Made by a program: the position numbers and the translations under genes. From Candidatus Nanopelagicaceae bacterium (lineage in GTDB: Bacteria; Actinomycetota; Actinomycetes; Nanopelagicales; Nanopelagicaceae), in assembly GCA_009691185.1 (NCBI GenBank), contig SHVD01000004.1:1-38314 (forward strand): DNA of 38,314 nucleotides. The letters are read 5' to 3'. Shown here one piece after another: positions 1-38,314 of this stretch. A model generated the notes under the pieces. It had not been told where the DNA came from. It was given only the letters and a program-made list of their open reading frames with translations, and searched no databases. How positions within the stretch are numbered: the stretch's first letter is position 1; each line of letters begins with the position of its first letter.

Positions 1-1
1 T

Positions 2-304
2 GAGTTCTCAACTGCAATTGTAAGAGTTGAGCAGCTTTATCCACTTCCAATTGATGAAATTATTGCTGAAGCTAAAAAACATCCCAAAGCAACGCTGTTG
101 TGGGTTCAAGATGAACCGGCTAACCAAGGACCATGGCCATTTGTTTCGCTTGCAACAACTGAGGCATTTATTGCTCATGAGGAGTTGTCTGGGCGCACTC
201 TTCGTCGAGTATCTCGTCGAGCAACTGCTAGCCCAGCCACCGGTAATCACCACCTGCATGAAGAGGAAGAAAAAGCATTAATGACAGAGGCGTTTACTCG
301 TTAA
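2..304 (+). CDS. kgd: Multifunctional 2-oxoglutarate dehydrogenase/decarboxylase, C-terminal end (partial)
   Basis: The last 100 residues of an actinobacterial KGD/SucA-type E1 enzyme, which acts on 2-oxoglutarate in the TCA cycle. The gene is cut by the left window edge and reads in frame from base 2 to TAA at 302-304. The evidence is the characteristic E1 tail: RVEQLYPLP near the start, then WVQDEPANQGPWPF, and LRRVSRRATASPATG close to the end, the usual landmarks of the C-terminal transketolase-like domain. The catalytic parts lie outside the window, so whether it is the fused E2-E1 actinobacterial form cannot be seen here. No U-rich terminator follows; a short perfect palindrome lies 18 bp downstream. 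Confidence 0.92.
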   Translation, partial: EFSTAIVRVEQLYPLPIDEIIAEAKKHPKATLLWVQDEPANQGPWPFVSLATTEAFIAHEELSGRTLRRVSRRATASPATGNHHLHEEEEKALMTEAFTR

Positions 305-322
305 TTCTATCTAAACCATAAA

Positions 323-340
323 GATCATAAATTTATGATC
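323..340. repeat. 18-bp perfect palindrome between convergent genes
   Basis: GATCATAAATTTATGATC is a perfect 18-bp palindrome. It lies between the kgd stop and the stop codon of the minus-strand gene ending at 333, overlapping that stop. There is no U-tract, so it is a weak terminator candidate at best; it could be a protein-binding site. Confidence 0.5.
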
Positions 341-665
341 CTAATATATCTTCCCGTGAGCCAAGATCTTTAGCAGGATCATTTGATCTAGTTTTTTTCA
401 ACCTAATTGCTTTTCTCCGCTTCGAAAATGAAAGTCTGAAGATTTTGTATCTGTGAGAAGTTTTGCGACTCTGACTTTTAATTTCATCCTTTGGCGTATG
501 TTCAGCTACACCTATTCTGTGGTGTGGATTGAGTATGGGGTCAATCTCAGAGTGGAGTAATTGTTTAGTCTTATGCCGCTCTTTGCGATTAGCTTTTTGA
601 ATATCAATCCAAGATTTTTTTGGGTGATAGATACCAGAAAAATTTTTTTCTCCTCTATTTGCCAT
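333..665 (-). CDS. Orphan small basic protein, function unknown
   Basis: Encodes 110 residues that I do not recognise. The protein is very rich in Lys, Arg, His and Ser, especially in the second half (SKRRKAIRLKKTR), with no membrane segment, signal peptide or Cys motif. The case for a real gene is an excellent ribosome binding site: AGGAGG lies four bases before the ATG at 665. A long SD is notable because many neighbours look leaderless. It lies in an AT-rich stretch between kgd and sodX. The charge suggests nucleic-acid binding, but that is only a guess. A fortuitous ORF cannot be excluded. Confidence 0.5.
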   Translation of the reverse strand: MANRGEKNFSGIYHPKKSWIDIQKANRKERHKTKQLLHSEIDPILNPHHRIGVAEHTPKDEIKSQSRKTSHRYKIFRLSFSKRRKAIRLKKTRSNDPAKDLGSREDILGS

Positions 666-698
666 AATTCCTCCTGTGGAAATTATTATTAACTAAAG

Positions 699-780
699 GA
701 GGTAAGGACTATAGTTGATAATGGCATTGAGTATGTCAGTTGACCATTCACGGGCCCTTACCTCTGTTATCAACATACTC
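699..780. repeat. Three interleaved inverted repeats
   Basis: Three perfect complementary pairs occur in the same order on both sides. GAGGTAAGG (699-707) pairs with CCTTACCTC (756-764). GTTGATAA (714-721) pairs with TTATCAAC (767-774). GAGTATGT (729-736) pairs with ACATACTC (773-780). An ordinary hairpin would have the right-hand arms in reverse order; here every pair crosses the others, so the helices are pseudoknot-like or mutually exclusive. The first arm overlaps an AGGAGG sequence and the second overlaps the candidate -10 box. Function unknown. Confidence 0.6.
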
Positions 781-906
781 TTAATTAATAAGGTTGAATA
801 CCAAAATAAATTTAGCACCAACGGCACTCAATTTTGCACAGAGAAATTAGCTAGCGGTTCTGGCAGCGGCACCGCTGGTGTAATTTATGAACTTACTCCG
901 CTGTAA
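721..906 (+). CDS. Possible small protein, unknown
   Basis: A 61-codon ORF from ATG at 721. A TTG six bases upstream is also in frame. In favour: TATAGT ends five bases before the ATG, AGGAGG lies further upstream at 697-702, and a terminator-like hairpin follows at 1000-1041. Against: the composition is unremarkable, no family is recognised, and the start overlaps the interleaved repeats, so the transcript may be noncoding. The C-terminal part is Gly/Ser-rich (SGSGSGTAG). It could also be a degenerate gene fragment. Confidence 0.25.
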   Translation: MALSMSVDHSRALTSVINILLINKVEYQNKFSTNGTQFCTEKLASGSGSGTAGVIYELTPL

Positions 907-999
907 TTAGATGTCAATAGATTTTTAACTTGGGTTTTGATTCAAAGATAACTAAATTTTAGTTTTGTATTACGGCTAACGCTTAATCGCCCAACTTTT

Positions 1000-1041
1000 G
1001 AGCGTGAGTGAAAAAATAAAAGAAGTTTTCACGCTCCTTTT
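1000..1041 (+). terminator. Hairpin with short U-tract
   Basis: GAGCGTGA (1000-1007) and TCACGCTC (1029-1036) form an 8-bp stem around a long A-rich loop, followed by CTTTTC. It would end a plus-strand transcript from the 710-1000 region. It overlaps the 3' end of sodX, which runs the other way. The large loop makes it a weak call. Confidence 0.4.
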
Positions 1042-1346
1042 CGATACCTAAGCATGACTCTTTTTAGAAACTGATCACGCTCAAGCCAACCCCACTTCCT
1101 GGAGTCTTCGCTACTTGGATTATCACCCTCTACCCAGTACTTAACAAGACCATGCTCCATTCGGCTCTCTTTTAACCGTTTTAATAACTTAACGCCAGGT
1201 CTAATTTGGTCTTGGATTAGATAGACCTCACCAATCTTAAGGGTGTGCTTTTTGCCACTTAAACTGCGCACAACTAGCCAATCACCCTGATTATAGGCAG
1301 GCGACATTGAATTTCCCGAAACTACTACTGTGCTAAACCCGAACAT
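1029..1346 (-). CDS. sodX: Nickel-type superoxide dismutase maturation protease (S26 family)
   Basis: A small signal-peptidase-like S26 serine protease, taken to remove the N-terminal propeptide of Ni-SOD so that the new N-terminal His can bind nickel. The catalytic Ser lies in SGNSMSP near the N-terminus and the general-base Lys is probably in KLLKRL. The family's C-terminal GDNP...DSR signature is present (EGDNPSSEDSRKWG). There is no N-terminal membrane anchor, as expected for this subgroup. I chose ATG 1346, which has GGGAG ten bases upstream; a TTG at 1388 would add 14 residues but has no SD. Its divergent neighbour sodN is the obvious substrate. Confidence 0.85.
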   Translation of the reverse strand: MFGFSTVVVSGNSMSPAYNQGDWLVVRSLSGKKHTLKIGEVYLIQDQIRPGVKLLKRLKESRMEHGLVKYWVEGDNPSSEDSRKWGWLERDQFLKRVMLRYRKGA

Positions 1347-1396
1347 GAAGAGTATTCTCCCACTACAGGTTGGATTTAAATTAGCCAAGGAGAGAG

Positions 1397-1804
1397 ATGT
1401 TTAATTCTTTAATCAAAGTAATCGCACCGGGAGAAACTGTTTTTGCACATTGTGATCTGCCATGTGGTGTCTATGATCCCGCACAAGCAAAAATTGAGGC
1501 TCAATCAGTGAAAGCTTGCATGGAAAAATATGCCGCAAGCAGTGACCCTGATTTCAAAGCACGCGCTGTTGCAATCAAAGAGGAGCGTTCGCAGTTAGTC
1601 AAACATCACTTATGGGTATTGTGGACTGACTACTTCAAAGCTAATCACTTTGAAGCCCATCCTCAACTTCACTCACTATTTAATGAAGCAACTAAACTTG
1701 CTGGTGCTGGTGGAAGTAAAGGCACAAATGATGTGGCAGTAGCCAACAAATTAATCGGTAAAATTGATGAAATAGCAGAAATTTTCTGGGCAACTAAAAA
1801 ATAA
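1397..1804 (+). CDS. sodN: Nickel superoxide dismutase
   Basis: Converts superoxide to O2 and H2O2 in the cytoplasm using a mononuclear Ni centre. The encoded 135-residue precursor has a 17-residue propeptide ending ...ETVFA and then the nickel hook HCDLPCGVYDP. After cleavage, His1, Cys2 and Cys6 are the known ligands in the family. The predicted mature form (118 residues) matches the family's usual size. AAGGAG is well placed before ATG 1397. The maturation protease gene sodX starts about 50 bp away in the opposite direction. No Fe or Mn SOD is visible in this window, and Ni-SOD is typical of aquatic actinobacteria. Confidence 0.97.
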   Translation: MFNSLIKVIAPGETVFAHCDLPCGVYDPAQAKIEAQSVKACMEKYAASSDPDFKARAVAIKEERSQLVKHHLWVLWTDYFKANHFEAHPQLHSLFNEATKLAGAGGSKGTNDVAVANKLIGKIDEIAEIFWATKK

Positions 1805-1813
1805 ATTACCTAT

Positions 1814-1855
1814 ATCGCTAGTGGCTTAGAACTTTAAGCTATTAGCGATTTTTTT
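1814..1855 (+). terminator. sodN terminator inside the convergent gene's 3' end
   Basis: ATCGCTA (1814-1820) pairs with TAGCGAT (1843-1849), and the inner arms GCTTA/TAAGC continue the stem through wobble pairs to about 15 bp. A run of T follows (1850-1855). The hairpin overlaps the last codons and stop of the convergent thioesterase gene. Confidence 0.85.
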
Positions 1856-2278
1856 ATCCCTCACAGAACTTTCTTTCTCTGCAACCATAGTTTCAGCTGC
1901 AACTCTAGCCATGAATGAAACGCGCTCTACAAACTTTCTAATTATCAAGCCTGATGCGATTAATCTGGCACTTTGATGAACCTCAACCTCAAATTTTAAA
2001 ACATTGTCAGTCAATCCAAGGCACCTGGCGGTTGCATGAATCTCTGTGCCAATTCCAGCCGCCCCTAAGATTTCTAGCACTGAATTAGTAGTCACCGTTG
2101 TTTCACCAAAATCTAAAAATTCAATTATTGCAGTGCTACAGGCACTCTCCATTAGTGAAATTATGTGGTTTGAACCAACAACTGGTAAATCATTAACTCC
2201 CTGAGCCACTGATGTATCACCAGGACGAATCGTCATGGCTGACATACCGATCACACCAATAACTTGTTCTGGCTTCAT
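1826..2278 (-). CDS. Hotdog-fold thioesterase (FlK-like)
   Basis: A 150-residue protein resembling the thioesterase family that includes fluoroacetyl-CoA thioesterase. The central pattern fits: DTSVAQG then VVGSNHIISLMESACSTAII, GETTVTTNSVLEILGAAGIGTEI, and an ...LKFEVEVHQSARLIASG stretch. Likely role: hydrolysis of a small acyl-CoA or acyl thioester in the cytoplasm; the substrate is not evident. GTG at 2284 is possible, but TAATCT (2286-2291) lies seven bases before ATG 2278, suggesting a leaderless start there. It lies 25 bp downstream of rsrA, so it may also be co-transcribed with the sigR operon. Confidence 0.75.
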   Translation of the reverse strand: MKPEQVIGVIGMSAMTIRPGDTSVAQGVNDLPVVGSNHIISLMESACSTAIIEFLDFGETTVTTNSVLEILGAAGIGTEIHATARCLGLTDNVLKFEVEVHQSARLIASGLIIRKFVERVSFMARVAAETMVAEKESSVRDKKIANSLKF

Positions 2279-2303
2279 AATCACAAGATTAGTGATTAGT
2301 GAA

Positions 2304-2702
2304 TTACTCTTGCGGGAACTCCCTGCGAATTTCGCTAGTTATTTCTATTTGTGTCGCTCCATCAGCAGAAATCTCCGTATAAGTTGTTTGGGTATAGGTA
2401 ATCTCAGTAAATCCTTGAGAATCTGTCACTTGCATCATTTGATTGTAAAGATCCTCAGTTTGTTGATGTATGCGATGGTTTAGCTCTTGTGGTGCCTCTT
2501 CATTCAGGGCATTACACAAAAGATTTCGCATCAAGGTTATGGCTGCGTTTTCTTGCTCCATTTGAGTTCGACATGTCGGGCATTGTCCAAAATGTATTTC
2601 AACTAAATTTAATTGCTGATTATCTAAAATCTCATGATCAATATAAAGCACTATGTTTGGTAGTACTTGATCACAGGAGATAAAATTCATTGGCTGGTTC
2701 AT
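2304..2702 (-). CDS. rsrA: Mycothiol-system anti-sigma factor RsrA (zinc-binding)
   Basis: A redox-sensing anti-sigma factor that binds SigR and releases it under thiol oxidation. The zinc/redox residues are visible: Cys10, His37, Cys41 and Cys44 (HFGQCPTC), nearly the same spacing as Streptomyces RsrA, plus Cys63. In the family, disulfide formation among these Cys expels zinc and frees the sigma factor. The C-terminal tail (residues 85-132) is acidic and Thr-rich. The start ATG overlaps the sigR stop (ATGA), which implies translational coupling and matched stoichiometry. At 132 residues it is somewhat longer than Streptomyces RsrA. Confidence 0.93.
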
Positions 2703-3409
2703 TTTTTATCACCAGCACTATTTTTGCCATAGCCACGATCTTTCGCATAGGTGGCAAGTGAAGTTCGAAGTAATTTTCTACCTCTATGCAGCCTTGACAT
2801 AACTGTTCCAGTTGGCACCTCTGTTATTTCAGCTATTTCTTTATATGAAAATCCCTCAACATCTGAGAGATAAACTGCCATTCGAAACTCCTCCGGCATT
2901 GCAGCCAGAGCATCTTTAATATCTTTGTCCGCAATATTTTCTAAAACCTCTTCTTCAGCTGACTTACCCTGATCACTTGTGTGTGAGGAAGCAGCAGTAA
3001 TTTGCCAATCTTCCACCTCGCCTGCAGATATTTGTGGTCTACGTTGATCTTTTCGATAATTATTAATGAATGTGGTGGTGAGAATCCTATAAAGCCAAGC
3101 TTTTAAATTTGTTCCAGGTTCAAATTGATGAAAACTTGTAAATGCTTTTGCGTATGTATCCTGAACTAAATCCTGTGCATCATGTGGATTTTTTGTATAT
3201 CTAAGTGCAGCACCATAGAGTTGTGAGGTAAAAACTAAAGCATCTTTTTCGAATCTAGCTTTGCGTTGTGCCAAACTCTCTTTATTTCGGTCAACAACAG
3301 CTGGTAATAAATCTTCGTTACTCATTTGGGCTAAGGCTACCTCGAATGGGGTTTTAGAAAAACAGAAATTTGTTTTAAATCGACCATCGTGCTGACAGAG
3401 TGCGGTCAT
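2699..3409 (-). CDS. sigR: ECF sigma factor SigR/SigH (thiol-oxidative stress)
   Basis: A group-IV sigma factor that directs RNA polymerase to disulfide-stress genes. Region 2 covers about residues 60-120 ([14 protein letters not shown], then [19 protein letters not shown]). Region 4 covers about 165-225 ([40 protein letters not shown]). Two starts are possible. ATG 3409 gives 236 residues and lies eight bases after the GTT -10 element of a SigR-type promoter, so the SigR-dependent transcript would be leaderless from here. An internal ATG at 3325 would give a form 28 residues shorter. Streptomyces makes long, unstable SigR' from its autoregulated promoter, which this arrangement resembles. 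rsrA follows with overlapping stop/start. Confidence 0.95.
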
Positions 3410-3417
3410 AGAATTTA

Positions 3418-3444
3418 AACCACTGAACGGGTTGATTTATTCCC
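3418..3444 (-). promoter_or_regulatory. SigR-type autoregulatory promoter
   Basis: On the minus strand the -35 GGGAAT (3444-3439), an 18-base spacer and the -10 GTT (3420-3418) match the published SigR/SigH consensus GGAAT-N18-GTT. The ATG at 3409 comes eight bases after GTT, so transcription should begin at or beside the start codon. Confidence 0.85.
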
Positions 3445-3510
3445 GCAGGTGCTCGCTGGGCAGCAGTAAACCGCAGCCTTACGCATAAGTCGGAAGGTAG
3501 ACTGGTGGAT

Positions 3511-4809
3511 ATGACAAATTGGCCCGCACCTTTTCGAAATGGGTTGTCTCCTGCAAGTAAGCCAATTAACGCCCGATTAAGTATCCCTGGCTCAAAATCT
3601 GCAACCAACCGGGCATTGATTTTAGCTGCGCTCGCTAATTCACCATCAAGGATTAGAAAACCTCTCTTCTCCCGTGATACCGACTTAATGGTCAAGGGAT
3701 TAAGAAGTTTAGGATGCAAAATTGATGAAGTTAAAACGGATGATGGATTTGATTACCAGATTACACCGCAAAAGTTAGTGGGCCCCGCTCAAATAGAGGT
3801 TGGTAATGCAGGAACCGTAATGCGCTTCTTACCTCCGATTGCATCCCTTGCTTCAGGATTAATCCACTTTGATGGTGATGAACGATCACATGAGCGACCA
3901 ATTGCTCCAGTAATAAAAGCCTTGGAACAACTTGGTATATCAATAGAACACGGAAATAAATATCGATTGCCAATTACTATCAATGGTGCCGGAAAAGTTA
4001 AGGGTGGTGAAGTTGAGATAGATGCAAGTGCTTCTAGTCAGTTTGTTTCTGCACTGCTATTACTTGCCCCTGCAACTGAGATTGGTATTACAATAAAAAA
4101 TATAGGGCCAGATTTACCTTCACTTCCTCACATCCAAATGACAATTCATATGCTTGAAGTTTTTGGCGCACAAGTAAAGATGAGCAAAAATCAGTGGGTA
4201 GTAAAGCCAGTTAAATTGTCAGGTCAAGATTTAACAATTGAACCTGACCTTTCTAATGCCGCGCCATTCATGGCTGCTGCCATGATTTGCGGTGGCAGCG
4301 TCGTAATTAATGATTGGCCAAAATCAACCCCACAACCTGGAGATCAATTGCGCAATATTTTTGCACAAATGGGGGCGAAAATTGAACTTACATCCAATGG
4401 ATTAAAAGTTTCTGGAAGTAGTGAAATTAATGGAATTGATATTGATTTACATGATGTTGGTGAATTAACACCAGCTATCGCAGCCCTAGCATCTCTCGCT
4501 AAATCACCTACAACTCTAAGAGGTATTGGACACCTACGCTTACATGAGACTGATCGACTATCTGCGTTAGCTAATGAAATAAATAATCTTGGTGGAGCTG
4601 TTACTGAAGGACCCAGCGAATTGTTAATTAAGCCAACTAAAATGGTTGCCTCTCAAATCTTTAAAAGTTATGAAGACCACCGAATGGCTACTGCTGGAGC
4701 CATTATTGGTTTGGCTGTGGATGGGGTTATAGTTGAAAACATTGAAACTACGAGAAAAACTCTCCCAGATTTTCCAGGAATGTGGCAGATGATTCTTAAA
4801 GGGGCTTAA
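3511..4809 (+). CDS. aroA: 3-phosphoshikimate 1-carboxyvinyltransferase (EPSP synthase)
   Basis: Condenses shikimate-3-phosphate with PEP to give EPSP, the sixth step of the shikimate pathway (cytoplasmic). Motifs in order: the substrate-binding IPGSKSATNRAL near residue 25, NAGTVMRFL near 100, DGDERSHERPI near 125, SSQFVSALL, HETDRLSALANE near 350 and EDHRMATAGA near 390. The encoded protein, 432 residues, is the normal length. TAGACT (3498-3503) lies seven bases before ATG 3511, a leaderless arrangement; GTG at 3505 is the alternative. rsgA begins in the aroA stop (TAATG), so the two are co-transcribed. aroA beside sigR/rsrA and rsgA is a common actinobacterial order. Confidence 0.97.
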   Translation: MTNWPAPFRNGLSPASKPINARLSIPGSKSATNRALILAALANSPSRIRKPLFSRDTDLMVKGLRSLGCKIDEVKTDDGFDYQITPQKLVGPAQIEVGNAGTVMRFLPPIASLASGLIHFDGDERSHERPIAPVIKALEQLGISIEHGNKYRLPITINGAGKVKGGEVEIDASASSQFVSALLLLAPATEIGITIKNIGPDLPSLPHIQMTIHMLEVFGAQVKMSKNQWVVKPVKLSGQDLTIEPDLSNAAPFMAAAMICGGSVVINDWPKSTPQPGDQLRNIFAQMGAKIELTSNGLKVSGSSEINGIDIDLHDVGELTPAIAALASLAKSPTTLRGIGHLRLHETDRLSALANEINNLGGAVTEGPSELLIKPTKMVASQIFKSYEDHRMATAGAIIGLAVDGVIVENIETTRKTLPDFPGMWQMILKGA

Positions 4810-5861
4810 TGGCCAGATCAAAGCGCAACTGGGATGAGGATGATGTTCGCGTCAATAAGTCACGCCAATTTGGTTCAAGTAATAAAGCAAGAGCTCGCAC
4901 TAAAGATCGACCAGATTATGCCAACGCCGATACTGCAACGATTACTGAGGTTGATCGCGGTCGAGTGAAATGCTTAATCCAAACAAAAACAGGCAAATTA
5001 TTAATTACCGCAATGAAAGCACGAGAGTTGGGAAAGAAATCAGTAGTAGTAGGAGACCTAGTATCAGTAGTTGGTGATGTTTCAGGCTCTGATGGCTCCT
5101 TGGCTCGGGTAGTCAGCGTTCTTCCCAGAAAGAATTCATTGACTAGAACTATTGATGATCACGCAAATGATGAACGTGTGATTGTTTCAAATGTTGATGC
5201 CATGGCAATTGTTATCTCAGCTGCAAATCCTGATCCAAAAATCGGTTTGGTTGACCGTGCCCTAGCCGTTGCATATGACCAAGGAATAAAGCCAATAATT
5301 ATCATGACTAAGCAAGATCTGGCAGATGGAGATGAATTTTTAAAAATCTATAAAGATCTTGAGATAAAGCTATTTAAAATTGATAAATCCTCAAATCTTG
5401 CAACTCTCAAGAAAGAGTTAGCTGGCAAGATAACAGTGCTACTAGGTCACTCCGGAGTAGGTAAGTCCACCTTAGTTAATAATTTATTATCTAGCTCGCA
5501 AAGGAATTCAGCTGAGTCAGATAATACATCTACACACCAGGTCACTGGCGCAGTAAATGAAGTCACCGGTAGGGGGCGCCACACAACCTCAGGAGCTATT
5601 GCCCTGCCATTATCTTCAACCTTTGATTCAGATGAGTTTGGTTGGATTATAGACACCCCAGGCGTTCGCTCTTTTGGCATTGCACATATTAAACCTTCCA
5701 GAGTTATATCTGCATTCCCTGAATTTGCTGAAGCAATTTCAAATTGCAAAAAGAATTGCTCTCACAGTGAACCCTCTTGTGCCCTAAATAACTGGCCTGG
5801 CTTTAATGACCAAAATCTCGCAAGACTTGCAAGTTTGCGCAGAATTTTATCTGTTGGTTAA
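4809..5861 (+). CDS. rsgA: Ribosome small subunit-dependent GTPase A
   Basis: A circularly permuted GTPase that helps late maturation of the 30S subunit. The N-terminal part (about residues 1-45) is basic and unstructured, followed by an OB-fold domain to about 110. GTPase motifs appear in permuted order: TKQD (G4) near 166, GHSGVGKST (Walker A) near 213 and DTPG (G3) near 282. The C-terminal zinc knuckle is NCKKNCSHSEPSC at about 313-325. The encoded length, 350 residues, is normal for actinobacteria. The start overlaps the aroA stop by one base, implying coupling; copA follows closely. Confidence 0.95.
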   Translation: MARSKRNWDEDDVRVNKSRQFGSSNKARARTKDRPDYANADTATITEVDRGRVKCLIQTKTGKLLITAMKARELGKKSVVVGDLVSVVGDVSGSDGSLARVVSVLPRKNSLTRTIDDHANDERVIVSNVDAMAIVISAANPDPKIGLVDRALAVAYDQGIKPIIIMTKQDLADGDEFLKIYKDLEIKLFKIDKSSNLATLKKELAGKITVLLGHSGVGKSTLVNNLLSSSQRNSAESDNTSTHQVTGAVNEVTGRGRHTTSGAIALPLSSTFDSDEFGWIIDTPGVRSFGIAHIKPSRVISAFPEFAEAISNCKKNCSHSEPSCALNNWPGFNDQNLARLASLRRILSVG

Positions 5862-5886
5862 GAAAAGTAAGAGTAATCTAATCTCT

Positions 5887-8184
5887 GTGAGCGTTGATCT
5901 TAAAAGTACAAATACTCGACAAGTAAACCTATCTTTGGTTGGAATGACCTGTGCCTCATGTGTAAGCACAATCGAGAGATCACTTAATAGATTGCCTGGA
6001 GTAAGGGCTGCAGTGAATCTTGCCATGGAGTCTGCACACATTATTGCCCCAAAAAATATTTCAGATGCGCAATTGATATCTGCTGTTACCTCTGCCGGTT
6101 ATAGCGCGAAGGCATTTAAGGGTGAACGAGAATCATTTGAAAGATCCAATCGCCTGGGAGCAAGAGTTTTACTGACTTTTCTCTTTACCGCTCCAGTAAT
6201 TTTGATTTCGATGTTTCATGATTGGCATGAGCAAATTGATAAAAACTTACTTCAATTCATTGATAACTTTAATTCTTTATTAGTAGGTGATAATGCTGCT
6301 TTTGAAATTGCCTACCCCCAAGCGCCAATAACAACCTGGTTGCTGATAGCACTTTCACTGCCGGTAGTTTTAATATTTGCCTGGCCGATTCACCGCGCTG
6401 CGATTAAGAACCTACTTAACCCAACAATGGATACTTTGGTTTCATTAGGTTCGCTAATTTCATTTGCATGGAGTATTTACTCCACTTTAGATTACCAGCC
6501 AAATTCAGCGATGCCAGATATCTATGTTGAAGTTTCCTCTGCCATTATTTTCTTTGTAATGTTTGGGCGCTATCTTGAACATAGAGCAAAACACAAAGCC
6601 GGCTCATCACTGGTGGAATTATTTAAGCTTTCAGTTTCTGAAGTGGAAATCAAGGTTGAAGATGAGAGCAAAATAATACCTATTGATCAATTACAAGTTG
6701 GTGATGTTTTTGTGGTAAAACCTGGTGATCGAATTGCAACTGATGGGCAGGTGATTTCCGGATTTACTACTGTTAATAATTCATTTCTCACTGGTGAAGT
6801 AACACCAATAGAAATTTCAATTGGAAGCTTGGTATTTGCTGGATCAATAAATAACAATGGAAATATCTTGGTGAAAGCTACCAGGGTTGGATCTGAAACA
6901 GAGTTAGCAAGGATTACCAGGATGGTGCTTGCGGCTCAATCTGAGAAAGCACCTGCCCAACAATTAGCTGACCGGGTCAGTAGGGTTTTTGTTCCCAGTG
7001 TACTTTTGCTAGCAATTGCAACTTTTTTCACCTGGTATGTAATTGAGGCCAATATATCTAAATCGATTACTACAGCTGTTGCTGTTTTGGTCATTGCCTG
7101 CCCCTGTGCACTTGGCCTTGCAACTCCGATTGCACTTTTAGTTGCCTCTGGGAGAGCGGCTAGGTCAGGAATAGTGATCAGATCTCCAAGATCAATTGAA
7201 AAGTCAGTTGGAATAACAGATGCTGTCTTTGACAAGACCGGCACAATTACATCAGGTCAGATGATTATGCAGCATATGACTTTAATAGATAATCCACTTG
7301 CAACTCCAAGTACATCAATTACAGCTTCAGAGTTGATGAGTTATGCGTTAAGTGTTGAAAGCTTGGATTCACATCCAGTTGCAGCCGCTATTTCTAAGGC
7401 ACTTTTAGCACAAGGAATTAAGGCTTTGCCAGTGTCTGAGTTTGAGCAAACTTCTGGAGTTGGAGTGGCAGGGCGTGTAAAGCCAACAATCACTGACGCT
7501 TCAAAAGCGGTATTAATTGGTACACCTATTTCAATTGCCCGAGCTACAACTACGTTCTCATCTGAAATTCAAAATGCAATTGATTCAGGAGTTGCTCGAT
7601 CAAATTCAATAGCAGTTCTTGCAATAGATGGCCTGGCTTATGGCGTATTTGAGGTAGGTGATGAAATAAAGAGTGAGAGTAAATCTGCAATTGCACAATT
7701 ACAGAAAGCGGGGATTAATACTTGGCTGGTAACTGGAGATAACCAACAGACTGCCCTATCAATTGGTACCGAGGCTGGTATTGCATCTGATCATATTTTT
7801 GCCACCGCATCACCAGAAGATAAATTAGTCTTTGTTGAAAATTTGCAAGTCAAGGGTAAAGTATTAATGATTGGTGATGGCATAAATGATGCGGCAGCCC
7901 TAGCAAAAGCAGATCTAAGTATTGCCATGGGTTCTGGAACTGATACCGCAATAGCTGCAGCCGATATAACTTTAATTCGATCTTCCTTACATGCTGTAAT
8001 TGATAGCCTTGCTATATCAAGGAAAACCGTAAAAATTATCAAATCTAATCTTGGTTGGGCGTTTTTCTACAATATTGTGGGTATTCCAATTGCAGCTAGT
8101 GGAAATTTGTCTCCAATGTATGCGGCGGCAGCGATGTCTTGTTCTTCACTATTTGTAGTTTTAAACAGTTTACGCATTAAATAA
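5887..8184 (+). CDS. copA: Copper-translocating P1B-type ATPase
   Basis: A membrane pump that exports Cu(I) with ATP. One N-terminal heavy-metal domain has GMTCASC at about residues 20-26. Membrane helices flank the actuator domain, whose TGE is followed by Val (FLTGEVTP) where Ser or Ala is usual. The transport motif CPC is in ACPCALGLATP near 405, the phosphorylation site DKTGT near 449, the HP motif in SHPVAAAI, and the hinge GDGINDAAAL near 663. Reading could begin further upstream inside rsgA, but TAATCT (5874-5879) lies seven bases before GTG 5887, which fits a leaderless start and the usual length. No CsoR-type regulator or copper chaperone gene is adjacent. Confidence 0.95.
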   Translation: MSVDLKSTNTRQVNLSLVGMTCASCVSTIERSLNRLPGVRAAVNLAMESAHIIAPKNISDAQLISAVTSAGYSAKAFKGERESFERSNRLGARVLLTFLFTAPVILISMFHDWHEQIDKNLLQFIDNFNSLLVGDNAAFEIAYPQAPITTWLLIALSLPVVLIFAWPIHRAAIKNLLNPTMDTLVSLGSLISFAWSIYSTLDYQPNSAMPDIYVEVSSAIIFFVMFGRYLEHRAKHKAGSSLVELFKLSVSEVEIKVEDESKIIPIDQLQVGDVFVVKPGDRIATDGQVISGFTTVNNSFLTGEVTPIEISIGSLVFAGSINNNGNILVKATRVGSETELARITRMVLAAQSEKAPAQQLADRVSRVFVPSVLLLAIATFFTWYVIEANISKSITTAVAVLVIACPCALGLATPIALLVASGRAARSGIVIRSPRSIEKSVGITDAVFDKTGTITSGQMIMQHMTLIDNPLATPSTSITASELMSYALSVESLDSHPVAAAISKALLAQGIKALPVSEFEQTSGVGVAGRVKPTITDASKAVLIGTPISIARATTTFSSEIQNAIDSGVARSNSIAVLAIDGLAYGVFEVGDEIKSESKSAIAQLQKAGINTWLVTGDNQQTALSIGTEAGIASDHIFATASPEDKLVFVENLQVKGKVLMIGDGINDAAALAKADLSIAMGSGTDTAIAAADITLIRSSLHAVIDSLAISRKTVKIIKSNLGWAFFYNIVGIPIAASGNLSPMYAAAAMSCSSLFVVLNSLRIK

Positions 8185-8194
8185 AAAATAAAAT

Positions 8195-8271
<77 letters not shown>

Positions 8272-8282
8272 TCGGTAGTGAA

Positions 8283-8311
8283 ATCCTAGAGTAGGTCCGG
8301 GATTAACCCAA
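8283..8311 (-). promoter_or_regulatory. Promoter for tRNA-fMet
   Basis: On the minus strand TTGGGT (8311-8306), a 17-base spacer and TAGGAT (8288-8283) precede the tRNA 5' end by 11 bases. Spacing and -10 are good; the -35 is a partial match to TTGACA. Confidence 0.6.
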
Positions 8312-8324
8312 ATAAATGAAATTT

Positions 8325-11246
8325 TTATCTGTTTTGTGCAGAAATTAATGCCGCAATTGCTGCTTTAACTCTTGCTCTTGCTTTATCTTCAGCCGCGCCA
8401 TCTAACCGTTTTTGTGCAGATTCAAGGTCGGCATAAGCAGCTTGTAATGATGCAATTGCTGATCTGATTGCCTGACTTGTTCCAGCTCCGTTATTAATAA
8501 TTGGTGCGTTTTGATCATTGGTTGATTCAGTTGTGCCGGAATCGCCACCAAAGACCTGATCTAGTGCGCCTTGCAAGGTTTCACTAAATCCAATTTGATC
8601 ACCAAATGAGACTAAAACTTTTTGTAGCAATGGATAAGCAGCGGTATTCCCAGTTGCTCTTACATAAACTGGTTGCACATACAACAAGCCTCTCCCGACT
8701 GGAAGTGTCAGAAGATTTCCAAGTACTACATCGGCTCCACCTTGGCGAAGTAATGACAAAGAGGTGGCAACCTCTGGCTTGGCTTCAAAATTTGATGCAA
8801 CCTGTGATGGACCAGCAACGTTTGTTGATCTTGGAAGCTGCAACACTGTTATTTTTCCATAACCATCACCAGCATCTGAGTTAACAACTGCAACTGCGGT
8901 TAAATTCTCCCGACCACCTCGCGGCACGAAAGGTGTGTAAAGGGAAAATGTTGGCTTACTTTGACCAGGAATTTGCATGGTCAAGTAATAAGGTGGCTGC
9001 ACTCCTGAATTTGATCCAAAGCTTGATGGATCAAGTGGAACCCGCCAAAAATCCTGTCCACCATAAAATGCATCGGCAGATTTAACGTGATAGGCACTTA
9101 AAATATCCCGCTGAACTTTGAATAGATCCTCCGGATATCGAATATGTGAAAGTAAATCAGCTGAGATTTCACTCTTTGGCTTTACGGTTCCTGGAAACGC
9201 TTTGCTCCAAGCGGCAAGTACAGGATCGGTTTCATCCCATTTGTAAAGAGAAACAGTTCCATCATAAGCATCAACTGTTGCTTTTACCGAGTTTCGAATG
9301 TAGTTAATATTTCGATTATTTAGCGAAAATGTATTGTTTGTACTAGTTAGTGCATCACCAGTATTTGCTAGGTTGATAACACGAGAGTTTGGATAGCCAG
9401 CACTAGTAGTAAAGCCATCGATTATCCAAAGAATTTTGCCATCGATAATTGCTGGGTATGGATCTGCATCCAAGGTAAGCCAAGGTGCTACTTTTGCTAC
9501 GCGCTCTCTTGGATTTCTATTAAATAGAATTTTTGACTCTGAATTAATTAAATTTGATAGCAGGATTCTTTGTTCTTGGTAATTAATTGCAAACAAAAGC
9601 CGAGAGAACAAGGAGCCCATTGGCACCCCACCCTTGCCGGTATAGGTGTAATTCTTTTGTCCATTTGGTGACTTATCATCGGGATAATCAAGCTCGACTG
9701 GATTGTCAGTAGCTGGGCCACCAATAATTGAATAATTTGGAACATTCTCACCAAAGTAAACTCGAGGTTCGAACTCACCTAATCCTTTAGTCGGTGGAAT
9801 ATTTTCGATAACAAATGATGGCTTTCCATCTGCGTCAACGGTATTTCCGTAAGCACCAACCATTCCAAATCCATGGGTGTAAACCAAGTGGTCATTAATC
9901 CAATTTCGAGAAGGGTTTCCAGCAATATCTAATTCTCGAACGGAAACTACTACATCTCGCTCCTTACCATCTATTACATAGCGATCGATATCAAGTGAAT
10001 CTGAGAATGTGTAGTAAGGCTTGATCTGCTGCAATTGCTTAAAAGTAGATGACAATACATTTGGATCCATCAATCTGATATTTGCAATAGTCGCAGCATC
10101 ATTTGCCAATTGACCAGCTGAGGTTGTCACAGTTGCTTGATAGTCCAGCACTTCAACATTTGAGATACCGAAAGCATCCCTGGTGGCTTCGATATTTCGC
10201 TGAATGAATGGTGCTTCTTTGCTTGACTCTGATGGCTTGACCTGGAATTGCTGAATTGCTGCTGGATAAACCCCAGCAATTAATACTGAGGCAATCACCA
10301 TTAAGGCAACTCCTGCAGTTGGTAATAGCCAAGATTTTCTTACAATATTTGCAAAGAATAGCAAAGCGCAGATAACTGCAATGGCGGACAAAATAGACTT
10401 AGCTGGCAGCAACGCATTCACATCTGAATAGGTAAGACCAGTGATCAGTCTGCCTTCCTTAAGTGTTAATGCAAATCGATCGAAATAGTATGCGACCGCT
10501 TTTAGGAGGACTAACAAACCCAGTAAAATTGAAAGCTGCACTCTGGCGGCAACGGTTGTCCGTTCCTCTTTAACTTGCGGCCTTATCCCGCCATAAATGT
10601 AATGCACGGCGGATGATGCAATGATCGCAAGCACAATCGTTGATATTGCCCAGCCAATCAAGCCTTGATACATCGGCAATTTGAATGCAAAAAATGAAAT
10701 ATCTAATCCAAATTGTGGATCTACTTTGCCAAACTCGGTTGAGTTTCTAAAAAGTAGCCACTGCTCCCAAAATCGGGATCCAGATGAGCCAGCAAAATAA
10801 AAAATTACTAAAAATACACCTATACCAGCAAGGCGTCGGATTGGTTCCAGTTGGGCTCTGTATCTCTCTAAATTATCTGCTTCTACTGAAACTGGCACAT
10901 AAATTGGCCGACGACGAAATGCAATATAAATGTTTGCTGAGATAGTTGCTGCAGTAATTAAACCAAACCCTAAAAATAAGTAAATCTTCGTAAATAAGGT
11001 TGTCTGCCATACATCTACATAATCAACTGAGCGATACCAGAGAAAGTCAGCATAAAATCCGCTTGAGGAAATTAAGACAATACTAAGAACGAATAATGCG
11101 ATTACGGTTATTGCTAGTGGGCTAATTCGCCGGCGACCGCCGCCGCGGTTTGCAAACGGATTTGGAAAGTTGCCACCAAAACCACTGCCACCAAATGGAT
11201 TATTGCTGCGGTTGAATCCGCCGCCGCCAAAGCCTGAATTACTCAT
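8325..11246 (-). CDS. UPF0182 family large membrane protein
   Basis: A 973-residue integral membrane protein of the UPF0182 family found throughout Actinobacteria (for example mycobacterial Rv3193c); its function is not established. The first 50 residues are Gly/Asn/Phe-rich and probably cytosolic. About seven hydrophobic helices follow between residues 45 and 335. A large extracytoplasmic domain covers roughly 340-900 and a charged, helical Ala-rich tail runs to the end. TAAGAT (11253-11258) ends six bases before ATG 11246, suggesting a leaderless mRNA. The Lon-like PDZ protease gene lies immediately upstream on the same strand, the same pairing as in mycobacteria. Confidence 0.93.
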   Translation of the reverse strand: MSNSGFGGGGFNRSNNPFGGSGFGGNFPNPFANRGGGRRRISPLAITVIALFVLSIVLISSSGFYADFLWYRSVDYVDVWQTTLFTKIYLFLGFGLITAATISANIYIAFRRRPIYVPVSVEADNLERYRAQLEPIRRLAGIGVFLVIFYFAGSSGSRFWEQWLLFRNSTEFGKVDPQFGLDISFFAFKLPMYQGLIGWAISTIVLAIIASSAVHYIYGGIRPQVKEERTTVAARVQLSILLGLLVLLKAVAYYFDRFALTLKEGRLITGLTYSDVNALLPAKSILSAIAVICALLFFANIVRKSWLLPTAGVALMVIASVLIAGVYPAAIQQFQVKPSESSKEAPFIQRNIEATRDAFGISNVEVLDYQATVTTSAGQLANDAATIANIRLMDPNVLSSTFKQLQQIKPYYTFSDSLDIDRYVIDGKERDVVVSVRELDIAGNPSRNWINDHLVYTHGFGMVGAYGNTVDADGKPSFVIENIPPTKGLGEFEPRVYFGENVPNYSIIGGPATDNPVELDYPDDKSPNGQKNYTYTGKGGVPMGSLFSRLLFAINYQEQRILLSNLINSESKILFNRNPRERVAKVAPWLTLDADPYPAIIDGKILWIIDGFTTSAGYPNSRVINLANTGDALTSTNNTFSLNNRNINYIRNSVKATVDAYDGTVSLYKWDETDPVLAAWSKAFPGTVKPKSEISADLLSHIRYPEDLFKVQRDILSAYHVKSADAFYGGQDFWRVPLDPSSFGSNSGVQPPYYLTMQIPGQSKPTFSLYTPFVPRGGRENLTAVAVVNSDAGDGYGKITVLQLPRSTNVAGPSQVASNFEAKPEVATSLSLLRQGGADVVLGNLLTLPVGRGLLYVQPVYVRATGNTAAYPLLQKVLVSFGDQIGFSETLQGALDQVFGGDSGTTESTNDQNAPIINNGAGTSQAIRSAIASLQAAYADLESAQKRLDGAAEDKARARVKAAIAALISAQNR

Positions 11247-11265
11247 GCGCAGATCTTATCTACTC

Positions 11266-12336
11266 CTAGGTAAAGCTTTTGCAACTGGGGAACTTGGCAT
11301 TATCAGGCAGTTCTAAGAGTGAAATCGCCTCGGTCAGTGTGGCGACCGGCACAATCTTCATTATCTTCCCAGACTTACCCGATTTTTCCGTGGCTAAGGC
11401 TTTTAAATTCTTTATATCCATACAATTTTGAGTTGGGGTTAGGAATATTTCAACACCATCTGCTTGTGCACCAATTATCTTTTCCGCAATTCCGCCAATG
11501 GGACCGACTCTGCCATCAGTAGTAATTGTGCCGGTGCCGGCAATATTTCGAGAACGCACCAAATTAGCTGGGGTTAACTTCTCAACCACACCGAGTGCGA
11601 AAATTAATCCACCACTTGGCCCACCAGTTTCTTCAAGCTTAATCTTGACATCAAATGGAAAATCAAATTGCTCTTCAATATTTATGCCGATAAATGCTGA
11701 ATCATCCTCCCTAGCTGATAATTTAACTTGCTTGATTAATTCACCTAATCCGGCTCTTATTACTTTGATAGCTACCAATTCACCCGGCTTTTTATCAGTT
11801 AGGTATGTAATAACTTCAGATGAGGTTTTAAGCCTTTTACCATCGATGCTCACAAGTTGATCCAAGACTTCGATATTTTTGTAAGCATTTGAATCCTTAT
11901 TTACTTCAACAACCACAATTTTTGATGCACTGTTATACCCAAGATAAGACAAGGCAGCAGCAGTGGCATTTATTTGTGAACCACTCATTTCTGCCGCACC
12001 CTCTTCTATCGCCTGTTCTGCAGTTTCACCCTCTGGATAAACTTCGGATCTTGGAATAACCGCGCGGCTCTTATCCACCCAACCGTACAAAACATCAAAG
12101 CCGGTCATATATGAATCTGGATCGGTAACCATCACTGAGGTAACTGATAATTTTCCAGTTGTTGGATAAACCTTGGTGCCTGAGATAGTTATCGCTGAGC
12201 CCAAAATATTTTGTGGATCCCCTGGTGAGAGGATTACAAATGGTGCTGGTAAGACAAAAGCTGCCAACATCAGCACATTTACAAAAACTTTGGTCGGTTT
12301 AAGCCAGCGGCCGTTTATCGGCATTATTGATCTCAT
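11266..12336 (-). CDS. Membrane-anchored PDZ/Lon-type serine protease (YlbL family)
   Basis: A 356-residue protease with an N-terminal membrane anchor (residues 18-38), a PDZ domain (about 130-200, including LVSIDGKRLK) and a C-terminal S16 Lon-like domain. The catalytic Ser is in GGPSGGLIFALG and the Lys in GGIAEKIIGA, the known Ser-Lys dyad of Lon. There is no AAA+ ATPase module, so it is ATP-independent and probably acts outside the membrane. A start at ATG 12324 would remove four residues. It follows the small membrane gene ending at 12352 and precedes UPF0182, presumably in one operon. Orthologous to mycobacterial Rv3194c by content and position. Confidence 0.92.
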   Translation of the reverse strand: MRSIMPINGRWLKPTKVFVNVLMLAAFVLPAPFVILSPGDPQNILGSAITISGTKVYPTTGKLSVTSVMVTDPDSYMTGFDVLYGWVDKSRAVIPRSEVYPEGETAEQAIEEGAAEMSGSQINATAAALSYLGYNSASKIVVVEVNKDSNAYKNIEVLDQLVSIDGKRLKTSSEVITYLTDKKPGELVAIKVIRAGLGELIKQVKLSAREDDSAFIGINIEEQFDFPFDVKIKLEETGGPSGGLIFALGVVEKLTPANLVRSRNIAGTGTITTDGRVGPIGGIAEKIIGAQADGVEIFLTPTQNCMDIKNLKALATEKSGKSGKIMKIVPVATLTEAISLLELPDNAKFPSCKSFT

Positions 12337-12351
12337 TTAAATTACCGAAGC

Positions 12352-12528
12352 TTATTTTTTACGTCTAAAAGTATTTTGAAACTTATTAAAATTATCAACT
12401 GAACGATTGGTCTGATTGTCATACTTAGATTTGTATTTTGTTACCCACACCCCATAGGTGATCGCACCCAAAACACCTGTGATCGGAATTACCCACCAGA
12501 TCAGAGCGGAGGCTGAAGAAAGATTCAT
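12352..12528 (-). CDS. Small single-pass membrane protein
   Basis: A 58-residue product with one hydrophobic helix (about residues 8-30, ALIWWVIPITGVLGAI) and a basic, Asn-rich C-terminal tail. The reading frame stays open much further upstream, but that part is antisense to the DUF2342 gene. ATG 12528 is the likely start because TACTAT (12535-12540) ends six bases before it, as in other genes here. It begins a probable operon with the PDZ protease, 15 bp downstream. Function unknown; not a family I can name. Confidence 0.65.
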   Translation of the reverse strand: MNLSSASALIWWVIPITGVLGAITYGVWVTKYKSKYDNQTNRSVDNFNKFQNTFRRKK

Positions 12529-12628
12529 AAGATAATAGTAATCAGTCGGGAAGAAAAAAGGTGGCATTATTGTTCTATAGTAATCGGTGATCTTCCCAGC
12601 AAATGAATGAAGGGTGAGTTGTAAGCAA

Positions 12629-13945
12629 ATGAGTTTTGGTTTTTTACCAAATGAGGGGCAACCTGATTTTGATGCGCTGCTTAAAAAATTCTCAGAGATG
12701 GGAATTGACTCCGGTGTATTAGCTGGTGCTAAATCCTTTATCGAGGGTATGGGAGCTAATAAATCTGGTGAACAAAACTTAATTACCATTGCTAATTTAA
12801 GAGAGATTTCTAGAAAAATTATCACCGCTAAAGGAGATCTTCCAGTTGGTACTACTGACCAACAACAACTCTCCGAAGCATTAACTATTGCCAACACCTG
12901 GTTGGATACAGAAATTTTGTTCCCAGCAGCAACTGTGCCCAATCAAAGTGCCTGGGCAAAGCGCGAATGGCTGGATGAATCAGTCAATGGTTGGCAGCAA
13001 CTATTTGAACCATTAGCACTTGGTATGGCCGATGCTCTTGGTAAGGTAATTACAAGCTCTAATACAGCGCTGCCAGTTGAATTCATGGAATCGGGTGAAC
13101 AAAACCCACAACAGCAGGAAGTGATGAAGACGATGCTGGCTCGAATTTTGCGTGGATTCATGGGCACCTTAATTGCCACTCAACTTGGACAGGGCATTGG
13201 CACACTTGCCAACACCATCACTGGTGCTAATGATGTGGCGATTCCACTACTAAAAGCTGACTCTGGATCCCACCTGATTCCACAAAACATCACCGAATGG
13301 GCAGATGGTTTAGGGATAGATCAGGAACAAATCAGAATTTACTTATCCTTGCGTGAAGCTGCTGCGGCTCGGTTATTTGCTAATACCCCATGGCTTGAAA
13401 ACTATATTAAAGATTTAATAATTGCTTACGGTGAAGGAATCACTATCGATGTCGACTCGATTACCAGACAAGCTGAAGAGGCGATGGCTAGCGGTGAAAT
13501 AGATATTAATAATCCACAATCAATTAATATCGCATTAAGTGCCGGACTATTTACGCCGCAACAAACTCCCGCCCAAGAGTTGGCGTTAACAAGACTGGAA
13601 ATGGCGCTTGCATTAATTGAAGGCTGGATTGATCATGTTATATCTGCAGTTGCTAGTGAGAAAATCCCGGCCTTTAATGCTTTGATTGAAAACTCTCGTC
13701 GCCGTAGAGCGACAAATTCACCCATGCAACAAATATTTGCAAATCTACTAGGGGTTGAAGTTTCACCAAGAAAAATGCGAGAGGCATCAGCTTTTTGGAG
13801 TGAGGTTAAAAAGCTACGGGGAGCGGATGGTCGTGATAAGTGTTGGCAGGATCCAGCATTTTTGCCGATGCCTAATGATCTCACCGATGTAAAAGCCTTC
13901 CTAGATAGCATTACGGTTCCAGATGATCTATCCGGCCTGATCTAG
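12629..13945 (+). CDS. DUF2342 family protein (annotated elsewhere as zinc-dependent metalloprotease / F420-associated)
   Basis: A 438-residue actinobacterial DUF2342 protein (Rv3195-like). Recognisable landmarks are MSFGF at the start, LREAAAARLFANTPWL near residue 250, ALIEGWIDHVISA near 335, and the C-terminal RRRRATNSPMQQIFANLLGVEVSPRK region, cited here in part. Many homologues, as I recall them, have a His in the REAA-H-ARLF segment; here it is Ala, and no HExxH motif occurs anywhere, so the protease label is doubtful for this copy. ATG 12629 fits the family's usual N-terminus; GTG 12614 is possible. TATAGT at 12576-12581 may be its -10. Gene order with the PDZ protease and UPF0182 matches mycobacteria. 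Confidence 0.85.
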   Translation: MSFGFLPNEGQPDFDALLKKFSEMGIDSGVLAGAKSFIEGMGANKSGEQNLITIANLREISRKIITAKGDLPVGTTDQQQLSEALTIANTWLDTEILFPAATVPNQSAWAKREWLDESVNGWQQLFEPLALGMADALGKVITSSNTALPVEFMESGEQNPQQQEVMKTMLARILRGFMGTLIATQLGQGIGTLANTITGANDVAIPLLKADSGSHLIPQNITEWADGLGIDQEQIRIYLSLREAAAARLFANTPWLENYIKDLIIAYGEGITIDVDSITRQAEEAMASGEIDINNPQSINIALSAGLFTPQQTPAQELALTRLEMALALIEGWIDHVISAVASEKIPAFNALIENSRRRRATNSPMQQIFANLLGVEVSPRKMREASAFWSEVKKLRGADGRDKCWQDPAFLPMPNDLTDVKAFLDSITVPDDLSGLI

Positions 13946-14265
13946 TCCGACAAAAGTAAAAGCGAAATCCCCGGGCGCACAATTTCTTATCTGCCTTCCC
14001 CTTGCAGATATGAAACGGTTATCCGGGGACTTCGTAGTGTAAAGATAAGGGAATAAAAGTTGAGAATCAACTGATAAGGGTGTTTTAAAAAGTAATTTTG
14101 AAAATATTTTTTAGCAATCTAGCTGTCTCTGTGATAAAAAATAAATTAGATAATCCCCTTCGGTATGGCCTGCAACAAATAAGTAACTAGGTTGCGTAAA
14201 ATTTAACCTTACTCTGTGGATTAACCTGTGGAGATAAGAGCAATTATGGTGGATAAGAAGAGGTA
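13946..14265. other. 320-bp noncoding gap between DUF2342 and YgjP-type genes
   Basis: No convincing gene was found here. The first 90 bases hold a two-stem structured element (13961-14036). The middle (14040-14160) is AT-rich without a clear promoter pair. The last 50 bases carry repeated TGTGGAT/GGTGGAT motifs that run into the next gene. The gap is unusually long for this compact window, which itself suggests function. Confidence 0.6.
13961..14036. ncRNA. Candidate structured RNA element (unassigned)
   Basis: The outer helix is GCGAA + TCCCCGG (13962-13974) against CCGGGGA + TTCGT (14023-14035): 12 pairs with one A/C mismatch. The inner hairpin is TATCTGC (13988-13994) / GCAGATA (14004-14010) with loop CTTCCCCTT. 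The helices are separated by an asymmetric internal loop. There is no T-run after the outer stem on the plus strand, so it is not a simple terminator. It matches no riboswitch I know, and the strand is unproven. Confidence 0.4.
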
Positions 14266-14276
14266 ATGGTGGATAA
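14215..14276 (+). repeat. Cluster of DnaA-box-like motifs / 20-bp tandem repeat
   Basis: TGTGGATTA (14215-14223), TGTGGAGATAAG (14227-14238), GGTGGATAA (14248-14256) and GGTGGATAA (14268-14276) are near matches to the DnaA box TGTGGATAA. The last two belong to exact 11-bp copies of ATGGTGGATAA, 20 bp apart. The first of these opens a six-codon mini-ORF whose TAA overlaps the ATG of the next gene. Confidence 0.45.
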
Positions 14277-14898
14277 CTTTGAGCAAGAAATTCTTTTTCC
14301 TGATATTTCACCGCAGGTTGCTCAAATCGCTAAGCGTAGGAAAAGTGATGAGGCTAGATTGCCCAAGGATCTGCCTACATATCGGGTGATTCGCAAGGAG
14401 CGTAGGCGGCGCAGCATCAGCGCCTATCGTCAGGGCGGGGTGATTGAGATTCATATCCCAGCTCGGATGAGCAGGCGGCAAGAGATCGAGATAATTCCAG
14501 AGATGATTGCTATGGTGCTAAGGCGAGAGGCACGCGAGCGCAAAACCGACCTACAACTGATGCAGATCGGTATGGAGCAACTTGCTACCTATCTACCCGA
14601 GTTTGATACTTATCCAGCCAGCATTAATTGGCGCAACATGAATGAACGGTGGGGCTCTTGCACCACAGTTGATCGCACAATTCGCATCTCAGATCGATTA
14701 ATTGGTGCACCTAATTATGTTTTAAATTATATTATTTTTCATGAGTTAATTCATTTGAAGGTCATCAGTCATGATCAGGAATTCAAAAATTATTTGAGCA
14801 GATTCACCGATAAAGATAAAGCGGAAGCATTTTTGGAAGGGTTTGAGCTTGGCTGCCAAGGTGGTGGTTTAACTCTCTCGCCGGCAATAAATAACTAG
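14266..14898 (+). CDS. YgjP/SprT-like zinc metallopeptidase (M48-type, DUF45)
   Basis: A 210-residue protein of the YgjP-like family, often annotated as M48 metallopeptidase. The zinc site HELIHLKVISHDQEF near residues 164-178 supplies HExxH plus a downstream His, and the family signature NERWGSCTT precedes it at about 125. The N-terminal third is basic (RKERRRRS). It is soluble with no signal peptide; substrate unknown. AGAGG lies just before ATG 14266. A six-codon mini-ORF (14246-14266, MVDKKR) ends in TAATG at the start, suggesting re-initiation. In actinobacteria this gene commonly sits near DUF2342 and uvrD2. Confidence 0.85.
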   Translation: MVDNFEQEILFPDISPQVAQIAKRRKSDEARLPKDLPTYRVIRKERRRRSISAYRQGGVIEIHIPARMSRRQEIEIIPEMIAMVLRREARERKTDLQLMQIGMEQLATYLPEFDTYPASINWRNMNERWGSCTTVDRTIRISDRLIGAPNYVLNYIIFHELIHLKVISHDQEFKNYLSRFTDKDKAEAFLEGFELGCQGGGLTLSPAINN

Positions 14899-14946
14899 TT
14901 TTACCCCTTTTCTCTCCGTTATTACTTAATATTTTAGATTTTAGGC

Positions 14947-15072
14947 GTGGAAAACCCGAGTTGCAGCAGTTGCGGGGGGTATGGTGAAGCCATTCGTATT
15001 CACATGCCGGAACTAACCTGCATGCTCCCAAGAGTACGGCGGATGGAGGAAGAAAATGGCAGAAGAGTATAA
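14947..15072 (+). CDS. Possible tiny Cys-containing protein, unknown
   Basis: A 41-codon ORF from GTG 14947. The case for it: TAGATT (14935-14940) ends exactly six bases before GTG, the leaderless spacing seen for many genes in this window. The product begins MENPSCSSCGGYGEA, with a CxxCGG zinc-ribbon-like half and another Cys at residue 25. It overlaps the following DUF5679 gene by 17 bp in another frame, so it could act as a coupled leader ORF. I recognise no family; it may not be translated. Confidence 0.4.
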   Translation: MENPSCSSCGGYGEAIRIHMPELTCMLPRVRRMEEENGRRV

Positions 15073-15214
15073 AGGTGAGGCGTACTGCGTTAAGTGCAAA
15101 GAGAAGCGCTCCTTTGAAGGACATGTAAAGGTCTCTGATTCAGGTCGCCGTATGGCACAAGGAATCTGCCCAGTTTGTGGCACAAAAGTAAACCGTATTC
15201 TTGGTAAGGCTTAA
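15056..15214 (+). CDS. DUF5679 zinc-ribbon protein
   Basis: A 52-residue protein with two CxxC knuckles, YCVKCKEK (Cys11, Cys14) and CPVCGT (Cys38, Cys41), a typical small zinc ribbon. The family (DUF5679) is widespread in Actinobacteria; the central FEGHVKVSDSGRRMAQG and the end VNRILGKA are characteristic. Its role is unknown, possibly nucleic-acid or ribosome related. GGAGGA is five bases before ATG 15056. A strong terminator follows within 25 bp. Confidence 0.88.
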   Translation: MAEEYKGEAYCVKCKEKRSFEGHVKVSDSGRRMAQGICPVCGTKVNRILGKA

Positions 15215-15238
15215 TAAATAAGCAGGAAAGCTAAATGT

Positions 15239-15275
15239 AAAAGTGGGGGTGGTTAAATACCACCCCCACTTTTTT
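15239..15275. terminator. Strong bidirectional terminator
   Basis: AAAGTGGGGGTGG (15240-15252) and CCACCCCCACTTT (15260-15272) form a 13-bp perfect stem with loop TTAAATA, followed by T on the plus strand and flanked by A/T for the minus strand. It separates the DUF5679 gene from the convergent whiB7. A 7-bp inverted repeat TGTTAAC/GTTAACA (15277-15298) lies beside it. Confidence 0.93.
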
Positions 15276-15315
15276 ATGTTAACCCTTTCTAGTTAACAGT
15301 TGTTGATTAAAAAAT

Positions 15316-15786
15316 CTAACTTGCCTGTGCCACCTTTGCTGGCCGGCCTGGTGTTCGCTTGCTTTGAATTATCTGACCTTCATCAAATAACTCACCTCCC
15401 CATACGCCACATGGCTCAGCTCTTGAGATTGCACCCGCTAAGCACTTTGCTTTAACTGGGCAGCCTGCACATAACGCCTTTGCTTGGGCGATTACTGGCG
15501 CGCTATCGCTGAAGAAGAGTTCTGGATCAGAAGAGTGGCAAGGCAGACTCATCACTAAAGCCTGTTCTTTAATCTTTGGAGTGAAAGGATTATCAGCGCG
15601 CTTATATCCACCTGTGGCCGGCTTGCTCTTTTCTGCAAGGTAATTTGTTGCAGAGTTTGTGGCGTAATCGGTATAGGAGATCACTGGGGCATCCTCATAA
15701 GCCCAGGTGATATCACCTAATCCAATTTTGGCAGTTGGGCCTTGTGCCCAACCCGGGATAAGTAGCTCGCTGAAGAGAACGGTCAT
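15316..15786 (-). CDS. whiB7: WhiB7-type iron-sulfur transcriptional regulator
   Basis: A Wbl regulator that, in the family, binds the housekeeping sigma factor and activates intrinsic antibiotic-resistance and redox genes. The four cluster Cys are visible: Cys in LPCHSSDPELFF (about residue 83) and CAGCPVKAKC. The turn motif EPCGVWGGELFDEG follows, then a C-terminal AT-hook-like KRTPGRPAK; this combination is diagnostic for WhiB7. The product has about 80 residues before the first Cys, against about 20 in mycobacteria, so the N-terminal extension is unusual. ATG 15786 is preceded by AAAGGTGAG; GTG 15795 is an alternative. It lies just downstream of uvrD2, as in mycobacteria, with a long regulatory leader. 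Confidence 0.92.
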   Translation of the reverse strand: MTVLFSELLIPGWAQGPTAKIGLGDITWAYEDAPVISYTDYATNSATNYLAEKSKPATGGYKRADNPFTPKIKEQALVMSLPCHSSDPELFFSDSAPVIAQAKALCAGCPVKAKCLAGAISRAEPCGVWGGELFDEGQIIQSKRTPGRPAKVAQAS

Positions 15787-15871
15787 CGTTCTCACCTTTC
15801 CTTTCGGTTATCTTGCGTTGGTTTCCTTTTTTTGCCGTTTGGCAATTTGTCTTTGGATATTTATTTGGAGA

Positions 15872-15915
15872 AAAGAAAAAGGGCCCCCGAATCATTAGAT
15901 TCGCGGGCCCCTTGG
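15872..15915 (-). terminator. whiB7 leader attenuator (intrinsic terminator)
   Basis: On the minus strand GGGCCCGCGAATC (15910-15898), loop TAAT and GATTCGGGGGCCC (15893-15881) form a 13-pair stem with one mismatch. G-U and A-U pairs extend the base, and TTTTTCTTTT follows. It lies between the upstream ORF and whiB7, some 90 bases before the whiB7 start, so it would stop transcription before whiB7. An upstream CCCCTCGG (15952-15945) can pair with CCAAGGGG (15915-15908) at the stem base as an antiterminator. Confidence 0.85.
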
Positions 15916-15929
15916 CTCCTATCTCGACC

Positions 15930-16109
15930 TTAGCCGATATAGCTCCGAGGGGTGCGACCTAATGTGAAGGTATAAAAACCCTTATTAGAGCGCTTATTTG
16001 TCCAGTCTGAACGGTATGAAGAAGCCACCGTTACTGGATTAATGGCATACCAATTACCAACAACTGCATTAATCGCAGATGCTGTCTTTGAAGTAAGAAT
16101 CTTTGCCAT
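15930..16109 (-). CDS. Upstream ORF in whiB7 leader (59 aa)
   Basis: Runs from ATG 16109 to TAA 15932-15930, ending 20 bases before the attenuator stem. TACTCT (16121-16116) ends six bases before the ATG, so it should be translated from a leaderless mRNA. Its last codons (ACC CCT CGG) contain the antiterminator strand, so a ribosome reading to the end would block that pairing and allow termination. One stalled earlier would permit read-through into whiB7. Mycobacterial whiB7 also has an upstream ORF and terminator in its leader. The peptide has no recognised domain; the regulation is inferred. Confidence 0.6.
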   Translation of the reverse strand: MAKILTSKTASAINAVVGNWYAINPVTVASSYRSDWTNKRSNKGFYTFTLGRTPRSYIG

Positions 16110-16115
16110 GCAGCA

Positions 16116-16157
16116 AGAGTAAAGCATTAGGGGTGGTGAGTGCAACTTAATTAAATT
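16116..16157 (-). promoter_or_regulatory. whiB7 promoter with upstream AT-rich box
   Basis: On the minus strand the -35 TTGCAC (16145-16140), an 18-base spacer and -10 TACTCT (16121-16116) lie just before the uORF. Directly upstream of the -35 is AATTTAATTAAG (16157-16146), overlapping the uvrD2 stop. WhiB7-dependent promoters in mycobacteria carry an AT-rich stretch at this place for the AT-hook, so autoregulation is likely. Confidence 0.65.
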
Positions 16158-17790
16158 GCTCTAAAAATACGCTGGGCTTGCCGGCATAGGTAATTTGAAT
16201 CCGCTGCTTAGCCCTAGTAACTCCAACATAAAACAACCTACGCTCCTCATTTAAATCATTTCCCATAGGTAGTACCCCATCTGAAACCCCAATTAAAAAT
16301 AGCTGATTCCACTCCAAACCTTTTGCTGCGTGCAAGGTGGCAAGAGTTACCCCAGGCAAGGTTGGTGGATTATTTTGTTCAGCCCGATCCTCAATCTCAC
16401 GTAAAAAGGCGCGCATGTTGCTGCCGCCATTTTCCTGAATACTTTTTGCAAGCCGCAAAAATGCGGTCACATAATCAGCATCACCAAAAGGGAGAAGCAC
16501 TGCGACTAAATCCGCATACCAATCCCCATCCTCTGATGGCAGTACTGAGGCGCTTCTAATCAAGCGCATCACATCTCGGACATCTACCCGATCAAAAAAA
16601 CGTTCTCCTGATCTGATCTGGCTTAAAATCTGCGCGTTATTCAGTGCTGATTTAACCTGATCAAGTTGGGCGTTAGTTCTAGCCAATATTGCAATCTCAG
16701 ATGAGTCAGATCCAGCAGCAATCACTTTTTTAACCTCAGCTACAACATATGAGATCTCATCGGCGCTGGAGTTAAAACCATTTACGGCTGGCTTCTCACC
16801 ATGAGCATTAGCTGATTGCAACTCATCACCATGATCACTGACTAAATTACCCTGGCGCAATATCTTATTTGCAGTATTTATTATCTCTGGGGTTGATCGA
16901 TATCCTCTAGATAATCTAAAAACTTGGGCATTTGGAAAACGATTTTGAAAGTTAAGCAAGAAGTTTGAAGTTGCCCCAGCAAATGAGTAAATAGTCTGCG
17001 CCGCATCCCCCACCACGCAAATCTCCTGCCGATTTCCTAGCCATAGATTGAGCAATCTTTGTTGCAAAGGTGAGACATCTTGGTACTCATCAACGGTGAA
17101 GTGGCGATACTGATCTCGTACCCGCTCTCTAACCCCGCGATCCTCCTCTAACATTCCCACACAAAGCAGTAGTACATCTTCAAAATCTAATCCTCGCTCC
17201 TGCTTTTTTAATGATTCATACGCCTCATAAACCTGCGCAATCATTGCTAAATTTTCACTAGCACCTTTGTTATTTGGCAACTTTACTGATCGATCATTAG
17301 CAACTGCTTGTTCTTGATAATTTTCTGGTGAAATCTCCAACACCTTTGCCCATTCGATCTCACCTGATATTTCACGAAGTGCGTTGGCAGAGGCAGGGAT
17401 TGCCACATCTGCTCGGCTTATTGCTTGGCTAATAAAACCAGATTTTGAGGTTAGTAAAGATGGAAACTGACCACCGAAGGCGTAGGGCCAAAAATATAAA
17501 AGTTGTTTAAGAGCTGCGGAGTGAAAAGTTCTGGCAGTTGCATTTGAAATGCCTAACCCGCGTAACCTTGCCCGCATTTCACCAGCAGCCTTTGCAGTAA
17601 AGGTCAGTGCTAATACCTTGGTTGGATCAGTGACACCTGAATTAATTGCATATGCAATTCGGTGGGTGATAACTCTAGTTTTCCCCGTACCAGCACCTGC
17701 AATTACGCAAATGGGGCCATTAATTGCACTCACCACCGCTAGTTGATCTGGATCAAGACCGGCCAGGATTACTGAATTATCTACCGCCAT
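16147..17790 (-). CDS. uvrD2: ATP-dependent DNA helicase UvrD2 (short form)
   Basis: A superfamily 1A 3'-5' helicase. Motifs in order: Walker A AGAGTGKTRVITHR near residue 33, LTFTAKAAGEMRAR, the DEYQD box (VDEYQDVSPLQQR) near 235, GDAAQTIYSFAGA, SRGYRST, TLHAAKGLEW near 485, and YVGVTRAKQRI at the end. At 547 residues it stops soon after motif VI. Mycobacterial UvrD2 is about 700 residues and carries a Cys-rich zinc module and an HRDC domain after that point; both are missing here. The start overlaps the nudC 3' end by 10 bp, so both are co-transcribed. The gene lies in the conserved whiB7-uvrD2-nudC order. Confidence 0.93.
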   Translation of the reverse strand: MAVDNSVILAGLDPDQLAVVSAINGPICVIAGAGTGKTRVITHRIAYAINSGVTDPTKVLALTFTAKAAGEMRARLRGLGISNATARTFHSAALKQLLYFWPYAFGGQFPSLLTSKSGFISQAISRADVAIPASANALREISGEIEWAKVLEISPENYQEQAVANDRSVKLPNNKGASENLAMIAQVYEAYESLKKQERGLDFEDVLLLCVGMLEEDRGVRERVRDQYRHFTVDEYQDVSPLQQRLLNLWLGNRQEICVVGDAAQTIYSFAGATSNFLLNFQNRFPNAQVFRLSRGYRSTPEIINTANKILRQGNLVSDHGDELQSANAHGEKPAVNGFNSSADEISYVVAEVKKVIAAGSDSSEIAILARTNAQLDQVKSALNNAQILSQIRSGERFFDRVDVRDVMRLIRSASVLPSEDGDWYADLVAVLLPFGDADYVTAFLRLAKSIQENGGSNMRAFLREIEDRAEQNNPPTLPGVTLATLHAAKGLEWNQLFLIGVSDGVLPMGNDLNEERRLFYVGVTRAKQRIQITYAGKPSVFLEQFN

Positions 17791-18701
17791 GACTCTTCGC
17801 CAACCAAATCAACATCGGCGCCCGCCCCATACCAAGCCTTAATCATTTGTCGTGCCACACTAATTTCAAGTGGCAGGATTAAAGATTTATTTTCAATCGC
17901 ACTCTTCATATCAGCTCTGGTAAACCAATGAATCTCTTCAATCTCATCCCCATCGGGTCTGGTCAGCTGCGGGGTGCTTGTAATTGCCTCAAATGCGATC
18001 ATCAATGATGCCGGAAATGGCCATGGTTGTGAGCCCAGATAATTAATTTCACTCACCTCAACTCCCGCCTCCTCACCAACCTCTCTGACTACACAATTTT
18101 CAAATGACTCACCAGGTTCAACAAATCCGGCAAAGGTTGAAAAGCGGTGCTTTGGCCAAACTTTTTGCCTACCCAACAGAATGCGATCTTGTTTATCTTT
18201 TACCAAAACAATTATTGCGCTATCGGTGCGGGGGTAATGCTCACTTTGATCATCTACACACCTTCTAACCGCACCACCTAAAACGACGATAGTTTGCCCA
18301 CCACAAATAGAACATCTTGGGTGTTTCTGGTGCCAGTTAGCTAACCCTTGGCCGTGCACTGTAAGGCCAATATCTCTGGCGGATAGAAAAGCCCCAATCT
18401 GGCGCAAAGTTTTAAACTCAAACTTCTCATCCGCTGCACTAGCTAGATGGCGGATAAAAAATGCTTTTGAATCTTTAACTCCTAAAAAATAATCAGTTTG
18501 GGATTGATAGGCGCCCAAAGTTGAGCCCTTTAGAAAAAGTACTTGATCCTCTACCACTACAAATTTTTCATCAAAAAATATCAAAACCTGCCCGTCAGCA
18601 AATGCGTTGCTGAGATAAGTTTCATCACTTCGCAAATAGGCAGCCCGGTCCACCTCAGCTGCTGCGAGTGGGAGTTTGAGCGGTTTAATCGGTGCCATCA
18701 C
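17781..18701 (-). CDS. nudC: NAD(+)/NADH diphosphatase NudC
   Basis: A Nudix hydrolase that cleaves NAD(H) to NMN(H) and AMP and, in the family, removes NAD caps from RNA. The zinc-ribbon Cys pair is in HPRCSICGG (about residue 130), followed by RRCVDD and the EHYPRTDSAII segment. The Nudix box GFVEPGESFENCVVREVGEEAG is complete, cited here by its key residues G-x5-E-x7-RE-x2-EE. The NudC signature SQPWPFPAS is just after it. GTG 18701 is the start because TAGGGT (18708-18713) ends six bases upstream. Encoded length 306 is normal. Confidence 0.94.
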   Translation of the reverse strand: MMAPIKPLKLPLAAAEVDRAAYLRSDETYLSNAFADGQVLIFFDEKFVVVEDQVLFLKGSTLGAYQSQTDYFLGVKDSKAFFIRHLASAADEKFEFKTLRQIGAFLSARDIGLTVHGQGLANWHQKHPRCSICGGQTIVVLGGAVRRCVDDQSEHYPRTDSAIIVLVKDKQDRILLGRQKVWPKHRFSTFAGFVEPGESFENCVVREVGEEAGVEVSEINYLGSQPWPFPASLMIAFEAITSTPQLTRPDGDEIEEIHWFTRADMKSAIENKSLILPLEISVARQMIKAWYGAGADVDLVGEESWR

Positions 18702-18726
18702 CGCCCGACCCTACTAGCCTGTCGTC
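18702..18726. promoter_or_regulatory. 25-bp divergent intergenic region with back-to-back -10 boxes
   Basis: The minus-strand TAGGGT (18713-18708) is six bases from the nudC GTG. The plus-strand TAGCCT (18715-18720) is six bases from the ATG of the EEP gene. The boxes are one base apart, so each promoter's -35 region lies inside the other gene. Confidence 0.6.
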
Positions 18727-19572
18727 ATGGTTGTCGCCCCCGCTCAAAAAATGAGAGTGATCTCATGGAACCTGTTACACGGTGTGCAGATTCCACCTGT
18801 TAAAAACCAAGAGTGGCAAAAAAGTTTAGTCACAGCAGCTGGTGTTGTGGCAAAAAATTACCAACCAGATTTTATTGGTATCCAAGAGGTTGACTATTTG
18901 CAGCCAAGATCTGGTGGAATAAATCAAACAAAACTAATTGCCGAAAAGTTAGGGCTTAAGCACTGGGCATATCTACCATCATTAATTGGTACACCAGGTG
19001 AGCGTTGGCATAGGGTTAAAGATTTAGAAAAAGCGTTAATCACCGAAAAATCCAAGCAGGTAAGCAAAGACAAGAGCTACGGCATTGGAATTGCCACAAA
19101 TATGGCGATAAAAAAACTCTATTTGAAATATCTTGGTCGATCATGGGTCGGACTTCCGCTTTTTATTCCTAGGGAGGATGCAAAAGGTGTGAAATTTATT
19201 TATGTAAAAGATGAGCCACGAATTGCGTTAATTGCCGAGCTTGAAAATGGGGTAACTATTGCTAATACTCACCTTTCATTTGTGCTCGGCGTGAATGTAT
19301 TTCAACTAAATCGTTTGAGTTCCTTTATGAAAGATATACCCGGTGATGAATTATTAATCGGTGATTTAAATCTACCAGGTAATCTACCAACCAAAGTGGG
19401 TGGATTTAAATCTCTTATCAGCCACTCTACCTACCCAAGTTGGAAATCATCAATTCAATTTGATTACATCATGGCCAGAAAATCAGCAGAAGTTAAGGTC
19501 GAGCTGCTACCAACCTCAAATACTTCAATCTCAGATCATGTACCAATTGGTGTGCAACTTAAATTTCAATAG
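18727..19572 (+). CDS. Endonuclease/exonuclease/phosphatase (EEP) family protein
   Basis: A 281-residue metal-dependent phosphoesterase of the EEP superfamily. The standard landmarks are present: SWNLLHG near residue 15, GIQEVD near 53 (metal-binding Glu), ANTHLSF near 178, GDLNLPG near 215 (Asp/Asn), FDYIMA near 248 and SDHVPI near 268 (catalytic His). It is soluble with no signal peptide. Substrate unknown; DNA, phospholipid or nucleotide phosphodiesters are all found in this superfamily. ATG 18727 is favoured by the -10 box six bases upstream. It overlaps adnB tail-to-tail by 14 bp. Confidence 0.88.
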   Translation: MVVAPAQKMRVISWNLLHGVQIPPVKNQEWQKSLVTAAGVVAKNYQPDFIGIQEVDYLQPRSGGINQTKLIAEKLGLKHWAYLPSLIGTPGERWHRVKDLEKALITEKSKQVSKDKSYGIGIATNMAIKKLYLKYLGRSWVGLPLFIPREDAKGVKFIYVKDEPRIALIAELENGVTIANTHLSFVLGVNVFQLNRLSSFMKDIPGDELLIGDLNLPGNLPTKVGGFKSLISHSTYPSWKSSIQFDYIMARKSAEVKVELLPTSNTSISDHVPIGVQLKFQ

Positions 19573-22500
19573 GAACTTTAGCAATTAAATCTACTAATTC
19601 ATTTTCACTCATAATATCAGCCACTCTTACCGTCTCATTATCGGCTACGTAGTGAAAAGCTGCACTGACATTTTCAATTGGAATGCTTTTTAACTTTGCG
19701 TAAGCCAATCGATACATAGCAAGTTGAATAGCTGCATTTGCTAAATCATCCCCTGATTTAACCTTTCCGGTCTTCCAATCCACAACCTCATAATGGTTGA
19801 TATCTCTCTGATAAACCGCATCAATCCTTCCTCGAATCAAAGTATTTTCAATCATTGTTTCAAAGCCAACCTCTACATCAACTGGACTCTTGTTGGCCCA
19901 ATCACTTGCTAGCCAGGCAGTTTGCAACTTATCAAGTGATTCATCTAGCGCAACAGATTCAGCTCCACTGTAATTAAATAAATCATCCATGGATATTAAA
20001 GCTGGGTGTTTAAAGTGATTTTCAAGCCAGAGGTGGAAATCAGTTCCACGTCTTGCATATTTATCTATGTGATTTGGCATCGGCCGACGTAGACGAAGTG
20101 CAAGTGATTGTGGATCATTGGCTAGATACAGCAGGGTAGAGACTGATAATCTGCTTGGTAGGGTAACTGTAAGTTTTTTCTTTTTATTTTCAATCTCAGT
20201 GATGATTCCCTGCATATCCAATAACAGATCTGCCTTTGAGTCATCTTGTAATTGCGAAAGCAATTTACCCATCTCATCTTTGGTAAAAGCTGTTGCCTGA
20301 TCAACTAAATCAGCAATTTTTCGTAGCTTAAGTACCTCACTTTTTTCCTCTGGCCAAACACCAGTAGTTGGATTATCCTTTATCGGATTTCCTCCTTCTG
20401 GTAGTGGGGTATCAACTAGCACCACCCCACCTTTAATATTTATTAATGCACCCGCAAATAGAGTGAATAAATCACTCGGTGCAACAATATTGGCGCCATT
20501 TCTAAAGTGTGAGGTAGTGAGTATTAGTCCTTGCTTTGCCCTCGTAATTGCCACATATGCCAGCCGCATCTCCTCCATACTTTTACGATCACTCCATTGA
20601 TCACCAAATCTTTCGATGCCAGCTTTTAACTCTTTATTTGTCGCAAAATTAGCAAAATTAATTGTAGGTAACTGCTGGTAATCACCGCGCATGCTGACTG
20701 GAATGCTGCCAGCATTTCTTATCCAGTTATCAGATTTTTTGCCAGCATTTGGGAAACTTTTTTCAGCTAATCCTGGGATTGCTACATAATCCCACTCTGC
20801 ACCCTTGGCGGCGTGAATAGTTAATATCTGCACCACATCACTTCTGACATCAATCTCTGCTGGTTTTAATCCACCCTCTGCCTCCTCTGCAATCTTTAGC
20901 CATTGCAAAAAGCCCAACAAGGTTCCACCATTTTTTTCAAATCTAGCAGCCTCATCAAGGAAGCGATCGATATTCTTTTGCCCTTGCTGCCAGCCATCCC
21001 TTACCAAAACTTCAGTATCCAAAGATAGGAACTGCTCTACCTCCACAATTGCCTCTGTAATTGAGCCATTTAATTTGCGGCGCAGCGCACGAAGTGAGAG
21101 TGCAAATTTGCGGAGCCTGGCTATTCCCTCTTGCGTAAAATTAGGGATTCTAAGATATTTCTTTAATTCCATGGGAGTTAAAATTAATAACTGCTCAAGG
21201 GACTCAATAATTGAGCCTGCTGCAAACTCATCCGCAGTTGCCACCACCTCTTTATCTTGCTCCAGTGCCTGCTTTAATTGCTCACCTCTTGAGTAATCAT
21301 TTGCTCTGGCAAATGATTTAGTAAATCCACCAAGTGCCATCAAATCTCTTGCGCCTAAATTTAAGTAAGGGCCAGTTAATAACCGCATCAAGGCGGTACC
21401 AGAATCTGGCATGGTCAAAGTTTTGAGTAAGGCAATAATGTCGGCCACCTCTGGGGTTTGAATTAAGCCACCCACGCCAACTACATCTGTTGGAATTCCT
21501 AACTCATTAATAGCAGTTTGAATCGCGGCTATTTGCGATCGATTTCGAACTAATACTGCAAAAGTTGATTTTTTATCAGCTGGCAGTTTTTCACGTTTTT
21601 TATCAAACCAGTACTTTGAAAAATAGCTAGCAATCTCCTTTCCTTCTTGAATCTGCGTCTCATAAATCCCACAAATAACCTCACCGGCTTGAGCATTAGG
21701 ACGTGCCTTTAATTTTGCAATTTTGCTGGTTAGTGAAATTTGATCAATAACTACATTGGCTAGATCCAAAATTGAGTGATCATTTCGCCAAGTAGTGAGC
21801 AGCTCATACCTATTTGCTTTGCTATTAAATGATTGTGAAAAGCTATCTAAAGTCTCTGAGCTGGCACTGCGCCAGCCATAGATTGCCTGATTTGGATCTC
21901 CAACTGCAGTAACTGGGTGGTTGTCCCCAAATAAATTAGATAGAAATTGAATCTGATTAAAAGAAGTATCTTGGTACTCATCTAACAAAACAACCTTGTA
22001 TTTATCTCTTTCAACCTTTGCAATATCATCGCCATAATTTGATTTACTCTCTTTGACTAATCTTGCCGCGATAGACATGTGGTCATTAAATGTGAGCAAG
22101 CCATTATCTTTTCGCCGCTGATCAAAAGCTGCCACAATCGGCAAAATTGCCAACCGTTGCATCAACTCCTCTTTAAACTCAATTATTGGATTAGTTTGCT
22201 TATCAGTAAATTGTGAAATATCAGATAGTAGCTTTTGGGTGTATTCAGTAATCTCTTCAGCTGTTTTATCATTTTCGGCCAGTTGTGTAGATAAATCCAT
22301 CACCTCTTTGATTACTGAATTTGGTGAGCCATTAATTGGTAGATCATTTCCGGCAAATCTTGCAACCTCTTGTGATGCAAGTTGCCAAGCTGCTGCCTCA
22401 CCAATTGGATCTACCTCAGCATCTATGCCAATTCGGATCGCGTGTTCAGCTAATACCCGACCAGCGTAGGAGTGGTAGGTGGAAACAGTTAAGCCAGATT

Positions 22501-22819
22501 CATCTAGATGATCTGGTAGTAATTTTGCACTTTTTAATTGGCGCAGTCTGAGTTTGATTCGCTTGGATAACTCACCTGCAGCTTTGCGGGTGAAGGTAAG
22601 GCCAAGTAATTGATCTGGCGTAATTATCGAGTTTGCGACCAGATACAAAACGCGTTGGCTCATCGTCTCAGTTTTTCCAGAGCCAGCACCTGCCACTACT
22701 ACCGCCGGGGCAAGTGGTGATTGAATGATTGGTATCTGCTCATCCGTTGGCATCTTAAATTGCGGATCAACTGATTGAATTTTCTTCGCAATATCAATCG
22801 CTGAGTATTTAATAATCAT
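19559..22819 (-). CDS. adnB: AdnB: helicase-nuclease subunit of AdnAB
   Basis: A 1086-residue UvrD-like motor with a C-terminal PD-(D/E)xK nuclease. With AdnA it unwinds and resects double-strand breaks for recombination. Motor motifs: Walker A VAGAGSGKTETMSQR near residue 38, LTFTRKAAGELSKR, LLDEYQDTSFNQ near 275, GDPNQAIYGWRSA, TIHAAKGAEWDYVAIPG near 695, and YVAITRAKQGL. Nuclease motifs: GRIDAVYQ, then VVDWKTGK near 1020 and QLAMYRLAY. It is the second gene after adnA, with an ATGA overlap, the same order as mycobacterial Rv3202c-Rv3201c. Length agrees with the mycobacterial protein. Confidence 0.93.
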   Translation of the reverse strand: MIIKYSAIDIAKKIQSVDPQFKMPTDEQIPIIQSPLAPAVVVAGAGSGKTETMSQRVLYLVANSIITPDQLLGLTFTRKAAGELSKRIKLRLRQLKSAKLLPDHLDESGLTVSTYHSYAGRVLAEHAIRIGIDAEVDPIGEAAAWQLASQEVARFAGNDLPINGSPNSVIKEVMDLSTQLAENDKTAEEITEYTQKLLSDISQFTDKQTNPIIEFKEELMQRLAILPIVAAFDQRRKDNGLLTFNDHMSIAARLVKESKSNYGDDIAKVERDKYKVVLLDEYQDTSFNQIQFLSNLFGDNHPVTAVGDPNQAIYGWRSASSETLDSFSQSFNSKANRYELLTTWRNDHSILDLANVVIDQISLTSKIAKLKARPNAQAGEVICGIYETQIQEGKEIASYFSKYWFDKKREKLPADKKSTFAVLVRNRSQIAAIQTAINELGIPTDVVGVGGLIQTPEVADIIALLKTLTMPDSGTALMRLLTGPYLNLGARDLMALGGFTKSFARANDYSRGEQLKQALEQDKEVVATADEFAAGSIIESLEQLLILTPMELKKYLRIPNFTQEGIARLRKFALSLRALRRKLNGSITEAIVEVEQFLSLDTEVLVRDGWQQGQKNIDRFLDEAARFEKNGGTLLGFLQWLKIAEEAEGGLKPAEIDVRSDVVQILTIHAAKGAEWDYVAIPGLAEKSFPNAGKKSDNWIRNAGSIPVSMRGDYQQLPTINFANFATNKELKAGIERFGDQWSDRKSMEEMRLAYVAITRAKQGLILTTSHFRNGANIVAPSDLFTLFAGALINIKGGVVLVDTPLPEGGNPIKDNPTTGVWPEEKSEVLKLRKIADLVDQATAFTKDEMGKLLSQLQDDSKADLLLDMQGIITEIENKKKKLTVTLPSRLSVSTLLYLANDPQSLALRLRRPMPNHIDKYARRGTDFHLWLENHFKHPALISMDDLFNYSGAESVALDESLDKLQTAWLASDWANKSPVDVEVGFETMIENTLIRGRIDAVYQRDINHYEVVDWKTGKVKSGDDLANAAIQLAMYRLAYAKLKSIPIENVSAAFHYVADNETVRVADIMSENELVDLIAKVPIEI

Positions 22820-25800
22820 GGCGTGATCACCGATCTGCCATTAGGTTGAATTGGACAGGAGGATTTAACCGCGCAACTTCGGCAACGATCATTAATAGTG
22901 GCGATGAATGAGCTCTTACTCATTTCTAGGGCAATCTGTGAAATCTGTTCACTAACTTCTTTGGCATCAACCTTTGCTTGTACTCGCTCCTGCACACTTT
23001 TGACCTTGTGATCTCCCACGTAAATTAATTGCGCTCCATCCACCTCTTGATGATCTAACTTGTTTTTAAATCCATCATTTACTACCGCTAATTGATAACT
23101 TTGCAACTGCTTATTGGTGCGAGCATCCTCCTTAGATATTGCAGTTGCACCGGTCTTTAAATCCACGATGTAATACTTATTATCTGCGGTTAATTCAATG
23201 CGATCTATTGCACCAGAAACTATTGCCTTACCTAGTTTGAACTCAAATTTCTCCTCAACCGCCACTAGTTTGTTTTTGTTTTCAAGATTCCAGCCATAAA
23301 ACTTCTTCAGCATCAGTGATGCCCTGCGATACTCATAATCTTTAATCCAACCTTGATTCATATCAATTAAACTCCACGCGCCCTTCAACTTAGATTCAAG
23401 TTGATCAAGTGATAAGGAGGGATCATCTTTTAATTGCGCCGCAATTACGTGGATCGCACTTCCTAAAACCTGAGCGGTTGAATCAGCATCCCGGCCCCCT
23501 GATTGCTCAAGCATCCACTTAAGCCCGCACTCAGTAAAGGATTCAAGTGAGCTAGGAGATATCCGAAGCACCTCTAGATCGGTAATCACCGGTGAGGTGG
23601 TAGAGGGTGGTGTGATGCCAACCCAATTTCTTGGCTCTGCTGCCTTTACGCCATTAGTTGCCAAGGTTTTAAGTGCGCGGGTTACAAACTCTGCCTGCTC
23701 ACCAGTTGCATCCTTGGCCATTCTTCTTAGCTCTGCGACCAATGCTGGTTGAGTAATAGCTCGTTGCCTACTTGAAATCTTTATCTCATCTGGTGCTAAT
23801 TTTTCAAAGTACCGCGATGGTTGATTATCCTCTTGTGAGACTGCGGTAATAATTAATTTCTCAGTTGCCCGAGATAAGGCAACATTTAATAATCTTTGTT
23901 CATCAGCTACTAATCCAGCAGCAGATATTGCATCTAATTGTTGGGCGTTGCTAATTCCGTGGCGAAAGATCTCCACTAATCGCTCACTACCTAGCAGTGA
24001 GCCGCGCTGTCTTAGATTGGGCCAACTGCCCTCCTGCATTCCCGCAGCTGCTACATACCGCCACTGCAAACCTTTAGCTGAGTGCACAGTCATTACCGAA
24101 ACCGCTTCACCTTTTTGCGCAGTGGCGGTGATGCTATCTGACAATATTTTCTCACCCAGTAACTGGTCAATAAACAAAGCTGCACCGCCTCCAAGAAGCC
24201 GTTGACTAAACCTTCTTGCCACTTCAAATAAGGTAATGACCGCATCTAAGTTTTGATCAGCCACCGCCCCTGCTCTGCCGCCATCAATGGCTTGCTGTTG
24301 CCAAAAAGTTTGGATCACCTCACCCTCATAATTTTTTGCATTACTCCAAATACTCCAAAGCAAATCTGAGATATCTTTTGATTTTGCATAATCTTTTTGA
24401 ACTTCCTTGATTAAATCATTTATTCGCTTCAGTGGAGTTAATTGCTGCCATGGTAGATCTGGGGTAGAGGTGGTTAGGTGATCAAGGATTAACTGGGTTG
24501 AATTTTTTTGATTGCCCTCTTTTTGCTCCTTGGTTAGCGCAATTCGCATTGCACGCAGTGAGATTGCATCCGCCCCAGCAAACTCACCTCTTAATAACTC
24601 CTCAATCTGCTCCCAATTTGCTGGAATTAATTTGAGCTGCCCCAAAATGATCTGTGCGATAGTAATAATTGGCTTTATTGCTGGGTTATCAGCTAGTGAT
24701 AACACCGCTGCATCTATCTCAACTGGAATTGAATTAACTGCAAATGCCCGCGCCAGCGCTGCAACCTGTGCGCCAGGTGATCTAAGAATGACCGCCATTG
24801 CAGACCAATTAACCCCATCCCTTAAATGCGCTGCCCTGAATTGATGAGCAATAAAATTTGCCTCATCACTAGCACTTGCCAGCATTACAACATTTTTTTC
24901 CGTTATATTTCGATAAACAGTTGGCAGCGTTATTTTGTTTTTAATCCCGGAATCTTCAAGATCGGTAAGCAAATTCTCTGGATCTGCGCCCCGGAATCTG
25001 CCAACAGCAGAATCAGGATCTGCAAAAATAACTAATTCATCACCACTTAACAGCTGTAGTAATTTGCGCTGCGCCTTATCTGATTCTTGAAACTCATCAA
25101 CATAGATAACTTTAAATAATTTGCGATACTTCTGGAGCAATATTTGATTACTTTCAAGTTTTTCAACTGCTTCAATCACAATTTCACTAGGGTCAATGCG
25201 GATTATTGAATTTGATGGGGTGAGATCTTTAAGCGCTGAGACCGCTTTATATCTTCGCCAGAAATCACAAATAGCTGGCCAGTATTTTTGTTGATACTTT
25301 TTACTAGCAGCCAACAACTCATCAGGTGAACTACCCCGCTCAGTTGCTCGGTTTATAAACTCCCGCAACTCTTTAGCAAATCCTCTGGTGCCAAGTGCTG
25401 GGATTAACTCCTTTGGCCAAGATGTTTTACTTAGATCCTTAATATCTTGTGCAAGTAGCTCTCTTATTTGGGCATCTTGTTCAGCGCCAGAGAGCAGTAC
25501 ATACTTTTTGTTTTCACCCGCACTAATATTAATTGGATCATTTAAGATCATAAATGCCAGTGAGTGAAATGTTCTAGCGATCGGCTCATTGACAGTATGT
25601 GCTTTAGGATTTGCAGCTGCAATCTGATCCCGTAATTTACTTGCGCTGCTACGGCCGTAGGTAATAGCCAAGATTGAGTTTGGATCTTCCCCGTTGCCAA
25701 TTCGATTTGCAATTGCTGAAATTAAGGTTGAAGTTTTTCCACTTCCCCCCTTACCCAGTACCAATAACTTTGTGCTGCGATGATTTACTACCGCTTTTTG

Positions 25801-25890
25801 TTGCTCATTTAAATCATCCGCTGCAATCACCTCACTTTTATAGGCAGCGCGAAGCAACTTAATTTCTGGCGTATTTTTAGGGCTCACCAC
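22816..25890 (-). CDS. adnA: AdnA: helicase-nuclease subunit of AdnAB
   Basis: A 1024-residue partner of AdnB with an N-terminal UvrD-like motor and a C-terminal nuclease. Walker A is LGKGGSGKTSTL near residue 46; the DEFQES box (YVDEFQESDKAQ) lies near 275; TVHSAKGLQWRYVAAAG is near 605. Nuclease: GAIDRIEL, YYIVDLKTG near 930 and QLQSYQLAV. Cys in FTECGLKW and the trio in CRSCAVKSSCP near the end fit an AddB-type [4Fe-4S] cluster. The start is GTG 25890; TAAATT (25897-25902) ends six bases before it, suggesting a leaderless transcript. adnB follows with overlapping codons. Homologues are known in mycobacteria and many actinobacteria in place of RecBCD or AddAB. Confidence 0.92.
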   Translation of the reverse strand: MVSPKNTPEIKLLRAAYKSEVIAADDLNEQQKAVVNHRSTKLLVLGKGGSGKTSTLISAIANRIGNGEDPNSILAITYGRSSASKLRDQIAAANPKAHTVNEPIARTFHSLAFMILNDPINISAGENKKYVLLSGAEQDAQIRELLAQDIKDLSKTSWPKELIPALGTRGFAKELREFINRATERGSSPDELLAASKKYQQKYWPAICDFWRRYKAVSALKDLTPSNSIIRIDPSEIVIEAVEKLESNQILLQKYRKLFKVIYVDEFQESDKAQRKLLQLLSGDELVIFADPDSAVGRFRGADPENLLTDLEDSGIKNKITLPTVYRNITEKNVVMLASASDEANFIAHQFRAAHLRDGVNWSAMAVILRSPGAQVAALARAFAVNSIPVEIDAAVLSLADNPAIKPIITIAQIILGQLKLIPANWEQIEELLRGEFAGADAISLRAMRIALTKEQKEGNQKNSTQLILDHLTTSTPDLPWQQLTPLKRINDLIKEVQKDYAKSKDISDLLWSIWSNAKNYEGEVIQTFWQQQAIDGGRAGAVADQNLDAVITLFEVARRFSQRLLGGGAALFIDQLLGEKILSDSITATAQKGEAVSVMTVHSAKGLQWRYVAAAGMQEGSWPNLRQRGSLLGSERLVEIFRHGISNAQQLDAISAAGLVADEQRLLNVALSRATEKLIITAVSQEDNQPSRYFEKLAPDEIKISSRQRAITQPALVAELRRMAKDATGEQAEFVTRALKTLATNGVKAAEPRNWVGITPPSTTSPVITDLEVLRISPSSLESFTECGLKWMLEQSGGRDADSTAQVLGSAIHVIAAQLKDDPSLSLDQLESKLKGAWSLIDMNQGWIKDYEYRRASLMLKKFYGWNLENKNKLVAVEEKFEFKLGKAIVSGAIDRIELTADNKYYIVDLKTGATAISKEDARTNKQLQSYQLAVVNDGFKNKLDHQEVDGAQLIYVGDHKVKSVQERVQAKVDAKEVSEQISQIALEMSKSSFIATINDRCRSCAVKSSCPIQPNGRSVITP

Positions 25891-25947
25891 GTACTTAATT
25901 TAACTAGCCAACACCGACATTGCATCGCCAGCCTCACCCATCACAGC

Positions 25948-27846
25948 TTAAGAGTTCTCGTTTGCTCGCTTTGCTTTAGAGGTATTTCTTGCCCGAGTTG
26001 AGCCATCTAAAGTCACCTTTCGAATTCGAACTACCGCAGGGGTTACCTCAACACACTCATCCTCTCGGCAAAACTCCAAAGCACCTTCCATATTTAATTT
26101 CTTTGCTGGAATTAATCGCTCTGATTCATCAGTACCAGATGCTCGCATATTTGTTAACTTCTTCTCGCGTACACAGTTAACATCTAAATCCTCATTACGA
26201 GAGTTCTCACCAATCACCATGCCCTCATAAACCTCATCCCCTGGCTTCACAAATATCGCACCACGATCTTGGGTGCCATAGAGTGCGTAACTTGTTACTA
26301 CTCCCATTCGATCTGAAACTAATGAACCAGTTGCGCGAGTGCGCAGCTCACCATGCCACGCCTCATAACCATCAAATACATGGTGAAGTAATCCAGTTCC
26401 TCTGGTCTCAGTTAAAAACTCAGTTCTAAAACCAATTAAGCCACGGGAGGGAACTCGGTAATCAAGACGGATCCAACTAGTGCCATGGTTAACCATCTGC
26501 TCCATCCGACCCTTGCGAAGTGCCATTAATTGGGTAATTACACCTAAGTACTCCTCTGGTGCGTCAATTGATAACCGCTCCATTGGCTCATGCACCTTGC
26601 CATCAATTATTTTGGTAACAACCTGCGGCTTACCAACAGTTAACTCAAATCCTTCGCGCTTCATAATCTCAACTAGCACTGCAAGTTGCAGCTCACCTCG
26701 CCCCTGCACCTCCCAAGTGTCAGGACGTTCGGTATTTAACACCCGGAGTGAAACATTTCCTACCAACTCAGAATCTAATCGTCCTTTCACCTGACGAGCG
26801 GTTAATTTATTTCCACTCTTGCCAGCCAAAGGTGAGGTATTAATACCAATAGTCATCGAAATACTTGGCTCATCCACAATAATTAATGGCAACGCATGTG
26901 GATTTTCTAAATCAGCAAGTGTTTCACCCAAAGTGATGGATTCAATTCCAGCCACCGCAATAATGTCGCCTGGGTGAGCCTCATCTGCTGGCACTCGCTC
27001 AAGTGCTTCAGTCATTAATAACTCAGATACTTTTACGCGCTGCGTGCTGCCATCAGTTTTAATCCAGGTAACTGATTGGCCTTTTTTTATAACACCCTCA
27101 CGTACTCGACAAAGGGCAAGCCTGCCTAAGAAAGGAGATGAATCTAGGTTGGTTACATGTGCTTGCAGCGGTGCACCTTCATGGTACTGCGGTGCTGGAA
27201 TTGCAGAAAATATCGTTTCAAATAAAACATCTAAGTTTTCCTCTTTTGGCATGCCACCATCTGCGCACCGTTCAAGTGAGGCTCTGCCAGCTCTGGCTGA
27301 TGCGTAGACAATTGGAAACTCAATTTGATCCTCATTGGCATCTAAATCTAAAAATAATGCATAAGCCTCATCAACCACCGCTGCAATTCTTGAATCTGGG
27401 CGATCTACTTTGTTAATTACTAATATGACTGGCAGATTTTTTTGTAATGCTTTTCTTAAAACAAATCGAGTTTGTGGCAAAGGACCTTCGGAGGCATCAA
27501 CTAATAAAATAACGCCATCAACCATCTCTAATCCGCGCTCAACTTCGCCGCCAAAATCTGCGTGCCCTGGGGTGTCGATGATATTTACAATGGTATTTCC
27601 ACGTTTTACCGCAGTATTTTTTGCCAAAATAGTAATTCCTTTTTCCCGTTCTAAATCCATGGAATCCATCATTCGCTCTTGACCCTCATCTTGTTTTTTA
27701 TGAGCCGCAAACGCCCCAGATTGCCAAAGCATGGCATCAACCAAAGTTGTCTTGCCATGATCAACGTGAGCAATGATTGCTACGTTTCTAAGATTCTCCC
27801 GTTTTTTAACTGGCAGATCTTTTAAGTGTGCTTGTTTTTTAGACAT
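25948..27846 (-). CDS. typA: Translational GTPase TypA/BipA
   Basis: An EF-G-like ribosome-binding GTPase linked to stress and low-temperature growth and to 50S assembly. GTPase motifs: AHVDHGKTTLVDAML near residue 26, REKGITILAKNT, DTPGHADFGGEVER near 92, NKVDRPDSR near 147. Domains II-III and the BipA C-terminal domain follow (RGLIGFRTEFLTETRGTG near 460). 632 residues is usual for actinobacteria. The C-terminal 25 residues are basic and less conserved. The gene overlaps the ychF stop by 8 bp, so both are probably transcribed together from upstream of ychF. Confidence 0.97.
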   Translation of the reverse strand: MSKKQAHLKDLPVKKRENLRNVAIIAHVDHGKTTLVDAMLWQSGAFAAHKKQDEGQERMMDSMDLEREKGITILAKNTAVKRGNTIVNIIDTPGHADFGGEVERGLEMVDGVILLVDASEGPLPQTRFVLRKALQKNLPVILVINKVDRPDSRIAAVVDEAYALFLDLDANEDQIEFPIVYASARAGRASLERCADGGMPKEENLDVLFETIFSAIPAPQYHEGAPLQAHVTNLDSSPFLGRLALCRVREGVIKKGQSVTWIKTDGSTQRVKVSELLMTEALERVPADEAHPGDIIAVAGIESITLGETLADLENPHALPLIIVDEPSISMTIGINTSPLAGKSGNKLTARQVKGRLDSELVGNVSLRVLNTERPDTWEVQGRGELQLAVLVEIMKREGFELTVGKPQVVTKIIDGKVHEPMERLSIDAPEEYLGVITQLMALRKGRMEQMVNHGTSWIRLDYRVPSRGLIGFRTEFLTETRGTGLLHHVFDGYEAWHGELRTRATGSLVSDRMGVVTSYALYGTQDRGAIFVKPGDEVYEGMVIGENSRNEDLDVNCVREKKLTNMRASGTDESERLIPAKKLNMEGALEFCREDECVEVTPAVVRIRKVTLDGSTRARNTSKAKRANENS

Positions 27847-28912
27847 TAAACCTAAACTCCACTACATCACCATCTGCCATCACGTAATCCTTACCCTCCA
27901 TGCGCACCTTGCCATTGGCGCGGGCTTTCACCATTGATCCAGCAGTAACTAATTCATCAAAGGCAATAATCTCTGCCTTAATAAATCCTTTTTGAAAATC
28001 GGTGTGAATCACACCAGCAGCAGCTGGAGCGGTATCACCTTTATGAATCGTCCACGCCCTGGTCTCTTTCGGACCTGCGGTGAGATATGTCTGTAATCCT
28101 AATGTATTAAATCCAACTCTTGCTAATGTAGTTAATCCTGGCTCTATTAATCCAATTGATTTAAGCAATTCCAGCGAATCCACCTCATCTAAATCAGCTA
28201 ATTCAGCCTCAGTTTTTGCATCCAGAAATATCGCCTCTGCTGGTAGGACCAATGCCGCTAATTCAGAACGTAATTGAGTATCACCTAATTCAGCTGCATC
28301 CACATTAAATACATACAAGAATGGCTTGGCGGTGAGCAGTTGCAACTCTTTAATTGCATCAATATCCACCTTGCTGCCACGCAGAAGTTGGCCTTGATTT
28401 AATATTTCCGCCGCTGACTTTGCAGCTGCCAAAACTGGCACCTTCTCCTTAATCGTGCGCACCTCTTTTTCAAGACGTGGGATCGCCTTTTCTAAAGTTT
28501 GTAGATCTGCTAAACAAAGTTCAGTATTAATTGTCTCCATATCTTTTTTAGGATCAACATTGCCATCAACATGGACTACATCACCATCTTTAAAAACTCT
28601 AATCACTTGGCAAATCGCATCTGACTCTCTGATATTTGCTAAAAACTTATTTCCAAGCCCTGCGCCCTCAGAGGCACCCTTAACAATTCCGGCGATATCA
28701 ACAAAGGAGACAGCAGCTGGCAAGATTTTTTCGGAGGAAAATATTGTGGCCAACACTGCCAGCCTTGGATCTGGCACACCCACCACACCAACATTGGGTT
28801 CAATAGTGGCAAAGGGGTAGTTGGCAGCTAGGACATTATTTTTAGTCAGCGCATTAAATAGGGTGGATTTACCCACATTTGGCAGACCGACGATTCCGAT
28901 TGAAAGGCTCAC
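27839..28912 (-). CDS. ychF: Redox-regulated ATPase/GTPase YchF (OLA1 family)
   Basis: A universally conserved Obg-like nucleotidase that prefers ATP. G1 is GLPNVGKSTLFNALT at residues 9-23; FATIEPNVGVV follows, DIAGIVKGASEGAGLGNKFL is near 72, and the G4 region is FNVDAAE near 203. The C-terminal TGS domain holds the family's GDTA and FIKAEII features. At 357 residues it is the standard length. The start is GTG 28912; rmuC diverges from it 51 bp away. TAGGCT lies nine bases upstream of GTG as a possible -10. Confidence 0.96.
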   Translation of the reverse strand: MSLSIGIVGLPNVGKSTLFNALTKNNVLAANYPFATIEPNVGVVGVPDPRLAVLATIFSSEKILPAAVSFVDIAGIVKGASEGAGLGNKFLANIRESDAICQVIRVFKDGDVVHVDGNVDPKKDMETINTELCLADLQTLEKAIPRLEKEVRTIKEKVPVLAAAKSAAEILNQGQLLRGSKVDIDAIKELQLLTAKPFLYVFNVDAAELGDTQLRSELAALVLPAEAIFLDAKTEAELADLDEVDSLELLKSIGLIEPGLTTLARVGFNTLGLQTYLTAGPKETRAWTIHKGDTAPAAAGVIHTDFQKGFIKAEIIAFDELVTAGSMVKARANGKVRMEGKDYVMADGDVVEFRFNV

Positions 28913-28963
28913 GAGGGGTTAAGCCTACGCAAGATTGTCAGTACTTCCTGCCACTATAACCCC

Positions 28964-30115
28964 ATGCCCGCCTCGATCATCTCACTGCTTATCGGCCTAG
29001 CAGCCGGAGTAGCAATTGGATACCTATTTAATGCCGTAAGAAATAAAAACAAAGGGGGTGATAGCACCCTGCTCAATGATTATAAAAAGCAACTAGCAGA
29101 TGAGCGAAGCAAAACCGAGAACTCAATTAAGTTAACCGCTGAGTTAAATGCAATGAAGTCAACAGTTGAAAAACTATCCAACCAATCAGTTGAGGCTAAT
29201 CGAATTAGAACCCAAGCTGAAGCAAAACTTGAGACCACAATTAATGAGATGAGACGGGCAAGTGAGTCAATATTTGATGAAACTAAAAAAATTGCAGGTG
29301 CACTCTCCAACAGTCAGTCTCGCGGAAAATTTGGTGAGGCGCAATTAGAGTTACTTTTGCAATCAGCAGGGTTGCGTGAAGGTCATGAGTACAGCCGGCA
29401 AAAATCCACCACCGATGCTGATTCATCAGGAATTCCAGATATCACCGTAAAAATGCCAGGGGGCAGCGCCATATTTATTGATTCAAAATTTCCTTTTGAT
29501 CGATTTCTAGATGCCTTTGGCACTGAGATAGAAAATGAACGCAATGATTTTTTAGCGCAGCACACAAAAGATCTTCTTAAACATGTGGAGGCTTTAGCCA
29601 AGCGTGGTTATCACAAATCTGCTGGATCACCTGATTTTGTGGTTTTATTTGTGCCATTTGAAACTTTATTAGCCGAAGCTTTACGAGTTGACCCGGCATT
29701 TTTAGAAAAAGCATTTAAATTAAATGTCACCATCGCTACCCCAACCTCAATGATGGCCTTACTGCGCACCATTGGTTATATCTTTACCAGAAATAAATTA
29801 GCAGATAACGCCGATGAGATTCAAAAGGTGGCAAATACCTTCCTTAAAAATATTACCTTGCTGCATGGAAAGATTGTGGCGGTGGGTAAGGCAATCTCAT
29901 CAACTGCAAAGGCGTATGAGGATTTAATTCCTACCGCTGAAAAAACTGTATTAAATCCAGCAAGGCGCATTCATAACCTAGGAGTTGCTGGTGATAAAGA
30001 AAAATTAGCAATTGAGTACCCAGATGCACCCGGTGATGTAAGGGAGTTAAAGGCGATCTCTGCCGATGATGATTTTATTGAGGTAGAGGAAATTGAAGGT
30101 GGCAAAGATGAGTAA
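28964..30115 (+). CDS. rmuC: DNA recombination protein RmuC
   Basis: A 383-residue RmuC protein, thought to limit inversions and recombination at short inverted repeats through a nuclease-like domain. One N-terminal membrane helix (residues 3-22), a coiled-coil stretch (about 35-115), then the RmuC domain with SRGKFGEAQLELLLQSAGL near 120, IFIDSKFPFDRFLDA near 170 and a characteristic IATPTSMMALLRTIGYIF near 265. The tail is acidic. A weak -10 (CACTAT) is six bases before ATG 28964. The next gene starts eight bases before the rmuC stop. Confidence 0.94.
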   Translation: MPASIISLLIGLAAGVAIGYLFNAVRNKNKGGDSTLLNDYKKQLADERSKTENSIKLTAELNAMKSTVEKLSNQSVEANRIRTQAEAKLETTINEMRRASESIFDETKKIAGALSNSQSRGKFGEAQLELLLQSAGLREGHEYSRQKSTTDADSSGIPDITVKMPGGSAIFIDSKFPFDRFLDAFGTEIENERNDFLAQHTKDLLKHVEALAKRGYHKSAGSPDFVVLFVPFETLLAEALRVDPAFLEKAFKLNVTIATPTSMMALLRTIGYIFTRNKLADNADEIQKVANTFLKNITLLHGKIVAVGKAISSTAKAYEDLIPTAEKTVLNPARRIHNLGVAGDKEKLAIEYPDAPGDVRELKAISADDDFIEVEEIEGGKDE

Positions 30116-30530
30116 TTTACCGATTAGCTCACCAATTAAAGGGCCGGGCTTAACTAAGCCAGGGGTAGTAGTCCTGCAGTTTTTGATAATCTTTTTATTT
30201 GCTGCGATTGAATTAATTTTTCGCTCCTCCTTAGGAATCATTACCTGCCTTGCAATCTGGATTGCATTCTTTGGTGGTATTTACTTGGGCCGTACTGGCA
30301 CTTCCTATGTAACTGCAGTCGCCCCACCAGTTTCACTACTGCTTACCTGCCTTATCTTGCTGCCAACTATTGGCGGCTCATCCTTTGCGCCAACTAAGTT
30401 GCTAATTGATCTAGTTACCGCCCTAGCGGCAGTCTCCTTTTATCTACTCACCGGTGCTGGGATAACTTGGTTTGTCTGGTTTAAAAAGGAGCGTAACCAA
30501 GATAATCAATCACTTTCCGGCAGCTTTTAA
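30108..30530 (+). CDS. DUF6542 family membrane protein
   Basis: A 140-residue protein with four predicted hydrophobic helices (about residues 22-40, 42-60, 68-85, 100-125) and short basic ends, resembling the DUF6542 proteins found near ispH in actinobacteria. Function unknown. ATG 30108 was chosen over an upstream in-frame ATG because AGGTGG lies five bases before it. It overlaps the rmuC end by eight bases. The 3' end overlaps ispH tail-to-tail by 21 bp. Confidence 0.75.
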
Positions 30531-31475
30531 TTCCTTTCGCAGCTCTACCGGCAGTGAAAAAAGTAGATGCTCCTCAGTTGCAGTAATTGTTTGCACATCA
30601 GCAAATCCACGCTTTGCCAGCCAATCAAGTAAATCCTTAACCAATATCTCCGGTACTGATGCCCCACTTGAAACCCCAACTGTTGTAACACCGCTTAGCC
30701 ATTCCTCTTTGGCCTCAGCGGCAAAATCAATTAAGTAAGCAGCTTTCGCGCCATACTCAAGTGAGACCTCAACTAAGCGCACTGAGTTAGATGAGTTTTT
30801 CGAGCCAACAATTAAAACTAGATCTGCCTTTGGTGCAATCTCTTTGATCGCAACCTGGCGGTTCTGGGTGGCGTAGCAAATATCATCGCTCGGTGGGTCA
30901 ATTAGATTTGGAAAACGTTTCCTAAGCTCAGCAACTGTGGCCAAGGTTTCATCCACACTTAAAGTAGTTTGTGATAACCAAGCTACTTTATTCTCATCTC
31001 GCACCTTTATATTTTTAATACTCTCAATACCATCTACTAATTGAATGTGTTTAGGTGCTTCCCCGGCAGTGCCATCAACCTCTTCGTGGCCTTCGTGGCC
31101 AATTAATAAAATATCGTAATCATCGGCGGCAAATCTCTTTGCTTCATGATGGACCTTAGTTACCAATGGACAGGTGGCATCAATAGTTTTTAGATTTCGC
31201 TCCGCGGCACTTTGATGAACCGCTGGTGAAACACCGTGGGCGGAGAAAACAACTATCGCACCCTCTGGAACCTCATCAGTTTCATCAACAAATATTGCGC
31301 CCCGTTCCTCTAAGGTTTTCACCACATATTTATTGTGCACAATTTGCTTTCGCACATAAACCGGTTTTCCATAAAGATCTAAAGCTTTTTCAACAGTAAC
31401 CACAGCGCGATCAACACCTGCGCAGTAGCCACGGGGGGCGGCAAGTAGTACCTGCTTTTTACCGGCTGTGCTCAT
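30510..31475 (-). CDS. ispH: 4-hydroxy-3-methylbut-2-enyl diphosphate reductase
   Basis: Last step of the MEP isoprenoid pathway: reduces HMBPP to IPP and DMAPP using a [4Fe-4S] cluster. The three cluster Cys are in [12 protein letters not shown] (residue 18), [11 protein letters not shown] (about 104) and [11 protein letters not shown] (about 200); SAHGVSP and [11 protein letters not shown] are also typical. The encoded 321 residues are normal. TAGGAT (31482-31487) ends six bases before ATG 31475, so the mRNA is probably leaderless. Divergent from the fumarase gene, 44 bp apart. Confidence 0.97.
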
Positions 31476-31519
31476 GGGCTTATCCTAATTGATCATAGAA
31501 AGTGAGTAGATTTACCCCT

Positions 31520-33175
31520 ATGCCACCAGAGTTTACCTACCAAGATCTACTGCCAATTGGTGAGGACAAAACCGAGTATCGGTTAATTTCCAAAGCCGGG
31601 GTAAGCAGCTTCACTGCAGATGGCCGGCAATTCTTAAAGATTTCAAAGGATGCAATCAGTGAATTAACCCAGGTTGCGATGCATGATATTTCACATTATC
31701 TGCGCAGTGAACATCTTGCGCAGTTATCTGATATTTTAAAAGATCCAGAGAGCTCACCTAATGATCGATTTGTAGCAACTGATCTTTTAAAAAACGCCAA
31801 TATCTCAGCTGGTGGCATCTTGCCGATGTGCCAAGACACTGGAACTGCAATTGTGATGGGTAAAAAAGGGCAGCAGGTATTAACGCAGGAGAAGGATGAA
31901 ATCTCAATCTCCAGAGGCGTTTATGAGGCTTTCACTAAATTAAATCTGCGTTACTCCCAATTAGCACCAGTTACTACCTGGGAGGAGAAAAACACTGGCA
32001 ATAATTTGCCAGCCCAAATCGAGATCTACTCCGATACTGATCATCCAGATGAGTACAACTTCTTATTTATTGCCAAAGGTGGCGGCAGTGCTAATAAATC
32101 TTTTTTATATCAAGAGACTAAAGCGGTATTAAACCCCACCTCATTTATGAGTTGGCTAGAGGAAAAACTTCGATCCCTGGGCACCTCCGCCTGTCCGCCT
32201 TATCACCTAGTAGTAGTAATCGGTGGCACAAGTGCTGAGTACACGGTTAAGGCAGCAAAGCTTGCGAGTACTAAATATTTAGATTCCCTGCCCACAAAAG
32301 GAGATGCTAAAACTGGCCATGGTTTTAGGGATTTAGATTTAGAAAAAGAAATATTAAAATTGACTCAAAGAATTGGCATCGGCGCCCAATTTGGTGGCAA
32401 GTACTTTTGTCATGATGTGCGCGTTGTCAGGTTGCCCCGTCATGGTGCCTCCTTGCCAATTGCGATTGCAGTTTCTTGTTCGGCAGATCGCCAAGTGAAG
32501 GCGAAGATCACCAAAGATGGCATCTTTATTGAAAAGCTTGAGACCGATCCAGCTCATTTTTTGCCAACTGCGACCAATGAAGATTTAGATGGTCCAGAGA
32601 TAAATATTGATTTATCAGTGCCTATGGCTGATATTTTGGCTCAACTATCAAAGTATCCAGTTAAAACTAGGGTTAATTTGAGCGGCACATTAGTAGTTGC
32701 CAGAGATTTAGCCCATGCCAAATTAAAAGAGTTATTAGATGGTGGAAAACCACTTCCAGATTACTTTAAGAAGCACGCAGTTTATTACGCAGGGCCGGCC
32801 AAGACGCCCGCAGGTTATGCCTCTGGCTCCTTTGGTCCTACTACTGCTGGACGAATGGATTCATATGTTGAACAGTTTCAAGCAGCGGGTGGTTCTTTAA
32901 TTATGCTGGCAAAGGGAAATAGATCTGAGATGGTTTCAACAGCTTGTAAAAAGTATGGCGGCTTTTACTTAGGATCAATTGGTGGTCCAGCAGCCAGACT
33001 TGCCCAGGATTGCATCAAAAAGGTTGAGCTTTTAGATTATGAAGAGTTGGGTATGGAGGCGATTTGGAAGATTGAGGTGGCAAACTTTCCAGCTTTTATA
33101 ATTATTGATGATAAAGGAAATGATTTTTACGCCCAAACCCGAAAGCCATTAAATATTGGGAAAAAACCTACCTAG
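31520..33175 (+). CDS. fumA: Fumarate hydratase, class I (iron-sulfur, heat-labile type)
   Basis: Reversibly hydrates fumarate to malate in the TCA cycle. A full-length single-chain class I fumarase (551 residues). N-terminal domain: [37 protein letters not shown] with a cluster Cys, [17 protein letters not shown]-terminal domain: [36 protein letters not shown] and [24 protein letters not shown]. Three Cys suit a [4Fe-4S] cluster. ATG 31520 matches the usual actinobacterial start, and TAGATT (31507-31512) precedes it by seven bases; GTG 31502 is the alternative. Confidence 0.95.
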
Positions 33176-33185
33176 TTAAAATCCT

Positions 33186-33788
33186 CTAGTACCATCTTGA
33201 TCTCTTAAACTTGCTCCACGCCTTACATGGTGTCTCATATCGCTCTTCAATATATTTAAGTCCCCAAGTAATTTGTGTTACTGGATTGGTTCGCCAGTCA
33301 GTACCGATTATCTCCATCTTGGTAGCTGGTAGAGCCTGCGGGATGCCATGGGCGCCAGTTACTTTATTTCTTGCTTGGTAATTCCAATGACTCTCTTTAA
33401 TCCATAATTGATCAAGGCAGGTGAACTGTTCTTCTGACCATTGATACTTCGCGGCAATTATCTCTCTGGCAACCTCTCTAGCGCCATCAGCTTGGCGGGC
33501 CAATTCAACCTTGCGAGCAGCAACTGAGATCAGGGCCATGGATGAGGCATCAACAGTTTTCACCGAATCTAACTCAAGTAGGGATGGGTTGGGGTCGATC
33601 TGCTCCTCCAGGGTGGTAGGGAAGCTAGCTTCAAGATTTGCTCCCGCGATTGGGATGGAGACTGAAACCTGTAGATTGCTAGTTGCATAAGCTGGCTCGG
33701 AAATACTCATGAAGAAGGCAAGGCAGGCAGCAGCGATCGACAGGCGGCGCACCCTTGGTGCGGGCGCAGGTATACCTTTCACCTTCAT
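33186..33788 (-). CDS. Secreted lytic transglycosylase-like protein
   Basis: A 200-residue exported cell-wall protein. A signal peptide (about residues 1-37: basic start, hydrophobic core, cleavage near EPAYA-TS) is followed by a linker and a helical segment (90-115). The C-terminal SLT/goose-lysozyme-like domain has LWIKESHWNYQARN, with the expected catalytic Glu, and GAHGIPQALPATKM, then ITWGLKYIEERY. Actinobacterial relatives include Rpf-associated and aggregation-promoting-factor-like hydrolases. ATG 33788 has AAAGGGTGA upstream; GTG 33794 is an alternative. Unlike most neighbours it has a sigma-A-type promoter and a leader of about 100 bases. Confidence 0.85.
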   Translation of the reverse strand: MKVKGIPAPAPRVRRLSIAAACLAFFMSISEPAYATSNLQVSVSIPIAGANLEASFPTTLEEQIDPNPSLLELDSVKTVDASSMALISVAARKVELARQADGAREVAREIIAAKYQWSEEQFTCLDQLWIKESHWNYQARNKVTGAHGIPQALPATKMEIIGTDWRTNPVTQITWGLKYIEERYETPCKAWSKFKRSRWY

Positions 33789-33893
33789 GATCACCCTTTC
33801 CTTACTGCCCTAACTGCTAATTAAGGCTCCTAGAACTGGTTCAGAGTGTCAGCCAGGGGTAGGGGGGGCAACTTTATAGAGGCGTGTGGCGCG

Positions 33894-33922
33894 ATTATAA
33901 TTATATTCACAGGTAAAACCAA
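33894..33922 (-). promoter_or_regulatory. Promoter of the lytic transglycosylase gene
   Basis: On the minus strand TTGGTT (33922-33917), a 17-base spacer and a consensus TATAAT (33899-33894). Transcription would start near 33887, leaving a leader of about 100 nt with a seven-C tract (33865-33871) and a good SD. I could not fit it to the c-di-AMP riboswitch known upstream of actinobacterial rpf-like genes. Confidence 0.7.
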
Positions 33923-33988
33923 TAAAGAAACTGCAGGTCAGAAACGGTGAAGTCCGATTTATCCGAAATGTCGCGAGAGAGGTGTAAA

Positions 33989-35341
33989 TTAACTGGTAAA
34001 GCTAATTGGCTCCTCTAGCAGCTCAGTTACCAGGGCAGCGATCTGAGATCGCTCACTTCGAGTCAAGGTGATATGGGCAAAAAGTGGATGCCCTTTTAGG
34101 GACTCAATCACAGCGACCACCCCATCATGGCGGCCCACCCGCAGATTATCCCGTTGGGTGATGTCATGGGTTAAGACCACCCTGGATCCTTGGCCAATTC
34201 GAGAGAGCACCGTCAACAAAACCCCTCGTTCTAGGGATTGGGCCTCATCAACAATTACAAAGGAGTCATGCAAAGAACGTCCGCGGATATGGGTAAGGGG
34301 TAGGACCTCAATTAACCCTCGCTCCACCACCTCATCAATTACCTGCTGACTTACCAACGCCCCCAAAGTATCAAAGACTGCTTGGGCCCAAGGTGACATC
34401 TTTTCATTCTCAGTCCCAGGAAGGTAGCCAAGCTCTTGGCCACCAACTGCGTAAAGCGGGCGGAAGATAACTACCTTTTTATGTAAACGTTTTTCTAGCA
34501 CCGCCTCTAGCCCAGCTGATAACGCCAACGCACTTTTTCCAGTTCCAGCCCGGCCACCTAAGGAGATGATTCCGATTTCATTGTCCAACAAAATATCTAA
34601 CGCCACTCGTTGTTCGGCGCTTCTACCATGTAAACCAAATGCTGCCCGATCACCTCTTACCAATTGCAAATGTCTATCTGGTGTGACTCTGGCTAGGGCG
34701 CTACCCTTTTCAGAGTGCAACACAATTCCGGTATGGCATGGGTGAGTCTTTCCTAACTCATGTGCGATTTTATCTTGCGCATACAGTGAATCAATAATTG
34801 TTGAACCCACACTCTCCTCAACCATTCCGGTCCAGCCACTGCTACTTGCTAATTCAGCTCGATACTCCTGCGCTTCAACTCCAACTGATGCAGCTTTTAC
34901 TCGAAGTGGTAGATCCTTAGTAACTAAGACAACCTTTCGGCCATCTGCCATTAGGTTTTTTGCAATTGCTAAAATCCTGGAATCATTTGAACCATCTCGC
35001 AAAAATCCAGATGGCAGCTTTGAAAGATCTGAATGGTTTAATTCAACTGATAATGAGCCACCTTCATCATTAATACTTATTGGTTGATCCAACCGGCCAC
35101 TTTTCACTCGCAACTCATCAAGAGCGCGCAGGGCGGCCCGGGCAAAGTAGCCAAGATCAGGATGATCTCGCTTGGTCTCTAACTCACCAATAACGGTGAT
35201 TGGAATGATCACTTCATGTTCGGCAAATCTACTAAGCGCAGTTGGGTCAGCCAGCAGTACTGAGGTATCTAAGACGTAGGTAATCCGAGCGAGCAGTGGA
35301 TTACTTGCCACCGACTTTAAGACAATAGATTCACTAGCCAA
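33989..35341 (-). CDS. phoH2: PhoH2: PIN-domain/PhoH ATPase fusion
   Basis: A 450-residue protein with an N-terminal PIN ribonuclease domain (about residues 18-145: [34 protein letters not shown]) and a C-terminal PhoH ATPase (about 245-440: [14 protein letters not shown], then [13 protein letters not shown] and the [10 protein letters not shown] segment). PhoH2 proteins are ATP-driven RNA helicases/ribonucleases. The only in-frame start near the usual N-terminus is TTG 35341, directly after an in-frame stop, with no SD; a GTG ten codons later is possible. Neighbouring fumarase and cell-wall hydrolase genes recall the mycobacterial phoH2 locus. No antitoxin gene is adjacent. Confidence 0.93.
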
Positions 35342-35468
35342 TTATTGTCATCGCATTCTGTTTAGTTGGGGTTTGCAGGTTTTGGAAGATAAGACAAACG
35401 ATAAATTATTAAGCCTAAAATTAGGTACCAACACGCAAGGGCTAAGGGTAAAGTTTAGATTAACCCTC

Positions 35469-35768
35469 CTACCACCTGCCGGATTTAACCCGCCGTTCTA
35501 TCCAGATCGAAGCCACTGGCAGGGTGCCAGCTAGCAAAAATAGCCCAGTTGAAAGCAGTGATTTTCGTTTGGCAATGCAAAGAATTAGGGCAGCGATGAG
35601 ATAAACCGGGTAGGTGAATCCATGCACAATTGGGATCCAAATAAATTGCTCATAAAAACTCTTATCGCTAACTAAGTACTTAGCTGGCATATATAAGAAC
35701 CAAAGCAAGAGCGACATCGCCCCTGCCCAGAGCGCCCAGAAGCGGAAAAAGAGAATTATCTTGTTCAC
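35469..35768 (-). CDS. DUF3817 family membrane protein
   Basis: A 99-residue product with three hydrophobic helices (about 5-25, 45-63, 70-88). Typical DUF3817 landmarks are FRFWALWAGAMSLLLWFLYM, the PAKYL segment, PIVHGFTYPVYLIAA and the C-terminal SIWIERRV. Function is not established; homologues are often near respiratory or SURF1-type genes. Its ATG overlaps the SURF1 stop (ATGA), so it is translationally coupled to it. No good terminator follows; about 125 noncoding bp separate it from phoH2. Confidence 0.85.
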   Translation of the reverse strand: MNKIILFFRFWALWAGAMSLLLWFLYMPAKYLVSDKSFYEQFIWIPIVHGFTYPVYLIAALILCIAKRKSLLSTGLFLLAGTLPVASIWIERRVKSGRW

Positions 35769-36511
35769 TTTTTCAAACCCACTTTCGTATTTTTCTTTAC
35801 CCGCCTGTTAGCTGAATTATTAACCCTATCGCCTCTTGCCCTAAATTGTGGAAAGGCAGGTGCAATCATAAGTAGCAGCCCCATAAACCACCAGACCACC
35901 ACATATGAAATGTGTTGCCAGTAAAAACCCGGAAGTCGCTGGGAGATCTGTCCTGAAGGGATGAGTGAGAGATTTGATATTTGCCCAGATATTTTTTCAG
36001 ATTTTAAGACTATATACCCATCATATAAAAAGGGATTCTCCTTGCTTACCACCAGCGCTGGATCTATTCGGGGTAACTCACCTGGCTTAGCAAATGCTCG
36101 ATCAACATTTTGCCGTGGATAGATCCGGCCGGTTATTGATACCGCCCCCGTTATCTCACCACCTTGTTGATCTAGAATTGCTCTGGCAACTAGTACGCCA
36201 TGGCCTGAACTTAGTTTTAATAACCTCACATCAAGATCTGCAATCTTTTCATCGGCAATCTTTTGATCGCGGGCAATATATATTGCTGAGTAATTACCCT
36301 CTGCTGAAATAATTCTATTTACCGCCTTTATTGGCAGATTCTTCCCCGCCGATGCCACCTGCTCTAGGGGAATTAGCGGCTGATCTGGCTGGGGAGCTGT
36401 GACTACATTCAAATCTTGTGCCCGGTGTAACTGCCACATCCCTAATTCAAAGCAGCTATAGATTAAAAGTAACCAAGTAATAAGTAGGCCAGTGGTTTTT
36501 AAGATCTTCAT
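35765..36511 (-). CDS. SURF1 family cytochrome oxidase assembly protein
   Basis: A 248-residue SURF1-like protein that helps assemble or insert haem into aa3-type cytochrome c oxidase. Two membrane helices, at about residues 7-25 and 205-225, flank an extracytoplasmic domain, the known SURF1 topology. Signature motifs: LGMWQLHRAQD after the first helix, VTGRIYP-like GRIYPRQN near 130, and YWQHISYVVVWWFMGLL leading into the second helix. The C-terminus is basic. It follows a small membrane gene by 15 bp and is coupled to DUF3817, suggesting one small operon. Confidence 0.88.
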   Translation of the reverse strand: MKILKTTGLLITWLLLIYSCFELGMWQLHRAQDLNVVTAPQPDQPLIPLEQVASAGKNLPIKAVNRIISAEGNYSAIYIARDQKIADEKIADLDVRLLKLSSGHGVLVARAILDQQGGEITGAVSITGRIYPRQNVDRAFAKPGELPRIDPALVVSKENPFLYDGYIVLKSEKISGQISNLSLIPSGQISQRLPGFYWQHISYVVVWWFMGLLLMIAPAFPQFRARGDRVNNSANRRVKKNTKVGLKK

Positions 36512-36526
36512 GACAATTGGGAGAAA

Positions 36527-36664
36527 CTACTCTTGATCTTTGCGGTCAACTAATCTCTTATATCTGCGATAAAAACTAGTAAGCAAGACCACCATTGCTA
36601 GGGTTAAAAAAATCATGGTCAGGGAGCCAGCAACTCCCATATCGAAACTTATGCTCTCATCCAT
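36527..36664 (-). CDS. Small single-pass membrane protein
   Basis: A 45-residue product: an acidic N-terminus (MDESISFDMG), one hydrophobic helix (about 11-31) and a strongly basic tail (YRRYKRLVDRKDQE). ATG 36664 has an excellent SD, AAGGAGTGA, so translation is likely; a longer upstream reading is antisense to the DUF4307 gene. Located directly before SURF1, it may be a small subunit or assembly factor of the oxidase system, but this is a guess from position only. Confidence 0.7.
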   Translation of the reverse strand: MDESISFDMGVAGSLTMIFLTLAMVVLLTSFYRRYKRLVDRKDQE

Positions 36665-36736
36665 GATCACTCCTTTTGAGGAACTACTTAAGATAAGCCT
36701 ACTTACCTGTTGTGAATTAGTTCTACACTTATCCCT

Positions 36737-37141
36737 GTGATACATCCCAAAGTATTAGCCGATCCTGCACTGCGCCAGCGGTATGGGATCAAAGATCTGC
36801 CTAAAAGCCGCAATTGGCTTCTGGGCGTGCTAATTGGAATTGTTGCGGCCTGGTTTGCGTGGAGTGGGTATAACGCAGCAAATCCTGCAGTCAGATCTGA
36901 GTTAGTTTCATTCAAAATTATTGATGCACAAAGTATTTCCATTACCTACAAAATAACTGTAAGAGATATTTCGATTGATCACAACTGCGCGGTTGTTGCC
37001 AGAGATATTGATAAAAATGTTGTCGGTGAAGTTACGGATCCAATGCCAGTTGACGCACTTATGGTGGGGGCAAACCTTCGCACCCTGACGATCCCTACCC
37101 GATTACCTGCAGTAAATGCAGGAATTTCTAGTTGCCAGTAA
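36737..37141 (+). CDS. DUF4307 family membrane protein
   Basis: A 134-residue actinobacterial DUF4307 protein with a cytosolic N-terminus (RQRYGIKDLPKS), one membrane helix (about 28-46) and an extracytoplasmic beta-rich domain ending in a conserved Cys (SSCQ). Function unknown. The start is GTG 36737; TACACT (36724-36729) ends seven bases upstream, so it is probably leaderless. greA follows 12 bp downstream, the same pairing as mycobacterial Rv1081c-greA. Confidence 0.85.
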   Translation: MIHPKVLADPALRQRYGIKDLPKSRNWLLGVLIGIVAAWFAWSGYNAANPAVRSELVSFKIIDAQSISITYKITVRDISIDHNCAVVARDIDKNVVGEVTDPMPVDALMVGANLRTLTIPTRLPAVNAGISSCQ

Positions 37142-37153
37142 TATTGCGCACTT

Positions 37154-37633
37154 ATGAACCAACCAACTCAAACCTGGCTTACCCAGGAAGCAGCAGATCG
37201 TCTAGCAGCAGAGCTTGCTGAGCTAGAGGGTCCACTTCGCGCGGAAATAATTAAAAAGATTGAAACTGCAAGAGCTGAGGGTGATTTAAAAGAAAATGGT
37301 GGCTACCACGCAGCCCGGGAAGAACAAGGAAAAATTGAGGGCAGAATTCGTCAACTAAAACATATGCTCGAGCATGCTCACATCGGCACACCACCAGCTA
37401 GTGAATCAGGGGTAGTAGGTCTTGGCATGTTAGTAACAGTTGATATTGCAGGTGATGAAATTAAGTTCTTGCTTGGCTCTAGAGAGATCTCAACTAGTGA
37501 TGTTGATGTTTACTCCGAAAAATCACCACTGGGGGCTGCAGTTCTTGGCGCAAAAGTGGGGCAAACAGTTAAGTACACCGCGCCAAATGGCAAGCAAGTA
37601 GAAGTTGGAATTCTAGAGGCTAAACTTTTTTAA
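37154..37633 (+). CDS. greA: Transcription elongation factor GreA
   Basis: Rescues backtracked RNA polymerase by stimulating cleavage of the 3' end of the RNA. The N-terminal coiled coil carries the functional tip EGDLKENGGYHAAREEQG (about residues 40-57) with the acidic Asp and Glu kept, followed by KIEGRIRQL. The C-terminal FKBP-like domain has SPLGAAVLGAKVGQTVKY. The encoded length, 159, is normal. TAATAT lies nine bases before ATG, allowing a very short leader. Its TAA directly abuts the stop codon of the convergent ABC permease with no intergenic base. Confidence 0.97.
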   Translation: MNQPTQTWLTQEAADRLAAELAELEGPLRAEIIKKIETARAEGDLKENGGYHAAREEQGKIEGRIRQLKHMLEHAHIGTPPASESGVVGLGMLVTVDIAGDEIKFLLGSREISTSDVDVYSEKSPLGAAVLGAKVGQTVKYTAPNGKQVEVGILEAKLF

Positions 37634-38314
37634 TTACTTTTTAGCGGCGTTGTTGTACTTGCGAATACTTAGTGGAATAAAAATAGCCATAATTAAAATC
37701 ATATAAATTACTGACATTTGCAATGGATTCTCACTTGGAAATGAGCCAGCAGTCGCGCCAAATTGATTTTCAAGTCCAAATAACTCTCGACAAGCTGCCA
37801 CCATGGTAGAGACTGGATTCCACTCCGCCACATACTGCAGCGGCTTAGGCATGCCAGTGGTTGGTGCAAAGGCATTTGATAAAAAAGTGAGTGGGAAAAC
37901 TACTATGAAGGTGGCATTAGTTGCCACTCGCTCCTCTCTAACTGACAAACCAATTAAAACTCCGATCCAAGACATCGCAAAACCAAAAACTAATAGGAAA
38001 ACAAAACCTAGGAAAACCTTAAACAAAGAGGAGGTTGGTCGCCATCCCACTGCATATCCGGCAACTCCCATTGCGGTTAAGACCACAACATTTAAAGCAC
38101 CATCTCCTAAGGTTCTGCCAATTACCACTGCAGATCGTGAAATGGGCAGTGATCTAAATCGATCGATTAATCCTTTTTGCATATCAGCAGCTAAGCCAAC
38201 TGCGGTTCCTGCCAAAGTGAAGGCAACTGTTTGTACAAATATGCCGGGCATAAGTAACTGCACATATCCACCTGGCTGACCAGTATCAATTGAGCCACCA
38301 AATACATATCTAAA
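37634..38314 (-). CDS. ABC-2 type transporter permease, DrrB-like (partial)
   Basis: The C-terminal 226 residues of a membrane permease; the N-terminus lies beyond the right window edge (the frame is open to 38314). It resembles daunorubicin-resistance DrrB proteins: RYVFGGSID near the edge, LMPGIFVQTVAFTLAGTAVGLA, the cytoplasmic KGLIDRFRSLPISRSAVVIGRT loop cited in part, and SNAFAPTTGMPKPLQYVAEWNPVS. About five helices are visible. The ATP-binding partner is expected just upstream, outside the window. The substrate is unknown; drug or lipid export is usual for the family. Confidence 0.9.
   Translation of the reverse strand, partial: FRYVFGGSIDTGQPGGYVQLLMPGIFVQTVAFTLAGTAVGLAADMQKGLIDRFRSLPISRSAVVIGRTLGDGALNVVVLTAMGVAGYAVGWRPTSSLFKVFLGFVFLLVFGFAMSWIGVLIGLSVREERVATNATFIVVFPLTFLSNAFAPTTGMPKPLQYVAEWNPVSTMVAACRELFGLENQFGATAGSFPSENPLQMSVIYMILIMAIFIPLSIRKYNNAAKK

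Follow-up and report, generated by a model that had tools for sequence, protein, structure and literature searches.

The gap between the genes for DUF2342 and YgjP in a Nanopelagicaceae genome contains a strong hairpin, and we wanted to investigate what this hairpin is. The window, i.e. the whole stretch of DNA that was analysed (38,314 nucleotides), comes from an assembly of 1.08 Mb in 71 contigs, which is approximately 81% complete. The gap has 320 bp (13946-14265) and is bordered by the DUF2342 stop at 13945 and the ygjP start at 14266. The gene content includes DUF2342/Zincin_2, PDZ-Lon, YgjP and WhiB. A sequence-only reading had placed an RNA-like element of two stems here, with one mismatch in its outer helix, and had offered three options for it: a riboswitch-like leader, a small RNA or a processing site.

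We confirmed the two stems at this place: an outer helix of 12 pairs and an apical stem of 7 bp (13988-13994 paired with 14004-14010). The plus strand of 13961-14036 folded with -33.9 kcal/mol (z -5.4) and the minus strand with -37.2 kcal/mol (z -6.3); in each case 0/200 shuffles were as good, and the fold of the minus strand was the better one. The reported mismatch exists on the plus strand, where it is read as A-C; on the minus strand the same position is a G-U pair. It was also correct that no T-run follows on the plus strand, and on the minus strand CGCTTTTACTTTTG is located directly 3' of the helix. In the alignments described below, G-U cells exceeded A-C cells (52 vs 4 in the host family, 133 vs 54 in the class), as expected with the minus strand as the RNA. 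The parts of the RNA are listed here.

13958-14035, minus strand: small RNA of approximately 78 nt (modelled core, ends approximate), based on covariation, conservation and the fold (z -6.3)
14023-14034, minus strand: 5' arm of the outer helix (12 pairs), from the fold and the family alignment
13963-13974, minus strand: 3' arm of the outer helix (12 pairs), from the fold and the family alignment
14017-14022, minus strand: conserved internal loop, 5' side (AUAACC of GGAUAACC), retained in the family alignment and partly lost in the class
13975-13980, minus strand: conserved internal loop, 3' side (GUGCGC, with two bases that possibly pair across the loop), from the fold and the family alignment
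13995-14003, minus strand: apical loop AAGGGGAAG, 9 nt, nearly invariant
13952-13961, minus strand: T-rich tract 3' of the helix, terminator-like (at least 5 T in 6 nt)

Such a T-rich end was present in 16/22 family loci and in 3/40 class loci. The hairpin is nearly palindromic, and covariance models also matched its reverse strand with up to 42.7 bits (L093, L100, L187 and others); automated annotation could therefore place the RNA on the wrong strand.

Directly upstream of the helix we observed a promoter of the sigma-70 type on the minus strand (14042-14070). The RNA would start at approximately 14035, with the helix formed from its first bases.

14065-14070, minus strand: -35 element TTGATT, at the same position in 22/22 family and 39/40 class loci
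14042-14047, minus strand: -10 element TATCTT, 17 nt from the -35 element, ending 6 nt ahead of the modelled RNA

We looked for the pattern TTG(A/C/T)NN, 17 or 18 nt, TANNNT in loci that had been chosen by the RNA and not by the promoter. It was found in 61/62 loci (22/22 family, 39/40 class), at the mirror side in 0/62, and in other 50-nt windows in 29/3078 and 9/4316 cases. The promoter ended 6-9 nt ahead of the modelled RNA, or 15 nt in L127. A generic promoter scan detected nothing at the locus, because TTGATT and TATCTT match 8 of the 12 consensus bases and the threshold of the scan is 9.

Further, we analyzed covariation, a check that the earlier reading had proposed, and it was strong in both the family and the class alignment. 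In the family, aligned with plain MAFFT, 98.4% of the cells pair and 10 of the 23 pairs show changes on both sides (shuffled mean 3.8; slid partners 1-4). Among 100 matches from the class, 20/23 pairs have changes on both sides, in 481 cells vs 144 after shuffling; this alignment was fitted to the structure and includes one reverse-strand ghost (L015). One step beneath the pairs that close the loop (alignment A4, columns 45 and 68), 20/100 sequences, many of them of Nocardioides type, have C-A, either as an intermediate or as a wobble that is conserved. The own family and some of the class retain the internal loop GGAUAAC/GUGCG, and the other sequences have lost it.

The apical loop AAGGGGAAG was identical in 36/36 family cores. 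It was found in 59/62 family and class loci; two more carry ACGGGGAAG, and L129 differs. The loop stays constant while the loop-closing pairs change in L252 and L253 (outside the class) and in L289. Loci from named genomes were picked with the loop in the search pattern; they are therefore uninformative on loop constancy. Covariation together with an invariant loop shows that selection acts on the RNA product itself. The core varies in length by single bases (73-80 nt), so that a reading frame is unlikely to be kept and a small protein is an improbable product.

Two signs of an independent small-RNA gene, an own promoter directly upstream and a covarying conserved structure, are both present at this locus. 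They speak, with the wide conservation described below, for the small-RNA option; we found no support for the processing site. From the comparisons it is nearly certain that the hairpin is the RNA product of a free-standing minus-strand gene shared by many actinobacteria.

We wanted to see how widely this RNA occurs; the counts are lower bounds, and related species do not count as independent cases. With 13955-14080 as query, a DNA search detected the element in 229/251 family genomes (106/108 of the good ones, 16/17 genera), with two matches in two genomes and one in the others among the matches listed. A search with the whole gap matched mainly the hairpin in other genera (77-89% identity) and yielded nothing in 23 genomes of other families. 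A covariance model, R1, built from 36 distinct family cores found at least 133/394 genomes of the class and 55/137 genera, with 41 of the matches in the own family and 92 outside (best outside E 1.7e-17); R1 overlooks diverged homologues, and absence from other families is tentative. Among 20 DUF2342 loci from genomes without an R1 match, L289 is a clear homologue (48 bits with the model R2), which makes the class count of 133/394 too low, and L279 is a possible diverged one (14 bits, E 0.43). In a pattern scan of named genomes, 75/80 among the loci listed were matched by R1 with an E of 0.01 or lower. The carriers among the matches listed were mostly Nocardioides and other Nocardioidaceae, with further records from Frankiales, Nanopelagicales, Pseudonocardiales and Geodermatophilaceae.

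A phylum-wide search with R2, which scores 12 candidates per genome at first look and has low recall, matched at least 10/396 genomes (E 2.9e-8 to 9e-4): the host, one more of the same class and 8 outside it. The weakest of these matches may be due to chance. In 15 genomes of f4, f19 and other families, the pattern TTGAC..A(A/C)GGGGAAG gave 16 listed matches in 8 genomes, approximately as many as the reversed control, and none of the 16 folds into this kind of hairpin. Phage-borne copies were considered and rejected: 8 viral contigs match the loop pattern, the best R2 score was 22 bits over 23/78 positions, and none was plausible. Metagenome-assembled genome records titled Bifidobacterium breve (L137), Rubrivirga (L150) and Spirochaetaceae (L197) carry the RNA with 66, 55.7 and 43.4 bits, respectively; the score of L137 exactly equals that of the acAMD-2 record L205. 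These three are probably misbinned actinobacterial contigs.

In the family the RNA has the same two neighbours, DUF2342 and YgjP; between groups, the neighbours and their strands vary. Compared to the own family (L049-L068), the block of ygjP, boxes and RNA is inverted with respect to DUF2342 in most class loci with both genes (L092-L131). The RNA is usually single-copy and is kept in streamlined genomes of 1.2 Mb and in genomes of 4 Mb alike. Abundant covariation, a near-invariant loop and retention across genome sizes suggest that it does something important.

Upstream of the RNA, words resembling TGTGGATA first came to notice in the window, L094, L098 and L279. They are similar to DnaA boxes: a table in PMC4285127 gives TTGTCCACA and TTATCCACA as high-affinity DnaA boxes, for M. 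tuberculosis and S. coelicolor as well as for E. coli and others. In the window we identified four such sites.

14215-14223, minus strand: DnaA-box-like site TAATCCACA, one mismatch to TTATCCACA, at the same place in 16/16 parsed loci of the genus
14228-14236, minus strand: weaker DnaA-box-like site ATCTCCACA, two mismatches, read from the sequence
14248-14256, minus strand: DnaA-box-like site TTATCCACC, one mismatch, from the box count and the genus loci
14268-14276, minus strand: DnaA-box-like site TTATCCACC, one mismatch, overlapping the first ygjP codons, from the box count and the genus loci

The 38-kb window has 15 boxes within one mismatch; three of them lie at 14215-14276, and none of these three is perfect. 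In the genus, boxes at approximately -240, -220 and -187 were found in 16/16 parsed loci (21 given, 5 unparsed). The overlap of the site at about -240 with the first ygjP codons may explain its retention. At 14245-14277 (ATGGTGGATAAGAAGAGGTAATGGTGGATAAC), the ygjP start (14266) follows a near-copy of itself that has a separate ATG (14245) and a stop; the two box-like words 20 bp apart are thus also near-repeated start regions.

A first count gave more boxes per kb near the RNA than far from it (1.4 vs 0.2 in the family, 1.7 vs 0.1 in the class). We then counted TTATCCACA with at most one mismatch between -300 and -40 from the RNA start. Such a box was present in 13/22 family loci (22 boxes), 29/40 class loci (52 boxes) and 62/73 named loci (130 boxes). 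On the downstream side the same definition gave 0/22, 3/39 and 1/70 loci, respectively, and 0-1 locus in each of the far flanks. Compared with 1680 permutations of its letters, the box ranked first in all three sets; the named set had not previously been inspected for boxes and therefore counts as replication, though its members are related.

With a strict box, (T/C)(T/C)(A/C/G)TCCACA, 111/115 class and named loci had at least one box, 67/115 had at least three and 4/115 had none. The strict boxes are phased at 10.7 bp (score 0.78 vs at most 0.21 in 500 random placements) and share the orientation of the RNA (115 vs 2 and 268 vs 3); when boxes are defined more loosely, this bias shrinks to 173:16 and 348:55. 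The commonest gap between the array and the -35 element was 15-19 bp (56/110 loci), which suits contact with RNA polymerase. The link is weaker in the host family, where 9/22 loci have no box with at most one mismatch between -300 and -40 and the distance from the boxes to the promoter is greater than in loci of Nocardioides type. L289 has the RNA and no strict box.

The boxes track the RNA gene rather than ygjP. They persist where ygjP is unseen or more than 1.2 kb off (L100, L107, L119, L120, L127, L114, L125, L126) and where it is on the other strand (L113, L122, L124). In the 20 DUF2342 loci from genomes without an R1 match, there was no cluster of three strict boxes. The comparisons made here establish the RNA gene with its strand, structure, promoter and conservation, as well as the array of box-like words.

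We also searched five genomes of one class genus (3.8-4.5 Mb) for tandem NTCCACA at 12 bp. There were 17 pairs, of which 7 lie at the RNA (4/5 genomes), 5 beside dnaA (5/5 genomes) and 5 elsewhere; two of the five dnaA-side pairs are at the far contig end, so their assignment assumes a circular chromosome. G525 had no tandem pair at its RNA. The reversed pattern gave 8 chance matches, and single tandem pairs are therefore weak evidence. We rejected the RNA locus as oriC, since in none of the 14 genomes compared does it lie closer than 160 kb to dnaA; the distance is 0.12-0.19 of the genome in 7 genomes of the family and 0.25-0.34 in 7 others.

The reading that we favour, by a small degree over its negation, is that of a trans-acting small RNA controlled by DnaA. 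RNA polymerase with the housekeeping sigma factor would initiate at the foot of the helix, at approximately 14035 of the minus strand. The product would be one stable, imperfect hairpin of approximately 78 nt that exposes the fixed 9-nt purine loop AAGGGGAAG. DnaA would bind the phased upstream boxes head-to-tail on one face of the DNA; these boxes end near the -35 element in most class loci and, in the genus of the window, are located approximately 180-240 bp before the RNA start. The level of free DnaA would set the transcription of the RNA, by activation or repression, and so would tie it to the replication cycle. We infer the binding of DnaA to the array and its control of transcription from sequence comparison, and more weakly we infer that the RNA acts in trans through its loop.

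For this action, the docking of a protein would be more probable than extended base pairing. We rejected a Shine-Dalgarno mimic: the loop pairs with the 16S tail at -6.9 kcal/mol, and 85% of 126 permutations of the loop pair as well or better. In 4 complete relatives we counted 3-6 copies per genome of the whole-loop antisense CTTCCCCTT, with the RNA locus among them (reversed pattern 2-7), and comparison of positions by eye gave no site shared within each genus other than the RNA. Across 14 dnaA loci there was no conservation near dnaA of CTTCCCC, the complement of the loop core. Unremarkable anti-Shine-Dalgarno pairing and the apparent lack of a long conserved complement leave a protein partner or short seeds, and shorter antisense seeds of the loop may still contribute.

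An unlikely but serious competitor is that the locus is first of all a reservoir of DnaA or a DnaA-modifying site, like datA, DARS or the clusters of Streptomyces and B. subtilis, with the RNA gene as a neighbour. Transcription of the RNA may then reset the DnaA complex, and the RNA need neither be regulated by DnaA nor act on it. A phased array of boxes in one orientation away from dnaA would fit this, as would the DnaA-box clusters outside oriC already known (passages of PMC4585315) and the effect of transcription from a tRNA promoter into datA on the protein complex there (passages of PMC10950094). However, the boxes follow the RNA gene, their preferred distance to the -35 element is as expected of a regulator, and the covariation and invariant loop show selection on the RNA product. 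We consider it improbable that the RNA is a conserved trans-acting one unrelated to DnaA, with the words bound by another protein or kept otherwise. The box identity comes from sequence alone, and L289 and the 9/22 own-family loci with few or no boxes at the RNA would agree with it, whereas the first rank among the permutations in three groups and the same tandem words in the dnaA region of all five genomes argue for DnaA.

It is hardly credible that there is no independent RNA and that the hairpin terminates DUF2342, belongs to a leader or riboswitch, or is a structure of the DNA. The hairpin does lie 12 bp past the DUF2342 stop, it is strong on both strands, and the minus strand is T-rich in the family. 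Against this, nearly all loci have the promoter 6-9 nt before the helix, G-U pairs are in excess on one strand, the loop is kept base by base, and neighbours and their strands vary between groups. The leader or riboswitch of the earlier reading was rejected as a cis-acting element: the RNA begins at the foot of the helix on the minus strand and runs into the 3' end of DUF2342, and no gene follows on its strand in the window. Its statement that no known riboswitch signature matches was borne out by the Rfam search. The strand, the distribution across the class and the DnaA-box-like sites are additions to that reading.

With Rfam 15, the only match of the window at gathering score was a tRNA gene at 8198-8271 on the minus strand (RF00005, 60.8 bits). 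In the gap, at E up to 10, there were three sub-threshold matches, none on the hairpin. Seven family loci at E up to 1 gave one sub-threshold match, away from the hairpin, and 20 class loci gave none. The RNA is thus new in the sense that no Rfam 15 model matches it, despite strong covariation and a near-invariant loop. In the titles and abstracts listed we found no description of this RNA, nor of a conserved small RNA tied to a DnaA-box cluster outside oriC; it may nonetheless have been described in print. Among pipeline papers, the main texts of PMC8632094 and PMC11109978 contain no word beginning with "actino", and PMC6429828 mentions Actinobacteria once, for another motif.

In summary, these results suggest a DnaA-controlled small RNA. 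As the RNA gene is usually just downstream of the row of boxes, the RNA may couple gene regulation to replication and its cycle. Somewhat short of an even chance, in our view, is the fuller proposal that DnaA, on a phased array of origin-like order, switches a hairpin RNA, and that the near-invariant purine loop of this RNA engages a conserved partner. In this proposal the RNA would be old enough to be present in much of the class Actinomycetia and in other classes of the phylum. If this proposal is true, actinobacteria have an RNA arm of DnaA-based control of the cell cycle. If DnaA controls the RNA, the replication initiator of actinobacteria has a conserved output in the form of an RNA.

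Several known RNAs resemble this one in part. The small SRP RNA (RF00169) is likewise a single-copy hairpin of similar length; it was considered, being absent from the host assembly, and rejected, as it is found at another place in 12/12 near-complete relatives. The lack of an RF00169 match in the host assembly is probably due to assembly incompleteness. The 6C RNA of actinobacteria has two C-rich loops. It is also small and actinobacterial, with conserved hairpin-loop bases, whereas our RNA has one G-rich loop and no Rfam match to 6C. Ms1 is another small, structured RNA widespread in actinobacteria; it is described, in passages of PMC9130861, as approximately 230 nt long in S. coelicolor with a HAD-hydrolase neighbour. 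We rejected this identity, as an RNA of approximately 78 nt between DUF2342 and YgjP has neither the length of more than 200 nt nor that neighbour.

A response to DnaA, which for our RNA is predicted from sequence, is reported for ArrA of B. subtilis, whose production is inhibited by DnaA (PMC12112137). ArrA is antisense to the dnaA leader, whereas our RNA lies far from dnaA. DnaA-box clusters outside oriC include, according to passages of PMC4585315 and PMC10950094, datA, DARS1 and DARS2 of E. coli and clusters near oriC of S. coelicolor and B. subtilis. Our locus is similar in having several putative boxes in one intergenic stretch away from dnaA, less clearly so in the host family. It differs from these clusters in that the putative boxes are phased, point one way and adjoin the promoter of a conserved small RNA, and in its distance from dnaA (0.12-0.34 of the genome in the 14 genomes compared). 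The array supplies candidate DnaA sites outside oriC across the class.
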